Source: Bacteroidia bacterium
GTDB lineage: Bacteria > Bacteroidota > Bacteroidia > B-17B0 > Aurantibacillaceae
Reading direction: 5' to 3'
Assembly (NCBI GenBank): GCA_016787785.1
Contig: JAEUTO010000006.1
Coordinates: 186,001 to 250,000, forward strand
DNA: 64,000 bases
The notes below the pieces were generated by a model. It was given only the letters and a program-made list of their open reading frames with translations, ran no database searches and was not told the DNA's origin. Position 1 is the first letter of the stretch. Each line of letters opens with the position of its first letter. Positions 1-64,000 of this stretch are shown in pieces. The translations under genes and the position numbers were made by a program.

Positions 1-1
1 A

Positions 2-1894
2 ACCACAAATAGCTGTGTTTCAGTTATGGAAGGTAATGAAGCTGTGGTTATACCAAATAACGAAGGTAAACGTACAACCCCCTCTGTTGTTGCCTTTGTA
101 GAAGGTGGTGAACGTAAAGTGGGCGACCCGGCAAAACGCCAGGCAATTACTAACCCACGTAAAACAGTTTATTCAATTAAACGTTTTATGGGTCATACTT
201 TTGACGAGATCACAGGCGAAGCAGCCCGTATGCCATATAAAGTAGTTAAAGGCGACAATAATACACCGCGTGTGGAAATTGACGACCGTAAATATACTCC
301 TCAGGAAATTTCGGCTATCATTTTACAAAAAATGAAAAAAACTGCCGAAGATTTTTTAGGAACAGAAGTTACAGATGCAGTAATTACTGTGCCGGCTTAC
401 TTTAACGATGCGCAACGTCAGGCAACTAAAGAAGCAGGCGAAATTGCAGGCTTAAAAGTAAAACGTATCATTAACGAACCTACCGCTGCTGCTTTAGCTT
501 ACGGTATGGATAAAAAAGGAAAAGACATTAAATTAGTGGTGTTTGATTGTGGTGGTGGAACGCATGACGTGTCTGTGTTAGAATTAGGTGATGGCGTTTT
601 TGAAGTAAAATCTACTGATGGTGATACACATTTAGGTGGTGACGACTTTGACCAGGTAATTATTGATTGGTTAGCAGACGAATTTAAAAAAGATGAAGGG
701 TTAGACTTACGTCAGGATCCAATGGCATTGCAACGTTTAAAAGAAGCTGCCGAAAAAGCTAAGATCGAATTATCAAGTTCAACTTCTACAGAAGTAAATT
801 TACCATACATTATGCCGGTTAATGGTATACCAAAACATTTGGTTAAAAGTTTAACACGTGCAAAATTTGAACAATTAGCGGATAGCTTAATTCAACGTAC
901 TATCGAACCTTGTAAATCGGCATTAAAAAATGCAGGTTTATCAACTGCAGAAGTAGATGAAATTATTTTAGTAGGTGGTTCAACACGTATCCCGGCTGTA
1001 CAAGCTGCTGTAGAAAAATTCTTTGGTAAAGCACCAAACAAAGGTGTTAATCCGGATGAGGTAGTTGCTTTAGGCGCTGCTATACAAGGTGGTGTGTTAA
1101 CAGGAGAAGTAAAAGATGTGTTGTTGTTAGATGTTACGCCTTTATCATTAGGTATCGAAACAATGGGTGGTGTATTCACAAAATTAATTGAGTCGAATAC
1201 AACTATACCAACAAAAAAATCGCAGGATTTTAGTACCGCTGCAGATAATCAACCGTCTGTACAGATCGTTGTATATCAGGGTGAACGTCCGATGGCGCGT
1301 GATAACCGTAAGTTGGGTGAATTTAACTTAGATGGTTTACCACCAGCACAACGCGGTGTGCCGCAAATTGAAGTTACTTTTGATATTGACGCAAATGGTA
1401 TTTTAAATGTAAGCGCAAAAGACAAAGCAACAGGTAAATCGCACAACATTCGTATCGAAGCGAAGAGTGGTTTAAGCCAGGAAGAGATCGATCGTATGAA
1501 ACGCGAAGCAGAAGCAAACGCCGATTCAGATAAAAAAGCGAAAGAAGAAGTTGATAAACTGAACGAGGCAGATGCAATGATCTTCCAGACAGAAAAACAA
1601 TTAAAAGAGTTTGGAGATAAAATTCCTGCGGAGAAAAAAGCACCAATTGAAAATGCTTTAACAGAATTAAAAGCTGCTCATGCATCAAAAGATATCAATA
1701 AAGTAACTGCCGCGCTTGCCACCATGAATAGTGTTTGGGGCGCAGCAAGCGAAGATATGTACAAAGCGCAACAAAACGCAGGTGCAAATCAGCAAAATAA
1801 TACTGCCGATCCAAATAACAACGGTGCGCAAAACGACGCTAATAAAACTGGCGGCGAAAATGTAACCGATGTTGATTTTGAAGAAGTGAAGTAA
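2..1894 (+). CDS. dnaK: Chaperone DnaK (Hsp70), 5' end outside the window
   Basis: ATP-dependent Hsp70 chaperone that works in the cytoplasm with DnaJ and GrpE. The frame is open from base 2 (TTNSCVSV before the first Met at 26), which matches the end of the usual DnaK N-terminal motif, so the gene runs off the left edge and only about the first ten codons are missing. Visible marks are [21 protein letters not shown], the phosphate-2 loop [10 protein letters not shown] (many DnaKs have DLGGGTFD here), the [11 protein letters not shown] segment, the linker [15 protein letters not shown] and the C-terminal DVDFEEVK tail. The C-terminal lid carries a Q/N-rich low-complexity stretch. It is followed directly by a strong terminator, so it probably ends its transcript. 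Confidence 0.98.
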
Positions 1895-1920
1895 GTTTTA
1901 AAGTTTAATATGAATGAAAG

Positions 1921-1953
1921 ATCCCTTTAGTGAAAGCTAAAGGGATTTTTTTG
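1921..1953 (+). terminator. Rho-independent terminator of dnaK
   Basis: Perfect 10-bp stem ATCCCTTTAG / CTAAAGGGAT with a 6-nt loop, followed by a T tract. It starts 27 bases after the dnaK stop codon. Confidence 0.9.
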
Positions 1954-1980
1954 TTTTAAGTAATTGTTGTACTATATTTA
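1950..1980 (+). promoter_or_regulatory. Likely Bacteroidota-type promoter for the PAS/PP2C fusion gene
   Basis: TTTG at 1950-1953, a 19-base gap, then TATATTTA at 1973-1980, close to the TTTG/TAnnTTTG consensus of Bacteroidota sigma factors. It lies 10 bases before the ATG at 1990. The -33 element overlaps the T tract of the dnaK terminator, which is a compact arrangement. No experiment supports it. Confidence 0.4.
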
Positions 1981-1989
1981 TAGTATTAA

Positions 1990-4323
1990 ATGAAAAAGAT
2001 CCACCCAAGTACCACGCTTGCTGTTGTCCTAAATCTTGGGTCAATTGTTTGTCTCTTTTTGGGTTACACTTTGCCGGCTTCTATCTTATCGGTGGTAGCC
2101 TATTTTGCTTCTATTAAAGAGGTTTCAAAATATACCAGTTGGTATCAATTTATTACAGTTTTTGTTTCTGCATTTTTAATTGGCGCTTCTTTAGATCTTC
2201 CATTCGATCACTTTCCTCTTTTAACCATTGCTTTATTAATTGCCGGTTTTGGTTCTATTTTACGTATCGTATTTTTTACCACTTTTTCTTATACCGGTTA
2301 TTCATGGTTCGAACCTTTAATGTTTGGCCTGGCCTTTATATGTTATTTAATTGGTAATTTAATTTTCCCATACGGTTGGCAAGGTTGGGCTTTTCCTTCT
2401 GTAATAATTTTATTTGCCGGCGTTTTAGGTTGGGGAATTTTAAAAGATAAAAAACAGTTAAAGATCCACTCGGGTGGCTACCGTGTGCAAATTGGTAAAC
2501 CTGCTAACGAATTTGCTTTACCCGATCAAAATGGAGAGATCGTAAAGCTTTCTGATTTTAAAGATAAACGTCATTTACTTTTAATATTTGTGCGTGGCGA
2601 TTGGTGTCCGGGTTGCCACATGATGTTGCGTACCTACGAAAAAAATAATGATAAATTCCAGTCGAAAAATATTTTGGTGATGGCGATTGGTCCCGATCCT
2701 ATTGGTGTTAACCGGGGAATGGTAGAAAAATTAGGCCTTGATTTTAAAGTATTATCTGATGAAGGACAAAGAACTGCTATGGTATATGGTGTTCAGTTAA
2801 AAGAATACGATAATGATTTTGCCGAGAAGTATGAAGAAGGTATTCCATTACCTGCTTCTTTTTTAATTGATAAAAGTGGTGTAGTGCGTTATGTTTCTCG
2901 TCCTGATAAAGTAGGTGAGTTCTTAAATCCTTCTTTAATTTTTCCGATCATCGAAGAGTTGGATGGAAAATACAGAACATCCAAAGATGCTGCGGAAGAA
3001 GGAGCGTCGCTTAAGGAAACATCTTCTAAAAAAGCTTCTAACAGCCAGGAAACAAAGAAATTCGAAGACGAAATTACTTCATTAAAAAAACAATTAAGTA
3101 ATTACGAAAGTATTATCGATCAGGCAAATGATGCTATGATCGTAATTGATATTGTGGATGGAAAAATACACCAGTCAAATCCAAGCGCTGCCAAGTTGTT
3201 AGAATATACGGAAGAAGAATTAGAAAAACTTTCTTTATTTGATCTCCATCCAAAAGAATATCTTCAAAAAAGTTCGAGCATTGTTGCTGATGTATGGGAA
3301 AAAGGCGGTTTAATCTATAAGGACATCCCTTTTATAACAAAATCGGGAAATTTAATTCCGGTTGAATGTTCTGCCAAAGTAGCGCCTTTCGCGGGTCGCC
3401 CGGCTATTGTAATTTACGCGCGTGACATAACCGAGCGTTTGCGTTTGGAAAAAGAGATCAACGAGCAACGGCATCAGATAGATGAAAAGAATAAAGATAT
3501 TTCAGATAGCATCGAATATTCAAAACGTATTCAGCAATCTATTTTTATTGAGAAAGAAAAATTAAAGCAATACGCACCCAATTCATTTATCTTTTTTAAA
3601 CCGCGCGATGTGGTGAGTGGCGATTTTTATTGGTTCACTAACTATGATATAAAAGAAGATCTCCACTCAGCAGAGGGTTATCAATATAAAGCAGGAACAA
3701 ACATTTTAGTTGTTGCAGCTGTTGATTGCACAGGGCATGGGGTTCCGGGCGCCTTCATGAGTATTATTGGCAATACGCTCTTAAATCAAACACTAAATAA
3801 TCTTAGTGTAGATTCAGCCGGACGTGCTTTGGATTATGTAAATTCTGAGCTTAAAAAAAGTTTAAATAAGAACAGTAACGAAACACCTTTGCGTGATGGT
3901 ATGGATATGGCTTTATGTTGCATTGATATTAAAGGCATGCGTTTAGAGTTTGCGGGTGCAAACAATCCACTCTATATTGTAAGGAATAAGGAATTAATAG
4001 AATTTAAAGGAGATAAACAACCGATAACAGCTTCTATGGATACGGTAGCAAAACCTTTTACAAATAAATTATTCGATCTTCAAAAAGGCGATGTTATTTA
4101 TTTATTTACCGATGGTTATGCCGATCAGTTTGGTGGAGAGCATTTGGAAGGAACAAAGTCAGGCGGTAAGAAATTTTTATACAAACGTTTTAAAGAAACA
4201 CTAGTGAATATGCAGGATCAATCCATGGATGAGCAAAAAGCCACTTTGTATAATACCTTCGAAAAATGGCGAGGTTCTTTAGCACAGGTTGATGATGTGC
4301 TTGTAATTGGTATTAAAATATAG
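1990..4323 (+). CDS. Membrane protein with peroxiredoxin-like, PAS and PP2C (SpoIIE) domains
   Basis: A 777-residue fusion. Residues 1 to about 155 hold roughly six hydrophobic membrane segments. Residues about 165-315 form an AhpC/TSA thioredoxin-fold domain with a WCPGC motif near residue 206. A short coiled coil leads to a PAS domain (about 370-480), then another coiled coil, then a PP2C-type phosphatase domain of the SpoIIE/RsbU group from about 530, with FKPRDVVSGDF, DCTGHGVPGAFMS and a C-terminal FTDGYADQFGG acidic motif. PP2C domains of this kind dephosphorylate serine or threonine on anti-sigma antagonists or similar partners. The layout suggests a redox- or ligand-gated membrane phosphatase. 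No partner switch gene is adjacent. The physiological signal is unknown. Confidence 0.85.
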   Translation: MKKIHPSTTLAVVLNLGSIVCLFLGYTLPASILSVVAYFASIKEVSKYTSWYQFITVFVSAFLIGASLDLPFDHFPLLTIALLIAGFGSILRIVFFTTFSYTGYSWFEPLMFGLAFICYLIGNLIFPYGWQGWAFPSVIILFAGVLGWGILKDKKQLKIHSGGYRVQIGKPANEFALPDQNGEIVKLSDFKDKRHLLLIFVRGDWCPGCHMMLRTYEKNNDKFQSKNILVMAIGPDPIGVNRGMVEKLGLDFKVLSDEGQRTAMVYGVQLKEYDNDFAEKYEEGIPLPASFLIDKSGVVRYVSRPDKVGEFLNPSLIFPIIEELDGKYRTSKDAAEEGASLKETSSKKASNSQETKKFEDEITSLKKQLSNYESIIDQANDAMIVIDIVDGKIHQSNPSAAKLLEYTEEELEKLSLFDLHPKEYLQKSSSIVADVWEKGGLIYKDIPFITKSGNLIPVECSAKVAPFAGRPAIVIYARDITERLRLEKEINEQRHQIDEKNKDISDSIEYSKRIQQSIFIEKEKLKQYAPNSFIFFKPRDVVSGDFYWFTNYDIKEDLHSAEGYQYKAGTNILVVAAVDCTGHGVPGAFMSIIGNTLLNQTLNNLSVDSAGRALDYVNSELKKSLNKNSNETPLRDGMDMALCCIDIKGMRLEFAGANNPLYIVRNKELIEFKGDKQPITASMDTVAKPFTNKLFDLQKGDVIYLFTDGYADQFGGEHLEGTKSGGKKFLYKRFKETLVNMQDQSMDEQKATLYNTFEKWRGSLAQVDDVLVIGIKI

Positions 4324-4328
4324 ATCTC

Positions 4329-5669
4329 TTGACTCAAAAACTTCCTCTCGGTAAACAAATCGCTTATGCTTTTGGCATGATGGGCTGGAGCATCATGATC
4401 AATCTTATCAGTGTAATTTTAGTTTATTTATACATTCCACCAACAAGCAGTGGCTTACCGAATTTAATTACGCAAGTTGCTATTTTTGGGATCTTTAATG
4501 TTATAGCAATTGTTACTGCCAGCGGTAGATTAATTGATGCTGTATACGATCCGTTCATCGCGCAGTTCAGCGATCAAAGTAAAAATCCCAAAGGAAGAAG
4601 AATTCCTTTGATGAAATTAGCCATCATTCCTTCGCTTATTTTTTGTTGCCTTGTTTTTTATCCTTTAAAGCAGGAGGAAAGTACTTTAAACATTGTCTGG
4701 CTGGTTTTTATGTTGATAGGTTTTTATGTATCATCAACAACCTATATCATTCCTTATAACGCATTGCTTCCGGAGTTAGCGCCGGGCTCGGAAGACAAAG
4801 TGCGCTTAGCCACCTGGCAATCGGTTGGTTATGTATTTGGTATTGGTATTGCCTCTAACGCTTTTAATCTCACCGATGTTTTGCAAAATTCTTTTGGCAT
4901 TGCTTCAAGAATTTCTGCACTACAATTAACCATTCTTTTAATGGCGGTTTTGGCTGCTGTTTTTATGCTGATCACTGTTTTGGCGATAGATGAAAGAAAA
5001 TACTGCGACAGTAAACCAAGCGCGGTGCCAATGAAAAAAGCATTGCGACAAACATTGATCAATAAAAATTTCCAGTTATTTATTGTTGCTGATTTCTCTT
5101 ATTTTATTGCTGTTACAATTATTACTTCTGGTTTAATGTATTTTGTTACCGTATTGCTGCAGTTGCCCGAAACTATTGGTAACAAACTCATGATCATGAT
5201 GGTGCTTGTATCGTTTATCTTTTACCCGGTAATTAATTACCTTGCAAAAAAAATTGGAAAGAAAATAATTGTTATTGTATCGTTAGCGTTATTAGCGATC
5301 ATTTTTTTAGGAATTTATTTTTTAGGAAAGACAAGTATCAGCGCCGAATTACAAATTTATACACTTATTGCCTTCGCAGCAATTCCACTAGCTTCGCTAA
5401 ATATTTTACCTAATGCTATTCTTGCTGAAATTATCGAAAAAGATACCGCTGAGACCAACGAAAATAAGGAAGCGATTTATTTTGCAGTGCGTTACTTTTT
5501 TGTGAAGATCGCACAAACCTTTGGTATTGCTTTATTTGCCATGTTCTTAATTTACGGTAAAGATGTTGGCAATGACTTTGGAATTCGCCTGAATGGAATA
5601 TTGGGTTTTGTACTTTGCTTTTTAGCGGCACTAATTTTTACAAGATTTAAAGAAAACAAAACCAACTAA
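4329..5669 (+). CDS. MFS transporter of the GPH (sugar:cation symporter) family
   Basis: 446-residue inner-membrane transporter with about twelve hydrophobic segments. The motif RLIDAVYDPFIAQFSDQSKN near residue 65 matches the conserved loop of the glycoside-pentoside-hexuronide (MelB-like, MFS_2) family. The start is a TTG at 4329, only five bases after the preceding stop codon, so it is probably co-transcribed with the PAS/PP2C gene; no ATG gives a complete first helix. Substrate is unknown: GPH members also move lipids and lysophospholipids. The gene is convergent with a fatty-acid methyltransferase cluster, which makes a lipid-related role possible but unproven. Confidence 0.85.
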   Translation: MTQKLPLGKQIAYAFGMMGWSIMINLISVILVYLYIPPTSSGLPNLITQVAIFGIFNVIAIVTASGRLIDAVYDPFIAQFSDQSKNPKGRRIPLMKLAIIPSLIFCCLVFYPLKQEESTLNIVWLVFMLIGFYVSSTTYIIPYNALLPELAPGSEDKVRLATWQSVGYVFGIGIASNAFNLTDVLQNSFGIASRISALQLTILLMAVLAAVFMLITVLAIDERKYCDSKPSAVPMKKALRQTLINKNFQLFIVADFSYFIAVTIITSGLMYFVTVLLQLPETIGNKLMIMMVLVSFIFYPVINYLAKKIGKKIIVIVSLALLAIIFLGIYFLGKTSISAELQIYTLIAFAAIPLASLNILPNAILAEIIEKDTAETNENKEAIYFAVRYFFVKIAQTFGIALFAMFLIYGKDVGNDFGIRLNGILGFVLCFLAALIFTRFKENKTN

Positions 5670-5678
5670 TGGTTTAAT

Positions 5679-5850
5679 ATATCTTCCCTACGGGACTTAA
5701 AAAAAACTATATTTATTTTTCTGCCAATATTTGACTCCTGCGGAGTCGTAAAACATTTACGAATTTTGCAATTAGGGTATTGCCATGTTACGGACAAAAT
5801 ATTGGTAGAAGAGAAGTAGAAAGCAAAATCAAGTCCCGTAGCGACGATAT
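5679..5850. repeat. Nested palindromic repeat element
   Basis: The gap between two convergent genes holds an imperfect inverted repeat. ATCTTCCCTACGGGACTT near 5681 pairs with AAGTCCCGTAGCGACGATAT at 5831. CTGCCAATATTT at 5721 pairs with AAATATTGGTAG near 5798. Inside is a perfect hairpin, GACTCC TGC GGAGTC, at 5733-5747. It codes for no plausible protein. It resembles the dispersed palindromic intergenic repeats seen in many Bacteroidota genomes, but only one copy is visible here. Confidence 0.6.
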
Positions 5851-5863
5851 ATTTTCAGGCAAT

Positions 5864-7102
5864 TTATCTTCCTGTATTATTCGGCCTCGTATAAACCAAT
5901 TGCATTACGTTGATATTACGCATAGCAAAAGCCGCCTCGCAGTAGCACAAATAATAATTCCATTTGCGGATAAAATAATCGTCAAAGTCGAGTGCCTTCA
6001 CTTTATCAATATTCTTATTGAATTCCTGATGCCAGATCTTTAAAGTATGCGCATAGTCAAGACCAATATCTTTCAGGTCAACCAAAGTAAGATCACAGGT
6101 ATCATTAATAGACTTGTTGATAGCAGCTACTGAAGGCAATAAAGAGCCCGGAAATATATGTTTCTGGATCCAGTCAACGCCATTCTTTAAGCTCTCAAAG
6201 CGCGAATCAGGGCAGGTAATTACTTGCAGGGCAAAAATGCCATCCTTTTTCAAAAGATCACTGCATTTTTTAAAATAAGTAGTGTAAAATTCTGCACCCA
6301 CAGCTTCCAGCATTTCAATTGAAACGATCTTATCAAATTTACCCTCAATCAAACGGTAATCTTTTAATACAACGGTAATTTTATCGGTTAAGTTCTCTTT
6401 TTCAACACGCTCTTTCGCTAATTTATATTGCTCTTCAGAAATAGTAACCGTAGTAATTTTACAGTTATAGTTTTGTGCAATGTAAATAGCATTGCCGCCC
6501 CAGCCACTACCAATTTCTAAAACGTGATCGCTTGCTTTTAAATTTAGTTGTTTGCATAAACGATCGTACTTGGCTAACTGCGCTTCTTTTAAGGTCATGC
6601 CTTCTTTTTTAAAGTAGGCGGAAGAGTAGGTCATGGTCTCGTCTAAAAAAAGTGCAAAAAATTCGTTGTTGAGGTCGTAGTGTGCAGATATGTTCTTTCT
6701 CGAACCACTTACGCTATTGCTTCTTTTTAAATGATAGAGTTTATTGGCAATTTTAAAAACGTTTAATGCCAGACTTTTTGTTGTACTTCCTGATGCTGTA
6801 GGAGCGTTATCTACATTTAATAAAAACCATTTAATAACGTTGGTAATATTATCTGTATCCCATTCTCCGTCAGTATAGGATTCGCCAAAACCAATGTCGC
6901 CGTACAATACACAACGCTTAAAAAAATTGGGACTGTTAATTTCAATATTTGCTTCAACATTGCTTCCGCCATTACCGATCTTCACTAACTGGCCGCTAGG
7001 CAAAGTTAGGTTGAGTGTACCCAATTGCATTTTAGAAAGAAGATCTAAGATCACTTTCTCATAAAAGCCTTGTTTTGTTGATATGGTGGTTACTGTTGAC
7101 AT
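5864..7102 (-). CDS. CFA-type SAM-dependent fatty acyl methyltransferase
   Basis: 412-residue enzyme of the cyclopropane-fatty-acyl-phospholipid synthase superfamily, which moves a methyl group from SAM to the double bond of a phospholipid acyl chain at the membrane. It has HYDLNNEFFALFLDETMTYS around residue 140, the SAM motif LEIGSGWGGNAIYIAQ near 190, and IQKHIFPGSLLPS. In place of the usual E. coli-type active-site Cys (YSCAY) it has YSSAY, and the FEHVG/LHTIG segments read MLEAVG and LQVITCPDSRFE. It may therefore make methyl-branched rather than cyclopropane chains. It is the last gene of a same-strand lipid cluster starting at 12731. ATG start at 7102. Confidence 0.85.
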   Translation of the reverse strand: MSTVTTISTKQGFYEKVILDLLSKMQLGTLNLTLPSGQLVKIGNGGSNVEANIEINSPNFFKRCVLYGDIGFGESYTDGEWDTDNITNVIKWFLLNVDNAPTASGSTTKSLALNVFKIANKLYHLKRSNSVSGSRKNISAHYDLNNEFFALFLDETMTYSSAYFKKEGMTLKEAQLAKYDRLCKQLNLKASDHVLEIGSGWGGNAIYIAQNYNCKITTVTISEEQYKLAKERVEKENLTDKITVVLKDYRLIEGKFDKIVSIEMLEAVGAEFYTTYFKKCSDLLKKDGIFALQVITCPDSRFESLKNGVDWIQKHIFPGSLLPSVAAINKSINDTCDLTLVDLKDIGLDYAHTLKIWHQEFNKNIDKVKALDFDDYFIRKWNYYLCYCEAAFAMRNINVMQLVYTRPNNTGR

Positions 7103-7173
7103 TTATCCTAATCACGAATTTAAGAATATTAACCTAAAAATAGACGAATTTTTTGTCTAATCCTTACATTTTT

Positions 7174-7971
7174 TTAATCGTTTTTATACTTACGAAAAAC
7201 GTCCTTTTGTAGATCTTGATTTTCGCCTTTTTTGTGATATGGGATCTTTTTTCTCCAGAGTTTCAGGGCATTCCAGTGAATTAAAGTAATAATTTTGAGG
7301 GTAATAAATGGAAAACGGATACTGTACCAAAATAAATTCCCATTATTTATAGGCTTTTTAAGCCCGGTTAAAGTGCTTATAAAAATGCGTTCTCCACCTT
7401 TGAACGTGTCTATCTTATTATTTAGTTTTTCTGTTGGAATTACCAGATTGAAATCAAAATTGGCATCATGGTCCATAAAAGGCGATACATAAAAATACTT
7501 TGCAGTATTTAAATGGAAAGTATTTTCGCTTAAATTTTCTTTGGATAAAAGATAGGGCTTCATTTCTCCAAATGTATTTCCAACTTCTGCAATACAACAA
7601 ACAGGCTGATCTTTTTCATCAAAACAATAATAAAAAGAAACCGGATTAAAATTATAACCCAACACATTTAAATTGGTAAGTAACATTATTTTTGTTGGAG
7701 CAGGTGTAACACTATTCTTCTGCAAATAGTCTAAAATATGCTGTTTGGTTGTTTTGCTTTTATCGGGGTTCTCAATTGGCAATTGTAAATGCTCATTATC
7801 CCTGAAGCTAAAAAAATTAAATCTATTATGACTGAAGAATAACAGTTTCTTTCTTAATTGTTCTATTTCATCCAGATCAATGTAAAACATAAATACGTTG
7901 TAATGAAACCTATGTGATGCAGGCTTCATGCGGTTATGCATTACAGTGGCTTTATATAAACAACTATTCAC
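7174..7971 (-). CDS. DUF1365 family protein
   Basis: 265 residues; recognised by the N-terminal NSCLYKATVMHNRMKPASHR and FMFYIDLDE segments, NPVSFYYCFDEKDQPVCCIA, and FYVSPFMDHDANFDF. The family has no settled biochemical function but is found almost always beside CFA-type methyltransferases and COG2907 flavoproteins, as here. A GTG start at 7971 is favoured because the conserved NSCLY segment follows at once. Its start codon abuts the left array of CGAAT repeats. It probably acts with the neighbouring methyltransferase in acyl-chain modification (inference from context). Confidence 0.85.
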   Translation of the reverse strand: MNSCLYKATVMHNRMKPASHRFHYNVFMFYIDLDEIEQLRKKLLFFSHNRFNFFSFRDNEHLQLPIENPDKSKTTKQHILDYLQKNSVTPAPTKIMLLTNLNVLGYNFNPVSFYYCFDEKDQPVCCIAEVGNTFGEMKPYLLSKENLSENTFHLNTAKYFYVSPFMDHDANFDFNLVIPTEKLNNKIDTFKGGERIFISTLTGLKKPINNGNLFWYSIRFPFITLKIITLIHWNALKLWRKKIPYHKKGENQDLQKDVFRKYKND

Positions 7972-7973
7972 TT

Positions 7974-8025
7974 CGAATTACGAATAAAATACGAATTTAC
8001 GAATCAATACCCTATTTTCACGAAT
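7974..8025. repeat. Left CGAAT array flanking the GxxExxY gene
   Basis: Five copies of CGAAT, mostly within ACGAATT, begin at 7974, 7981, 7992, 8000 and 8021. The last copy runs into the stop codon of the GxxExxY gene. The array is in inverted orientation to the ATTCG array at 8467-8533. Two further single CGAAT copies lie at 7115 and 7145 in the next gap. Confidence 0.6.
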
Positions 8026-8426
8026 TATCCTTGTTCAATATTAACAAGTCGTTTACTAATTATCCCTTTTGATGAAAAATTTATAAGAAGAGCTAACTGT
8101 AATTTACTAGATAATAGGTATTGATTGACCTGATCGATATTAGATTTTGCAAAGCGATCATTCTTTTTTAATTCAATGATTATTTTGTCTTCTACTAAAA
8201 AGTCCAGATATAGTTTGCCAACTAACTCCCCCTTGAATTTTAATGGTGCATAGAACTGTTCTTTAAAGGTTAATCCAGCATTTTTGAAGGCAATTGCCAT
8301 AGCTTTTTGATAATATTTCTCAGCGTGACCAAATCCTAACTCATTAAATACTTCAAATGCACAGCCAATTATTTTATAGCTTAATTCAGGATAAACAAGG
8401 TCGTTTCTTTTAAGTTTGCCTTCCAT
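8025..8426 (-). CDS. GxxExxY protein (PD-(D/E)XK nuclease-like)
   Basis: 133 residues. The signature G-H-A-E-K-Y-Y sits in FEVFNELGFGHAEKYYQKAM, and LYLDFLVEDKIIIELKKND gives the D and ExK pattern of the PD-(D/E)XK nuclease fold. Family length (about 125-135) is complete, so it is not truncated. Its function is unknown in the literature I know of. It has no evident link to lipid metabolism although it sits inside the lipid cluster, and arrays of CGAAT/ATTCG lie on both sides in inverted orientation. The start is the ATG at 8426. It may be a small mobile or selfish cassette (inference). Confidence 0.85.
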   Translation of the reverse strand: MEGKLKRNDLVYPELSYKIIGCAFEVFNELGFGHAEKYYQKAMAIAFKNAGLTFKEQFYAPLKFKGELVGKLYLDFLVEDKIIIELKKNDRFAKSNIDQVNQYLLSSKLQLALLINFSSKGIISKRLVNIEQG

Positions 8427-8466
8427 AATACTAAGATATTATTTAATACTATTCCTAGTTGCTACG

Positions 8467-8533
8467 ATTCGTAGATTCGCATCAATTCGTTTTCGCAGTT
8501 ATGCACCCGGATTCGTATATTCGTACTAATTCG
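8467..8533. repeat. Right ATTCG array flanking the GxxExxY gene
   Basis: Six copies of ATTCG begin at 8467, 8475, 8485, 8511, 8519 and 8529. Reverse-complemented, the outer end (CTACGAATTAG, then TACGAATATACGAAT) resembles the outer end of the left array (CTTCGAATTACGAATA). The array enters the 3' end of the flavoprotein gene and supplies its last codons and stop (ACG AAT TAG). Confidence 0.6.
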
Positions 8534-9785
8534 TAGTTAGTAGTTTTTTACAAAGTTCCACTGCACTCGCATATGCGTCTTCATGAAATCCATATTTAAA
8601 ATAGCTTCCACAGTAATATAATGGACCTTTCTCATTTAAACTTTGAAGTTCTTTTTGCGCATTTATTGCCGGCACATCAAATAAAGGATGTTCGTAATCG
8701 ATCTCTTTTAAAATTTTTGCTTTATCCACAGTTCCGGGAATTGCGTTTATAGAAACAAAATAATTTTTCTTTTTAGAAACACCTTGTAAACTGTTCATCC
8801 AATAAATAGTGGTTGGAATCTGTTCTCCATTACGTTCTTCTATCCTGTAATTCCAACTGCTCCAGGTTTTCTTATTTTTCGGCATTGTCGTTTCATCTGT
8901 ATGAACGGTTGCAATGTTCTTTTGATATTTAAACGGACTCAATAACCTTTTTTCTTCCGCGGTAGGTTGGTCTAACAGTTTTAAAGTCTCGTCGGCATGC
9001 GACGCAAAAATAACTTTATCAAATTCTTTTGATGTACCATCTTTTAAAAATACAGTAACCTTACCGTTTTCATTTCGCGTTACTTTTACAGCACCGTTAT
9101 TAGTATGGATCCTGTCTTTAAAAGGTTTAATTAATATTTCGCGATAAGCCTGGCTTCCATTTTCTAAAGTATACCATTGGTGTTGTGTGTTCAATCCCAA
9201 AAAGCCGTGGTTCTTAAAAAATCGTATAAGCGCAACAGCAGGGAAATCTAACATTTTGTCCATTGGCGTGCTCCAAACGGCAGAACTCATTGGTACTAAA
9301 TATTTCCAAAGCATTTCTTCACTGAAATTAAATTCCTTAATGTATTGTGCTAAAGAATGATTCTCATATTTTGGATCATCTAAAATTTCCACACTTATTT
9401 TATTAAAGCGTGTGATCTCCATCAGCATTTTAATATACCCAATATTAAAAATATTTTTACGTTGAGCAAATAATCCGTTCAGTCCAGATCCACAGTATTC
9501 AAGGCCACTTGCGGTGTGTTGCACACTAAATGACATGTCTGTTTTTTTTATCGGCGCTTTTATTTCATCAAATAGTTTGCAAAGATTTGGGTAGGTCTTA
9601 AAATTAAAGACCATAAAGCCGGTATCCATAAAAATCTTTTCGCCATCTTCATTAGTAGAAAACGTATTAGTGTGTCCGCCTACATAATTATTTTGCTCAT
9701 ATAAGGTAATATCATATTTTTTTTGAAGCAAGTGCCCGCAGCCCATGCCCGCAATACCTGTTCCTATTATGGCTAGTGTTTGCAT
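8526..9785 (-). CDS. FAD-dependent amine-oxidase-like flavoprotein (COG2907)
   Basis: 419 residues with an N-terminal Rossmann dinucleotide-binding motif (IGTGIAGMGCGHLL, then YEQNNYVGGHTNTF) typical of flavin amine oxidase/protoporphyrinogen oxidase-like proteins. LNTQHQWYTLENGSQAYREI and the C-terminal YYCGSYFKYGFHEDA identify the COG2907 subgroup. These proteins are regularly encoded with DUF1365 and CFA-type methyltransferases and are thought to oxidise or reduce a methylated acyl chain. The start ATG overlaps the stop of the upstream hydrolase gene by one base, which implies translational coupling. Its last codons come from the ATTCG repeat array. Confidence 0.88.
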   Translation of the reverse strand: MQTLAIIGTGIAGMGCGHLLQKKYDITLYEQNNYVGGHTNTFSTNEDGEKIFMDTGFMVFNFKTYPNLCKLFDEIKAPIKKTDMSFSVQHTASGLEYCGSGLNGLFAQRKNIFNIGYIKMLMEITRFNKISVEILDDPKYENHSLAQYIKEFNFSEEMLWKYLVPMSSAVWSTPMDKMLDFPAVALIRFFKNHGFLGLNTQHQWYTLENGSQAYREILIKPFKDRIHTNNGAVKVTRNENGKVTVFLKDGTSKEFDKVIFASHADETLKLLDQPTAEEKRLLSPFKYQKNIATVHTDETTMPKNKKTWSSWNYRIEERNGEQIPTTIYWMNSLQGVSKKKNYFVSINAIPGTVDKAKILKEIDYEHPLFDVPAINAQKELQSLNEKGPLYYCGSYFKYGFHEDAYASAVELCKKLLTTN

Positions 9786-10915
9786 TAGTGTGTTACCGAG
9801 TTTAAAAAACGTTCTATGGCAAAAGTGGTTATTTGTCCGCTTGGCCCATTAATATTATAATCGCAGCCGTGTGTGGCCCAGGGTAAATTTAAGAAGTAAT
9901 GTTGAACATTGTTCTCTTCTAATTTTTTATCTAAACGTTGACTATGTTCATAGGCCACCATCGCGTCATGCGCGCCATGAATAATTAGCGTTGGAGTTGA
10001 ATTTTTGTTTATATGATCAACAGCTCCGGCTTCCGAATATTTTTGCGGAACCTGATCTATCAATCCTCCTAAATAATCTGTAAAAACTTTATCTGTATTT
10101 AATACCAAAGGATTACCTTTTATTCTTGCACCCCAAACCATATCGGCCGGAGCGTAAAACGAAATTACACCTTTAATGTTTGGTAAGTTATTTGTATAAG
10201 CAGTACACAAAGCAATTTGTCCGCCCGCTGAACGGCCAAGTAAAACAAATTTTGAGGTATCGATCTTTAATTTTTCTGAATTAGCAGTTAAATAGGTTAT
10301 TACCTCTTTAACATCTTCTACCGGTGCAGGCGACTTATATTTTGGTGCTAAACGGTAATTGATCGCCGCAACATGATAGCCTTTATTAGCCAAATAACTG
10401 TTAAGGTCGGGTAGCTGTTTGCTGTCACCCTCTGCCCATGAGCCCCCGTGGATTACAATCACACAGGGAGATACGGAATTTGTTTGTGAAGGATATAGAT
10501 CAATATTCAGATCTTTTTCTGGTAATTTTTTATACACGAAAATTTTCGGTACAATTTCTTTACCCTTAATACCACTAAACATTTTTACAAACGAGTAGGG
10601 TTGCTGCAATTGTTGTTTGTTTTCTATGAAAGGAAATTTTTTTTTAAGATCTTCAGTTAAATTACTTCCACGCATATAAACCTGAATAATTGGAAGAATA
10701 TAAATTAATGTAGTAATGCTACTTAAAGATATAGCTGCCGTTTTGTATTTGGTGGCCTTTAAACTAACAAAGAAAAAAAATAGTGAAGCAAGAATAAAGA
10801 TGTATGGAAATTCGGTAATAGCAACTGATACACGCCAGAAAAAATTAGTGGGTGCCTTAAAGAAAACCATTAAGGATAAAAGGAAAAGAAGAACTGCAAC
10901 AATTAAACGCCACAT
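9785..10915 (-). CDS. Membrane-anchored alpha/beta hydrolase (esterase/lipase)
   Basis: 376 residues. About three hydrophobic segments lie within residues 1-80, followed by an alpha/beta hydrolase domain of the hormone-sensitive-lipase/carboxylesterase type: oxyanion motif HGGSW near residue 155, nucleophile elbow GRSAGG near 230, then Asp in IIHGAHDAMV and His in PWATHGCD for the triad. It could deacylate or remodel a lipid at the inner membrane. It lies between the flavoprotein and the second methyltransferase with a one-base overlap and a four-base gap, so it belongs to the same operon. Confidence 0.85.
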   Translation of the reverse strand: MWRLIVAVLLFLLSLMVFFKAPTNFFWRVSVAITEFPYIFILASLFFFFVSLKATKYKTAAISLSSITTLIYILPIIQVYMRGSNLTEDLKKKFPFIENKQQLQQPYSFVKMFSGIKGKEIVPKIFVYKKLPEKDLNIDLYPSQTNSVSPCVIVIHGGSWAEGDSKQLPDLNSYLANKGYHVAAINYRLAPKYKSPAPVEDVKEVITYLTANSEKLKIDTSKFVLLGRSAGGQIALCTAYTNNLPNIKGVISFYAPADMVWGARIKGNPLVLNTDKVFTDYLGGLIDQVPQKYSEAGAVDHINKNSTPTLIIHGAHDAMVAYEHSQRLDKKLEENNVQHYFLNLPWATHGCDYNINGPSGQITTFAIERFLNSVTH

Positions 10916-10919
10916 AGTT

Positions 10920-11948
10920 TTATTTTTTGGTGAATAGATAGTGACTTACTATCCATTCTTCACCATTATTATAGTTCCATAACTCAGCACAGGCCATATA
11001 AAATATACGCCAGTAAACCCACCATTTTATGGCATTTTCCTTGCCGTAGGTTTGTTCGAATAAAGGAATTATTTCTGTTTTGTGCTTATCCATATTTTGA
11101 AGCCAGGCCTCCGAGGTCTTGCTGTAATGGGTTCCGCTTACGTGCCAGTGTTTTTCTATGGATAAATGTTCGTTAAAATAAAGCAAAAGATCGTCGCTTG
11201 GCATAATGCCACCTGTGAAAAAATACTTGCTCATCCAATCACTTTCATCTTTTACTTCAAATTTGTAAGCATATTCTTTGTGAGTAAAAATATGAACAAA
11301 TAATTTTCCTCCGGGTTTTAAAAGCGTGGCAACTTTGTGCATCAATTTTTGATAATTGCGCATGTGTTCAAACATCTCTACAGAAACAACCCTGTCAAAA
11401 GTTCTATCCAAAACAAAATCGTTAATGTTTATTGTAATAACCGTAAGATTAGTGATGCCTCTGTGTTTTGCCTGATCGTCTATATAAATTTTTTGGGTAC
11501 GTGAATTAGAAACAACCGTAAAATTACTTTTTGGAAATTTAGCGGCCATAAATAACGAAAGCGAACCCCAACCGCAACCCAATTCTAATACCTCTTGTCC
11601 GTCGCTTAATTCAGCACGTTGGCAGGTTAATTCTAGCATGTCTTTTTCGGAAGTGTCAATATCCGTTACGCCTTCTTTCCAATAACCGCTGCTGTATTTT
11701 AAATGTTTGCCTAAACAGTATTGATAGAATTGTGTAGGAACTTCGTAATGTTGTTCATTCGCCTCTTGCGTATTAATGGCTATTGGTGATGCCTTTAATT
11801 CGCCTATCAATTGTATTAAATGCGCTTGTTGCGCTTCTGTATTTCCTTTATCCTCATCTTGTAAACGCTGTTTTAACAGTTTACGAATGCCAATACGGAT
11901 AAGTGAATCGGGAAGTTTATCTTTTTCAAGTAATTTATCGTAAAACAT
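10920..11948 (-). CDS. Second CFA-family methyltransferase (coclaurine N-methyltransferase-like)
   Basis: 342 residues. Key segments are HYEVPTQFYQYCLG, KYSSGYWKEG, SAM motif LELGCGWGSLSLFMA, VVSVEMFEHMRNYQKL, GKLFVHIFTHKEY and YFFTGGIMPSDDLLLYF. This pattern matches the branch of the CFA superfamily that includes plant coclaurine N-methyltransferases. It keeps FEHM and VHIF, where E. coli CFA synthase has its active-site Glu and His, but lacks the Cys (YSSGY). It differs clearly from the paralogue at 5864-7102, so the two probably methylate different substrates or positions. It is separated from the DUF1295 gene by three bases. Confidence 0.85.
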   Translation of the reverse strand: MFYDKLLEKDKLPDSLIRIGIRKLLKQRLQDEDKGNTEAQQAHLIQLIGELKASPIAINTQEANEQHYEVPTQFYQYCLGKHLKYSSGYWKEGVTDIDTSEKDMLELTCQRAELSDGQEVLELGCGWGSLSLFMAAKFPKSNFTVVSNSRTQKIYIDDQAKHRGITNLTVITININDFVLDRTFDRVVSVEMFEHMRNYQKLMHKVATLLKPGGKLFVHIFTHKEYAYKFEVKDESDWMSKYFFTGGIMPSDDLLLYFNEHLSIEKHWHVSGTHYSKTSEAWLQNMDKHKTEIIPLFEQTYGKENAIKWWVYWRIFYMACAELWNYNNGEEWIVSHYLFTKK

Positions 11949-11951
11949 ATT

Positions 11952-12731
11952 TTACTTTTTTTTGAACCATGGCACAAAAACACTTGTGGTACGTTGATAC
12001 TCCTTGTAAGCTTCGCCACGGCTTCGCACGGCTTGTTCCTCCGTCATTGGAATACCTGTTACTTTAAATAATAGATAACCGATAGATAAAGGACAGATAG
12101 CCGAGATCCAACCGTAGGGACTTGGCAATGCAAAAATAAAAACGGAGATCCACAAAGAAAATTGAAAAAAGTAATTCGGGTGTCGCGAATAATTCCACAA
12201 ACCAAACTCACATACTTTTCCTTTAACCGTATTGTGCTTTTTAAAATACTGTAATTGCCAGTCAGAAACACCTTCGCCAATAATGCACACGAACCACAAG
12301 CCGGCGCCAATGTACTCAATAATTGATATTTCAGGATCAGGATTAAGAGCGATAATAAAAAATGGCAGCGCTAACATCACATTTGAAAAAGCCTGCATCT
12401 GGAAGAAGAAAAAGAATTTGGTATCATTCCACTCTAAACGTAATTGTTTGTAACGACCTTCTTCTTCCTTTATATGACCTCCAACACGTATCAACAAATA
12501 AATACCCAAACGTAAACTCCACAAACCAGCTAAAGCGCAAACTAAATTTTTTCTTTCGGGGTTGCCATCTGCTAAATACCAAATGATGCCAGCGATAATA
12601 GTAAAGTTAAATGCCCAAAAAATATCTACAATGCCATTGTTCTTGATCTTTAATGCCCAGAACCAGATAATGACCATGATAACAGCTACTACTGCCCAGG
12701 AAATTAACGGAATTGAAAGGTAATTGCTCAT
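11952..12731 (-). CDS. DUF1295 membrane protein (steroid 5-alpha-reductase/ICMT-like)
   Basis: 259 residues with six or seven hydrophobic segments. The C-terminal block YSRHPNYFFQFSLW and TEEQAVRSRGEAYKEYQRTT is the diagnostic part shared by DUF1295, steroid 5-alpha-reductase and isoprenylcysteine methyltransferase families. Such proteins bind NADPH or SAM at a membrane-embedded site; which applies here cannot be read from the sequence. It is the first gene of the minus-strand lipid cluster and is commonly found beside coclaurine-MTase-like genes. A reductase acting on an unsaturated or methylated lipid would fit. Confidence 0.85.
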   Translation of the reverse strand: MSNYLSIPLISWAVVAVIMVIIWFWALKIKNNGIVDIFWAFNFTIIAGIIWYLADGNPERKNLVCALAGLWSLRLGIYLLIRVGGHIKEEEGRYKQLRLEWNDTKFFFFFQMQAFSNVMLALPFFIIALNPDPEISIIEYIGAGLWFVCIIGEGVSDWQLQYFKKHNTVKGKVCEFGLWNYSRHPNYFFQFSLWISVFIFALPSPYGWISAICPLSIGYLLFKVTGIPMTEEQAVRSRGEAYKEYQRTTSVFVPWFKKK

Positions 12732-12798
12732 AAATTGTATCGTTAATAGATAATTGGTTTTTAAATATACGAGTTATCTTAACTAAAAGTTTTAGCGT

Positions 12799-13527
12799 TT
12801 ATTTCTCTGCGTAATAAATAGCAGCTACCCCAAAACTCAAACTTTTAAAACTGGTATTTTTATATTTTACTTTATTTAAAATTGCAATAAAATTTTCGTT
12901 ATTTGGGAAAGCTTTTACGCTTTCGGTTAAGTAGGTATAAGCCCGGTTATCTTTTGAGAATATTTTTCCAATAGCGGGCGTAATGTAAGAGAAATAAAAA
13001 TTGTAAAGTCCTTTAATGAACCAATTGCGTGGGTAAGCGAATTCGAGAATAACCAATTGCCCGCCCGGTTTTAAAACACGATACAAATTCTCTAGACCTT
13101 TTTCTAAGTTTTGAAAATTACGTACGCCAAAGCCAACCACAATTGCGTCAAACGTATTGTCGGGAAATGCAACCGTTTCAGCATTCCCGTTCTCAAGGTT
13201 AATAATGCTTTCTAATTTTAATTTTTTAAGTTTCTCTCTTCCAAACAGCATCATGCCATCGCTGATATCAATGCCAATAATTTTTGTTGGGTTTAATTTG
13301 GCACATTCAATAGCAAAATCGCCTGTACCGGTTGCAACATCTAAAATTATTTTTGGTTGCTTTGATCTTAAAAGGTTAACGCATTTTTTGCGCCAACCTT
13401 TGTGAGTGCCCATCGATAGAAGACCATTTAAAAAATCATAACGATTGGCAATGTTGTCAAACATTTGCGCAACCTGTTCTTTTTTAGGATCGTTGGTTTT
13501 ATAGGGAGTAACATTATCGTGCAACAT
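12799..13527 (-). CDS. ubiE: Demethylmenaquinone methyltransferase UbiE/MenG
   Basis: 242 residues. Catalyses the SAM-dependent final C-methylation of demethylmenaquinone to menaquinone. Diagnostic segments are VAQMFDNIANRYDFLNGLLS, the SAM motif LDVATGTGDFAIE, DAIVVGFGVRNFQNLEKGL and GGQLVILEFAYP. Length is normal for the family. Bacteroidota respire with menaquinone, so menG is the functional name. It is followed 40 bases upstream by rfaE1 on the same strand. Confidence 0.95.
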   Translation of the reverse strand: MLHDNVTPYKTNDPKKEQVAQMFDNIANRYDFLNGLLSMGTHKGWRKKCVNLLRSKQPKIILDVATGTGDFAIECAKLNPTKIIGIDISDGMMLFGREKLKKLKLESIINLENGNAETVAFPDNTFDAIVVGFGVRNFQNLEKGLENLYRVLKPGGQLVILEFAYPRNWFIKGLYNFYFSYITPAIGKIFSKDNRAYTYLTESVKAFPNNENFIAILNKVKYKNTSFKSLSFGVAAIYYAEK

Positions 13528-13567
13528 TTTTTTTGGTTTACAGGAAGCTCTTAACGCTGCGTTTAAA

Positions 13568-14584
13568 TTATTTAATGATATCGAGTTTTAAAGCTTCTTC
13601 AAGCAATTGTTCTTTGTCAATTGGTACAACGCCAACCTGTTCGCAAACTAATCCTCCGGAGAGATTTGCTAAAGCCGCCGTTACAAGATCATGGCACTCA
13701 AGCGCTCTGCATAATGATGCTACACTGATAACCGTATCGCCAGCACCACTTACATCAGCAATACTTCTAACGTGTGCCGGTAAATGTTCCTTTACTTTAC
13801 GTGAATTGGTTATTATTCCTTTATCAGCAAGGGTAACTAAAATGGTTTCCATTTTTTGTTTTACCCTGAAGCTACTAACAGCACGTTGAAGTTCGTTGAT
13901 GTTGTCGCCGCTTACATCCATTTTAATTCCTTCTCGAAGTTCTTTTAAATTTGGTTTAAATAAACTTACACCTTTGTAAGTATTGAAATTTTTCTTTTTA
14001 GGATCAACACAAGTTGGAATATTCTTGCTTTTTGCAAGTTCAACCACTTTGCTTACCAGTTTAGAAGTGATCAACCCTTTGTTGTAGTCTTCAAAAATTA
14101 TTACATCAATTTTATCGTGATTGATAATGTAGGAAATAAGCGTTAATAATTGTTGTACATCGGATGGATCAATGTCTTCCTCAACTTCCTCATCAACTCT
14201 TAGCAATTGTGCATTGTTACCAATTACCCGGGTTTTAACTGTGGTTATCCTGTCGCGCAGTTTTAAAATTCCTTTTTGACTTAATTTTTGAGCTCTTAAA
14301 AGATCTAAGAATGCTAAACCTTCATAGTCAACGCCCACTACTGAGCAGAGAATTGGATTTGCACCTAATGCCTGAATGTTCAATGCAACATTTGCAGCGC
14401 CGCCAAGCCTTCTCTCTTTTTTACTTACCGCTACAATTGGCACGGGAGCTTCAGGCGAAATGCGGTTTACTTTTCCCCACAAATAGCTATCTATCATCAC
14501 GTCGCCAATAATCAGCACGTTTAAGTTATTAAAGGACTTGAAAATTTCGCGGACGTGTTCTTTTTTTATAGAAAATTTCTTCAT
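13568..14584 (-). CDS. rfaE1: RfaE1-type D-glycero-beta-D-manno-heptose-7-phosphate kinase (PfkB family)
   Basis: 338 residues. NVLIIGDVMIDSYLWGKVNR followed by ISPEAPVPIV and RRLGGAANVALNIQALG is the N-terminal signature of the HldE/RfaE kinase domain. The catalytic PfkB signature DVSGAGDTVISVA lies near residue 270. The nucleotidyltransferase half of HldE is absent, so this is the kinase-only form. It would phosphorylate heptose-7-phosphate at C1 during ADP-heptose synthesis for lipopolysaccharide core; some Bacteroidota members may act on other sugars. No rfaE2 gene is in the window. Confidence 0.88.
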   Translation of the reverse strand: MKKFSIKKEHVREIFKSFNNLNVLIIGDVMIDSYLWGKVNRISPEAPVPIVAVSKKERRLGGAANVALNIQALGANPILCSVVGVDYEGLAFLDLLRAQKLSQKGILKLRDRITTVKTRVIGNNAQLLRVDEEVEEDIDPSDVQQLLTLISYIINHDKIDVIIFEDYNKGLITSKLVSKVVELAKSKNIPTCVDPKKKNFNTYKGVSLFKPNLKELREGIKMDVSGDNINELQRAVSSFRVKQKMETILVTLADKGIITNSRKVKEHLPAHVRSIADVSGAGDTVISVASLCRALECHDLVTAALANLSGGLVCEQVGVVPIDKEQLLEEALKLDIIK

Positions 14585-14591
14585 TTCAAAA

Positions 14592-15788
14592 TTATTGAAG
14601 TTTTGCTAAAGCTTCTTTCATTCTTTTTAAAGCTTCTTTTAAGTTCTCTTCGCTGGTTGCGTAAGAAAAACGAATATAAATATCATCACCAAAAGCAGCG
14701 CCCGGCACTAATGCCAAATGGCCTTCATCCAATAAATAGAGGGAAAGATCGGTTGCGTTATTAATTACATGATCTTTATATTTTTTTCCAAAATAATAAG
14801 TAACCTCAGGGTAAACATAAAAGGCACCCTGCGGAACGTTAGTTTTTAACCCCGGTATTTCTTTCATTAAACTCAATACAAGATCGCGGCGTTTTAAAAA
14901 TGCATCACGCATTGGTTTGATATAAGTGTCATAATCCAGTTCCATAGCTTTGTGCATTGCTTTTTGTGTAATGCTGCAAGTGGCAGAGGTAAACTGGCCC
15001 TGCATTTTATCACAAGCCTGTGCTATCCATTTTGGTGCAGCCATAATTCCTCCGCGCCAGCCTGTCATAGCAAAACCTTTTGAAACACCGTTGATGGTTA
15101 TAACACGCTCTTTTATAAAATCAAATTGAGCAAAACTTTCATGTCCACCAACAAAATTAATATGTTCGTAGATCTCATCACTTATGATATAAAGTTCTTC
15201 GTGTTTTGCAATAACTTCTGCCAGTGCTTTTAATTCGGCTTTTGTGTAAACACTTCCTGTGGGATTACAAGGTGTGCTTAACATGATCAATCTTGACTTT
15301 GGTGTAATTGCTTTTTCTAATTGTGCAGGAGTTATTTTAAAATCAGCGTCAATTTTTGTGTCAACAATTACGGGAGTTCCCTCTGCTAGTTTTAATATTT
15401 CTAAATAACTAACCCAAAATGGAGCAGGAATGATTACTTCATCACCGGGATTGATCAAACACAATACGGCATTTGCAATACTCTGTTTTGCACCCGTAGA
15501 AACTACAATTTGGTCGGCAGTGTAAACGAGGTTATTATCGCGTTTAAATTTTCCGCAAATAGCTTCCCTCAATTCGAGATAACCGGATACGTGTGTATAA
15601 TAACTAAAATTATCGTCGATAGCTTTTTTTGCAAAATCTTTAATAATTTGAGGTGTAGAAAAATCGGGTTCGCCAAGACTTAAACTGATAATATCAATTC
15701 CTGCTGCTTTTAACTCACGACTTTTTCGCGCCATCGCAATTGTTTGCGATTCGGATATTTTATTTACTCTATTTGATAGGTGTGTCAT
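14592..15788 (-). CDS. Class I/II pyridoxal-phosphate aminotransferase (aspartate aminotransferase type)
   Basis: About 398 residues. Contains SLGEPDFSTP near the N-terminus, LSTPCNPTGSVY, IISDEIYEHI and the PLP lysine in NGVSKGFAMTGWRGG. These fit the Igamma aspartate aminotransferase group, which transfers the amino group of aspartate to 2-oxoglutarate; prephenate or other substrates are possible. The ATG at 15788 (MTHLSNRV) is preferred over an upstream TTG at 15818 because the extra residues do not belong to the family. It is eight bases upstream of rfaE1 on the same strand. Confidence 0.92.
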   Translation of the reverse strand: MTHLSNRVNKISESQTIAMARKSRELKAAGIDIISLSLGEPDFSTPQIIKDFAKKAIDDNFSYYTHVSGYLELREAICGKFKRDNNLVYTADQIVVSTGAKQSIANAVLCLINPGDEVIIPAPFWVSYLEILKLAEGTPVIVDTKIDADFKITPAQLEKAITPKSRLIMLSTPCNPTGSVYTKAELKALAEVIAKHEELYIISDEIYEHINFVGGHESFAQFDFIKERVITINGVSKGFAMTGWRGGIMAAPKWIAQACDKMQGQFTSATCSITQKAMHKAMELDYDTYIKPMRDAFLKRRDLVLSLMKEIPGLKTNVPQGAFYVYPEVTYYFGKKYKDHVINNATDLSLYLLDEGHLALVPGAAFGDDIYIRFSYATSEENLKEALKRMKEALAKLQ

Positions 15789-15850
15789 ATCTGTTACAAG
15801 CACTAAATTTAATAACAATTTTAATGAGAATGTAAGTTAAATATAAGATT

Positions 15851-16744
15851 TTACTTTTTCTTACCGAAATGTTTTTTAAACGGGTAAAAGAACTGCCCGA
15901 TAAAAGTGTTAGGCACATCTTTACCGCCTTCGACGCCCAAAATGGGTTGTTTGTCTTTTGGCAAATAATACTGACCAAACATAAGATCCCAAATGTTAAG
16001 TATAGAGGCAAAATTTACGCCATATTTTTTGTCGATATTTTTGGCGTGATGCCATGCGTGGGTTTCGGGGGTGTTAAAAATATAATTTAACCAACCCCAT
16101 CTTACTTTAATGTTGCAATGTGTAAAAAACCCCCAAACATTTTGGACTGTTATCTGGAAAAGGAAATAATCCACTGCTGAATAACCTATTAAGGCAAAAG
16201 GGATATAGATGAGAGGTTTAAAAACGATCATTTCTACCCAGTGAAAATGCCGTGTAGAAGCTGCGCCGAGTTCTTCTTGGGCGTGGTGGATCTTATGAAA
16301 CTCCCAGAAAAAATTGGAGCGATGCAAAATAATATGCGCCACGTATTCGCAAAAATCCTGCAAAATAAACATAATAAGGATCTGTAAAAATGGATTTAAA
16401 TGTGTAATATCTGTTACTTTTAAACTATGAATGTCAAATAGTAATAAAAATTTCAAGAACACAAATTCTGTAACTGCGCACAAAGCAAAAAATCCCAATA
16501 CGTTTAAAAACAGGTCGTTAAATAGAATGTAAAACGTATCCTGCCAAAAGTATTTGCGTGACAGAACACCATGTTTACGCTGTTTAGGAAGCACTACTTC
16601 CAGAAAAAAGCAAAATAAATAAGCTAGCAGAACCGCGTAATAAACATTTTTAAGTGCAGGATGTTTTAAACTGTCTTTTGTGTAATTCCAAAACTGCGCG
16701 TTTTGAACTGAAAATTCATGAGCTATTTCTGAGAAGAATGACAT
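15851..16744 (-). CDS. Fatty acid hydroxylase / sterol desaturase family membrane protein
   Basis: 297 residues with about four or five membrane segments and the di-iron histidine clusters HIILHR, HKIHHAQEE, and HAWHH (HxxxH, HxxHH, HxxHH). These bind two irons for O2-dependent hydroxylation or desaturation of a membrane lipid. The substrate is not readable. The gene lies on the same strand as the fatty acid methyltransferase cluster but 3 kb away, separated by ubiE, rfaE1 and an aminotransferase. ATG start at 16744. Confidence 0.88.
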   Translation of the reverse strand: MSFFSEIAHEFSVQNAQFWNYTKDSLKHPALKNVYYAVLLAYLFCFFLEVVLPKQRKHGVLSRKYFWQDTFYILFNDLFLNVLGFFALCAVTEFVFLKFLLLFDIHSLKVTDITHLNPFLQILIMFILQDFCEYVAHIILHRSNFFWEFHKIHHAQEELGAASTRHFHWVEMIVFKPLIYIPFALIGYSAVDYFLFQITVQNVWGFFTHCNIKVRWGWLNYIFNTPETHAWHHAKNIDKKYGVNFASILNIWDLMFGQYYLPKDKQPILGVEGGKDVPNTFIGQFFYPFKKHFGKKK

Positions 16745-16794
16745 GGGGTAATTACCTGCAAGTTACTTAAATGCTCAAAATATCCCAAAACAAT

Positions 16795-17292
16795 TTAAAC
16801 GGTCTTTTTGCCAAGAATGATAAGATCACGCATAGTTCCATCCATATTGGCAATTGCCGGTAAGTGCGCCCATTTTTCAAAACCGAATTGGTAAAATAAT
16901 TTTAAACTTGGCTCGTTATGTCCAAAAATAAAACCTAAAAGAGAATGTATATTTAGAGTTGAAGAAACATCAATTGCTTTTTGCAAGCAGATCTTTCCTA
17001 AGCCCTTTCCTCTTGCCTTTTCCTCTAAATAAATGCTTACTTCAACAGTACCATCATATGCGGGACGACCGTAAAATGAATTAAAGCTCATCCAACCTGC
17101 ATATTCATCGTCCAATATTACTAGCCAAAGTGGTCGGCGCTCCGGTGAGTGCGCTTTGAACCATTCTAATTTGCTTTCGTTACTAACTGGTTCAAGATCT
17201 GCAGTTACCAATCGCGAGGCAACCGTTGAGTTATAAGTTGCTACTATCTTTGGAAGATCGTTAATGGTTGCATGTTTAAATTCTACTGGCAT
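16795..17292 (-). CDS. GNAT N-acetyltransferase (phosphinothricin-acetyltransferase-like)
   Basis: 165 residues. The acetyl-CoA pyrophosphate loop is EEKARGKGLGKICLQKA (R-x-x-G-x-G), preceded by YAGWMSFNSFYGRPAYDGTV as in the PAT/YncA group that acetylates small amines such as phosphinothricin or methionine derivatives. The actual substrate is unknown. The start ATG overlaps the stop of hflX by one base, so it is translationally coupled to it. Confidence 0.85.
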   Translation of the reverse strand: MPVEFKHATINDLPKIVATYNSTVASRLVTADLEPVSNESKLEWFKAHSPERRPLWLVILDDEYAGWMSFNSFYGRPAYDGTVEVSIYLEEKARGKGLGKICLQKAIDVSSTLNIHSLLGFIFGHNEPSLKLFYQFGFEKWAHLPAIANMDGTMRDLIILGKKTV

Positions 17293-18488
17293 TAGTACAA
17301 TAAATTGTGGTAAGGATAACGCTTAATGTGCATTTCTTTTACAAGATCGTAAACTGTTTTCTTCAGTTCCTCAATGTTCTCTTTTGTTTGTGCGCTAATA
17401 AACAAACAAGGATTATTAAGACTTTTCATCCAGGTATTCTTAATATCGTTTAAGGATAAATTCTCTCGCGTGGTTGGTGTAAGATCATCATCCTCTTTTT
17501 TGGTATAAGTAAAAGCATCGATCTTATTAAATACCAAAATAACCGGTTTATCGCCTGCGCCAATGTCCTGCAGGGTTTGTTTTACAACATTTAAATGATC
17601 TTCAAAATTCTTGTGTGATATGTCTACAACATGGATAAGCAGATCGGCTTCACGCACTTCATCTAAAGTTGATTTAAAACTTTCAACCAGTTCGGTAGGC
17701 AATTTTCTAATAAATCCAACGGTATCACTCAACAGAAAAAAAACATTGTCAATGGTCACTTTCCTAACTGTTGTATCTAAAGTAGCAAACAATTTATTCT
17801 CTGCAAAAACGGTGCTTTTGCTTAATAAATTCATGATCGTACTTTTGCCAACATTGGTGTAACCTACCAAAGCCACACGAATTAACTCGCCGCGGTTTTT
17901 GCGTTGCGTGGCCATTTGTTTATCTATCTCTTTTAATCTTTCCTTTAATAAGGCAATTTTATCGCGAACGATCCTTCTGTCAGTTTCAATTTCTTTTTCA
18001 CCGGCCCCGCCACGTGTTCCGGTTCCACCACGCTGCCGCTCTAAGTGGGTCCACATACCTGTTAAGCGCGGAAGCATGTATTGGTATTGCGCTAATTGTA
18101 CCTGGGTTTTTGCGTGCGCCGTTTGGGCACGCTGCTCAAATATCTCCAGAATTAAAGTAGTACGGTCTAATATTTTTTTTCCGAATTCTTTTTCAAGATT
18201 ACGTTGTTGTGATGGTGAAAGTTCGTCGTCAAAGATCACCACATCGATCTTATTTTCGAGCACATAATTTTTAATTTCGCTTACTTTCCCCTTGCCAATA
18301 AAAGTGGCTTTATCGGGTTTTTCTAATTTTTGCGTAAATGTTTTTTTTGTCTCAAGGCCGTAGGTCTCGGCTAAAAAGGCAAGCTCTTCCAGGTATTCTT
18401 TTGCAAGCCCATCGTCCTGTAACTTATTTATAACACCCATTAAAACACAGGTGTGTGTTGGTATTGCGGTAGAGTTCGTTTCTTTCAT
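17292..18488 (-). CDS. hflX: GTPase HflX
   Basis: 398-residue ribosome-associated GTPase that splits stalled 70S ribosomes, especially under heat stress. It has the HflX N-terminal domain (FIGKGKVSEIK), the glycine-rich GGTGTRGGAGEKEIETDRR segment, and the G domain with GYTNVGKST (G1), DTVGFI (G3) and FNKID (G4). Full length for the family. Followed by the overlapping GNAT gene and preceded by the cytochrome c gene on the same strand. Confidence 0.96.
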   Translation of the reverse strand: MKETNSTAIPTHTCVLMGVINKLQDDGLAKEYLEELAFLAETYGLETKKTFTQKLEKPDKATFIGKGKVSEIKNYVLENKIDVVIFDDELSPSQQRNLEKEFGKKILDRTTLILEIFEQRAQTAHAKTQVQLAQYQYMLPRLTGMWTHLERQRGGTGTRGGAGEKEIETDRRIVRDKIALLKERLKEIDKQMATQRKNRGELIRVALVGYTNVGKSTIMNLLSKSTVFAENKLFATLDTTVRKVTIDNVFFLLSDTVGFIRKLPTELVESFKSTLDEVREADLLIHVVDISHKNFEDHLNVVKQTLQDIGAGDKPVILVFNKIDAFTYTKKEDDDLTPTTRENLSLNDIKNTWMKSLNNPCLFISAQTKENIEELKKTVYDLVKEMHIKRYPYHNLLY

Positions 18489-18495
18489 TAATTTT

Positions 18496-19119
18496 TTAGT
18501 GCCCTTTTATTTGATCGTTAACATAGGCTGCTATAGCCGTTGCTTGCTCTTCGTTAACCTGTGCTGCTGGCATTGCGCCTTTGCCATGAGTTATTATTTC
18601 TTTAATAGCCGCAATATCCATTACCGAAGCGGTAAGGTCTTTTGCGCCCGACATGCCCAGTTTTCCATCTGCGCCATGACACAAATTACAATTGGCTTCA
18701 TATAAAGCTTTACCATCATTAGCAGCGATTGTAGTATCAACTTCTTTTGCAATACCTTTCTTTTTGTGGTAAACTTCTCCTAGACCAAAACTACCTGTGA
18801 TCATTAATAAACTTAATGCAGCCAACATTTTATTATTTCTTCTAAAGCCAATAACGGCAATAGGTATTGAGGCAAATATCATTACCAACTTTATCCATAA
18901 CATATAATCGTATTTGCCACCATATGGTATCTGCGTCATTAAATAAATGCCGGTAAGCAGGAACAAAAAACTGATGATAATTTCAAAAAGCCTTGTTTTT
19001 TTTGAGAATGTTTTAAGTAGATCAGTTTTGTTACTTAAAAGAAGCACAGTTTTTATAACATAAAGCAACAAAAAAAGACTAACTACTAAATAATGAGTGT
19101 GTAAAAAACCTTTATACAT
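18496..19119 (-). CDS. Membrane protein with C-terminal cytochrome c domain
   Basis: About 207 residues starting at ATG 19119 (MYKGFLHTH); an upstream TTG at 19170 only adds a poor extension. About four membrane segments in the first 130 residues resemble SirB-type small membrane proteins. They are followed by a monohaem cytochrome c domain with the haem-binding motif CNLCH and a distal Met in the KGAMPAAQVN region. The haem domain should face the periplasm. It probably carries electrons between a quinone or oxidoreductase and an oxidase; no partner genes are adjacent. Confidence 0.8.
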   Translation of the reverse strand: MYKGFLHTHYLVVSLFLLLYVIKTVLLLSNKTDLLKTFSKKTRLFEIIISFLFLLTGIYLMTQIPYGGKYDYMLWIKLVMIFASIPIAVIGFRRNNKMLAALSLLMITGSFGLGEVYHKKKGIAKEVDTTIAANDGKALYEANCNLCHGADGKLGMSGAKDLTASVMDIAAIKEIITHGKGAMPAAQVNEEQATAIAAYVNDQIKGH

Positions 19120-19276
19120 AATATGGATATTTACCGTAAAAATAGCAATAAATGGTAGAATAAAATGCAAATAAGAGCTAGTAATTTTGGTAAAACTGTT
19201 TAAATTTGAGGGTTTATGAATTGAGCGCCTTTAAGGTTACAATAGCATAAATAACTATATATAAATTATCACTTTG

Positions 19277-22200
19277 ATGAAAAGAATAAGCGCACTAGTT
19301 TTAGTATTCGGTTTTTTAAATTTCAATTTTTTCGGGCAATCTACTTTTCCCACAAACGGCGCGCCGTTTAATACGCATAGCATTTATGCTTTTGTGAATG
19401 CCACTATTTATATTGATTTTGAAACCATAATTAAAAAAGGAACACTTTTGATACAGGACGGTAAAGTTATAAATGCGGGCGAAAAACTAGAGGTACCAAA
19501 AAACGCCGTTATTTATGATCTTAACGGTAAATTCATTTATCCTTCGTTTATTGACCTGTATTCGGACTATGGACTTCAGGATGCAAAATCAGTTGTTAAT
19601 GGCGCTCATCATCGTCCAACCGGCGCACCGCAAATGGAAAGTAATTTAAAGGGTGCCTATGGCTGGAATCAGGCCATAAAAGCGGAAATTGAAAGTCACA
19701 AACTTTTTATTTTAAATAAAGATAAAGCGGAAGAGCTAAAGAAAATTGGGTTTGGTGCGGTTGTGTCTTGCCCTAAAGACGGTATTATTAGAGGAAGCGG
19801 CGTTTTTGTGAATTTAAACAATAAGAACGAGAACGAAAGTATAATTACAGATAAGGCAGCCGGTTTTTATTCTTTATCAAAGGGCACTTCAACGCAGGAA
19901 TATCCGAGTTCTTTAACCGGCTGTATTGCCCTTTTACGTCAAACGTATTATGATGCTTTGTGGTACGGACAAAATAAGAACAAAACGGAGTACAATATTT
20001 CATTAGAAGCCTTTAATAAAATTAAAGATCTGCCGTGTATTTTTGAAGCCAATGATAAATATAATGCTTTACGTGCAGCCAAAATTGGAACCGAATTTGG
20101 TGTTAAATATATTATTAAAGCCGGTGGCAATGAATACCAGAGGATCAACGATATTCAAAGCACACAATTAAAATATATTGTGCCTTTAAATTTTCCTGTT
20201 GCTTATGATGTGGAAGATCCTTTTGATGCAGAAGCAGTTTCTCTGGCTGATCTTAAGCATTGGGAATTGGCTCCAACAAATCCCGCGGCTTTTGAAAAAT
20301 CGTTTATTCAGTTTTGTTTAACTTCTGCTGACTTAAAAGAGAAAAGCCAGTTCTTGACCAATCTTAGAAAAGCGGTGAAACACGGACTTTCGGAAAAAAC
20401 AGCTTTAAAAGCTCTAACTATAAACCCAGCAACATTCATTAACGCACAAGATAAAGTTGGTGCGTTAAAAAAAGGATTATTCGCCAATTTTTTTATTAGT
20501 AATAAGTCAATTTTTGATAGTGAAGCAACGATTATGCAAACCTGGGTTGCAGGCGAGCCAACAGTATTCTCAGAGATTAATGCACCCGATATTCGTGGAA
20601 ATTATGTTTTAACAACCCCTGATAAAAATTTTAAAGTTAAATTCTCAGGTGATATTAACGCGCCACAGGCTAAGGTAACTATTGATACAACAAAGAAAAC
20701 TTTAAGTTATTCGTTCTCAAATAATTTTATTGCTTTTAGTTTTTCATATGATTCTACTAAGGCAATTCGCGGTACGGGAAATTATAATTTAGAAAATAAA
20801 GTTTTTGAAGGTAAAGCCCAATCGGCAAATGGCGATTGGTTCGATTTTAAATTGGCATTCGAATCGGCGGTAGATACAACAACGAAGCCAAAACCAGCAG
20901 ATAAGAAACTAGAATTAGGGAAGATCATATACCCTTTCAATGCATTTGGAGAGCCGTTGCCAGAAGAACAGGGGCTTTTTAAAGATCAATGGAATAAATT
21001 TAAGAACCGCTATTCTGCTATCTTAATAAAAAATGCAACTGTTTGGACTAATAGTGGCGATAGCGTTTTGGTAGATCATGACGTGTATATTGTTGAAGGA
21101 AAAATTGTCCGTATAGCAAAAAATATTGATGCCCCTAAAATGGCATACGCTAAAATTATTGATGCGCAGGGAAAACATCTTACACCCGGTATAATAGATG
21201 AACACAGTCACATTGCTTTAACAGCCGGCGTAAATGAAGGAACTCAGGCAAGTAGTGCAGAAGTGCGAATGGGCGATGTTTTAAATCCTGAGGATATTAA
21301 TATTTACCGTCAGCTTTCAGGTGGTGTTACAACTGCACAATTATTACATGGCTCGGCAAATCCTATTGGCGGGCAAAGTGTTTTGATCAAATTAAGATGG
21401 GGGCACACGGCAGAAGATCTTAAATATGAAAAAGCAGATGGTTTTATAAAATTTGCTTTGGGCGAAAATGTAAAACAAAGCAATTGGGGTGATCATAATT
21501 CCGTTCGTTTTCCTCAGTCAAGGATGGGTGTAGAACAGGTTTACAATGATTATTTTTCACGTGCTAAGGAATACGATCTGCAATGGCAATCGTTCTCAAA
21601 ATTAAATCCAAAGGATATTGAGAAAAATAAAATTAGCACACCACGCAAAGATCTGGAGTTAGATGCGCTTGCGGAGATCTTAAATAAAAAACGTTTTATT
21701 ACCTGTCACAGTTATGTGCAAAGCGAAATAAATATGTTAATGCATGTGGCAGACAGTTTTGGCTTTAAAGTAAATACATTCACACATATTTTAGAAGGCT
21801 ATAAAGTTGCTGATAAAATGAAGGCGCATGGTGTTAATGCCTCCACTTTTTCTGATTGGTGGGCTTATAAAAATGAAGTGATAGAAGCAATTCCATACAA
21901 CGCAGCTATACTAACTAGAATGGGCGTTAATACTTCTATAAACAGTGACGATGCTGAGATGGCCCGCAGACTGAACCAGGAAGCTGCAAAATCAATTAAG
22001 TACGGTGGTTTGACAGAGACAGAAGCTTTAAAATTAGTGACGTTGAATCCCGCAAAGATGTTGCACATAGATGATAAAGTAGGGAGTATTAAAGTCGGTA
22101 AAGTGGCTGATCTTGTATTGTGGACGGATAATCCACTAAGTGTTTATGCTGTTGCCGATAAAACAATAATTGATGGACAAATTTATTTTGATAGAGAAGA

Positions 22201-22372
22201 GGATGCGAAACTCAAACAATACATTAAAACTGAACGAGCCAGGATAATTGCAAAATTAGTATTAGAAAAACAAAAAGGCGGTAAAGTTGAAAAACTAAAA
22301 GCAAAACACGAACGCCTGTATCACTGCAATACTATAGAAGGTGTTGATGAAGAACTTACAGGGCACAGATAA
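19277..22372 (+). CDS. Secreted double amidohydrolase (inactive-looking N half, intact C half)
   Basis: 1031 residues with a signal peptide (cleavage probably near FFGQS, residues 20-24). The protein holds two amidohydrolase units in tandem. In the first, the usual HxH strand reads FIDLYSDYG and the other metal His residues are not evident, so it is probably inactive. The second, from about residue 580, has PGIIDEHSHIAL (HxH), CHSY, THILEG and INSDD, the metal ligands expected of an imidazolonepropionase-like hydrolase. ATG at 19277 is chosen over an in-frame TTG three bases earlier. It is probably a periplasmic hydrolase of an amide or cyclic ureide. The next gene is a related single-unit copy ten bases downstream. 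Confidence 0.88.
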   Translation: MKRISALVLVFGFLNFNFFGQSTFPTNGAPFNTHSIYAFVNATIYIDFETIIKKGTLLIQDGKVINAGEKLEVPKNAVIYDLNGKFIYPSFIDLYSDYGLQDAKSVVNGAHHRPTGAPQMESNLKGAYGWNQAIKAEIESHKLFILNKDKAEELKKIGFGAVVSCPKDGIIRGSGVFVNLNNKNENESIITDKAAGFYSLSKGTSTQEYPSSLTGCIALLRQTYYDALWYGQNKNKTEYNISLEAFNKIKDLPCIFEANDKYNALRAAKIGTEFGVKYIIKAGGNEYQRINDIQSTQLKYIVPLNFPVAYDVEDPFDAEAVSLADLKHWELAPTNPAAFEKSFIQFCLTSADLKEKSQFLTNLRKAVKHGLSEKTALKALTINPATFINAQDKVGALKKGLFANFFISNKSIFDSEATIMQTWVAGEPTVFSEINAPDIRGNYVLTTPDKNFKVKFSGDINAPQAKVTIDTTKKTLSYSFSNNFIAFSFSYDSTKAIRGTGNYNLENKVFEGKAQSANGDWFDFKLAFESAVDTTTKPKPADKKLELGKIIYPFNAFGEPLPEEQGLFKDQWNKFKNRYSAILIKNATVWTNSGDSVLVDHDVYIVEGKIVRIAKNIDAPKMAYAKIIDAQGKHLTPGIIDEHSHIALTAGVNEGTQASSAEVRMGDVLNPEDINIYRQLSGGVTTAQLLHGSANPIGGQSVLIKLRWGHTAEDLKYEKADGFIKFALGENVKQSNWGDHNSVRFPQSRMGVEQVYNDYFSRAKEYDLQWQSFSKLNPKDIEKNKISTPRKDLELDALAEILNKKRFITCHSYVQSEINMLMHVADSFGFKVNTFTHILEGYKVADKMKAHGVNASTFSDWWAYKNEVIEAIPYNAAILTRMGVNTSINSDDAEMARRLNQEAAKSIKYGGLTETEALKLVTLNPAKMLHIDDKVGSIKVGKVADLVLWTDNPLSVYAVADKTIIDGQIYFDREEDAKLKQYIKTERARIIAKLVLEKQKGGKVEKLKAKHERLYHCNTIEGVDEELTGHR

Positions 22373-22381
22373 ATTACATCT

Positions 22382-23668
22382 ATGAAAAACATATTACATA
22401 TAATTTTTTTGATGCTTGGCTTAAATGCTTTAGCTCAAAAAACCTATTCGCACATTGCGTTAATTAATGCAACTGCACATATTGGTAATGGAAATATAAT
22501 CGAGAACAGTATAATTGTGATCAATAAAAATAAATTGGAGATGGTAAGCAGCGTTACAGGCATACGCCTAAATCCAAGTGCTTATGATACCGTTATTGAT
22601 CTTGTAGGAAAACATATTTATCCGGGTTTGATCAACACAAATAATATTCTTGGTTTGCACGATGCTGAAGCGGTTAGAGCCACAAAAGATTTTGCCGAGG
22701 TTGGGAATATTAATCCGCATATCAGATCATTGATTGCATATAATACCGATAACATAATTATACCAACGGTAAAAACAAATGGAATTCTTTATACACAAGT
22801 TACGCCCCGTGAAGGATTAATTAGTGGGTCATCCTCAGTAATGGCATTAGAAGGATGGAACTGGGAAGACGCTGTATTAAAGGCCGACGACGGCATTCAT
22901 TTAAATTTCCCTAAAGCCATTAAACGTAAATTTACCGAAGAAGAAGGCCTTTCCGTTGCAGCAAATAAAAATTATACAACGGAAATTAATTACCTGTACA
23001 AATTTTTTGCCGATGCACAAGCTTATTGTGCGATGCCAACTCCTGCAGAAAAAAATATTCGTTTTGAAGCCATGCGCGGTGTTTTTAATGGCACAGCAAA
23101 TTTATATTTGCATGCAGAAAAAGCAAAAGATATTTTAAGTGCTATCAACTTCGCGAAAAAATATAGCATTAAAAAACCTGTAATAGTTGGTGGTAAAGAG
23201 TCTTACAAGATCACTTCTGTTCTTAAGAAAAACAATATCCCGGTAATGTTGAACCGCGTTAACGATCTGCCAGACAATGCTGATGATGATGTAGATATCG
23301 TTTATCGTACGCCCTATCTTTTGCAAAAAGATAGTATTTTATTTTGCTTACAGCTAGAAGGAGACATGGAAGCGATGCAAAGCAGGAACCTACCGTTCAA
23401 CGCCGGAGTTGCTGTGGCGTATGGTCTTACAAAAGAACAAGCTCTTACAAGTATTAGTTATAGTGCGGCAAAAATTTTGGGAATTGAGAAAGAAACAGGA
23501 ACGCTTGAAGAAGGAAAATTAGCCTCTTTAATAGTTAGCGATGGAGATATTTTAGACATGAAAACAAATAATATTATTTTAGCATACATTGCCGGAAAAA
23601 GCGTTAACCTTATAAATAAACAAACAGAATTGTATCAAAAATACAAAACTAAATACGGAATTAAATAA
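22382..23668 (+). CDS. Amidohydrolase-superfamily protein lacking the HxH metal site
   Basis: 428 residues with a signal peptide (ALAQK near residue 19). It has the overall amidohydrolase frame (IYPGLINTNNILGL near residue 80, then GTLEEGKLASLIV near the end), but the PG-x-ID-HxH motif reads GLINTNN, so the first metal pair is missing. It most resembles the degenerate N-terminal half of the gene just upstream. It may form a structural or regulatory subunit with it. Short spacing on both sides suggests an operon with the upstream hydrolase and pdxA. Confidence 0.82.
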   Translation: MKNILHIIFLMLGLNALAQKTYSHIALINATAHIGNGNIIENSIIVINKNKLEMVSSVTGIRLNPSAYDTVIDLVGKHIYPGLINTNNILGLHDAEAVRATKDFAEVGNINPHIRSLIAYNTDNIIIPTVKTNGILYTQVTPREGLISGSSSVMALEGWNWEDAVLKADDGIHLNFPKAIKRKFTEEEGLSVAANKNYTTEINYLYKFFADAQAYCAMPTPAEKNIRFEAMRGVFNGTANLYLHAEKAKDILSAINFAKKYSIKKPVIVGGKESYKITSVLKKNNIPVMLNRVNDLPDNADDDVDIVYRTPYLLQKDSILFCLQLEGDMEAMQSRNLPFNAGVAVAYGLTKEQALTSISYSAAKILGIEKETGTLEEGKLASLIVSDGDILDMKTNNIILAYIAGKSVNLINKQTELYQKYKTKYGIK

Positions 23669-23671
23669 ATT

Positions 23672-24724
23672 ATGATCGAGAATAAAGTAATTGTTGGCAT
23701 CTCCCAGGGAGACATAAATGGAATAGGTTTAGAAGTTGTTTTAAAAACTTTAATGGAGCCGGGTATTGCAGATATTTGCACACCTGTTCTATTCAGTTCG
23801 CAAAAAACAGTTTCGTATTACAGAAAAGTTTTAGGGCTAGAAGAATTTAGTTTTAATCCTATGCGCGATTTTTCGCAACTAAGTGCAAGAAAAGTAAATG
23901 TTTTTGTCTGTTACGAGGAAGAGGTAAATATTGAAATGGGAAAAGCAACAGATGTGAGCGGAAAATATGCATTCATCTCCCTTGAAAAGGCAAGTATGGC
24001 ACTATTTGATAAACATATTGACGCACTTGTTACTGCCCCCATTAATAAAAGTAACATTCAAAGCGAAGACTTTAAATTTGTTGGTCATACAGAATATCTA
24101 GGATCAAAGTTTTCTGGTGACCCATTAATGTTGATGTGTTCTGAAAGCGGCTTGCGCATTGCAGTTGCAACAGGTCATGTGCCTTTAAAAGATGTTGCTT
24201 CAAAATTGACTATCGACGGTGTGTCGAATAAAATAATTCATCTAAACGAATCAATGATCAAAGATTTTGGTATTCGTAAGCCGAAAATTGCGGTGCTTGG
24301 GCTAAATCCTCACGCGGGTGACGGTGGTGCGATCGGCAACGAAGATAAAGAGATCATTATTCCGGCCATCGAAAAAACAAAAACCAACGGTTTGGTATAT
24401 GGTCCATATTCTGCCGATGGTTTTTTTGGGAATGGTACTTACAAACAATTTGATGCTGTTTTAGCAATGTATCACGATCAGGGATTGATCCCATTTAAAA
24501 CCATTGCTTTTAATGAAGGTGTAAATTTTACCGCCGGCTTAAACGTAGTGAGAACAAGCCCTGACCATGGCACCGGATACGATATTGCCGGAAAAAATAA
24601 AGCCAATGAGCAGTCGTTTAAAAAGGCGCTTTATGCTGCCATTGATATTTTTAAGAACCGCAAATTATATGCAGAAATAACTGAAAATCCACTGCATATC
24701 GGCACAATTAAGAAAGAGAGATAA
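23672..24724 (+). CDS. pdxA: 4-hydroxythreonine-4-phosphate dehydrogenase PdxA
   Basis: 350 residues. NAD-dependent oxidation of 4-phosphohydroxy-L-threonine in de novo pyridoxal phosphate synthesis (DXP-dependent route). Segments ISQGDINGIGLEV, TAPINKSNI, FVGHTEYL, GLNPHAGDGG, MYHDQGLIP and RTSPDHGTGYDIAGK contain the three metal-binding histidines and the substrate-binding residues. It starts three bases after the amidohydrolase stop codon and ends at a strong terminator, so it closes that operon. Confidence 0.96.
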   Translation: MIENKVIVGISQGDINGIGLEVVLKTLMEPGIADICTPVLFSSQKTVSYYRKVLGLEEFSFNPMRDFSQLSARKVNVFVCYEEEVNIEMGKATDVSGKYAFISLEKASMALFDKHIDALVTAPINKSNIQSEDFKFVGHTEYLGSKFSGDPLMLMCSESGLRIAVATGHVPLKDVASKLTIDGVSNKIIHLNESMIKDFGIRKPKIAVLGLNPHAGDGGAIGNEDKEIIIPAIEKTKTNGLVYGPYSADGFFGNGTYKQFDAVLAMYHDQGLIPFKTIAFNEGVNFTAGLNVVRTSPDHGTGYDIAGKNKANEQSFKKALYAAIDIFKNRKLYAEITENPLHIGTIKKER

Positions 24725-24729
24725 CCCAA

Positions 24730-24768
24730 AAAAGGAAACGAATTCCCCATGTTTCCTTTTCTTTTTTT
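24730..24768 (+). terminator. Rho-independent terminator after pdxA
   Basis: Perfect 10-bp stem AAAAGGAAAC (24730-24739) / GTTTCCTTTT (24751-24760), an 11-nt loop, then CTTTTTTT. It starts six bases after the pdxA stop codon. Confidence 0.85.
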
Positions 24769-24805
24769 AAGAATTTAGTTAACATATTTTAACTACCGCA
24801 AAATC

Positions 24806-24834
24806 TTTGCAAACCCTTACCAATGTTATCTTTA
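24806..24834 (+). promoter_or_regulatory. Likely promoter of the moxR-bat operon
   Basis: TTTG at 24806-24809, a 17-base gap and TATCTTTA at 24827-24834 resemble the Bacteroidota TTTG/TAnnTTTG promoter. It lies between the pdxA terminator and the moxR ATG at 24860. Confidence 0.4.
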
Positions 24835-24859
24835 CCTGTTATTCTAATAAAATAGATTT

Positions 24860-25849
24860 ATGGTAGATATTAAAGAAATTAACGAACGAATTCAGCAGGA
24901 AAGTGCCTTTGTTGACATCCTGACTGTTGAAATGGACAAAGTTATTATTGGTCAAAAAAGTATGGTCGAGCGTTTGTTGATCGGCTTACTAAGTAACGGT
25001 CACATCTTGTTAGAAGGTGTTCCGGGATTAGCAAAAACTTTAGCAATTAATACATTGGCAAAGTGCGTTGATGGCCAGTTCAGCCGTATACAGTTCACTC
25101 CTGATCTTTTACCGGCCGACGTTATTGGTACACAGATCTACAATCAAAAGCAAGAAGCTTTTTCTATTCGTAAAGGACCTATTTTTGCGAACTTTGTGTT
25201 GGCCGACGAGATCAATCGTGCTCCGGCAAAAGTTCAATCTGCTTTATTAGAAGCCATGCAGGAAAAGCAAGTTACTATAGGTGACCAAACTTTTAAATTA
25301 CCAAATCCTTTTTTAGTGCTTGCAACTCAAAATCCTATCGAGCAAGAGGGAACTTATCCATTGCCTGAAGCACAAATGGATCGTTTTATGCTTAAAGTTG
25401 TGATAGGTTATCCAACTAAAGAAGATGAACGTAAAATTATAACTTCTAATATTCAACCGGGTGGTATGCCACAGGTAAATTCTGTTCTTTCTCCTGATGC
25501 GATCGTTAAAGCGCGTGCTGTGGTTAAAGATGTTTACATGGATGAGAAGATCGAAAGATATATTGTTGATATTGTTTTTGCATCACGTTTTCCTAAAGAG
25601 TATAAACTTCAAAAATTTGAAGGTTTAATTTCTTACGGAGGATCGCCGCGTGCAAGTATTAATTTAGCTTTGGCTGCAAAAGCATATGCTTTTATCAAAC
25701 GTCGTGGTTACGTAATTCCCGAAGACGTTCGTGCTATCTGCACAGATGTAATGCGTCATCGGGTTGGTTTAACTTACGAAGCCGAAGCTGAGAACATTAC
25801 TTCAGAAAACATCATTACCGAAATTTTAAATACAGTTGAAGTTCCTTAG
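24860..25849 (+). CDS. moxR: MoxR family AAA+ ATPase
   Basis: 329 residues. AAA_3-type ATPase with Walker A GVPGLAKT near residue 55, Walker B LADEINRAPAKVQSALLEAM, and sensor segment LATQNPIEQEGTYPLPEAQMDRF. MoxR ATPases act as chaperones for von Willebrand factor A (vWA) proteins, and the DUF58, BatA and BatB proteins encoded next are the expected clients. It is the first gene of the operon. A 70-base AT-rich repeat-containing gap separates it from the DUF58 gene. Confidence 0.95.
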   Translation: MVDIKEINERIQQESAFVDILTVEMDKVIIGQKSMVERLLIGLLSNGHILLEGVPGLAKTLAINTLAKCVDGQFSRIQFTPDLLPADVIGTQIYNQKQEAFSIRKGPIFANFVLADEINRAPAKVQSALLEAMQEKQVTIGDQTFKLPNPFLVLATQNPIEQEGTYPLPEAQMDRFMLKVVIGYPTKEDERKIITSNIQPGGMPQVNSVLSPDAIVKARAVVKDVYMDEKIERYIVDIVFASRFPKEYKLQKFEGLISYGGSPRASINLALAAKAYAFIKRRGYVIPEDVRAICTDVMRHRVGLTYEAEAENITSENIITEILNTVEVP

Positions 25850-25880
25850 CATTTAAGAATTAAGATTTTAGAAGTTAGAT

Positions 25881-25917
25881 TCTAAGTCTTAAATCATAAA
25901 TCTTAAATCATAAATCA
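25881..25917. repeat. AT-rich repeat upstream of the DUF58 gene
   Basis: Tandem TCTTAAATCATAAA units (TCTTAAATC and ATAAATC alternating) end two bases before the ATG at 25920. A 23-base core is identical to one in the leader of the E2 gene (62835-62877), in the same orientation relative to the downstream gene. Both are in 5' leaders; the function, if any, is unknown. Confidence 0.6.
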
Positions 25918-25919
25918 AC

Positions 25920-26786
25920 ATGGAAACCTCAGAGCTTTTAAAAAAAGTACGCAAAATTGAAATTAAAACCCGTGGTTTGAGTAGTCAGATCTTTTCGGGA
26001 GAATATCATAGCGCTTTTAAGGGCAGGGGTATGGCCTTTTCTGAAGTTCGCGAATACACGCCGGGTGATGACGTAAGAACGATCGACTGGAATGTTACAG
26101 CAAGATTTAGCACGCCATTCGTAAAAGTTTTTGAAGAGGAGAGAGAATTAAGTGTTGTATTGGTGGTAGACGTAAGTGCCAGTGGTGCGTTTGGAACGAA
26201 CAAACAATTTAAACAAGAATTGATCACAGAACTTTGTGCAGTGGTTGCTTTTTCTGCAGCACAAAATAACGATAAAATTGGCGTGATATTTTTTAGCGAT
26301 AAGATCGAAAAGTTTATTCCGCCAAAAAAAGGAAAGTCGCACGTATTAAGAATTATTAGGGAACTTCTTGAATTTAAACCGCAGAATAAAAAAACAAATT
26401 TAGAAGTTGCTTTAAAATATTTAACTAACGTTATTAAGAAAAAAAGTATAGTGTTCTTAATAAGCGATTTTTTTGCCGATTCAGATTATAAAGACGCTTT
26501 AAAGATCGCAAATAAAAAGCATGACCTTGTTGCCTTGCGTATTGTAGACAAAACCGAGACAGAATTGCCAAATGTGGGATTGATAAAATTAAAAGATAAT
26601 GAATCAGGAAAAATAATGTGGGTGGATACAAGTGACAAAACATTCAGGAAACAGTTTGCCGTTAACCATTTGAAATTTGAAGAGAATTTAAAAGATATAT
26701 TTAATAGAAGCGGTGTTGACGCTACAAATATTTTTACGCACGAAAATTATGTTAAGCCTTTGATGAATTTATTTAAGAATCGTTAG
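25920..26786 (+). CDS. DUF58 domain protein of the Bat operon
   Basis: 288 residues with the DUF58 signature GMAFSEVREYTPGDDVRTID followed by WNVTARF near residue 50 and a vWA-like fold with VDVSASGAFG. The protein is soluble. In Bacteroidota it follows moxR and is thought to be part of the same MoxR-vWA complex acting at the inner membrane. It ends two bases before the next gene, which has a TTG start. Confidence 0.92.
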   Translation: METSELLKKVRKIEIKTRGLSSQIFSGEYHSAFKGRGMAFSEVREYTPGDDVRTIDWNVTARFSTPFVKVFEEERELSVVLVVDVSASGAFGTNKQFKQELITELCAVVAFSAAQNNDKIGVIFFSDKIEKFIPPKKGKSHVLRIIRELLEFKPQNKKTNLEVALKYLTNVIKKKSIVFLISDFFADSDYKDALKIANKKHDLVALRIVDKTETELPNVGLIKLKDNESGKIMWVDTSDKTFRKQFAVNHLKFEENLKDIFNRSGVDATNIFTHENYVKPLMNLFKNR

Positions 26787-26788
26787 AA

Positions 26789-27778
26789 TTGAAAAATTTA
26801 AAACATATACTTTTCTTTGTTACTCTAATTTTCTGTTCCAATATTTTTCTTGGGCAAATTAGAGTAAGCGCCGTTTTAGATTCCTCTAAGATCAGAATAG
26901 GTGAGCAGGTAAAATTGGATCTGTATGTGAATTACGACGCCTCACAACGCGACCTTAAGATCCAATGGCCATCTATTGGCGATACGATTACAGGCAAAGT
27001 TGAGGTTGTTTCTATTACACCTATTGATACAACAATTCCCGATAAAAACAATCCAACCATTTACCAACAGCACCAGCAAATATTAGTGAGCGCCTATGAT
27101 AGCGGCTATTTTGCCGTGCCGGGTTTTAAATTTATAGTGAACGATGATACGGCCCGCCCATTCTTTACAGAAACACTTTTGCTGGAAGTGCATACCGTTC
27201 CTACCGATACAAGTATCACAAAAACAAAGGATATAAAACCACCTTTTAATGAAGAATTTAACTGGAAGTGGTACCTCGATTATATTTATTGGGGAATTGG
27301 GATCATAGTTTTTATCGCTGGAGTGATTCTTCTAACGGTTTACTTTACGAAGCGAAATAAACAGGTTGTCATTGTCCCGGAGAAACCCAAGATTCCCGCG
27401 CATATTACTGCGCTCGCGAGTTTAGAAAAGATTAAAGCAGAACAGATTTGGACAGAAGGGTTGGTAAAAGAATATTATTCATCAATTTCGGATGCAGTGC
27501 GTTTATATATCGAGGAACGTTTTAATGTTAATGCTTTAGAGAGTACTACGGATGAGATCATGAAAGCATTTAGAACCCAGGTAGTAGATAAACAAAGTAA
27601 AGAAAAACTAGAGCAAACATTGACCTTAAGCGATCTTGTAAAATTTGCAAAATTAACGCCTATCGAAGACGAACATAAATTCACTTTACAAAATGCTTTT
27701 GATTTTGTGAATGGAACTAAACGTGAAGAAGAAGTTACAATACCCGAACCTCAAACAAATAATCAACCAACGCAGTGA
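26789..27778 (+). CDS. Membrane protein of the Bat operon (DUF4381-like)
   Basis: 329 residues with a signal peptide (residues 1-22, IFLGQ), an extracytoplasmic beta-rich domain, one membrane segment near residues 168-188 and a cytoplasmic helical tail. Proteins of this layout occupy this position between DUF58 and batA in Bacteroidota. Function is unknown; it probably anchors or senses for the vWA complex. Start is TTG at 26789, two bases after the previous stop, and the end overlaps the batA GTG start (GTGA). Confidence 0.8.
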   Translation: MKNLKHILFFVTLIFCSNIFLGQIRVSAVLDSSKIRIGEQVKLDLYVNYDASQRDLKIQWPSIGDTITGKVEVVSITPIDTTIPDKNNPTIYQQHQQILVSAYDSGYFAVPGFKFIVNDDTARPFFTETLLLEVHTVPTDTSITKTKDIKPPFNEEFNWKWYLDYIYWGIGIIVFIAGVILLTVYFTKRNKQVVIVPEKPKIPAHITALASLEKIKAEQIWTEGLVKEYYSSISDAVRLYIEERFNVNALESTTDEIMKAFRTQVVDKQSKEKLEQTLTLSDLVKFAKLTPIEDEHKFTLQNAFDFVNGTKREEEVTIPEPQTNNQPTQ

Positions 27779-28785
27779 TAAGTTACTTTAATGATATTCA
27801 GTTTGCTGAAAAGCATTGGTTCTGGTTAATGTGCCTTCTGCCATTAATGGTGGTTTGGTACATCCTTCGCTTAAAAAAACTTGAAGGTGAGTTCAATTAT
27901 TCTTCATTTACTTTATTTCATAAAATAAGATCCTCTGGTAAAGCAAAATTCCGTCATTCACTATTTGCTTTGCGTTTAATTGCTTTTGCGTTAATAATTG
28001 CTGCATTGGCAAGGCCACAATCGCGCAGTAGCTGGAAGGATAGTAAAACAGAAGGGATTGATATCGTTATCTCCCTAGACGTTTCTTTGTCCATGCTTGC
28101 AAAAGATTTTAAGCCAAACAGGATGGATGTGGCTAAAGATGTTATTGTTGATTTTATTGATGCACGTCCGAATGATAGAATTGGTTTGGTGATTTTTGGC
28201 GGTGTTGCGTTTACGCAATGCCCTTTAACTAGTGATCACAAGGTTTTAAAGAACATGTTCACCCAGGTTAAAGCCGGTTCGTTAGATCAGGGAACAGCAA
28301 TTGGTTTAGGCTTAGCAACTGCGGTGGCGCGCATTAAAGAAAGTAAAGCAAAAAGTAAAGTAATTGTGTTTGTGAGTGATGGAGTAAATAACGTTGGAGA
28401 GGTTGCGCCGCTCACTGCGGGTGAGTTGGCCAAAACTTATGGTATTCGCGTGTATTGTATTGGCGTGGGTTCAAAGGGAAAAGCGTTACAACCTGTTGCT
28501 ATTTATGCCCCGGGAGAATATGAATATGATTATGTAGATGTTGATGTGGATGAAAAAGTGATGACAGAGGTTTCTGAAATGACCGGTGGGCAATATTTTA
28601 GGGCAACCAACAAAGAAAGTTTGGTAAATATTTACAAAGAAATTGATAAAATGGAAAAGACCATTGTTAGTGAAAAAAGTTTCACCAACAAAGCCGAACA
28701 TTTTTTACCGTTAGCCTTAGGCGCGGCAGTATTATTGTTATTAGAATTTTTATTGCGTTATACTTTGTTTAGAGCGGTACCATAA
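27775..28785 (+). CDS. batA: Aerotolerance protein BatA (vWA domain)
   Basis: 336 residues. N-terminal membrane segments, a vWA domain with the metal-ion-dependent adhesion motif DVSLSM (DxSxS) near residue 103, and a C-terminal membrane segment. Bat proteins were linked to oxygen tolerance in Bacteroides fragilis; in other species the effect is mild and the true role is uncertain. Start is GTG, overlapping the previous stop codon by four bases; its stop overlaps the batB ATG by one base. Confidence 0.93.
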   Translation: MISYFNDIQFAEKHWFWLMCLLPLMVVWYILRLKKLEGEFNYSSFTLFHKIRSSGKAKFRHSLFALRLIAFALIIAALARPQSRSSWKDSKTEGIDIVISLDVSLSMLAKDFKPNRMDVAKDVIVDFIDARPNDRIGLVIFGGVAFTQCPLTSDHKVLKNMFTQVKAGSLDQGTAIGLGLATAVARIKESKAKSKVIVFVSDGVNNVGEVAPLTAGELAKTYGIRVYCIGVGSKGKALQPVAIYAPGEYEYDYVDVDVDEKVMTEVSEMTGGQYFRATNKESLVNIYKEIDKMEKTIVSEKSFTNKAEHFLPLALGAAVLLLLEFLLRYTLFRAVP

Positions 28786-29825
28786 TGTTTAAATTTGAAC
28801 ATACTATTTACTTTTATGCATTTGCTGCATTGCCAGTGATGTTAATACTGGTAATATGGTATTTTGTTTCTCGCCGTAAAAAATTAAAACGTTTGGGCGA
28901 ATCAAATCTTATCTCTGCATTGGTTCCGTATTCAAGTAAACGAAAGCGTATTATAAAAGTTATTTTATTTATGCTTGGTTTTAGCAGTTTGGTTATTGCT
29001 TTATGCAACCTGCAAACCGGGAGCAAATTAACCGAAGTAAAACGGGAAGGTGCAGATATCATCGTTTGTATTGATGTTAGTAATAGTATGTTGGCACAAG
29101 ATCTTAGTCCTGATCGTTTAACGCGTGCAAAATACGCTTTAGAAAAAATGATCGATGGTTTGGAGGGCGATCGTTTAGGTCTGGTGATATTTGCCGGCGA
29201 AGCCTATGTTCAATTACCAATTACAACAGATTATAGTGCCGCGAAATTATTTTTGGAATCAATTAGCCCCGGTATGGTTCCGGTGCAGGGAACAAATGTT
29301 TCTGACGCGATCATTAAAGCATCTGAATCATTCAGTAGTGATGAAGGCAAGAACAGAGCCATCATTTTAATTACGGATGGTGAGAATCACGACTCCGAAG
29401 CGTTAAAAGCAGCGGAGGACGCAAATAAAAAAGGAATAATGATAAGTACTATCGGCATTGGATCTGAAAAAGGAGTTCCAATTCCGTTAATTGAAAATGG
29501 TGTTATTAAAGGTTATAGAAAAGATAAAGACGGACAAACAGTTATTACAAAACTAAATGTTAACTTATTAAAATCCATTGCGTCAAAAGCAAACGGTGTT
29601 TTTGTTCAGGCTAGCCAGGCAGATATTGGTTTAGGCGCGGTGCTTGATAAAATTGGCGAGTTGGATAAAGCGCAAATTGAAAATAAAATGTATACGGATT
29701 ATGAAGACCAGTTTCAATGGTTTTTAGGTTTGGCTTTAATTTTATTTTTTATTGAATTTTTAATAAGTGAAAGGGTAAGTGAGTGGTTTAAGAAAATTAA
29801 TTTATTTGGAAATGCTGTTAAATAA
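28785..29825 (+). CDS. batB: Aerotolerance protein BatB (vWA domain)
   Basis: 346 residues, paralogous to BatA. Two N-terminal membrane segments, the metal-binding motif DVSNSM near residue 98, TDGENHDSEAL as the distal vWA motif, and a C-terminal membrane helix. It probably forms a complex with BatA at the inner membrane, with MoxR as chaperone. The coding region overlaps the start of batC by 14 bases if batC begins at 29812. Confidence 0.93.
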   Translation: MFKFEHTIYFYAFAALPVMLILVIWYFVSRRKKLKRLGESNLISALVPYSSKRKRIIKVILFMLGFSSLVIALCNLQTGSKLTEVKREGADIIVCIDVSNSMLAQDLSPDRLTRAKYALEKMIDGLEGDRLGLVIFAGEAYVQLPITTDYSAAKLFLESISPGMVPVQGTNVSDAIIKASESFSSDEGKNRAIILITDGENHDSEALKAAEDANKKGIMISTIGIGSEKGVPIPLIENGVIKGYRKDKDGQTVITKLNVNLLKSIASKANGVFVQASQADIGLGAVLDKIGELDKAQIENKMYTDYEDQFQWFLGLALILFFIEFLISERVSEWFKKINLFGNAVK

Positions 29826-30534
29826 TATCCGATATTTTATAGTTACATGTTTGTTCTTTGCAACGGCTATGTTGTTTGGACAAAAGGATGCGATGAATAT
29901 ATATGATGGTAATAAGATGTACTACGAGGGAAGAACGATAGATGCTACCGATCGTTACAGAGAAGCATTAAAGATCAATCCTAATAATCAAAAAGCAAAT
30001 TTTAACCTTGGCAATTCTTTATATAAAAATGCACTTCAAATAAAAGCGAGTAAACAAAATTTTATACAGGGTGGAAAAAAAGTTACGCCTGATTCGCTAG
30101 CCGCTTTGGTTTTTGACGAAGCTGCACAGAGTTTTGCACAGGTAGCAAATTCAATTTCAAATAAAGATACCTTGCACCAGGCATGGCATAACATCGGTAA
30201 CTGTTATCTGCAGAAGAAAGACTTTGGCCAGGCTGTAGATGCGTACAAAAAATCATTGAAATTCAATCCCAAAGATGAAGAAACGCGTTATAACCTTGCT
30301 TATGCATTAAAGAATATGCCTAAGGATAAAAAAGGTGGTGGTGGCAGCGGCAATCCAAAAGAAGAAGATAAAAAAGATCAGAAGAAAAATGCTGCGCCTC
30401 AACAAAATCAAATGAATAAAGACCAGGCAGAGCAACTGTTAAAAGCTCTAATGAACCAGGAGAAAAAATTACAGGATAAACGTAAGCAAAAGCAGGAAGA
30501 TGCTTCAAAAACGTCAGTAGATAAAGATTGGTAA
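29812..30534 (+). CDS. batC: Aerotolerance protein BatC (TPR)
   Basis: About 240 residues. Signal peptide (MLFGQ near residue 24), two or three tetratricopeptide repeats (YEGRTIDATDRYREALKINP, DFGQAVDAYKKSLKFNP) and a lysine/glutamine-rich tail ending VDKDW, typical of BatC. ATG 29812 is preferred over 29779 because the signal peptide follows it directly. The TPRs should bind periplasmic faces of partner proteins such as BatB or BatD. Confidence 0.9.
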   Translation: MLLNNIRYFIVTCLFFATAMLFGQKDAMNIYDGNKMYYEGRTIDATDRYREALKINPNNQKANFNLGNSLYKNALQIKASKQNFIQGGKKVTPDSLAALVFDEAAQSFAQVANSISNKDTLHQAWHNIGNCYLQKKDFGQAVDAYKKSLKFNPKDEETRYNLAYALKNMPKDKKGGGGSGNPKEEDKKDQKKNAAPQQNQMNKDQAEQLLKALMNQEKKLQDKRKQKQEDASKTSVDKDW

Positions 30535-30554
30535 TTTTACATTAGAAACTAAAA

Positions 30555-32354
30555 ATGAAAACGAACAAAATAAAAAATAAGTGGATACTATTAATAGTGT
30601 CTTGCTTTTTTATTTTTTCAGCGCAAGCACAAAGTTTTTATTCACAGGTAAGCTCTAAACGCGTGCAGGTGGGTGTTCCTTTTGAATTTGCTATTGTGCT
30701 CACGGTTAGTGGCACCAATTATGTTCCGCCAAGTTTTAAAGAGTTTGATGTAGTTAGCGGTCCCAACCAAAGTAATTCTGTACAATACACCAATGGTGTG
30801 ATGAGTCAGCAAATAGTTATTTCCTATGGCTTGGTTCCTAAAAAAGAAGGCAAGGTAACTATTGGTGCAGCAAGTGTAGTGGCGGGCGGACAAAAATTAG
30901 AAACCACACCCATAACAATTGAGGTTGTTAAAGGTGCAGCAGGTAATCAAAACAACTCAAATCCAACCGATGACCCGAAGTATAGCAGTAAAGTGAGTGG
31001 GGGAGATGTTTTTATCAGAACCGGCGTTAGCAAAAACAAATGTTACGTTGGCGAGCAGGTTACCATTACTCAAAAAGTATACTCTCGTTTGCAAATGATC
31101 GGTTTTCAAAAATTTGCACAGCCAACCTATGATGGTTTTTATTCGCAGGCTCAGGAATCAATAAGTAAAGGACAAGCAATTGTTGAGAATGTAGATGGTG
31201 TAAATTATTATACTTACGAATTGTTTCGCAGCTCTGCCATTGCTAATAAAACCGGAAAGATAAGTTTAAGTACCGTTGAAGGTGATGTTGTTGTAAGAAG
31301 ACAAACAAATGCAAAACCGAAAAATATATTCGAGCAGTTCTTTGGATCTGCCGGTTACGAAGATGTTCCGGTTACTGTAAAAAGTAAGCCATTGGTGGTT
31401 GAAGTTTTAGATGTGCCGCAGCAAGGCCGTCCGGCAAGTTATTATGGTGCTGTTGGTGATTTTTCATACAAAGTTGCAGCTACACGTAATGAATTAAAAG
31501 CAAATGATGCCTTTAATTTGAAAATGACCATCAGCGGTAAAGGGAATATAAAATTAATAGACGCGCCAAAATTAAATTTGCCGGAAAGTTTTGAGACCTA
31601 TGATCCAAAAATTTCGGAGTCAGGAAACACAAAAACATTTGATTATTTAATTATTGCAAGAAGCGAAGGCGAATATAAATTAGAGAACCTTGATTTTTCA
31701 TATTTTAGTTTAGATCAAAAAAAATACGTCACCATTTCGGCACCGGAAATTAAGATCACCGTATTACCTGCCGACCCTAATAGCAAAGGCGCCCAAGTGT
31801 ACGTCCAGCAAAGTCAGGTTAAAGAAACCGAAAATGATATTCGCTATATTAAAAAAGGCAGTTTTGTTTTGTTGAAGTCAGAAACAGAATTTTTTAATTC
31901 ATCATTACATATTTTATTACTGATCCTGCCTCTGCTAGCTTTGGGCACTGGTTTGTTTTTAAGAAGGAACTACATTAAAAACAACAGTAACGTTGTTTTA
32001 GTTAAAGAGCGTAAAGCTGCGAAGCTGGCAAAAAAACAACTTGTGAACGCTGAAAAATTAATGCAGCAAAATAAAAAGGACGAGTTTTATACCGAGATAT
32101 TAATGGCTTTAAATAGTTACATCGGTAATAAATTAAATATTCCTGTTGCCGATCTTTCTCGTGAAAAAATTACCACTGTATTAAATAAAAAACAAGTAGA
32201 CCCTCAAAGTACTGCTAAGTTAGTCTCTACATTAGAGACTAGCGAGTACGCCAAATATGCGCCGGGTGCGGTAAGTGGCGATCTTCAACAAGTGTATAAA
32301 AACACAGTGGAATTAATTACTGATCTTGAAGAACAATTAAATAAGAAAGTGTAA
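30555..32354 (+). CDS. batD: Aerotolerance protein BatD
   Basis: 599 residues. Signal peptide (SAQAQ near residue 26), a long beta-rich periplasmic region containing the BatD repeats (FYSQVSSKRVQVGVPFEFAI, TRNELKANDAFNLKMTISGK), one membrane helix near residues 452-472, and a cytoplasmic helical tail with LMQQNKKDEFYTEILMALNS. It is the largest Bat component and probably a scaffold. It begins 20 bases after batC and is followed by batE after three bases. Confidence 0.92.
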   Translation: MKTNKIKNKWILLIVSCFFIFSAQAQSFYSQVSSKRVQVGVPFEFAIVLTVSGTNYVPPSFKEFDVVSGPNQSNSVQYTNGVMSQQIVISYGLVPKKEGKVTIGAASVVAGGQKLETTPITIEVVKGAAGNQNNSNPTDDPKYSSKVSGGDVFIRTGVSKNKCYVGEQVTITQKVYSRLQMIGFQKFAQPTYDGFYSQAQESISKGQAIVENVDGVNYYTYELFRSSAIANKTGKISLSTVEGDVVVRRQTNAKPKNIFEQFFGSAGYEDVPVTVKSKPLVVEVLDVPQQGRPASYYGAVGDFSYKVAATRNELKANDAFNLKMTISGKGNIKLIDAPKLNLPESFETYDPKISESGNTKTFDYLIIARSEGEYKLENLDFSYFSLDQKKYVTISAPEIKITVLPADPNSKGAQVYVQQSQVKETENDIRYIKKGSFVLLKSETEFFNSSLHILLLILPLLALGTGLFLRRNYIKNNSNVVLVKERKAAKLAKKQLVNAEKLMQQNKKDEFYTEILMALNSYIGNKLNIPVADLSREKITTVLNKKQVDPQSTAKLVSTLETSEYAKYAPGAVSGDLQQVYKNTVELITDLEEQLNKKV

Positions 32355-32357
32355 CAA

Positions 32358-33116
32358 ATGAAAAACAATAAGTACATATTTATTTTATTGGTTTGTTTTT
32401 TATCTTTTTCAATAAAGGGTTATGGTAACGATCTTTTGCAAAAAGCAGAGAAGGCTTATGACTCAAAGAATTATAAAGAAGCAATTACTAATTATGAAAA
32501 ATTAGTAAGTGATGGTTACAGGTCTTACCAATTGTATTTTAATTTGGGCAATGCTTATTACAGGAATAATGAGTTGGGAAAGGCAATTTATTATTACGAA
32601 TTAGCGAGGAAAGTAGATCCAAATGATGAAGATGTAAGGATCAATTTAGGAATTGCTGCTGCCAAAACCATTGATAAGATAGATTCAAAGGAGAATTTTT
32701 TTATCAGTGCTGTTAAAACAAATCTGCTTTCTTCTTTTACAACTAATACCTGGGCCTGGTTCTCTATTGGTTCTATTGCTATTGCAAGTTTACTATTCTT
32801 TATCTTCGTTAATTCCTCCACATTAATAATTAAACGAATTTCATTTTTATTGAGTTGTGTTTTAGTGATTACTTTTGTTCTGACTTATTTTTTAGGTTAC
32901 TCTGCCTTACAATCCAAAGTAGAAAATAAATTCGCGATCATTACAGCAAAAGAAGTTAAGATCATGAATGAACCTACGGCTTCGGCTAGTTCTAAGTTCA
33001 GTTTGCATGAAGGCACAAAAATTCGTGTGGTTGAAAACAACGGTAACTGGTTACTTATTAAACTCGATAATGGTAACGAAGGCTGGTTGAAAGTAAGTGA
33101 TGTGGGAATTATTTAA
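32358..33116 (+). CDS. batE: Aerotolerance protein BatE (TPR and SH3)
   Basis: 252 residues. Signal peptide, TPR units (YDSKNYKEAITNYEKLVSDG, NELGKAIYYYELARKVDP), two membrane segments about residues 130-185, and a C-terminal bacterial SH3-like domain (MNEPTASASSKFSLHEGTKI, then NGNEGWLKVSDVGII). The last gene of the Bat operon. It converges on lipA with a five-base gap and no obvious terminator. Confidence 0.9.
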   Translation: MKNNKYIFILLVCFLSFSIKGYGNDLLQKAEKAYDSKNYKEAITNYEKLVSDGYRSYQLYFNLGNAYYRNNELGKAIYYYELARKVDPNDEDVRINLGIAAAKTIDKIDSKENFFISAVKTNLLSSFTTNTWAWFSIGSIAIASLLFFIFVNSSTLIIKRISFLLSCVLVITFVLTYFLGYSALQSKVENKFAIITAKEVKIMNEPTASASSKFSLHEGTKIRVVENNGNWLLIKLDNGNEGWLKVSDVGII

Positions 33117-33121
33117 GCCTA

Positions 33122-33985
33122 CTAAAAAATATGCTTCTCGGCATGATAAGAAGAACGCACTAATGGCCCACTTTCAACAAACTTAAATCCTTTACTTAAA
33201 GCGTAATCTTTATACTTTTTAAAATCATCAGGATGTACAAAACGCGCAACAGGTAAGTGTTTTGGGGTAGGTTGTAAGTATTGGCCAATTGTTACTACAT
33301 CACATCTTACGTTAGCAAGATCATCAATGGTTGCGTAAACTTCTTCGTCCGTTTCTCCCAAGCCAACCATAATACCACTTTTTGTTTTTACTCCCGCTTC
33401 ATCCAAACGTTTTAAAACTTCCATGCTGCGATCGTACTTGGCTTGTATACGCACCTGCGCGGTTAAACGTCTTACGGTCTCGATATTATGTGAAACAATA
33501 TCGGGTTGAGCGTCAATAATACGTTGTAGATTTTCCCATTTGCCTGCAAAGTCAGGAATTAAACATTCAAATTTTGTTTCAGGACTAATAGCGCGAATTT
33601 CTTTAATGGTCTCTGCCCAAATAATAGAACCGCCGTCTTTAAGATCATCCCTGTCAACACTCGTAATTACACAGTGTTTAACACCCATTAATTTTACAGA
33701 GTCTGCAATACGTTTTGGTTCATCCCAATCTGCCGGTTTTGGCTTACCTGTTGCCACTGCGCAAAAACCGCAACTGCGTGTACAGATATTTCCTAAGATC
33801 ATAAATGTAGCAGTGCCTGCGCCCCAGCATTCGCCCATGTTAGGGCAGTTGCCACTTTCGCATATAGTGTGTAATTTGTGTTTACTTACTATGCCGCGAA
33901 CTTTAACATACTCTTCGCCAGTAGGTAATTTTACACGTAACCAATCTGGTTTTTTGATCTTTTGAATTTCTTGAGTGGGTTCCAT
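33122..33985 (-). CDS. lipA: Lipoyl synthase LipA
   Basis: 287-residue radical SAM enzyme that inserts two sulphur atoms into octanoyl groups on E2 and GcvH lipoyl domains. Auxiliary cluster [12 protein letters not shown] and radical SAM cluster CTRSCGFC are intact. The C-terminal [13 protein letters not shown] motif supplies the conserved serine. Its product is needed by the pyruvate dehydrogenase E2 encoded at 61261-62832. It abuts the next minus-strand gene. Confidence 0.97.
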
Positions 33986-34750
33986 TTAATACCATTTTGA
34001 TCCAAACACAAAACCTACGTGAAAGGTCACAACTAAGTTTTCAGCCGGATTTCTTGCCATGATAGGTAAAGCTTTTGGGAAAAAATCTACAGAGATGCCT
34101 GTTTCAATGGCACGAATAAGATTGGTATAGGGCGAGTATTCAAAACTTAAATTAAATTTTGCACTTCCACCGGGATAAATTTTTGTTTCTGCTAAACCGT
34201 CAGAGAAAGCGCCGCGGCCAACAACGCTATCCTGCGTAAAACTTTCAGTATCAAATTTTACAACATCCGGACTTGTTTGTCCGGTTGTGCTATTTTGCGA
34301 TCTGTAAACCTGAACATAATATGGTTTTGCAAACGCTAAAGTTGGCCCTATAGAATAACTGTAACGTACTTCAACAGCTTTGTTATCTGCTTTTGAGAAT
34401 AATACTTTTTGCATGCCCACGGAGCCTCGTAACAAAAAAACCTGGTTTATTTTTCCATACACAAATCTTTTTTTGTCTTGTGCTGAACCACTAACTTTTA
34501 CTTCTTTTGGATGCCTTAAGGACTGAAAATCGATCTCATAAAACGAACGGCTTTTTGCGGTAATGTGCTTGCCGCGACGATATAAAAAACCTAAACCACG
34601 TGTGTTAGCGTAAATTTTACCCGAGCCTTCGTTCCTATATAGCACATTTAGGGTAGTGCCTTCATCATTATTTAGTGCAGGCTTATCTTGTGCAACCGAA
34701 AGATCGCTTAAAAAGAAGCAAAACATAAGTATGTAAAGGACCCTAAACAT
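33986..34750 (-). CDS. Probable outer-membrane beta-barrel protein, function unknown
   Basis: 254 residues with a signal peptide (SVAQDK near residue 20). The rest alternates hydrophobic and polar residues with many aromatic strand ends, and terminates VVTFHVGFVFGSKWY, with an aromatic C-terminus as in outer-membrane barrels. I recognise no family. It is directly upstream of lipA with no gap, so the two share a transcript. Confidence 0.65.
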   Translation of the reverse strand: MFRVLYILMFCFFLSDLSVAQDKPALNNDEGTTLNVLYRNEGSGKIYANTRGLGFLYRRGKHITAKSRSFYEIDFQSLRHPKEVKVSGSAQDKKRFVYGKINQVFLLRGSVGMQKVLFSKADNKAVEVRYSYSIGPTLAFAKPYYVQVYRSQNSTTGQTSPDVVKFDTESFTQDSVVGRGAFSDGLAETKIYPGGSAKFNLSFEYSPYTNLIRAIETGISVDFFPKALPIMARNPAENLVVTFHVGFVFGSKWY

Positions 34751-34759
34751 TATAACAAA

Positions 34760-34792
34760 TTTAAAGAATTACAAGGTATTATCCTATTTTTG
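34760..34792 (+). promoter_or_regulatory. Likely promoter of the osmC-like gene
   Basis: TATTTTTG at 34785-34792 matches the -7 element TAnnTTTG perfectly; TTTA at 34760-34763, 21 bases earlier, is a weak -33 element. The ATG follows at 34807. Confidence 0.4.
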
Positions 34793-34806
34793 TATAAACA
34801 AAAGTT

Positions 34807-35214
34807 ATGGCAACAAGTTTAGTTAAATATATTGGGGAATTAAGGACAGAAGCCACCCACCTTCAATCGGGCACTGTAATACATACCGATGCTCCTAAAG
34901 ATAACCATGGTAAAGGCGAGGCCTTTTCACCTACGGATTTGACGGCTACAAGCCTTGCCAGTTGTATGATCTCAATTATGGGGATAGTGGCCATGAAAGA
35001 GGGTTTTACTACTGTTGACGGTGCTATTGGCGAGGTTACAAAGGTTATGTACCCCGATCCGCGTAGGATTGGAGAGATACATGTGAAGATAACTTTTTCT
35101 AAAAAAAATTATACTGACAAGGAAAAGCGAATGTATGAGCATGCAGCCCATACCTGCCCGGTAGCAAAAAGTTTACACCCGGATATAAAACAGGTAGTGG
35201 AATTTATATGGTAA
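34807..35214 (+). CDS. OsmC/Ohr family peroxidase-like protein
   Basis: 135 residues. The pair of redox cysteines is present: SLASCMISIMG near residue 55 and HTCPVAKSL near the C-terminus. OsmC proteins reduce organic hydroperoxides with a dithiol reductant. The sequence is closer to OsmC/YhfA types than to Ohr. It appears to be monocistronic, with its own promoter. Confidence 0.9.
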   Translation: MATSLVKYIGELRTEATHLQSGTVIHTDAPKDNHGKGEAFSPTDLTATSLASCMISIMGIVAMKEGFTTVDGAIGEVTKVMYPDPRRIGEIHVKITFSKKNYTDKEKRMYEHAAHTCPVAKSLHPDIKQVVEFIW

Positions 35215-35251
35215 TTTTTAACTTATTTTCACGTTAATAGGCTGATCATAC

Positions 35252-36499
35252 ATGTTTAAAAATATAATATACAGCTTATTTACCAAAGGACTGGTTGCGG
35301 TTATCAATTTCTTTATCCTGATCGTTTCGTCAAGGTATTTAGGGGTTAGTTCGCGCGGTGAAATAAGTATTTTTATTTTAAACATTGCTATTATTCAAAT
35401 TGTAAATGAAATTTACACGGGCTACAGTTTAGTTTACTTTATTCCCAAATTTGATCTCAAAAAAATGTATGTGTTTGGGTTGGTTTACACACTTATTTTT
35501 TGTTCGTTAAGTAATGTAGTGGTTGTGTTTTTAAACAAGCAAGTGCCTGGCTATGGTTGGCTGGGTTATATTGTTTCGCTGCTTATAATTATAAATACAT
35601 TTAATTGCGTTATAATTTTAGGAAAAGAAAAAGTTAAGATCTATAATTTTTTAAATCTCATTCAACCGCTTCTATTACTGTTAGGATTAGGATTTTCACT
35701 GATCGTGTTAAAAGAATTTACATTTAGTGCTTACATCTTTCCTTTGTTATTATCCTTTGTGGTAGCATTTATTTATTCTACTGTAGTTGTATTAAAATTT
35801 GATCTGAAATTATCTGCCGGAAAAACCTTTGACATAAAACCAATAATCGTTAACGGATTAATATGTCAGGCTGCTGTGTTAATGCACATATTTTGCAACC
35901 GTTACAGTTATTATTTATTACCAAGCTCAGCCAAAGTAGGCTTATATTCCTCAGCATCTTCTTTAATAGAATCGGTTTTAATTATCGCTAATGGAATATC
36001 GCCGGTATTGTTAGCAAGGGTTGCTAATACAGGTAATACGTTGCGGTCATCCGAAATGACGTTGAGCCTGAGCAAGGCGAGTTTAATTTTTAGTTTTCTG
36101 GCTGTGCTGGTGATCTTTTTATTACCCGAAGATTTTTTTATTTATTTATTGGGCGATGGGTATGTTGGAATTAAACGTTTAATGATGTTGTACTCTCCGG
36201 GAATTTTAATGGTGAGCTTTTTTGGCATCATTTCTAATTACTTTTCTGCATTGGGAAAATTAAAACTGACGCTGGTATGCAATAGTTTTGGTTTTATAAT
36301 TGCGCTGGTGCTTGCACCCATCTTAATTAAGAAATATGATATTGATGGCGCTGCGTATACAGTAAATATAGCCTACCTGGCCGTCGCCCTGGCAATTGGA
36401 ACGGCATTTTTTATCAATAATAAAATGAAGATACAACGCTTATTTAGTTTTAAGAACGATCTCAAGAATTTAAAAGATCTGGTTGCTTCAAAGAATTGA
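35252..36499 (+). CDS. Polysaccharide flippase (Wzx/MATE-like)
   Basis: 415 residues with about twelve membrane segments. FTKGLVAVINFFILIVSSRY followed by LGVSSRGEIS at the N-terminus is typical of polysaccharide biosynthesis transporters that flip lipid-linked glycan units. It opens the region of surface-glycan genes but is separated from them by the L,D-transpeptidase on the other strand, so it may serve another repeat unit. Confidence 0.82.
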   Translation: MFKNIIYSLFTKGLVAVINFFILIVSSRYLGVSSRGEISIFILNIAIIQIVNEIYTGYSLVYFIPKFDLKKMYVFGLVYTLIFCSLSNVVVVFLNKQVPGYGWLGYIVSLLIIINTFNCVIILGKEKVKIYNFLNLIQPLLLLLGLGFSLIVLKEFTFSAYIFPLLLSFVVAFIYSTVVVLKFDLKLSAGKTFDIKPIIVNGLICQAAVLMHIFCNRYSYYLLPSSAKVGLYSSASSLIESVLIIANGISPVLLARVANTGNTLRSSEMTLSLSKASLIFSFLAVLVIFLLPEDFFIYLLGDGYVGIKRLMMLYSPGILMVSFFGIISNYFSALGKLKLTLVCNSFGFIIALVLAPILIKKYDIDGAAYTVNIAYLAVALAIGTAFFINNKMKIQRLFSFKNDLKNLKDLVASKN

Positions 36500-36514
36500 T
36501 CTATTTATAGATCA
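36497..36514. terminator. Bidirectional hairpin between convergent genes
   Basis: Perfect 7-bp stem TGATCTA / TAGATCA with TTTA loop. It overlaps both stop codons of the convergent flippase and L,D-transpeptidase genes. There is no clear T tract, so termination efficiency is uncertain. Confidence 0.35.
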
Positions 36515-38210
36515 GTTTGATCATTTGCTCATCTTTCTTATAAATATCAATGAAGATGTTTAATTTTTTATCCTCATTTTGCGGATTTTTTTTCGGCCTG
36601 CCTTTCTTATCCTTGGCTATTTCAACATTTGCGGTGTAATACCTCACGAAAATTGGTAATGGCTTCCTAAGATTGATCTGTTTTTGTTCAGGTCTTGCAA
36701 AATATGCGTTTAAAGTATCATAAGGTAATTTTAAAGTGTCATCACGTATTAAAAAACGTGCCAATTCTACAAACTTCTCTAACCGCATGCAGCCATGACT
36801 TTGGTAACGGTAAAAGGTTTTAAAGTAACGTTTGCTATTTGTATCATGTAAGTATACACCGTATTTATTATTAAAATTAAATTTACAAATACCCAAACTA
36901 TTGTCATCGCCAATACGCTGTCTGAATTTTACCGGTAGATATTCTTTACTGAAACGTTTCCAATTTAATTTGCTCGGCGGAACAACTTCGCCTTTAAAAT
37001 TGATGCACTCAAAATTATGTTTGTGTAAATAATTGGTATCGTGTTTTACCATTGGTAAGATCTCTTTCCAGGCAATAGTGTAAGGCACACTCCAATAGGG
37101 GTATACAAGCATGTAGGTTATCTTGCTTTTTAAAGTGGGTGTTTGAGTTTCGGGTTTTCCAACCACAATGCGGCTGTTTAAAACAAGGGTATCTTCTTTA
37201 TGTTTTTTATCCCATTCATATACATTTATTTCAGCAGAAGGAATATTTACGATCGCGTATCTTTCAGGATATTTAGTTGGTTCCCAGCGCCAGCGCTCTA
37301 ATGCCATTTCCATTTGACGAATGGTTTGTTCTTTTGATAAACTTAATGTTTGGCGGGTTAACTTCCCTAATTTTCCATCCGGCTCGAGATTGAATTTTTT
37401 TTGATATGATTTTATGGCGGTAGCTAATTTTAAGGAGTCATTTAACTTTAATGTATCATTATAATCGCCTGTTTTAATTAATTTTTGTTTAAGATCTTCT
37501 TTAAATTTTATAGTGTCGGTAATATTTTTAAAAGAAATAGTATCCCAATTTAGTTTTTCATTTTCAGCAACATAATTCTGTATTACTTGCTTTAAAAAAT
37601 GGTAACCTGCATGTCTTGGTTCTAAAGAATCAAATGCTTCCCGCATTTTGCCTTGCTCCAGGCCCATTTTCAATATCTCAACCCAATTGGTATCTAATTT
37701 TTTTGGTTTCCATTCCAGTAAAATTGTATCAGTTGCAAAACGTCCTTTATTCAAATGCGCGCCAAATTTTAAATAAGCATCGGTAAATAATACTTCAGCT
37801 TCTGCAACAGCGGTAACGTTATACGCATCTTCTTTTTTATTATAGAATTCAGAATTTAATTGCTCCAGTTTTTTGAAATGATAATCGTTTGGATACAGAC
37901 CATACATACGTGCATGTTTTATGATCGTGTATAAGGTATCTCCCAGTCTGGTCAATTTCCCTTTATCAGAAAAAATAAGCTGATTATTATCTCTCAATCT
38001 TTTAAAGAATGAAAAAGTAACAAGGGTGTCATTATTGATGGCAAGCAGTGTATCGCCAATAGAATTGTTATAAAAACCTTCAATAATTTTTATGGTTTCT
38101 GCATTTACATTTTGAGGCTGTTTTACTTCAATTTTTTTGGTCGTATCATTCGACTCATTTTTGCAAGCAGTAAAGTAAAGAAGTACGAATATTAAGGAGA
38201 TTTTTTTCAA
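36501..38210 (-). CDS. L,D-transpeptidase lipoprotein (YcbB/LdtD-like)
   Basis: 569 residues. Lipoprotein signal peptide (LLYFTACKN, Cys16). A peptidoglycan-binding-like helical domain (LATAIKSYQKKFNLEPDGKL near residue 265) precedes the YkuD catalytic domain with the motif SHGCMRLE near residue 470 holding the nucleophile Cys. It should form 3-3 cross-links in peptidoglycan or attach proteins to it from the periplasmic membrane face. The C-terminal tail after the active site is lysine-rich. It is transcribed against both flanking genes. Confidence 0.9.
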   Translation of the reverse strand: MKKISLIFVLLYFTACKNESNDTTKKIEVKQPQNVNAETIKIIEGFYNNSIGDTLLAINNDTLVTFSFFKRLRDNNQLIFSDKGKLTRLGDTLYTIIKHARMYGLYPNDYHFKKLEQLNSEFYNKKEDAYNVTAVAEAEVLFTDAYLKFGAHLNKGRFATDTILLEWKPKKLDTNWVEILKMGLEQGKMREAFDSLEPRHAGYHFLKQVIQNYVAENEKLNWDTISFKNITDTIKFKEDLKQKLIKTGDYNDTLKLNDSLKLATAIKSYQKKFNLEPDGKLGKLTRQTLSLSKEQTIRQMEMALERWRWEPTKYPERYAIVNIPSAEINVYEWDKKHKEDTLVLNSRIVVGKPETQTPTLKSKITYMLVYPYWSVPYTIAWKEILPMVKHDTNYLHKHNFECINFKGEVVPPSKLNWKRFSKEYLPVKFRQRIGDDNSLGICKFNFNNKYGVYLHDTNSKRYFKTFYRYQSHGCMRLEKFVELARFLIRDDTLKLPYDTLNAYFARPEQKQINLRKPLPIFVRYYTANVEIAKDKKGRPKKNPQNEDKKLNIFIDIYKKDEQMIKLIYK

Positions 38211-38386
38211 CGATTAAAGGTATAAAAAATAGACTTGTGCCATCAAATTATTAATAAAATTTTTATTTCAAATTCAAATGATTAAGATCATTAAACTAAT
38301 GAGTGTACAGCACCAATACGGCCTTAAAAAATTTCCTCAATTGCTAAGAAAATTATATCTTTGGTAAAATCTTATAATTGTCCCAA

Positions 38387-38785
38387 ATGCCTGTAAAGAT
38401 CATCGATTTTCCTAAAATACTCGATCCGAGAGGTAACTTAACGTTTATTCAAAATCCTACCCATATTCCATTTGAAATTAAAAGGGTTTTTTGGTTGTAC
38501 GATGTGCCGGGTGGCGAGATAAGGGGCGGGCATGCGTACAAAGAGCAGGATGAAGTGATAATTGCTCTTAGTGGAAGTTTTGACGTTGTTATTACCGAGC
38601 CTGATGGTACCACAAAAAAATTCTCTCTGAACCGCTCATATTATGGTTTATATGTTCCGGCGCAAACCTGGAGGCATATGGAGAACTTCTCTACTAATTC
38701 GGTTGGTTTTCACTTATCGAGCCTCGAATATAATGCCGATGATTACATTCGCAGTTTCGAAACTTTTAAAAACAGCGCTAAGTAG
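38387..38785 (+). CDS. FdtA/QdtA-type sugar cupin with RGGHAYK motif
   Basis: 132 residues starting at ATG 38387; the earlier in-frame TTG is unlikely. WxcM/FdtA family cupin with RGNLTFIQNPTHIPFEIKRV and YDVPGGEIRGGHAYKEQDE. FdtA and QdtA isomerise dTDP-4-keto-6-deoxyglucose to the 3-keto sugar before transamination. Here the second histidine of the usual HAHK is Tyr, so catalysis may differ from the next gene, which keeps HAHK. First gene of the plus-strand glycan operon. Confidence 0.85.
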   Translation: MPVKIIDFPKILDPRGNLTFIQNPTHIPFEIKRVFWLYDVPGGEIRGGHAYKEQDEVIIALSGSFDVVITEPDGTTKKFSLNRSYYGLYVPAQTWRHMENFSTNSVGFHLSSLEYNADDYIRSFETFKNSAK

Positions 38786-38789
38786 GGTT

Positions 38790-39200
38790 ATGAAAGCTAC
38801 CGTAAACGATTGTAAACTTATTAACTTGCCTCAAATTGGCGATAGAAGTGGCCGTATCACAGCACTTAACAATAATTCTGAGATACCTTTTGCAATTAAC
38901 AGGATCTTTTATTTATACGACATTCCTGGTGGGGAGTCGCGTGGGGCCCACGCTCATAAGGAATGTCACCAGTTTTTGGTTGCCGTTAGCGGATCTTTTG
39001 AAATATTATTGGACGACGGTAAAACACAAAGAACCGTAATGTTAAGAAGCCCAAATATTGGTTTGCATATTGCGCCTGGCATCTGGGCCTCAGAGATCAA
39101 TTTTTCATCAGGATCTATATGTCTGGTATTGGCCTCGCATGTTTATCACGAAGAGGATTATATACGGAACTACAAAGATTATTTAGCCTATAATAGCTAA
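38790..39200 (+). CDS. Second FdtA/QdtA-type sugar 3,4-ketoisomerase
   Basis: 136 residues, paralogous to the gene four bases upstream. The motif YDIPGGESRGAHAHKECHQF keeps both catalytic histidines expected of dTDP-4-keto-6-deoxyhexose 3,4-ketoisomerases. The frame is open upstream to 38643 but that overlaps the previous gene; ATG 38790 (MKATVNDCK) gives family length. No FdtB-type aminotransferase or RmlA/RmlB gene is in the window, so the substrate must be made elsewhere. Confidence 0.88.
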   Translation: MKATVNDCKLINLPQIGDRSGRITALNNNSEIPFAINRIFYLYDIPGGESRGAHAHKECHQFLVAVSGSFEILLDDGKTQRTVMLRSPNIGLHIAPGIWASEINFSSGSICLVLASHVYHEEDYIRNYKDYLAYNS

Positions 39201-39237
39201 TAATTTATGGTTATATTTAAATAAAGAAAACTGAATA

Positions 39238-39969
39238 ATGAGTTCGAATAAAGAATTAAATTTTGATGATTTTAAGAAAATGGCTTCTGATAAAAGCCTT
39301 TCTGCTTCCGAAAAGATAGGGTTTCCTGATTCTTACCGAAAAGGCTTTTCTACAAAAATATTAAACGATATCAATTTAAAACTTCCTATTTATAATACTA
39401 CAAATAAAGTAATTGTGGATATTGGTTGTGGTTGTGATGAATTAACCTTTGAATTAATTGAAGTGTGTAAAAAAAATAATCACACTTTAATTTTAATAGA
39501 TTCTGAGGAGATGATACAGGATCTGCCATCGAGTGATAAGATCATTAAAATGGCAGGTAAATTTCCATTTAATGATGATCGCTTAAAAAAGTATGTTGGA
39601 CAGATAGATTATATTTTATGCTACAGCGTAATTTTTTACGTGTTTGCCAATGATAATCTTTACGATTTCATTCATCAATCGGTAAATCTTTTAAAGGCTA
39701 ACGGACATTTATTGATAGGCGATATTCCAAATATCGATAAGCGCGACAGATTCTTAGATTCTGAAGAAGGAAAACAGTTTTTAAAGAATAACAACCAGGT
39801 TAAGGGCTCAACAGCGCACGAAAATCGTGATCAAAAAATGGACGACAGTATTGTATTGGCTATTGTTACACGATTACGCCGTTTTGGTTGCGAGGCTTAC
39901 ATAATGCCTCAATCGGCCGATCTGCCAATGGCAAACCGCCGCGAAGATATTTTAGTAATAAGACGATAA
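39238..39969 (+). CDS. SAM-dependent methyltransferase
   Basis: 243 residues of the class I Rossmann fold. SAM motif IVDIGCGCDELTFELIE near residue 60, the acidic residue in LILIDSEEM, and YILCYSVIFYV as motif IV. It probably methylates a sugar of the glycan being made by this cluster, since it lies between two sugar-modifying genes; the substrate cannot be told. Confidence 0.8.
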   Translation: MSSNKELNFDDFKKMASDKSLSASEKIGFPDSYRKGFSTKILNDINLKLPIYNTTNKVIVDIGCGCDELTFELIEVCKKNNHTLILIDSEEMIQDLPSSDKIIKMAGKFPFNDDRLKKYVGQIDYILCYSVIFYVFANDNLYDFIHQSVNLLKANGHLLIGDIPNIDKRDRFLDSEEGKQFLKNNNQVKGSTAHENRDQKMDDSIVLAIVTRLRRFGCEAYIMPQSADLPMANRREDILVIRR

Positions 39970-39975
39970 TTGGTT

Positions 39976-40650
39976 ATGAATAAAACAAAAAAATTAATTT
40001 TATTTGGCGACAGCGCTTTTGCAGAGGTAGCTTACGAACTTTTTTCTCACGATTCTGAATATGAAGTTGTAGCTTTTACAGTTAACAAAGAATTTCTGAA
40101 AAAAGATAAATTATTTGGGTTGCCTGTAGTTGCTTACGAAGACGTTGAAAAGTTGTACCCGCCAAAACAATTTGATATGCACATTGCCTTGGTGTACAAC
40201 ACATTGAACCGTACTCGTGAGAAATTTTATTCTGATGCAAAACGAAAAGGATACACACTTGCCAATTATATTAGCTCAAGGGCTTTTGTTTGGCGTAATG
40301 TAACCATGGGCGATAATGTATTTATTTTTGAAGACAACACAGTACAACCATTTGTAAAAATGGGATCTAATATTGTTTTGTGGAGTGGTAATCATATTGG
40401 GCACCATTCTGTTTTGGGCGATCATTTGTTCATTTCTTCACACGTGGTTATTAGTGGTTTTTGCACCGTTGGCGATTATACCTTTATGGGTGTAAACTCA
40501 ACGGTTGGTAACAATATTAATATTGGTAAAGATTGCCTGATCGGTTCAGGTTGTTTAATTGTGAAAGATACCGGCGAAGGGAAGCTATTTAAGGGCGCTG
40601 CATCTAAAGCAGACGAATTAAGTATTTACGATAAGTTTGGAATAAAATAA
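39976..40650 (+). CDS. NeuD/PglD-type sugar acyltransferase
   Basis: About 224 residues. Rossmann-like N-terminus (LILFGDSAFAEVAYELFSH) and a C-terminal left-handed beta-helix of hexapeptide repeats (NHIGHHSVLGDHLFISSHVV, VNSTVGNNINIGKDCLIGSG). These enzymes transfer acetyl or another acyl group from CoA to the amino group of a UDP- or dTDP-aminosugar. With the two ketoisomerases this suggests an N-acylated amino-deoxy sugar. ATG 39976 is preferred over TTG 39970. Confidence 0.87.
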   Translation: MNKTKKLILFGDSAFAEVAYELFSHDSEYEVVAFTVNKEFLKKDKLFGLPVVAYEDVEKLYPPKQFDMHIALVYNTLNRTREKFYSDAKRKGYTLANYISSRAFVWRNVTMGDNVFIFEDNTVQPFVKMGSNIVLWSGNHIGHHSVLGDHLFISSHVVISGFCTVGDYTFMGVNSTVGNNINIGKDCLIGSGCLIVKDTGEGKLFKGAASKADELSIYDKFGIK

Positions 40651-40669
40651 TTTTTAAAAACATATAGTC

Positions 40670-41488
40670 ATGAGCCAGATACAACACTACGGCGTAAATG
40701 AGTTTACGAAAACAGAAGAAGATAAAAGTGCAGTGCACGCAGAAGAAATTCTGATCAAAGGATTTACTATTGTTCCGGATGTTTTAACACCAGAAGAAGT
40801 TAACACCGCAAAGATCAAAATGGAAGAGGTGTATAAAAAACAGCTAAACGAACTTGAACCCGGCGTTATTGAAAAAATAAACGATACGGATATTGGAAGA
40901 GCATTGTTAGTGTATGATGATTTCTTTTTGCATAAAATAGCCCTTAATAAAAAAGTAGCTCAAGTGTTAAATCGCGTGCTTGGTAAATATTACATTATAC
41001 GCGAACAAAATGGAATTATTAATCGCGCCAACTCTAAAAACTATCAGTTAAAATGGCACCGCGATCTGCTATACCAACATTTTACTTATTCAAGACCTTT
41101 TGCCGTAAGTGCTTTATTTTGCTTACAAGATTTTAATGAATTAAATGGCGGCACTTACATTTTACCTGCCAGTCAAAAAACCGAAGCTTTCCCTTCTGAA
41201 GATTACATTTTAAGGAACGAAATTTGTGCAAATGCACCAATTGGTTCTGCAATTGTATTTGACTCGATGCTATACCATCGTGCCGGACACAACAAATCGC
41301 AAAACGATAGAATTGGAATAAACAATATGTATGTACAGCCATATATTAAGCAAGCAATTAGTTTTCCCAGTATGTTAAAGGGTAAGTATAGCGATGATCC
41401 TTTTCTAAATTTATTTCTCGGTTACGATAGCGAGACAGATAGTGATGTAAAATCGTGGAGAATGAAACGCTTCAATCGCAAAAAATAA
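40670..41488 (+). CDS. Phytanoyl-CoA dioxygenase (PhyH) family oxygenase
   Basis: 272 residues. Fe(II)/2-oxoglutarate dioxygenase with the iron-binding pair in LKWHRDLLY (HxD) near residue 124 and the distal His in MLYHRAGHNKSQNDRIGIN together with the Arg that binds 2-oxoglutarate. In glycan clusters such enzymes hydroxylate sugars or their acyl decorations. It is followed nine bases later by a propeller protein gene with a GTG start. Confidence 0.87.
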   Translation: MSQIQHYGVNEFTKTEEDKSAVHAEEILIKGFTIVPDVLTPEEVNTAKIKMEEVYKKQLNELEPGVIEKINDTDIGRALLVYDDFFLHKIALNKKVAQVLNRVLGKYYIIREQNGIINRANSKNYQLKWHRDLLYQHFTYSRPFAVSALFCLQDFNELNGGTYILPASQKTEAFPSEDYILRNEICANAPIGSAIVFDSMLYHRAGHNKSQNDRIGINNMYVQPYIKQAISFPSMLKGKYSDDPFLNLFLGYDSETDSDVKSWRMKRFNRKK

Positions 41489-41497
41489 TTCCCTGCA

Positions 41498-42412
41498 GTG
41501 GAGATCAAACGAAAGAAGAGAATTTTTGTACCCGACGGAAGCCTTTGGTGGTCGAAGACACACGCTATGACACCAGTTGTTGATGTGATGGAAGATCGCA
41601 TCCGCGTTTATTTCTCATCGTTAGACGAAAAAAATATTGGACGAATTGGTTACGTAGATCTTGATAAAAATGATCCCGAAAAAGTAATTCACGTTTCTAA
41701 AGAACCTATACTGGATATTGGTATTGACGGTACTTTTGATGATAACGGTTTGATCCCTTCGAGCATCATAAATCATAACAATAAAAAATATTTATACTAT
41801 CACGGCTTCCAGATCCAAAAAAAAGTAAGGTTCTCATTATTTACCGGCGTTGCTATTAGTAACGATAATGGACAAACATACAAACGTCATTCTAAAGTAC
41901 CGTTGCTCGACCGTTGCGATGATGATATTTTTATCCGCTCCTTATCTTGTGTGATGAAAGAAAATAATTTGTTCAAGATCTGGTATAATGGTGTAAGTGA
42001 ATGGACGGATGTAAAAGGTAAACAACTTCCAGTGGGAAATATCCGTTATATAGAATCTTCTTCCGAAATTAATTTTTCGGAAAGTAAAATTCACCATTGT
42101 TTGGCCCCAAAAGCACATGAATTTTCTCTGTCACGCCCTTTCGTATTTAAGCACAATAACCTCTACAAAATGTTGTTTTCAATACGTTTGAGGGAAACTG
42201 ACAGCTATATTCAGGGTTATGCCGAGTCAAAGGACGGGAAGGACTGGACGAGGAACGATAATTTGTTAAAGATCTCTGAAAGCCACGAGGAGTGGGATAA
42301 AGACATGATCTGTTATACCAGTTTAGTGACCATAAACCACAAGAATTACCTCTTTTACAATGGTAACGGCTTTGGCGCCACGGGATTTGGCTATGCTGAA
42401 ATTAATTTTTAA
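41498..42412 (+). CDS. Five-bladed beta-propeller glycosidase-like protein, copy 1
   Basis: 304 residues, no signal peptide, GTG start. Motifs FVPDGSLWWSKTHAMTP, YVDLDKNDPEKVI and YAESKDGKDWTRND resemble the repeated blades of GH32/43/68/130-type glycoside hydrolases and phosphorylases. Similar proteins occur in surface-glycan and sugar-nucleotide clusters, and their activity is mostly unknown. It has a clear paralogue at 43303-44232 on the other side of the TylF-like methyltransferase gene. Confidence 0.72.
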   Translation: MEIKRKKRIFVPDGSLWWSKTHAMTPVVDVMEDRIRVYFSSLDEKNIGRIGYVDLDKNDPEKVIHVSKEPILDIGIDGTFDDNGLIPSSIINHNNKKYLYYHGFQIQKKVRFSLFTGVAISNDNGQTYKRHSKVPLLDRCDDDIFIRSLSCVMKENNLFKIWYNGVSEWTDVKGKQLPVGNIRYIESSSEINFSESKIHHCLAPKAHEFSLSRPFVFKHNNLYKMLFSIRLRETDSYIQGYAESKDGKDWTRNDNLLKISESHEEWDKDMICYTSLVTINHKNYLFYNGNGFGATGFGYAEINF

Positions 42413-42448
42413 ATTTGAGAAAACGTATTAAAACAATAAAGATAGATT

Positions 42449-43201
42449 ATGGCACAAATTGAATGGACGAGAGCATCGCAGGACCAGTTAGAAGCACGTA
42501 AAGCATTTAGAGAAATGTATGTACATAGCCCAATCCCAATTGAGGATATATTTGTAAATTTTGGCTTATACATGCGTAGCTCATACCTGGCAAACGTATT
42601 GTGTATGGACGAGATCTATAAAAAAATACTTCCAATTCCGGGTGTTATTATGGAATTTGGTACTTGGTGGGGTAGTAACCTTACAATATTCAATAACCTT
42701 CGTGGTGTTTACGAACCTTATAACTATAGTCGTAAGGTAATTGGTTTTGATACTTTTACCGGATATCCTGATATTTTAAAGGAAGAAGACAAAGGTTCTC
42801 CATGGTTAAAACAAGGTAATTACGCTGTGCCTAAAGATTACAAAACGTATTTAGAGCAAGTGCTTGGTTACCACGAAAAAGAAAACCCACTTCCACACAA
42901 AAAGAAATTTGATCTTGTACAAGGCGATGTTACAAAAACATTACCGCAATATTTCATAGATCATCCTGAAACTATTGTTGCTATGGCATTTTTAGACCTG
43001 GGTATTTACGAAGCAACTAAAAAAACATTAGAAGCTCTAAAACCTCGTTTGGTTAAAGGATCTGTTTTGGTATTTGATGAGATCAACTGTCCTGAAATGC
43101 CGGGCGAAACTACTGCTTTAATGGAAGTGTTTGGCTTGGGTAAATACAAGATCGAACGTTCGCAATATACACCTGATAGAAATTTTCTTATCATCGAGTA
43201 A
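42449..43201 (+). CDS. TylF/macrocin O-methyltransferase family protein
   Basis: 250 residues. PGVIMEFGTWWGSNLTIF is the SAM site, VIGFDTFTGYP the second motif, and FLDLGIYEATKKTLEALKPR with LVFDEINCPEMPGE resembles the metal-binding region of TylF-type sugar O-methyltransferases. The enzymes methylate sugar hydroxyls, using Mg. It probably decorates the glycan of this cluster. Confidence 0.83.
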   Translation: MAQIEWTRASQDQLEARKAFREMYVHSPIPIEDIFVNFGLYMRSSYLANVLCMDEIYKKILPIPGVIMEFGTWWGSNLTIFNNLRGVYEPYNYSRKVIGFDTFTGYPDILKEEDKGSPWLKQGNYAVPKDYKTYLEQVLGYHEKENPLPHKKKFDLVQGDVTKTLPQYFIDHPETIVAMAFLDLGIYEATKKTLEALKPRLVKGSVLVFDEINCPEMPGETTALMEVFGLGKYKIERSQYTPDRNFLIIE

Positions 43202-43221
43202 GAATTAATTCTTACTTATGA

Positions 43222-43268
43222 AACAGCCAGTTTGTAATTTGCAAACACAATAAATTAAACTGGCTGTT
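43222..43268. other. Long perfect inverted repeat in an intergenic gap
   Basis: AACAGCCAGTTT (43222-43233) pairs perfectly with AAACTGGCTGTT (43257-43268), a 12-bp stem with a 23-nt loop. A shorter alternative stem GTTTG / CAAAC (43230-43234 / 43242-43246) overlaps the first. No T tract follows, so it is not a simple terminator; it may be an RNA-stability hairpin or weak attenuator. Confidence 0.5.
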
Positions 43269-43302
43269 CCATGTGACAAATAAAAAAAAGTTAAAACAAC
43301 AC

Positions 43303-44232
43303 ATGAAATGGATAAAAAAGGGCCAGCTTTTTAACCCCGACGGAAGTCTTTGGTGGAGCAAAAAGTACGCACTATATCCAAGCCCCTATTATATTCCTGA
43401 AAAAAATATCATTCGCGTGTTCTACGGAACCGTGGATGATAATTTTTATGGACGCACCGCCTATCTTGATCTTGACGCGGATGATCCGATGAAAATAAAA
43501 CACGATCCAAAAGAATTTGTAATTGATCTTGGTATCAAAGGTACTTTTGATGATTGTGGCGCTACACCTGCTTGTGCGATCAAAGTTAACGGAAAAGATT
43601 TTTTGTATTACAGCGGTTTTTGTCGTTCACATCAATCACCGTATCATATTTTTTCAGGCTTATCTATCTTAAACGACGAAGGCGTTTATGAAAAATATTC
43701 TAAAGTGCCGGTATTAGACAGGACCGACCTTGAATATTTTGACAGGGCCGGGCAAAGCGTTATTGAAGATAATGGCATTTATAAAAGCTGGTACGTTTCC
43801 GGTATAACCTGGGAAACCCTGAACACAAAATTATTTACCAATAAACAAATGCCAGTGCATACTATTCGTTACGCTACTTCTATAGACGGCGTAAACTGGC
43901 AGGCTTTTGAAAAACCAAGCATAGAATTTGAAGGAGACGAAGAGTTTGGATTTGGTAGACCATGGGTTTATTATGACGGTAAAATTTACCGCATGTGGTA
44001 TTCTATCCGAAAAAAGAACTTACCATACAGTATGGGTTATGCTGAATCACTTGACGGTGTTAACTGGACAAGAAAAGACAAAGAAGTTGGTATCCATGTC
44101 TCAGAAAGCGGTTGGGATAGCGAAATGGTTTGTTATGGGGCCGTGTTAAAAGTAAAAAACAAAACCTTTATGTTTTACAATGGCAATAATCAAGGAGCAA
44201 CCGGCTTTGGTTTAGCTGAACTGGAAATGTAG
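43303..44232 (+). CDS. Five-bladed beta-propeller glycosidase-like protein, copy 2
   Basis: About 309 residues from ATG 43303 (MKWIKKGQLFNPDG), which aligns with the start of the paralogue at 41498; a GTG at 43273 would add ten residues. Shared motifs are FNPDGSLWWSKKYALYP, AYLDLDADDPMKI, GTFDDCGATPAC and YAESLDGVNWTRKDKE. The C-terminal FYNGNNQGATGFGLAEL matches FYNGNGFGATGFGYAEI in copy 1. It is cytosolic, with no signal peptide. Its last bases carry a palindromic repeat-like sequence. Confidence 0.72.
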   Translation: MKWIKKGQLFNPDGSLWWSKKYALYPSPYYIPEKNIIRVFYGTVDDNFYGRTAYLDLDADDPMKIKHDPKEFVIDLGIKGTFDDCGATPACAIKVNGKDFLYYSGFCRSHQSPYHIFSGLSILNDEGVYEKYSKVPVLDRTDLEYFDRAGQSVIEDNGIYKSWYVSGITWETLNTKLFTNKQMPVHTIRYATSIDGVNWQAFEKPSIEFEGDEEFGFGRPWVYYDGKIYRMWYSIRKKNLPYSMGYAESLDGVNWTRKDKEVGIHVSESGWDSEMVCYGAVLKVKNKTFMFYNGNNQGATGFGLAELEM

Positions 44233-44251
44233 TTTCGACAAGCTCAACTAC
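44229..44251. repeat. REP-like short palindrome at a gene end
   Basis: GTAGTT TCGACAAGCTCA ACTAC: the ends GTAGTT and AACTAC pair, and the centre TCGACAAGCTC is partly palindromic. It overlaps the stop codon of the propeller gene. The core TTTCGACAAGCTCAAC resembles a dispersed palindromic repeat I know from other Bacteroidota genomes; only one copy is visible here. Confidence 0.4.
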
Positions 44252-44270
44252 CAGGTAATAAAAAAGAAAA

Positions 44271-45239
44271 GTGATAGAAATAATACCATATAGTGCAGAA
44301 CAAAAAGACAAGTGGAACGACTTTGTAAAGAACGCAGACAATAGTAATTTTTTGTTTGATCGTAATTTTATGGAGTACCATAGCGATCGTTTTACAGATG
44401 GTTCTGTTTTGTTATTAGATGACAATGTTGTTTGTGGTGTTTTCCCTGCAAATAAAAGAGGAAATAATATTTACTCCCACCAGGGTTTAACTTATGGTGG
44501 ATTGATATTGAACGAAAGAAAGAATGTACGAAAAATGATCAACTATTTTCATGCGCTTGCTTCATACTTTCACGCGCAAGGCATTGAAGAAATATATTAT
44601 AAACCCATACCAAATTATATTTCAAAAACAGTTAATGACCTGGAGCATTTTATTTTTGCTGAATTAAAAGCTGAGGTTGTTAAAGTAGACACATCTTTTG
44701 TTGTTGATCTGAAGCAGGAATTAAAATTCCAGGAAAGAAGAAGAAGAAGCGTAAAAAAAGGCGAAAAAGTAAATACACGTGTTGAGATAGATAACAATTT
44801 TGAGAAATTCTGGAACGCTGTATTGATCCCTAACTTAAAAGATAAATTCGGCACCAAACCGGTTCACTCCTTGGAAGAAATAAATTTATTGCACTCACGT
44901 TTTCCAACACAATTATTACAGGCTAATGCTTATGTAAATGATGAAATTGCCGCGGGCGTAACGCTTATGGATTTTGAGGGAACCATTCACTGCCAGTATA
45001 TTTCTTCTACCGATCATGGCCGCGATTGCGGCGCAATTGATTTTTTATTTAATAATTTAATAAATTTATACCAGCCTTCTAAAAAATATTTTAGCCTTGG
45101 TACTGCAAATAATGAAGGAAATGATATTAACTTTGGATTGACAGAATGGAAAGAGGGTTGGGGCGGAAAGATACATGCACACTTTTATTATAAATTCAAA
45201 ACAGAAAATAGTAGTAACTTAGTAAGATTTATTTCGTAA
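44271..45239 (+). CDS. FemAB/GNAT-like acyl- or aminoacyltransferase
   Basis: 322 residues with GTG start. FVKNADNSNFLFDRNFMEYH and YGGLILNERKNVRKM, then VDLKQELKFQERRRRSVKKG, resemble FemAB-type proteins with a GNAT fold, often annotated as GNAT family N-acetyltransferases in polysaccharide clusters. They may attach an amino acid or acyl group to an amino sugar. It overlaps the next gene by one base, so it is coupled to it. Confidence 0.72.
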   Translation: MIEIIPYSAEQKDKWNDFVKNADNSNFLFDRNFMEYHSDRFTDGSVLLLDDNVVCGVFPANKRGNNIYSHQGLTYGGLILNERKNVRKMINYFHALASYFHAQGIEEIYYKPIPNYISKTVNDLEHFIFAELKAEVVKVDTSFVVDLKQELKFQERRRRSVKKGEKVNTRVEIDNNFEKFWNAVLIPNLKDKFGTKPVHSLEEINLLHSRFPTQLLQANAYVNDEIAAGVTLMDFEGTIHCQYISSTDHGRDCGAIDFLFNNLINLYQPSKKYFSLGTANNEGNDINFGLTEWKEGWGGKIHAHFYYKFKTENSSNLVRFIS

Positions 45240-46189
45240 TGCCGAAGATAAGTATCATAACACCTTGTTATTTTAATGGAGATAATATCCCTGTTACGTT
45301 TCCTGTTTTGTTAGAGAACGAAAAGAACTTTCCTGAAGGCACACAAATAGAATATGTGTTTGTTGACGATGGGTCAAAAGATAATACGTTCGAACAATTA
45401 AAAAAGGTTCAGGCAGCACATCCCGATAAAGTAAAAGTGATTAAACTTTCGCGTAATTTTGGAGCAAACAATGCCAGCTTTGCCGGTATTTGCAATGCCA
45501 CCGGCGATTGCTGTGTTATTCTATCGGCCGATCTGCAGGATCCGCCGGAATTGATCCCTCAATTATATGCGCACTGGTTAAAAGGCTACAAATTAGTTTT
45601 AGCACAAAAAACAAACCGCGAAGATTCTTTTATTACAAAACTATTCTCTAATACTTACCACAATTTGGTAAGAAAAATTATTCTCAAAAACTCTCCTAAA
45701 GGTGGTTTCGATCTTTGGTTGTTTGATAAAACACTGCGTGACGAGATCATAAAAATGAACGAGAAGAATTTTCATTTACCAACTCTATTCATGTGGCTGG
45801 GGCCTGAGTATGTTAGCATTCCTTATACCCGCAGAAAAAGGGAAATTGGTAAATCGGGCTGGACCTTCTCTAAAAAATTAAAAACATTTATTGATAGTTT
45901 TGTGGCCTTTACCTATTTGCCTTTGCGTATGATAAGTGTAATGGGTATAACGCTTGGTTTTTTATCTATCATTTACGCTATCAGTATTTTGATCAATAAA
46001 TTCTATTCGGGTGTACAGGTAGAAGGTTGGTCATCTTTAATGATCGTATTATTATTCACTTCTTCCTTTATCATGATCTCTTTAGGAATAATTGGCGAAT
46101 ACCTGTATCGTACGTTAGACGCGGCACGCAACAGACCAAATTTCATCATCGATCAAAAACTCGATGAGACTTCGGGAAGCAAAAAATAA
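45239..46189 (+). CDS. Glycosyltransferase family 2, membrane-anchored (GtrB/DPM-like)
   Basis: 316 residues. GT-A fold with SIITPCYFNGDNIPVTF, the VFVDDGSKDNT nucleotide-sugar site, and SADLQDPPEL (acidic DxD-like site), then two C-terminal membrane helices (about residues 230-290). This is the layout of polyprenyl-phosphate glycosyltransferases such as GtrB and ArnC, which load a sugar onto undecaprenyl phosphate. It ends the operon, 18 bases from the convergent dnaB. Confidence 0.9.
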   Translation: MPKISIITPCYFNGDNIPVTFPVLLENEKNFPEGTQIEYVFVDDGSKDNTFEQLKKVQAAHPDKVKVIKLSRNFGANNASFAGICNATGDCCVILSADLQDPPELIPQLYAHWLKGYKLVLAQKTNREDSFITKLFSNTYHNLVRKIILKNSPKGGFDLWLFDKTLRDEIIKMNEKNFHLPTLFMWLGPEYVSIPYTRRKREIGKSGWTFSKKLKTFIDSFVAFTYLPLRMISVMGITLGFLSIIYAISILINKFYSGVQVEGWSSLMIVLLFTSSFIMISLGIIGEYLYRTLDAARNRPNFIIDQKLDETSGSKK

Positions 46190-46207
46190 ATAATTTCTTA
46201 GTTAATT

Positions 46208-47788
46208 CTAAAACGGCGGCTCAAAGTCTTCAATATCGTTGCGTTTTACGATATCGGTAGTTGATTCATCTGTTTTATCCCAATTCTTAGAAGCAACAGT
46301 TTTAGTTCCTGAAGTTAAAAAATCAGTGTTTTGTTGTAATGGTCCCGGATTATTTTGTCCGTAAATAATATCCTGGCCTTCTGTATAATCAAGATCAGCA
46401 AACTTGGCGTATTGCCCAATAAAACGCAGTTTAACGGTCTCTAAAGCACCGTGCCTGTTCTTGGCTATAATAACTTCAGCGCGTCCGCGTGTAGGCTCGT
46501 TATTCTCATCTACTTCCAAACCATAATACTCTGGTCTGTAAATAAACATTACCATATCCGCATCCTGCTCAATAGCACCAGATTCACGGAGATCACTTAA
46601 TTGTGGGCGTTTACTGCCTCCCGGTCTGTTCTCAACCTGGCGACTTAATTGTGAAAGTGCAATAATAGGGATCTCTAATTCTTTTGCTAAACTTTTTAAT
46701 CCACGAGAGATCTGACTGATCTCCTGCTCACGGTTTCCTTTTCCGTCAGGCCCGCCACTCATTAATTGTAAGTAGTCAATAATAATTAATTCTACTTTTT
46801 GGTTCTCTTTTAAACGGCGCGCTTTTGCACGTAATTCAAAGATCGATAAAGCGGGCGTATCATCAATATACAAAGGTGCAACAGCCAGTTTTTTAATACG
46901 CTCGTTTAATTGAACAAACTCGTGATTATCTAAATTTCCTTTTAAAATTTTATCCTGTGCAATTTCTGTTTCGCTCGAGATCAAACGTTTTACTAATTGC
47001 AAGCTGCTCATCTCTAGTGAGAAAATGGCAACAGGTTTATTAAATTCTACCGCTGCATTCTTTGCCATAGAAACCACGAATGCTGTTTTACCCATACCGG
47101 GCCTTGCAGCTAAAATTAAAAGATCAGATTTTTGCCATCCACCGGTGATCCTATCCATGGCGGTAAAGCCACTCGGCACTCCCGATAAACCATCCGTTTG
47201 ATTAGCCGCAGTTTCAATTTCTGTAATTGCTTTAGCAATTAAAGTGCTCATCTTATCGTGCTGTTTACGCACGTTAGAATCTAAGATCTCAAAAATATTT
47301 TTTGTTGTCTCATCAAGTAATTCAAAAACATCGGTGCTGTCTTCGTAAGCTACTTTAATGGTTTCTGTGCTCAGGCGAATTAATTCGCGTTGTAAATATT
47401 TTTGTGCAACAATACGCGAGTGAAATTCGATGTTGGCAGAAGACGCAATGCGGTTAGTTAAAGCAGAAACATAATAGGCCCCACCAACAACTTCAAGCTC
47501 TCCGGTGCGTTTTAATTCCTGAGTAACGGTTAAAATGTCAACCGGCTCGGAGCGGTTAAATAATGCAACCATGGCAGCAAATACGCGGCCATTTTGTTCT
47601 TTGTAAAAAGCTTCAGGACTTAAAATATCAATTACGGTACTTAAGGCTTCTCTCTCTAAAAGCATGGCGCCAAGCACAGCTTCTTCTAATTCTACTGCCT
47701 GAGGTGGAAGTTTTCCTATCTCATTCGCACCTGTAGAAGGGTTAGTAAATATGCGTTTACGGGTCTTATTTTGATTATCTTGATTCAT
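46208..47788 (-). CDS. dnaB: Replicative DNA helicase DnaB
   Basis: 526-residue replicative helicase. N-terminal DnaB domain (PPQAVELEEAVLGAMLLERE), RecA-like ATPase with Walker A AARPGMGKTAF, and IIIDYLQLMSG, LSQLSRQVENRPGGSKRPQL with SDLRESGAIEQDAD in the C-terminal half. The C-terminus has a Q/N- and T-rich tail. Length is at the longer end for the family, and no intein is visible. Its leader contains a long hairpin (47811-47880) and a DnaA-box-like site, suggesting that its expression is controlled. Confidence 0.97.
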   Translation of the reverse strand: MNQDNQNKTRKRIFTNPSTGANEIGKLPPQAVELEEAVLGAMLLEREALSTVIDILSPEAFYKEQNGRVFAAMVALFNRSEPVDILTVTQELKRTGELEVVGGAYYVSALTNRIASSANIEFHSRIVAQKYLQRELIRLSTETIKVAYEDSTDVFELLDETTKNIFEILDSNVRKQHDKMSTLIAKAITEIETAANQTDGLSGVPSGFTAMDRITGGWQKSDLLILAARPGMGKTAFVVSMAKNAAVEFNKPVAIFSLEMSSLQLVKRLISSETEIAQDKILKGNLDNHEFVQLNERIKKLAVAPLYIDDTPALSIFELRAKARRLKENQKVELIIIDYLQLMSGGPDGKGNREQEISQISRGLKSLAKELEIPIIALSQLSRQVENRPGGSKRPQLSDLRESGAIEQDADMVMFIYRPEYYGLEVDENNEPTRGRAEVIIAKNRHGALETVKLRFIGQYAKFADLDYTEGQDIIYGQNNPGPLQQNTDFLTSGTKTVASKNWDKTDESTTDIVKRNDIEDFEPPF

Positions 47789-47810
47789 ATAAAAAAGTAA
47801 CTGGTTTTAT

Positions 47811-47880
47811 CTCCCCGTACCATAGCTTTGCGGCCGTTTTAAAAATTACGCCGGAAACAAAGCTATACCACAGGGGGGAG
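47811..47880 (-). ncRNA. Candidate structured 5' leader of dnaB
   Basis: A nested inverted repeat of 70 nt ends 22 bases before the dnaB ATG. Pairs are CTCCCC (47811-47816) with GGGGAG (47875-47880); ATAGCTTTG (47822-47830) with CAAAGCTAT (47858-47866); CGGC (47831-47834) with GCCG (47850-47853). Helices are separated by an asymmetric internal loop and a 4-nt bulge, with an A/T-rich apical loop. No T tract follows on either strand, so it is not a terminator. It could be a regulatory leader or a DNA-level site; it matches no Rfam family I can recall. Confidence 0.5.
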
Positions 47881-47941
47881 GCAAATGTGCGAAAAATTGC
47901 TTCATCTTAAATTTACGAAACCCTCAGTTATATTCATAACT

Positions 47942-47950
47942 TGTGCATAA
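47942..47950 (-). promoter_or_regulatory. DnaA-box-like site upstream of dnaB
   Basis: TTATGCACA on the minus strand matches the relaxed DnaA box TTATnCACA exactly. Only one is present, so it does not indicate a replication origin; it may let DnaA modulate dnaB transcription. Confidence 0.3.
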
Positions 47951-48143
47951 ATATTGTTTCTATGTGTAAGCCCAATAAAATCAGCACTTTCAGACCATCG
48001 TCTTTGTTCATAAATCCAAAAAGCACTTCTTAACAGAGGTGCTGTTAGGGAATTGTTAATTGTTTATTACGGTTCATTTTCAAGCGATTAAAGTTTTTAA
48101 GAAAAATTCTGTTTGAATTTTGATTAATTTTAGTATCTAATTT

Positions 48144-49085
48144 ATGAAGGTTTTATTCGCCGATTCCAATCATGACATTCTTCATGAAACGCTTATTAAT
48201 TCAGGCTTTGACTGTGATCTGTTCTGGAATAAAAGTTCCGAAGAATTAATTTCTATTTTACCAAATTACGATGCCCTTGTAATACGAAGCAAGTTCAAGA
48301 TCACAAAAGAAATTATAGATAATTGCCCCAGATTAAAATGCATTGGCAGGGTAGGGGCAGGTATGGAAAATATTGATGTTACTTATGCCGCAACAAAAAA
48401 AATTATTTGTGTAAGTGCGCCGGAAGGCAACAGGGACGCACTTGGGGAACATGCTATTGCAATGTTGTTAATGCTTTTTACAAATTTAAAAAAAGCAGAT
48501 GCAGAGGTTAGGAAAGGAATTTGGTTGCGTGCAGAGAATCGTGGTTTTGAAATAAAAGATAAAACCATTGGCATAATTGGTTATGGCAAAATGGGCAGCG
48601 CCTTTGCTAAGAAGCTAACGGGTTTTGATTGCAACATTTTTGTTTACGATAAATATCTTTCGGGCTTTGGTAATGATCAAATTACCGAAACAACACTAGA
48701 TAAACTCTTTGAAGCTTGTGATATTGTTAGTTTGCATGTGCCACTAACAAAAGAAACTGAGTTTATGGTAGATGCCGCTTTTATAAATAAATTTAAAAAG
48801 GATATTTATATTATTAATACATCGCGTGGTAAAAATCTTAAAACGGCCGACCTCGTTGCGGCATTAAAAAGTGGAAAAGTGAAAGGTGCTTGCCTGGATG
48901 TTTCAGAATACGAGAGCGTTTCGTTTGAGCAAATAGAAAATAAAGATATGCCTGAGCCTTTAAATTATTTAATAAACTCTGATAAAGTTGTTTTAAGCCC
49001 GCATATTGGTGGTTGGACACATGAAAGCAATTTTAAAATGAGTAAGATAATTGCCGAGAAAATGATAGAGGTTCTTAAGTCTTAA
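48144..49085 (+). CDS. D-2-hydroxyacid dehydrogenase (phosphoglycerate dehydrogenase-like)
   Basis: 313 residues. NAD-binding motif GIIGYGKMGSAFAKKL near residue 145, the catalytic Arg in NTSRGKNL and the His in LSPHIGGWTHES near 290. There is no C-terminal ACT domain, so it is the short form; it may be a 3-phosphoglycerate dehydrogenase or another hydroxyacid dehydrogenase. It ends overlapping the stop of the convergent lipoprotein gene by four bases. Confidence 0.87.
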   Translation: MKVLFADSNHDILHETLINSGFDCDLFWNKSSEELISILPNYDALVIRSKFKITKEIIDNCPRLKCIGRVGAGMENIDVTYAATKKIICVSAPEGNRDALGEHAIAMLLMLFTNLKKADAEVRKGIWLRAENRGFEIKDKTIGIIGYGKMGSAFAKKLTGFDCNIFVYDKYLSGFGNDQITETTLDKLFEACDIVSLHVPLTKETEFMVDAAFINKFKKDIYIINTSRGKNLKTADLVAALKSGKVKGACLDVSEYESVSFEQIENKDMPEPLNYLINSDKVVLSPHIGGWTHESNFKMSKIIAEKMIEVLKS

Positions 49086-49561
49086 TAATCTACAGTAAAC
49101 TGTGGTGTGGTAACCACATTTGAAGTATGGCCGCCTTCATCCAAAGCAAAAATAACGTACTTAAATACTTTAATAGAATCTGCAGGTCTGAACTCATTCA
49201 TAGGAATGTAAATTTCTCCCTTAATAGATTTTCCTTTAAAACCATCGCCCGGCTGTGTAATAATTTTTGCAATATTAAAAGTGTCAGAAATATTAGTGTC
49301 AAAAAAACCGGTGAATTGTTTTGTGCCATTATTGTAATAATAGAACTTCATGATGAGGTTTGGTAAATTTGTAGATTTTTCTCTGAAGATATCACCATCA
49401 CCATCCTCGTAACCTAAAACCATTGAACCGTTATCAATGCCGTTTGATTTGGAAGAAGTAAAATCAATAAATTCAATAGTAGGTTCAGGCGATTTGCTTG
49501 GCCTTTTTACACAGGCAAATCCAAACATACAGATCAAAAATATAATTACAATAAAACGCAT
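49082..49561 (-). CDS. Small lipoprotein of unknown function
   Basis: About 160 residues from ATG 49561. Lipobox MFGFACVKR, then a beta-rich body with DGDGDIFREKSTN and a terminal FALDEGGHTSNVVTTPQF. I recognise no family; DGDGD suggests a calcium-binding loop. It is probably an outer- or inner-membrane-attached lipoprotein in the periplasm. Upstream TTG at 49576 is not preferred. Confidence 0.7.
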   Translation of the reverse strand: MRFIVIIFLICMFGFACVKRPSKSPEPTIEFIDFTSSKSNGIDNGSMVLGYEDGDGDIFREKSTNLPNLIMKFYYYNNGTKQFTGFFDTNISDTFNIAKIITQPGDGFKGKSIKGEIYIPMNEFRPADSIKVFKYVIFALDEGGHTSNVVTTPQFTVDY

Positions 49562-49616
49562 CTTTCTAAAATTCAATACATAAATTTACAAAAATATTGG
49601 CTTTTAACCAAACAGC

Positions 49617-50609
49617 TTGTTTAATAACGAAAACAACATATTCAATATTGCCTCGCAAAGAGAGTTTTTAGAACTTTCTTTAAGTATTTTTAACTTTCAG
49701 GCCATACAAAATCCGGTGTATGCCCGGTGGATAAAGCTTTTAGGAGTTGATCCAGCCAATGTTAAAACACTGGAGCAGATCCCTTTTTTACCCATAGAAT
49801 TCTTTAAAACGCACCAGGTTGTAAGTTCGCCAATAGGTCAAAACTCTGTTCAGTTTACCAGCAGTGCTACAACATCGCAAGTTCCGGCAACACATTTTGT
49901 AAATGATATTTCGATCTACGAAAAAAGTTTTTTAAGAGGATTTGAATTGTTTTATGGAAAGCCATCTGAATTTTGCATCCTGGCTTTATTGCCAAATTAT
50001 TTACAACGCAAAGGTTCCTCGCTGGTTTATATGTGCGATAAATTAATAAAAGATTCAAAGCATCCATTAAGCGGATTTTTTTTGGATAATATAAATGATC
50101 TTATTTTAAAAATAGAGCAATTAAAAAAAACAAAACAAAAAGTAATTTTAATTGGCGTCTCTTATGCACTAATGGATCTTTGTGATAAAGGAATGCATCT
50201 GACAGATAATTTTATGGTGATGGAAACCGGCGGCATGAAAGGCACACGCAAAGAAATATTAAAATCAGAATTACATGCCTATTTAAAGAACGGTTTTAAG
50301 ATCAACAACATTCAAAGCGAGTATGGTATGACAGAATTATTAAGCCAGGCTTACAGTTTAGGAAATGAAGAATTTTCTTCGCCACCCTGGATGCAATTTT
50401 TAATACGGGAAATTGAAGACCCTTTAAAAATGAGAACAGATCATAAGACCGGCGGTATCAATGTAATTGACCTGGCGAATGTAAATTCATGTTCTTTTAT
50501 TGCCACAAAAGATCTTGGCAAAATAAATGATAATAATAAACTGGAGTTAATGGGCCGTTATGATAACAGTGATGTTAGGGGCTGTAATTTGATGGTAGGG
50601 GATTTATAG
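49617..50609 (+). CDS. LuxE-like acyl-protein synthetase
   Basis: 330 residues, adenylate-forming fold. FTSSATTSQVPATHFV resembles the P-loop-like SSGTT motif of acyl-adenylating enzymes, and IQSEYGMTELLSQAYS and GRYDNSDVRGCNLM resemble the ANL core and the acyl-Cys tail of LuxE proteins. In Bacteroidota, members appear without lux genes and are annotated as acyl transferase or LuxE domain protein. It probably activates a carboxylate for transfer. TTG start at 49617 is the first codon after an in-frame stop. Confidence 0.75.
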   Translation: MFNNENNIFNIASQREFLELSLSIFNFQAIQNPVYARWIKLLGVDPANVKTLEQIPFLPIEFFKTHQVVSSPIGQNSVQFTSSATTSQVPATHFVNDISIYEKSFLRGFELFYGKPSEFCILALLPNYLQRKGSSLVYMCDKLIKDSKHPLSGFFLDNINDLILKIEQLKKTKQKVILIGVSYALMDLCDKGMHLTDNFMVMETGGMKGTRKEILKSELHAYLKNGFKINNIQSEYGMTELLSQAYSLGNEEFSSPPWMQFLIREIEDPLKMRTDHKTGGINVIDLANVNSCSFIATKDLGKINDNNKLELMGRYDNSDVRGCNLMVGDL

Positions 50610-50638
50610 TTATCTTTAATAAAACGACTTCTAAGTAA

Positions 50639-51349
50639 TTGATAAAACTATTTAAATATTTAGTATTTGGCTTTGTACTTGTAATTATAGTTACTTGTAA
50701 AAAGAAAACAAGTATCAGGGTAAAACTATTTAATCCTGCGTTAAATGAATACGTAGCAAATGGTACTGTTGTGTTAGTTGAAAAAAAAGGTGATAGCGGA
50801 GGTGGTATATTTAGCGGTACTTCCAGCTGTAAAGAAGTTGCAAGCGCCGTTACCGATGCGAATGGTGAATGCTATTTTGATAATGAAAAATTGCGATCGA
50901 ACCGTGATTATTTTCTTGCCGTAAAAGAAAGTTGGGGGTCAGAACAAGGCTACCCATGCGGAGGGAGTTATTTTGGAAATGTTGAAAAAGGAGGGACACA
51001 TGATATGGTTGTTATTGATGAGGCAGATGGTTATTTCCAAATACAATATAATAATTTATTGAACCCATCTCAGCAAGATGATAGTTTAATAGTAAGCCTT
51101 GTGAGTATTGAATACAATAATCCTAAAGGTGGAGTTGTTCAAGGAAATGGGGGTGTTTTTGGAAACTGGAATTATTATGGCCAAAATGGATTTCCTTTCC
51201 CATCAACTATAATTGTTACACCAATAAAAACAAAAGGACAAAGATTAAAACGTACTATTCGAAAAAGAAAAATGGGAATTGTAACAACTACAATTGATAC
51301 TGTAAAAGTTTATCCAAAGCAAACCACGATAATACCAATAAACTGGTAA
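50639..51349 (+). CDS. Lipoprotein of unknown function
   Basis: 236 residues. Lipoprotein signal (VIIVTCKKKTS, Cys20 or 21), a carboxypeptidase-regulatory-like segment (NPALNEYVANGTVVLVEKKG, AVTDANGECYFDNEKLRS) suggesting a beta-sandwich, and a basic C-terminus (RLKRTIRKRKMG). TTG start. Function unknown. It sits 29 bases after the LuxE-like gene on the same strand. Confidence 0.65.
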   Translation: MIKLFKYLVFGFVLVIIVTCKKKTSIRVKLFNPALNEYVANGTVVLVEKKGDSGGGIFSGTSSCKEVASAVTDANGECYFDNEKLRSNRDYFLAVKESWGSEQGYPCGGSYFGNVEKGGTHDMVVIDEADGYFQIQYNNLLNPSQQDDSLIVSLVSIEYNNPKGGVVQGNGGVFGNWNYYGQNGFPFPSTIIVTPIKTKGQRLKRTIRKRKMGIVTTTIDTVKVYPKQTTIIPINW

Positions 51350-51358
51350 GAAAATTAA

Positions 51359-52285
51359 CTAGCCCTGTCTTCCTGCCAATAAGAACATCACAGCCATTCT
51401 CACAGCTACACCATTCTCCACCTGATCTAAAATAATGGATTGTTTACTGTCGGCTACATCACTGGTTATTTCAACCCCACGATTGATGGGGCCAGGGTGC
51501 ATGATGATAATTTTTTTGGAAACAGAGTCAAGAATTTCTTTATCCAAACCGTACATCATAGAGTATTCTCTAAGTGATGGAAAATATTTTATATCCTGGC
51601 GTTCTAACTGAATGCGTAGCATGTTTGCTACATCGCACCAGTCTAAAGCTTTTTTAAGATCCAATTCTACTTCAACTCCTAAAGAGGTAATGTGTTTTGG
51701 TATAAGGGTTAAAGGGCCGCATACTTTCACAATCGCGCCTAATTTTTGCAGGCAAAATATATTTGAAAGTGCCACGCGCGAGTGTAAAATGTCGCCAACT
51801 ATCACCACTTTTTTGCCTTTAAGATCGCCTAATCGTTCTTTGATAGAGAATGCATCCAATAAAGCTTGTGTAGGATGTTCGTGTGCGCCATCGCCGGCAT
51901 TAATTATTTTTGCGTTTACTTTTTTAGATAAGAATACTGCTGCACCGGCGCTGGCGTGACGCATAACGATCATGTCCACTTTCATCGCTAAAATGTTATT
52001 TACCGTGTCTATTAAGGTCTCGCCTTTTTTTACTGAAGAGTTGGAGGCTGAAAAATTAATGGTATCGGCGCTTAAACGTTTTTGAGCCAGCTCAAAAGAT
52101 AAGCGTGTGCGGGTAGAGTTTTCGAAGAATAAATTGGCAATGGTTATATCGCGGAGCGAAGGAACTTTTTTAATGGGACGATTAATAACTTCTTTAAAAT
52201 TTTGAGCCGTGGTTAAAATAAGATCAATGTCGTTTTTGGTGAGGTTTTTTATGCCGAGGAGATGATTAACGCTTAAGTGGCTCAT
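51359..52285 (-). CDS. pyrB: Aspartate carbamoyltransferase catalytic subunit PyrB
   Basis: 308 residues. Condenses carbamoyl phosphate with aspartate in pyrimidine synthesis. FFENSTRTRLSFELAQKRL is the carbamoyl-phosphate site, with HPTQALLDAFSIKER and MHPGPINRGVEI for aspartate binding. No pyrI regulatory subunit gene is adjacent. It is the last gene of a minus-strand group led by pyrR, with a DinB gene between them. Confidence 0.97.
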   Translation of the reverse strand: MSHLSVNHLLGIKNLTKNDIDLILTTAQNFKEVINRPIKKVPSLRDITIANLFFENSTRTRLSFELAQKRLSADTINFSASNSSVKKGETLIDTVNNILAMKVDMIVMRHASAGAAVFLSKKVNAKIINAGDGAHEHPTQALLDAFSIKERLGDLKGKKVVIVGDILHSRVALSNIFCLQKLGAIVKVCGPLTLIPKHITSLGVEVELDLKKALDWCDVANMLRIQLERQDIKYFPSLREYSMMYGLDKEILDSVSKKIIIMHPGPINRGVEITSDVADSKQSIILDQVENGVAVRMAVMFLLAGRQG

Positions 52286-52308
52286 TTATTTTTTGAAAGT
52301 GTAGTTTC

Positions 52309-52334
52309 AAAAGCTAAAGTTAGCTTTTATTTTT
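52309..52334. terminator. Hairpin in the gap between dinB and pyrB
   Basis: Perfect 9-bp stem AAAAGCTAA (52309-52317) / TTAGCTTTT (52320-52328). A T-rich tract lies on the plus side, while on the pyrB strand the stem is followed by TTTTG. It could be an internal attenuator or transcript-processing site upstream of pyrB, or a terminator for antisense transcription. Confidence 0.3.
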
Positions 52335-52345
52335 TAATTGAGAAA

Positions 52346-52867
52346 TTATTTTTTTGTAGCTGGTAAATAGCGTTCTTTAATAATATTGAGATGATGCGCG
52401 GTATGCCCACAAATAGTGAATCCTATGGAGTTTACCGTAGCCGGACCCGAAGGCGTTTGTCCTGCTAAATCTAATATCTCGGCAGAAAATGATCTGTATA
52501 AACAAATAACTCCTGCCCTTACTGCTTCAAATTCCTCAAGTATATCTTTTAATGTGCGCGAAGCTGCGTGACTATTGGCTCCATATAAATTCTCATCGTA
52601 GGAATGGGGTACTTGTTTATCTCCCCTTGCAAAGGTTAATGCTCTTGTGCTAAAAATGCGTTCTGTGTCTATGCAATGGATCAAAACTTCTTTAATGGTC
52701 CATTTTCCATCTGCATAAGCAAAATTTTCAAGATCGGCCGGAATGCTTTTTATAAAATCGAGTTGTTCTTTTTTGGTTTCTGTTAAAGCGGTTAAAACGT
52801 CTTGTTGCTTAATTAGACCGATGTAATAAATATAATACTCGGGACAATCTTCTTTTTTTGGTCTCAT
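52346..52867 (-). CDS. DinB family protein
   Basis: About 173 residues. DinB-fold four-helix bundle with the metal-binding histidines expected in VLIHCIDTERIFSTRAL and TICGHTAHHLNIIKERYL. Family members are metal-dependent thiol transferases or uncharacterised. ATG 52867 is chosen; the upstream extension overlaps pyrR. It starts one base after the pyrR stop codon, so it is in the pyr operon. Confidence 0.88.
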   Translation of the reverse strand: MRPKKEDCPEYYIYYIGLIKQQDVLTALTETKKEQLDFIKSIPADLENFAYADGKWTIKEVLIHCIDTERIFSTRALTFARGDKQVPHSYDENLYGANSHAASRTLKDILEEFEAVRAGVICLYRSFSAEILDLAGQTPSGPATVNSIGFTICGHTAHHLNIIKERYLPATKK

Positions 52868-52868
52868 G

Positions 52869-53402
52869 TTATTTATCAAAAAGGGTAATACGGTCTTTGC
52901 CGTCTGTTTCCTGCCACTCAACTTTTACGTTTTGTGTTTCAATAGAATCGATAGTGATACCGATATATTTTGCCTGAATAGGCACGTGGCGCGCAAGTCT
53001 GCGGTCTACCAAAACTAAAAGCTCAACATCTTTCGGTCTTCCAAAATCCAGCATGGCATCTAACCCAGCGCGAATGGTTCTTCCGGTAAATAATACGTCA
53101 TCTACCAAAATAACATTCTTATCCTCGATGGTAAAATTTATTGTTGTTGGATTAGGAATAAGTTCTTTTTTTCTAAAATCATCGCGGTGAAAAGTAATAT
53201 CCAATTCGCCGCAATTGATCTTCTTGTTTTTTAAAATACTTTGTAATTCTTTTTGAATACGCTTGGCAAGAAAGATGCCGCGTGGTTGTAAACCAATAAT
53301 AACGGTCTCGTTAAAATCGTTATGCACCTCAATTAGCTCGTGGCACAAACGTTTTATTTTAACATCAAACTGATTTTTTTCTAATAATATCTTTGGTTGC
53401 AC
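52869..53402 (-). CDS. pyrR: Pyrimidine operon regulator / uracil phosphoribosyltransferase PyrR
   Basis: 177 residues. PRPP-binding motif VILVDDVLFTGRTIRAGLDA near residue 97 and preceding GLQPRGIFLAKRI. PyrR binds UMP and pyr leader RNA in other bacteria; some members keep uracil phosphoribosyltransferase activity. Start GTG at 53402. No obvious attenuator lies within the 60 bases upstream. It heads pyrR-dinB-pyrB. Confidence 0.9.
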   Translation of the reverse strand: MQPKILLEKNQFDVKIKRLCHELIEVHNDFNETVIIGLQPRGIFLAKRIQKELQSILKNKKINCGELDITFHRDDFRKKELIPNPTTINFTIEDKNVILVDDVLFTGRTIRAGLDAMLDFGRPKDVELLVLVDRRLARHVPIQAKYIGITIDSIETQNVKVEWQETDGKDRITLFDK

Positions 53403-53463
53403 AATTATTATTTTAATTAAGTAAAATTAGGATTAACAAAGTTCAAAAACAAATCTATACTTA

Positions 53464-56400
53464 TTATTTTGGTTCTGTGGCTTTGCCTTCTAATGTAAAA
53501 TACTTTGTTACGCCTGCTTGCGAAGTTTTGTAAGTTGTATTTTCCTGTAAGGTAATTTCATCAAACTCTGGGTTTAAGATTGCTTTGCCCGACAGATCTA
53601 TAACTCCCCACTTGCCTGCCTGTTTTATCTTGATAGACGAAACAGAGGATAATACATCAATTTCTTCGAATACCGGCGCTATTATAACACCTTTTTTATA
53701 TTGATAAACACCCCATTTGCCGTCTTTTTTAATTTCAAATCCAGCTTGTGTGTGATCAATTGAATATCGTGGATTGAATAAATATTTATCGGTTACCGAG
53801 GTTTTTAAAACAGGTTTATCATAATCAGGATTATCAAAAAAGTGTACAAATCTTATGTCTTCATAATCAGGAAGCAATAACCACTTTAACGTTTTTTGAT
53901 CTAATAGTCCATACTTACCACCGGATAATTTATCTATATCAATTATTGGAGTTACAGTTTTATAAGTTTCATTTCCACTTGCGTCAACTTCTATCTGCTC
54001 AACAGGCGGGCCAAGCACAGTGTAGCTTGTTGCTGTTCCACCTTTTTGAAAAAGATAAACTGCATCCTGTAATTCATTATCTATTGAAAAAAGTTGTTCA
54101 TGGCTAAAGGCAACGTCAATTAAAGGCTTACCCAAAAGATCAAAATAACCGTAACTACCGTTTTTCCAAACCTGTATAGTTCTATCAAGCATCCATCCAT
54201 CTGCAATACTATCGTATTCAATTGGAATAATAATTTTACCCGTTAGGTCTGCAGCACCCCATTTGCTGTCTTTCTTCAGGTAAACCGGTAAAATAGAAAT
54301 GCTACTGTTGTGCATGTTAAACGAAGAATCACTATAACTGTGTCTTCTGTGCTGTTCTTTCTCGGAATAATATAACATAAAAGTTATTTTATCATATATA
54401 ACAGGTAAAATCTCTTTTCCATTTGGTCCAACCACTCCAAATTTTCCACCGGTAATTTTTTTATTGTAAATAGCAGCTTCAAGCGTTTTGTAAGGCATAT
54501 AATTTCCCATCTCATCTACATTTTCAATTTCTACAGAGTCTCTGCCATTACTAACATATTCGGTTAGAACTCCGCCCTGATTCCATAGATATCCCAAAAC
54601 ACTGGCCCATCCGTTACCATAATTTTCGTAGATCAATGGTATGATATTCTCTCCATTCATCGGGTGTAAAAAATCTCCTTTACCATTCGTGATCCCGAAT
54701 TTTCCACCAAGCACTTCGTCCTGATATTTTGAATTTAAGATACTACCGCCCTGGTTAACAATAAAATTAGGAAGATAATGGTTAAGAACATCTACTTTCC
54801 TGGCCATTGGTTCGATCAGATCAAAACCAGGACCACATATAATATTCTTTACCGAGTCGATAAAATAATAGTGCTTGCCAATTTGTGTAGTGTAAACAAA
54901 TTCATTGGTTTGATAATTTTGAATAACATTAACAACACTGTCAAAATATGGCAATACGCGCCAGCTATTTTTAGGTAAACTATAAATACCCCACTTGCCG
55001 TTTTTCTTAACCTGCATGGCATTTTCAGACTGCTTATCTTTTACTTCATCAAACTCAGCATCAGCTTTATTGTGACCAACAAATCTGTATTTATTGTTTA
55101 TGACAAACATTGGTGTATTATAAATATCAGCGATGGAATCGGCAACAATAGCTTTGTTTACAACAAGATTTGTGTCGGTAAAAAAATATTTCCCTCCATT
55201 TTTAACAGCTGCAATATTTGAAAGGTTAACGATGGTATCCCATTCGCAGTTTAGCAGTTCTTTTCCTTTATAATTAATTATGCCGTATTTTTTCGCATTG
55301 CTTACAAGTATTTTTTCGTTAAGACCTTTACCTGAAAAAGAGCTAAAAGTATCATACTCTTTACCAACTTTATTCATTCTCATATCCAACAATTGTTTTT
55401 TATTGCCTTCCGTTGTAACTAAAATAGTACTGTCGTTATCTTTATCTTTTGCAGTCTTATTAAAAGGTGTAGTTAACCATAATTCATAATTTTTATTTAA
55501 GATAAATTTCTTCTCTTTTTGAAAGCCAACAACAAAAGAGCACTCAGGTACTTCTAGAAAACTTCGGTACGTTCCGGGAGAAACGACCAATTTTAAAGGA
55601 TCAAAACTATACACTGCTTCGCCTTCCTTAGCGCTAACAATATACAAAGCCGGATTTACAGAACTATTTCTTATGGCCGTAATATTTTTGAGTAATGCGT
55701 TACCATTAAGGTCATAAATGTCATACAGGTTTTTTGCGTTTCCGATCTTTATGATGTTGTTTGATATTATTGGTTCGGCTTTATTCTTTGCGGGAATGAT
55801 AATTTTTCCTGATTGGTTGATAACGCCAAACAGGTTTTTTGATTCAAATAAAAAAAGTATGATATCTCTTTTGTAATACAAAGCTTCAATAGAAGTAAGC
55901 GGTATTGAAACAGGTTTTAATTTTTCATCCAAAATAAACAGACCTTCTTTTTTTTCTGCAACTAAATATTCTTTTGCATCGCGGTTATTCTCGTCAATAA
56001 AATAATGGAATTTTACATAGTCTGTTTGTCCTATCAGATTACCTCTTTTATCATATACATCAGTCGTTTTTGAATTGTTATTACGTGCGAAAATGTAATG
56101 CACCGATTTTGTCATCTCATCATAATTGGGTGCAATAATTACTTTATTATTTTGTTGACAAGCATATTTATTGGTTGCTGCATCGCGATAAATGGTTACG
56201 TTAGGAAAGCTTCGCCCTTTTTTTGAGAATACTTTGCCGTTTGAATCAACCCGCCATCCAAACTCATCATTGAATAAAACGGATACTTTTGCTTTTGCCG
56301 CGCTATCGGATAGATCTTTACCATAATTTACAAGAATAATATTCTCGTTTACAATTGGCTGACCCTGGCGGTTATATAAATTGGAAATTGGCAAACCATT

Positions 56401-56970
56401 TAATTTATTATGATCGCCAACATATATGCATTCGTTAGTGAGAAACTTATAGCTTCTGTTATCGGGTCTTATCAGCCAGTTTCCTTTAATGTCAATGATC
56501 CCGGTCTTCTCTTCTTTATCCTGCTCATTAAAAAAAAGCTTATTTTGTAGGGAATCGTTTTTAGAAACAGTAACAATTAAAACGTCGCCCGACTTTGAAA
56601 CAATAGGGTAAAGGTTGGTACCAACACTATTACCCACTTCGTCAATCAAAATACGATTATTACTACTAAAAAATTGAAAAAATGATTTGCCTGTCAATTC
56701 ATCTATTATTTTGGAATGGCTGGTATAAGTATCAGGTTTAATTTTTTCCTTGCCTAAGGAATCAATAATACCACGATAATCTTTATAATATACAAGATAG
56801 CAGTTGGGCGATAAGAATTCTATACTTTGATATTTAGGTTCACATATTATATTTGGATAGCCCGGGCGGGCTAAAGCATATTTTTCGTTGACCTCGATGA
56901 TACGGGTCTGTTGTGCATAATAAGTGAAACACGAGAACAGTTGCAATACGATCGGGTAAGCGAACCTCAT
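53464..56970 (-). CDS. Large secreted WG-repeat protein
   Basis: 1168 residues with a signal peptide (FTYYAQQT near residue 20). Many WG repeats of the form GKWG-x-(D/N)-x-x-GK-x-x-(I/L)-x-P-x-(F/Y)-(D/E), for example GKWGVIDLSGKAILNPEFDE, GKFGVVGPNGKEILPVIYD and SKWGAADLTGKIIIPIEYD; in the N-terminal half they are degenerate. WG-repeat proteins bind proteins or act at the cell surface; no enzyme domain is visible. The length is unusually large for the genes here, and it may be a secreted or outer-surface protein. No sorting domain is evident at the C-terminus. Confidence 0.85.
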   Translation of the reverse strand: MRFAYPIVLQLFSCFTYYAQQTRIIEVNEKYALARPGYPNIICEPKYQSIEFLSPNCYLVYYKDYRGIIDSLGKEKIKPDTYTSHSKIIDELTGKSFFQFFSSNNRILIDEVGNSVGTNLYPIVSKSGDVLIVTVSKNDSLQNKLFFNEQDKEEKTGIIDIKGNWLIRPDNRSYKFLTNECIYVGDHNKLNGLPISNLYNRQGQPIVNENIILVNYGKDLSDSAAKAKVSVLFNDEFGWRVDSNGKVFSKKGRSFPNVTIYRDAATNKYACQQNNKVIIAPNYDEMTKSVHYIFARNNNSKTTDVYDKRGNLIGQTDYVKFHYFIDENNRDAKEYLVAEKKEGLFILDEKLKPVSIPLTSIEALYYKRDIILFLFESKNLFGVINQSGKIIIPAKNKAEPIISNNIIKIGNAKNLYDIYDLNGNALLKNITAIRNSSVNPALYIVSAKEGEAVYSFDPLKLVVSPGTYRSFLEVPECSFVVGFQKEKKFILNKNYELWLTTPFNKTAKDKDNDSTILVTTEGNKKQLLDMRMNKVGKEYDTFSSFSGKGLNEKILVSNAKKYGIINYKGKELLNCEWDTIVNLSNIAAVKNGGKYFFTDTNLVVNKAIVADSIADIYNTPMFVINNKYRFVGHNKADAEFDEVKDKQSENAMQVKKNGKWGIYSLPKNSWRVLPYFDSVVNVIQNYQTNEFVYTTQIGKHYYFIDSVKNIICGPGFDLIEPMARKVDVLNHYLPNFIVNQGGSILNSKYQDEVLGGKFGITNGKGDFLHPMNGENIIPLIYENYGNGWASVLGYLWNQGGVLTEYVSNGRDSVEIENVDEMGNYMPYKTLEAAIYNKKITGGKFGVVGPNGKEILPVIYDKITFMLYYSEKEQHRRHSYSDSSFNMHNSSISILPVYLKKDSKWGAADLTGKIIIPIEYDSIADGWMLDRTIQVWKNGSYGYFDLLGKPLIDVAFSHEQLFSIDNELQDAVYLFQKGGTATSYTVLGPPVEQIEVDASGNETYKTVTPIIDIDKLSGGKYGLLDQKTLKWLLLPDYEDIRFVHFFDNPDYDKPVLKTSVTDKYLFNPRYSIDHTQAGFEIKKDGKWGVYQYKKGVIIAPVFEEIDVLSSVSSIKIKQAGKWGVIDLSGKAILNPEFDEITLQENTTYKTSQAGVTKYFTLEGKATEPK

Positions 56971-57052
56971 GGGTAAAATTTTAAATGATAATTAAAATAA
57001 CGCTAAATATTTGAAATAAACAATAAGCATTATTAAAGGTTTTTAAAGCCTA

Positions 57053-57505
57053 TCATTCTTTGTTCTTGCTGTCAAGAATTATAGTTACCGGCCCATCGTT
57101 AATTAATTCTATTTGCATATCTGCACCAAATTGGCCCGTTTTGCATGGTTTGCCGAGCAATTTTTCTGTCTCAGAAATAAATCTCTCATATAAAGGTATA
57201 GCAACTTCGGGTCTGGCAGCTCTGATAAATGAAGGTCTGTTACCTTTTTTTGTAGAGGCATGTAAAGTAAACTGGCTAACAATTAAGATCTCTCCTTTGA
57301 TTTGTTTTATGTCGAGGTTTAATTTGCCTTCATTATCTGCAAATACGCGCATGCTGCAAACTTTAGCGCATAACCAGTCAATATCGTCGTTGGTGTCGTC
57401 ATTCTCAATCCCTACAAGTATTAAAAAACCCTTATTAATAGATGAGTACAGGCTGTGATTTATTGAAACAGTTGCTTTTGTAACCCTTTGTAAAACCAAG
57501 CGCAT
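57053..57505 (-). CDS. dtd: D-aminoacyl-tRNA deacylase Dtd
   Basis: 150 residues. Hydrolyses D-aminoacyl-tRNA and Gly-tRNA(Ala) mischarging products. MRLVLQRVTKATVSI, ILIVSQFTLHASTKKGNRPS and NDGPVTIILDS, including the Gly-cisPro loop, are diagnostic. The divergent neighbour begins 32 bases upstream, so the promoters overlap. Confidence 0.95.
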   Translation of the reverse strand: MRLVLQRVTKATVSINHSLYSSINKGFLILVGIENDDTNDDIDWLCAKVCSMRVFADNEGKLNLDIKQIKGEILIVSQFTLHASTKKGNRPSFIRAARPEVAIPLYERFISETEKLLGKPCKTGQFGADMQIELINDGPVTIILDSKNKE

Positions 57506-57537
57506 AATTTTTTATCTTTAACACAAAAATAACTAAA

Positions 57538-58512
57538 ATGAAGAAAGTTTTAATTACCTCATTGTTTTTATTGCTATTTGTTTCTTGTAAGAAAAAAGAA
57601 ACCGTTGAGGAAGAAGTTGTGCCTGAACCTGCCCCAACAGTAAGCTGTCCTACTTGTAATTTTCCTGATACAGTATTTACAAGTACTGCCGCAGGACCAA
57701 AACTCATCTTTAAATTTAAATTCGATAGCACACAACAACGCTTAGATAATTTTGCAATGCCTGCAACTTTGCCAAGTACTAATGAGGCGCAATCGCCAAA
57801 ATTTAACGGCATGAGCGCGCATTATATAGAAATGACAAAATATGATACCACGCAGGTTGGGCATGGTGTTGTTCTTTACAGGGCGGAGGAGACCAATTGT
57901 GGCGGCGCTAATGCTATCACATTTTGCAAATCGATAGTTGCTAAAGAAGGCGATGTTTTCTTTTCGGTACCAATTGCAAGTATAACACCGGGAACCTACA
58001 AATGGTTAAGAGTATCGTTAGCTTACCAAAACTATGACATAAAAATAAAAACAAATTCTACCGGAACTATAAATGGAACGATCGCATCGTTTGTAGGCTT
58101 TAATACCTATGTTTCTAAGTACAAAATGCACAATGCGGTAATGACACCAACATTAAATGGCGCTGGCAATAAATTACAGGGCTATTGGGGTTTTTATACC
58201 AACTATGCAAGCACAGATATAAAGCTGGAAGGACAGGCTGCAAAAACAACTGTTGTTAACCCAAATCCAGGTTCTGCAATACCTCCCGGAAGTTGTTTGG
58301 TTACCGGAACTTTTGTAACAACTGCAGCGCCAAACGTATACGCACCTTTAGTAATTACCGGAACTGAAACATCAGATATTATCATTACAGTTTCACTTTC
58401 AACCAACAAAAGTTTTGAATGGACGAAGGTGAATGCCGATGGACTATACCAACCGGATGCAGGTGAAACTGTTGTGGATATGGGGTTACGTGGCATGAAA
58501 CCAATGCATTGA
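57538..58512 (+). CDS. Lipoprotein of unknown function
   Basis: 324 residues. Lipobox LLFVSCKKKE (Cys16-17), an acidic linker and a beta-rich body with a CPTCNFPD segment. Sequences with CNFPD, GKIxxF and the terminal LYQPDAGETVVDMGLRGMKP suggest a family shared among Bacteroidota lipoproteins, but I cannot name it. It is followed by a T9SS cargo gene on the same strand. Confidence 0.7.
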   Translation: MKKVLITSLFLLLFVSCKKKETVEEEVVPEPAPTVSCPTCNFPDTVFTSTAAGPKLIFKFKFDSTQQRLDNFAMPATLPSTNEAQSPKFNGMSAHYIEMTKYDTTQVGHGVVLYRAEETNCGGANAITFCKSIVAKEGDVFFSVPIASITPGTYKWLRVSLAYQNYDIKIKTNSTGTINGTIASFVGFNTYVSKYKMHNAVMTPTLNGAGNKLQGYWGFYTNYASTDIKLEGQAAKTTVVNPNPGSAIPPGSCLVTGTFVTTAAPNVYAPLVITGTETSDIIITVSLSTNKSFEWTKVNADGLYQPDAGETVVDMGLRGMKPMH

Positions 58513-58577
58513 TAGTATAAATCATACATAATAGTATTGTTTTTTTGCTTTTTAATTTGAATAATAAAATTTTTACA

Positions 58578-60476
58578 ATGAAAAATTGTTTGTCCTTATT
58601 TTTTCTTTTTGTACTTAGTAATGCATTTTCGCAAAATCCATTAAATGCCTACGCAAATGTTACCGCAATTTCAGGAACATCATTATCAGTTAACAATGTA
58701 AACGAAACCTTTCATTCATTTGAAGACAACCAGTTTGTTATTGTTATGCAGATGCAAGATGACGTTATTGGCACGAACACCACAAACGTTGTTACTTTTG
58801 GCAATATTGGCGCCATGTTAAATGCTGGCAGGTTTGAAGTAGCCAGAATAGCCTCACATACAGAAGTGGCCTCTCTCCCTAATTCCATTACATTAGCTTC
58901 GCCATTAGCAAATACTTATAACATTGGTACTAATTCGTCTGTACAAATAATAAGCTACCGTATGTTGGGTACAAACTTTACCTCCACTGCCAATATAGGC
59001 ACACTTGCCTGGAATGGATTCATCGGTGGTGTTACGGCTTTATCAGTTACCAGTACATTTTCATTGAATCATAATATTACGGCAAACGGTGCGGGTTTTC
59101 AGGGTGGTGTAAAAAATACGCCAAATGGTTATTCTGCCTGCAATACTACAATGTACTCCACAACATTAACTACATTGTTTGCTGGTAAAGGCCAGGGAAT
59201 TTATAAAAGAACCAATGTGAATTTTGCGGCAGCGCGCGGAAGAATACTGAATGGCGGCGGTGGTGGTAATGATGTGAATGGCGGCGGTGGCGGTGGTGGA
59301 AATTACACAAGTGGTGGCGATGGCGGTTCAGGCTGGACACCTTCGGGTGCAGGATGCAGTCCGATTGCCGGCGGTTTGGGTGGATTGTCCTTAGTTGCTT
59401 CTATAAATGCATCACGCGTATTTATGGGCGGCGGTGGCGGTGGCGGACACGAGAATGACGGCGTTGGCACAGTGGGTGGTGCCGGAGGAGGGATTATTTT
59501 AATTAGAGCAAATACACTTGCAACAAATTCATGCGCGGGTATTTCAATTTCAGCAAATGGTATAACACCAGGCAATGCATCAAACGATGGTGCCGGTGGA
59601 GCAGGAGCAGGCGGCTCAATTGTTCTACAGATAAATACTTATAGTATTTCCGGTACCTGTCCGCTTACAGTCTCATCAAACGGAGGAAGTGGTGGCTCCA
59701 GCATAACTACCGGCGCGCATGGTGCAGGGGGCGGCGGCGGCCAGGGAGTGGTAATATATTCTTCGGCGCAACCAACGGTTAATGTTACAACTACTACATT
59801 GCCCGGTGCAGGTGGTAGCAGTTGTTCGGGTTGCGGCGCGGCGGTAAATGGTGTAGCAGGTGGCGGACCAAATAACTCAGGTATTATTGTAAATACCTCG
59901 GGTGTATTGCCAATTGAACTTTTAAGTTTTAATGTAACCTGTTCAAATAAAAAATGCGAAATAGATTGGGAAACAATTACAGAAAGAAATAACGATTTTT
60001 TTGAAGTTGAAAAAAGTACAGATGCTATTGATTTTTACTTGTTGGAAAAAGTCAAGTCAAAAGCCGTGAACGGAAACAGCAATTCTAAAATAAAATATGC
60101 GACAACAGACAACGAACCTGTAAGCGGAACGAGTTATTATCGATTGAAGCAAACAGATCTTGATCAGTCATTTCACTATTCGAAAATAATTTCTGTTGCC
60201 AATACACTAGGAGATAATATTTCTTTTGTTGTTTATCCAAATCCAAATAAAGGCGAATTCTCGGTAAATGTTACAGGTATAGAAAATAATCACGATGTGG
60301 ATGTATTTATATATTCTGCTTCAGGAAAAATGATCTATAATGCGAAAACGGATTCAGATAGCATAAGAAATAAACAATTCTCTTTTCAGTTAGGACCTGA
60401 TACGGCGAATGGATTATACAAGATCGTATTTATGCTTGAAGGCATAAAATACACCTGCAGTTTTATAATCCAATAA
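58578..60476 (+). CDS. Glycine-rich secreted protein with T9SS type A sorting domain
   Basis: 632 residues from ATG 58578. Signal peptide (SNAFSQN near residue 18); N-terminal beta-rich region; a glycine-rich central part, roughly residues 220-440, containing several runs of 4-7 glycines; and a C-terminal sorting domain (residues about 550-632) with VVYPNPNKGEFSVNV and ending GIKYTCSFIIQ. The protein should be exported across the inner membrane by Sec and then across the outer membrane by the type IX system and anchored or released at the surface. The Gly-rich part may form an extended, adhesive or pigment-like surface layer; no enzymatic domain is seen. Confidence 0.88.
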   Translation: MKNCLSLFFLFVLSNAFSQNPLNAYANVTAISGTSLSVNNVNETFHSFEDNQFVIVMQMQDDVIGTNTTNVVTFGNIGAMLNAGRFEVARIASHTEVASLPNSITLASPLANTYNIGTNSSVQIISYRMLGTNFTSTANIGTLAWNGFIGGVTALSVTSTFSLNHNITANGAGFQGGVKNTPNGYSACNTTMYSTTLTTLFAGKGQGIYKRTNVNFAAARGRILNGGGGGNDVNGGGGGGGNYTSGGDGGSGWTPSGAGCSPIAGGLGGLSLVASINASRVFMGGGGGGGHENDGVGTVGGAGGGIILIRANTLATNSCAGISISANGITPGNASNDGAGGAGAGGSIVLQINTYSISGTCPLTVSSNGGSGGSSITTGAHGAGGGGGQGVVIYSSAQPTVNVTTTTLPGAGGSSCSGCGAAVNGVAGGGPNNSGIIVNTSGVLPIELLSFNVTCSNKKCEIDWETITERNNDFFEVEKSTDAIDFYLLEKVKSKAVNGNSNSKIKYATTDNEPVSGTSYYRLKQTDLDQSFHYSKIISVANTLGDNISFVVYPNPNKGEFSVNVTGIENNHDVDVFIYSASGKMIYNAKTDSDSIRNKQFSFQLGPDTANGLYKIVFMLEGIKYTCSFIIQ

Positions 60477-60495
60477 ATAAAAATAGAATTTGCAA

Positions 60496-61254
60496 TTAAG
60501 TTTTTTGCTTGAATTTATTGATGGCATTAACAGTAAACTCTGACAGAACAAGTGTACCGCTCATACCGGCACGCTCGATCAAAAGCTCATCCCAGTTCTC
60601 GGTACCTTTCCACATTACTTTTTTAAGCATGGCCATGGCTTCGGGATTACTTGTAGCTAATTTACCTGCAAGAGTTTCAATACCTTTATCCATTTCTTCA
60701 GCAGAAGAAAATAGTTCGGCATACAAACCTTTTTCTTTTGCCCATTGCGCCGTTTGCCATTCAGTTGCGTTAATAGTTAAGTGACAAAAAGCAGAATTAC
60801 CAACTTTACGCTCTACTGCAGGGCCAACCACAAAGGGTCCAATACCAACAGCCAACTCACTCAATTTAATGGAAGCAGCATCTGTTGCAAAAGTATAATC
60901 GGCGCTGGAAGCAATACCTACGCCACCACCAACAGCCTTACCCTGTACACGTGCAATAACAAATTTTGGGGCTTTGCGCATGGCATTAATTACAGCGGCA
61001 AAACCTGAGAAAAATTTTAAACCTGTACCAATATCTTTAATGGCTATTAACTCATCAAAACTTGCGCCGGCGCAAAAAGCTTTATCGCCTTCACTTTTTA
61101 ATACGATAACTTTTGCCGCATTATCTTTTCCGAGTTTTTCTATTTCTGCTGCAAGGTTACGTAATTGCGTACCCGGCATAGAATTACTTTGAGGATGAAA
61201 AAATGTAATTGTTCCTATCCCGTTCTTTATTTCTGATTTTACGAATGGTTCCAT
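60496..61254 (-). CDS. Enoyl-CoA hydratase/isomerase family protein
   Basis: 252 residues of the crotonase fold. Oxyanion loops are AFCAGASFDELIA and VQGKAVGGGVGIASSADYTF. The usual hydratase Glu after the second loop is hard to place (the region reads VGIGPFVVGPAVERKVG), so the exact reaction is uncertain. It is downstream of the pdhC gene on the minus strand with a six-base gap, so it is probably co-transcribed. Confidence 0.87.
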   Translation of the reverse strand: MEPFVKSEIKNGIGTITFFHPQSNSMPGTQLRNLAAEIEKLGKDNAAKVIVLKSEGDKAFCAGASFDELIAIKDIGTGLKFFSGFAAVINAMRKAPKFVIARVQGKAVGGGVGIASSADYTFATDAASIKLSELAVGIGPFVVGPAVERKVGNSAFCHLTINATEWQTAQWAKEKGLYAELFSSAEEMDKGIETLAGKLATSNPEAMAMLKKVMWKGTENWDELLIERAGMSGTLVLSEFTVNAINKFKQKT

Positions 61255-61260
61255 AAAAAA

Positions 61261-62832
61261 TTAAATGAACATCATTACTGGGTTCTCGATAAACGTTTTT
61301 AATGTTTGAAGGAATGCTGCTCCTGTTGCGCCATCTACACTTCTGTGATCGCAAGCTAAAGTAAGCATCATTGTATTTCCCGGAACAATAGCGCCGTTCT
61401 TTACAACCGGCACCTGGCGAATAGCACCAACTGAAAGGATACACGACTCGGGTGAATTAATAATAGATGTAAATGATTCTATACCAAACATACCCAAATT
61501 AGAAACAGTAAATGTATTCCCTTCCCAATCTTGCGGTTGTAATTTTTTATCTTTTGCACGTTTGCCAAGATCTTTTGTTTCGGCGGCAATATCTGAAATT
61601 GATTTTCCGTCAGCGAAACGAATGACAGGAACTAAAAGCCCGTCTTCTACGGCTACTGCCATTCCAATATGAATGTGATGGTTAACACGGATCTTATCTG
61701 TCATCCACGAAGAGTTTACACGTGGATGCCTTCTTAATGCCGCAGCGCATGCTTTAATAACAAGATCATTGAATGATATTTTTACTTCGCTGATTTTATT
61801 GATGGCTTCTCTGCTTGAAATAGCGCTATCCATATCTACTTCAATATTGAGATAAAAATGTGGCGCTCCATTCTTGCTTTCAACTAAACGACGTGCAATT
61901 GTTTTACGCATTTGTGATGCTGGCTCATCAGTATAACTTTCTATTCCAACAAAGTTTGATTTTGCACTACCACCTTTATAATTTTCGATATCTGCTTTTG
62001 TAATTCTTCCATTCTCAGCTGATCCTTTTACTTTGCTAAGATCAATTCCTTTTTCTTTCGCCAAAGCTTTTGCAAGAGGAGAAGCTTTTATTCTTCCACC
62101 GGAAGTGGTTGTAGTATTAGAAGTTTCTTGTTTCTTAGTTGTAGTTTCTTGTTTAGCAACTGTTTCTTCTTTTTTAACCTCTGCTTTTGAAGGAGAAGAA
62201 TTAATATTTGCTAAAACATCATTCATGTTCTCGTCGCCTTTACCAAGTATAGCTAAAACGCTATCAACAGGCACACTTTTACCTGCGTCAACACCAATAT
62301 GCATTAGCACACCATCCTGGAAAGATTCAAATTCCATTGTGGCTTTATCTGTTTCAATATCTGCTAAAAGATCGCCGCTTTTTACTTTATCACCAACTTT
62401 TTTATGCCATTTTGCAACAACACCATCAGTCATTGTATCACTTAACTTAGGCATGCGCACAACTTGTATCGTTGATGGAAGCGCTACTTCTGTCTTCTTT
62501 GTTTCAGGTTTCGCGTCTTGTGTTTTTGTGTCTTGTTTCTTTTCTTCAACTTTTCCACCAGAACTTCCGTTCAATAATCCACTAATATCTTCACCTTCTT
62601 TACCAAGAATTGCAATAACGCTATCAACCGGAACGGCCTGTTTTTCCTGTACACCAATGTGTAATAACACACCGTCCTGGAAAGATTCAAATTCCATTGT
62701 TGCTTTATCAGTTTCGATATCGGCTAATAATTCGCCGCTTTTAACTTTATCGCCAACTTTTTTATGCCATTTAGCAATTACACCATCTGTCATGGTATCA
62801 CTTAATTTGGGCATTCTTACAATTTCAGCCAT
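61261..62832 (-). CDS. pdhC: Pyruvate dehydrogenase E2 (dihydrolipoyl acetyltransferase)
   Basis: 523 residues. Two lipoyl domains (residues about 1-80 and 126-205), each with the lipoylated Lys in DIETDKATMEF. Then a peripheral-subunit-binding domain (IKASPLAKALAKEKGIDLSK, GRITKADIENY) and the catalytic domain with the HxxxDG motif in DHRSVDGATGAAF. The two lipoyl domains are nearly identical in protein and DNA, suggesting recent duplication or gene conversion. The leader contains a repeat identical in part to the one at 25881-25917. Confidence 0.97.
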   Translation of the reverse strand: MAEIVRMPKLSDTMTDGVIAKWHKKVGDKVKSGELLADIETDKATMEFESFQDGVLLHIGVQEKQAVPVDSVIAILGKEGEDISGLLNGSSGGKVEEKKQDTKTQDAKPETKKTEVALPSTIQVVRMPKLSDTMTDGVVAKWHKKVGDKVKSGDLLADIETDKATMEFESFQDGVLMHIGVDAGKSVPVDSVLAILGKGDENMNDVLANINSSPSKAEVKKEETVAKQETTTKKQETSNTTTTSGGRIKASPLAKALAKEKGIDLSKVKGSAENGRITKADIENYKGGSAKSNFVGIESYTDEPASQMRKTIARRLVESKNGAPHFYLNIEVDMDSAISSREAINKISEVKISFNDLVIKACAAALRRHPRVNSSWMTDKIRVNHHIHIGMAVAVEDGLLVPVIRFADGKSISDIAAETKDLGKRAKDKKLQPQDWEGNTFTVSNLGMFGIESFTSIINSPESCILSVGAIRQVPVVKNGAIVPGNTMMLTLACDHRSVDGATGAAFLQTLKTFIENPVMMFI

Positions 62833-62834
62833 AA

Positions 62835-62877
62835 TTGGATTTAAGATTTAAGATTTATGATTTAAGATTTAAGATTT
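62835..62877. repeat. AT-rich repeat upstream of pdhC
   Basis: On the gene strand, repeated TCTTAAATC and ATAAATC units run up to a few bases before the pdhC ATG. A 23-base core is shared with the 25881-25917 array in the same orientation relative to the start codon. The two are otherwise different; both are simple AT-rich repeats without an evident fold. Confidence 0.6.
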
Positions 62878-62904
62878 CTTAAATCTGAATTCTAACATTT
62901 AAAA

Positions 62905-63918
62905 TTACTCAATGATATAAGGATAATTCGGTTCAGAGTAAACATCTTTATAAAGCTCTTCCGGATCAGGATAGGGACTATCTTCTGCAAACTGAACTGA
63001 TTCATCAACCAACGCTTTTACTTTTGCTTCTATAGCTTCAATACCTGCATCGGTTATCCATTTATTTTTCTGTAAAGTATCCAATACTTTTAAGATCGGA
63101 TCTTGTTGTTGGTACTCTTTTACTTCCTCTTTTGTACGGTATGTTTGAGCATCGCTCATACTGTGACCTTTGTAGCGGTATGTTTTCATTTCTAAAAACG
63201 TTGGGCCATCGCCTCTGCGTGCACGTGCTACAGCTTCTTCCATAGCTTCGTGAACCGCTTCAACAGTTAACCCGTCAACCGGTTTACTTGGCATGTCGTA
63301 TGCTAAACCTAATTTCCAAAGATCGTGTACGTTACTGGTACGTTCAACCGAAGTTCCCATGGCATATTGATTATTCTCAACAATAAAAACTACAGGTAAT
63401 TTCCAGGTCATTGCCATGTTAAATGCTTCATGTAAAGCGCCCTGCCTAACAGCGCCGTCGCCCATAGAACAAACACACACATTATCAGTACCATTATATT
63501 TTTCTGCAAAAGCAATTCCTGCTCCTAATGGCACCTGGCCGCCAACAATACCGTGGCCTCCAACAAAACCATGTTCTTTACTAAAGATGTGCATACTGCC
63601 ACCTTTACCTTTGCTGCAACCGGTAATTTTTGCGTACATCTCAGCCATCACATATTTTGGATGCAAGCCCAAACCAATAGGGTGGGCATGATCGCGGTAT
63701 GCTGTAATGTGTTTATCTCCTTTTTTAGTTGCGCTTACTGTACCTGCAACTATGGCCTCCTGGCCAATGTAGAGGTGGCAAAAACCTTTTATCTTTTGCT
63801 GCACATAAACTTGTCCGGTTTTTTCTTCGAACTTGCGCATCAACAACATTGATTCGTACCAGGTTAAATAATGTTCTTTAGTGAACTTTAATTTTTTTTC
63901 AGTCAACGTTTTAGCCAT
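62905..63918 (-). CDS. pdhA: Pyruvate dehydrogenase E1 component alpha subunit
   Basis: 337 residues starting at ATG 63918 (MAKTLTEKKLKF); the upstream TTG extension is not needed. Thiamine-pyrophosphate motif GDGAVRQGALHEAFNMA and ENNQYAMGTSVERTS, with the phosphorylation-loop-like region YRYKGHSMSDAQTYRTKEEV. With an E1 beta subunit (not in the window) it decarboxylates pyruvate for transfer to the E2 encoded next. The E2 gene follows after a 72-base AT-rich gap. Confidence 0.97.
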   Translation of the reverse strand: MAKTLTEKKLKFTKEHYLTWYESMLLMRKFEEKTGQVYVQQKIKGFCHLYIGQEAIVAGTVSATKKGDKHITAYRDHAHPIGLGLHPKYVMAEMYAKITGCSKGKGGSMHIFSKEHGFVGGHGIVGGQVPLGAGIAFAEKYNGTDNVCVCSMGDGAVRQGALHEAFNMAMTWKLPVVFIVENNQYAMGTSVERTSNVHDLWKLGLAYDMPSKPVDGLTVEAVHEAMEEAVARARRGDGPTFLEMKTYRYKGHSMSDAQTYRTKEEVKEYQQQDPILKVLDTLQKNKWITDAGIEAIEAKVKALVDESVQFAEDSPYPDPEELYKDVYSEPNYPYIIE

Positions 63919-63938
63919 ATGCCAGAATTTGTATGACA

Positions 63939-63946
63939 CAAAAATA
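63939..63946 (-). promoter_or_regulatory. Possible -7 element of the pdhA promoter
   Basis: On the minus strand TATTTTTG matches TAnnTTTG exactly and lies 21 bases before the ATG. The -33 TTTG at 63960-63963 is only 13 bases away, closer than the usual 17 or more, so the promoter is unproven. Confidence 0.3.
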
Positions 63947-64000
63947 GCAGAAAAATGCACAAAAAGCACTTAAAATTCACATTCTAAGAAATAGATTGGG

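Follow-up and report, generated by a model that had tools for sequence, protein, structure and literature searches.

A predicted PD-(D/E)XK nuclease gene of the GxxExxY family lies between inverted repeat arrays in an insertion element with gene-less hairpin relatives

Introduction

REP and REPIN palindromes together with their RAYT (TnpAREP) helpers have been described as 'REPtrons' (PMC3116915, PMC8266576), and TIRtrons are also known (PMC3733652). Close orthologues of RAYTs are nearly all found in the same place, and the helper is vertically inherited (PMC3116915, PMC8266576). In Coxiella, the intervening sequence (IVS) has terminal inverted repeats and, ahead of S23p, tandem GACAGAT heptamers, and RNase III excises it (PMC4990558).

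The GxxExxY family (TIGR04256 / PF13366) is widespread and has no assigned function. Neither a function nor a repeat association was found for it in open-licence PMC papers, the two that mention it by name dealing with other matters, although an earlier description elsewhere is possible. Here, a GxxExxY gene flanked by inverted arrays is compared with these systems. The window analysed is a stretch of 64,000 nucleotides from a Bacteroidia bacterium (contig JAEUTO010000006.1, positions 186,001 to 250,000).

Results

The element in the window

The GxxExxY gene (8025..8426, reverse strand) lies between a flavin amine oxidase (flavoprotein) gene (8526..9785) and a DUF1365 gene (7174..7971), both on the same strand. 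The neighbours are a CMAS methyltransferase, DUF1365, flavin amine oxidase, an alpha/beta hydrolase, a second CMAS-type methyltransferase and DUF1295, and the lipid-operon setting proposed in the preliminary description is therefore a fair reading. From comparison with six empty and five other filled junctions, the whole inserted element spans 7971..8536 (about 566 bp, reverse strand); the span of 7971-8537 first proposed is that of the whole element, and the coding sequence proper is 8025..8426. The upstream arm (8467..8533, reverse strand) consists of six units of TACGAAT type, grouped three and three and oriented toward the gene, and the downstream arm (7974..8025, forward strand) of five CGAAT units, inverted with respect to the upstream arm. 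The five CGAAT copies reported on the left of the gene (7974, 7981, 7992, 8000 and 8021) and the six ATTCG copies on its right (8467, 8475, 8485, 8511, 8519 and 8529) were all recovered, and the single CGAAT copies at 7115 and 7145 stand alone and form no array.

As had been noticed, the arrays hold the stop codons of the flavoprotein and GxxExxY genes and abut the start of the DUF1365 gene. The flavoprotein stop, a new one given by the insertion, is the TAG in ACGAATTAG, now within the upstream arm. The stop of the GxxExxY gene is provided by the downstream arm, its TAA overlapping ATTCG, and the DUF1365 gene now starts at the array edge with a GTG made of the last element base and the TG of the ancestral ATG. 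On the gene strand, the element termini are CTACGAAT (8536-8529) and ATTCGAAG (7978-7971), and these CTACGAA...TTCGTAG termini are seen again in gene-less copies.

There is no overall enrichment of ATTCG across the whole window (127 found vs 140 expected). Its copies are clustered, with up to 6 on the same strand within 75 bp, a number that never exceeded 4 in 500 dinucleotide shuffles. No inverted pair of ATTCG clusters of at least 4 copies each was seen in the 500 shuffles, and chance clustering of ATTCG/CGAAT is rejected (0/500). Flanking inverted repeats at p<0.02 were found for two of the 53 window ORFs tested, the GxxExxY gene being one of the two. The two other candidate arrays of the window (24225-24276 and 44234) were rejected on reading, neither being an inverted array like this element. 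A known Rfam RNA was likewise rejected (the sole match is sub-threshold and outside the element), as was a phage origin (no PHROGs match). Folded as RNA, the gene-bearing element is barely better than shuffles (z -1.5).

The orthologous junction in related genomes

Of the 40 genomes of the genus, 19 yielded a DUF1365 gene, and the junction upstream of it was read in each. Empty sites, which the preliminary description had suggested seeking in relatives, were found in six genomes, where the flavoprotein stop touches the DUF1365 start (about TATAATGAAC). In six others (G000, the genome of the window, G031, G010, G009, G025 and G011) the junction is filled with a GxxExxY gene and ACGAAT/ATTCGT arrays; the G009 copy is a pseudogene. 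Since six related genomes have the tight stop/start junction and six carry the element, the GxxExxY element of the window is an insertion, and its early description as a small insertion with imperfect terminal inverted repeats and a nuclease-like gene holds. The element entered the ancestral flavoprotein-stop/DUF1365-start junction at TAA^TGAA. A target-site duplication is not apparent there, although the flanks of the empty sites are too diverged to exclude one of 2 bp.

Three genomes (G003, G013 and G001) instead carry a four-helix 23S_rRNA_IVP-family gene (1.3e-14 for the G003 gene) between inverted AAAATGG-type arms, and G021 and G024 have inverted arrays there that enclose no gene and are built on other motifs. 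In G033 the gap is short and free of arrays, and the G007 junction is not comparable.

The GxxExxY protein

The 133-aa protein of the window is a full-length GxxExxY / PDDEXK_3 member, matching PF13366 (1.6e-31, 109.5 bits vs a cut-off of 22) and TIGR04256 (1.6e-31, 109.1 bits vs a cut-off of 35, profile positions 1-116 of 116) above the curated cut-offs. In an alignment of 46 diverse rows, G31, G33, E36, Y39, D75, E85, K87 and Q99 are invariant and Y103 is nearly so. The QxxxY motif is a feature of RecB/Cas4-type PD-(D/E)XK nucleases. With D75, E85, K87 and QxxxY (Q99-Y103), the protein keeps an intact predicted PD-(D/E)XK (Cas4/RecB-like) active site.

An AlphaFold model of the protein (pLDDT 89.4, pTM 0.81) matches LHK-Exo and lambda exonuclease with Foldseek, and Cas4 SSO0001 with VIA-align (Z 9.6, 4.5 A, 103 residues); R.SwaI, Hjc and EcoRV rank below. 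The predicted fold appears firmer than the nuclease subfamily, which is less certain because most Z values are middling. By sequence, no relative of solved structure was found at E up to 1. A known defence protein was considered and rejected, the only matches being weak ones to Cas4b and PDC-M08B (E 0.005-0.013).

Between syntenic GxxExxY copies dN/dS is 0.02-0.11, with dS saturated in several pairs, a range that indicates strong purifying selection. Nearly all pairs of at least 80% identity are syntenic, so inheritance of the gene is mostly in place. A recent transposition was not detected, as non-syntenic gene-bearing copies are less than 80% identical.

Arms at other GxxExxY loci

The inverted repeat was scored between the two 300-bp flanks of each locus, with the outer chunks of the same loci as a control. 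Over 93 loci of the genus, the best inverted repeat has a median of 16.0, vs 9.5 in outer chunks (p=4e-20), and 71 of the 93 pass p<0.02 against shuffles, for which the floor of the p-values is 0.01. As motif families are shared between loci, cross-locus pairs are unsuitable as a null, and the comparison was made with outer chunks, shuffles and window ORFs. The same motif class is found on both sides in 82 of the 93 loci, and 11 have no paired arms by the rule used. Thus, the expectation that other GxxExxY genes would be flanked by an inverted motif is borne out at nearly all genus loci, with several motif classes in place of one. The arms are tandem units of about 7 bases, spaced 1-4 bases, of the classes CACATAG, CACTAAG, CACAGAG, CACAAAG, CGCAAAG, TACGAAT, CACGAAT/CACTAAT, CGCAGAT, CATATAAG and TATGAT, and their orientation is strongly biased (514 units toward the gene, 21 away).

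The architecture extends beyond the genus. At 81 further loci, 80 of them from public genomes and one from an IMG/VR contig, the median is 15.0 vs 9.0 (p=2e-16), with 62 loci at p<0.05; these cover Bacteroidota, Nostoc/Anabaena/Tolypothrix and a planctomycete MAG. Arms were not seen at the acidobacterial (L230) and Spartobacteria (L248) members.

Several individual loci may be recorded here. A broken GxxExxY copy in the genome of the window (L003, G000:C6:228517-228850) is still flanked by CACATAG arms. An unusually long CACGAAT-type run, with 17 CGAAT in about 520 bp, lies upstream of the GxxExxY gene of L033 (G014:C11). On the viral-catalogue contig L265 (IMGVR_UViG_3300032770_000220), inverted CACAAAG/CACGAAG arms flank a GxxExxY gene, a possible route of transfer; a scan of viral contigs for close relatives found none.

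Arms and gene change together

Mapped on a tree of 87 GxxExxY proteins, 76 of which have a motif class, the motif class changes 18 times, vs a mean of 53.2 and a minimum of 46 in 2000 label shuffles. TACGAAT, as an assigned class, is confined to the clade of the window protein. At one syntenic site both arms have changed, being CACTAAG in L021, CACAAAG in L019 and CGCAAAG in L018. Judged from these sequence comparisons, it is well established that the arms and the GxxExxY gene evolve as a unit. Arm/gene covariation could come from linkage alone, as both lie within one element and the arms would then follow the gene. However, linkage leaves the in-step change of several units unaccounted for, and this suggests recognition or homogenisation.

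Gene-less hairpins

The genome of the window has gene-less ATTCG arrays at C4:470313, C6:129506 and C10:156013, each spanning about 77-81 bp and ending near CTACGAA/TTCGTAG. It also has 26 CACATAG arms (0 for a control pattern), which make up one gene-bearing pair, its arms 449 bp apart, and at least 6 pairs of about 125-166 bp that enclose no gene. These two hairpin families are those of the two GxxExxY genes that are intact in this genome. Folded as DNA, gene-less hairpins reach z -3.8 to -7.1 vs shuffles.

The CACATAG hairpins (L274-L285) have, by eye and uncounted, a common inner stem-loop that varies in sequence yet stays paired (TTTTCTTCGC/GCGAAGAAAA, ATTTCATCGC/GCGATGAAAT, ATTTTATTCGC/GCGAATAAAAT and ATTCTTCGCC/GGCGAAGAAT). 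Such paired changes suggest selection on structure.

Co-occurrence of arms and genes was assessed across the 40 genomes, with gene presence set by hand from the tree and two arms subtracted per gene-bearing copy. Surplus arms go with the gene of their clade for CACATAG (MWU p=0.003), CACTAAG (0.0009), CACKAAT (4e-5) and TACGAAT (0.0007), and within genomes the families having a gene outrank those lacking one in 17 of 22 (Wilcoxon p=0.001); these statistics ignore kinship, and the shared ancestry of the genomes inflates them. Many arms are found without a cognate gene, as with 35 CACKAAT arms in G017 and 14 CACATAG arms in G031. In the preliminary description, arrays occurring without the gene were regarded as a sign that the two are unrelated. 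Gene-less arrays do occur, but the unrelatedness does not follow: because cognate hairpins co-occur with the matching gene, they extend the insertion reading rather than refute it.

Two intergenic spots in the genome of the window (L007, G000:C6:128.0-131.0 kb) were compared with G003, G009, G013 and G031, and at each spot the family of inverted-array hairpin differs between close relatives, as if these spots were repeatedly re-colonised by hairpin families. In L310 (G013:C1:581521-581941) and L308 (G009:C56), repeats containing TTCGACAAGCTCA/CACCCTGAGCTTGTCGAAGG flank a GIY-YIG gene (PF01541, 7e-19 in L310) at the place occupied by a CACATAG hairpin in the genome of the window. GIY-YIG is possibly a third type of helper. 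The 23S_rRNA_IVP/TIGR02436 four-helix genes of the genus (L155-L184, L108, L110 and L120) are likewise bordered by inverted arms of short units (median 13.5 vs 9.0, p=3e-10).

Discussion

On balance, the locus is probably part of a helper-plus-palindrome system that resembles RAYT/REPIN and has a Cas4/RecB-like nuclease as its helper, which would recognise its cognate arrays and drive their spread. The feature in the window would be a palindromic insertion element in its gene-bearing form, with the nuclease gene between inverted arrays of about 7-base units. The nuclease would recognise hairpins formed by the cognate arrays, acting on and cutting single-stranded or extruded DNA. Through this cutting, short gene-less hairpins may be copied to new places between genes, stop/start junctions among them, and the gene-bearing copy would be copied likewise, but rarely. 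The analysis directly supports the insertion, the joint evolution of arms and gene, the family-wide architecture, the cognate gene-less hairpins that go with the gene, and the conserved catalytic residues; recognition and cutting of the arrays by the nuclease, and the spread of arrays that these would drive, are what we infer.

The main rival is an IVS-like RNA element related to the 23S rRNA IVS with S23p, in which the host tolerates the insertion since the RNA stem formed by its arms is trimmed out of the mRNA or prevents interference, the protein being cargo or else binding its own RNA. It draws on the 23S_rRNA_IVP-family gene that, flanked by inverted arrays, fills this junction in three genomes, on the inverted arms of IVP genes throughout the genus, and on the Coxiella IVS with its terminal-repeat stem, its heptamers before S23p and its excision by RNase III (PMC4990558). 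However, the modelled fold of GxxExxY is that of a DNA-type PD-(D/E)XK nuclease, the arms are often distant from the gene, and the folding of the gene-bearing transcript is unremarkable, so that we consider the RNA element unlikely. That gene-less hairpins outnumber gene-bearing copies, and that IVP and GIY-YIG genes also lie between inverted arrays at the same hot spots, would fit arrays that are independent hairpin repeats moved by another enzyme, with GxxExxY hitchhiking in composite copies and being useful to the host, as the strong purifying selection would allow. Composite copies would not yield a match of subfamily and motif, whereas the motif class tracks the GxxExxY phylogeny and cognate gene and arm families co-occur, within genomes too; the one transposase type sought, Y1 (PF01797), was not found in the genome of the window. 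Hitchhiking is accordingly judged quite improbable.

Vertical inheritance and the low dN/dS (0.02-0.11) are also what an ordinary host gene would show, GxxExxY then being a repair nuclease that controls its own expression through binding to the arrays, with the dispersed arrays as its regulon. The empty orthologous junctions and the replacement by other elements fit insertion better than a regulon, and the presence of gene-less hairpins varies between close relatives, pointing again to insertions; a host gene of this kind seems very unlikely.

A broader reading is put forward tentatively and may well not hold: that GxxExxY, IVP four-helix and GIY-YIG genes belong to a class of transposase-free mobile elements in which small nucleases, or small proteins that bind nucleic acids, each spread their own inverted short-unit array hairpins through bacterial genomes and compete for the same hot spots between genes, with the 23S rRNA IVS as one branch. 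That such a class would be previously unrecognised is equally tentative. The GxxExxY family acquires a testable role through its association with empty sites, gene-less hairpins and inverted arrays of a cognate motif. If the favoured nuclease-run system is real, the helper-plus-palindrome arrangement of RAYTs has evolved also with an unrelated nuclease; if the class is real, the long-puzzling rRNA intervening sequences are joined to it, and many intergenic hairpins in Bacteroidota and Cyanobacteria are accounted for.

Comparison with known systems

IS elements and MITEs resemble the window element in their terminal inverted repeats, short gene-less derivatives and empty sites. However, the window element has no transposase and no target-site duplication was seen, and its arms are made of repeated units. 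The 23S rRNA IVS is also close in form, being of about 0.4-0.6 kb with one small gene and inverted-repeat ends, sporadic in occurrence, and having tandem heptamers beside the gene; IVP-family genes occur at the same junction in relatives. It differs in location, an rRNA gene as opposed to a protein operon (between the flavoprotein and DUF1365 genes), and in its protein, the four-helix S23p as opposed to a predicted nuclease.

REP/RAYT systems differ from GxxExxY in that the RAYT helper is a Y1/HUH tyrosine transposase rather than a PD-(D/E)XK nuclease, and in that REPs are GTAG-tagged palindromes, whereas the GxxExxY arms are tandem units of about 7 bases. The element does not belong among RAYT/REPIN systems because its helper is not a Y1 transposase and no match to Y1_Tnp (PF01797) was found in the genome of the window. 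By analogy, RAYT/REPIN nevertheless appears to be the closest working analogue: in both, a single-gene locus lies between its own palindromic repeats (paired, same-class motifs at 82 of the 93 GxxExxY loci), many gene-less inverted doublets (hairpins) are dispersed between genes, and the helper is vertically inherited in few copies, with helper subfamilies having different repeats.
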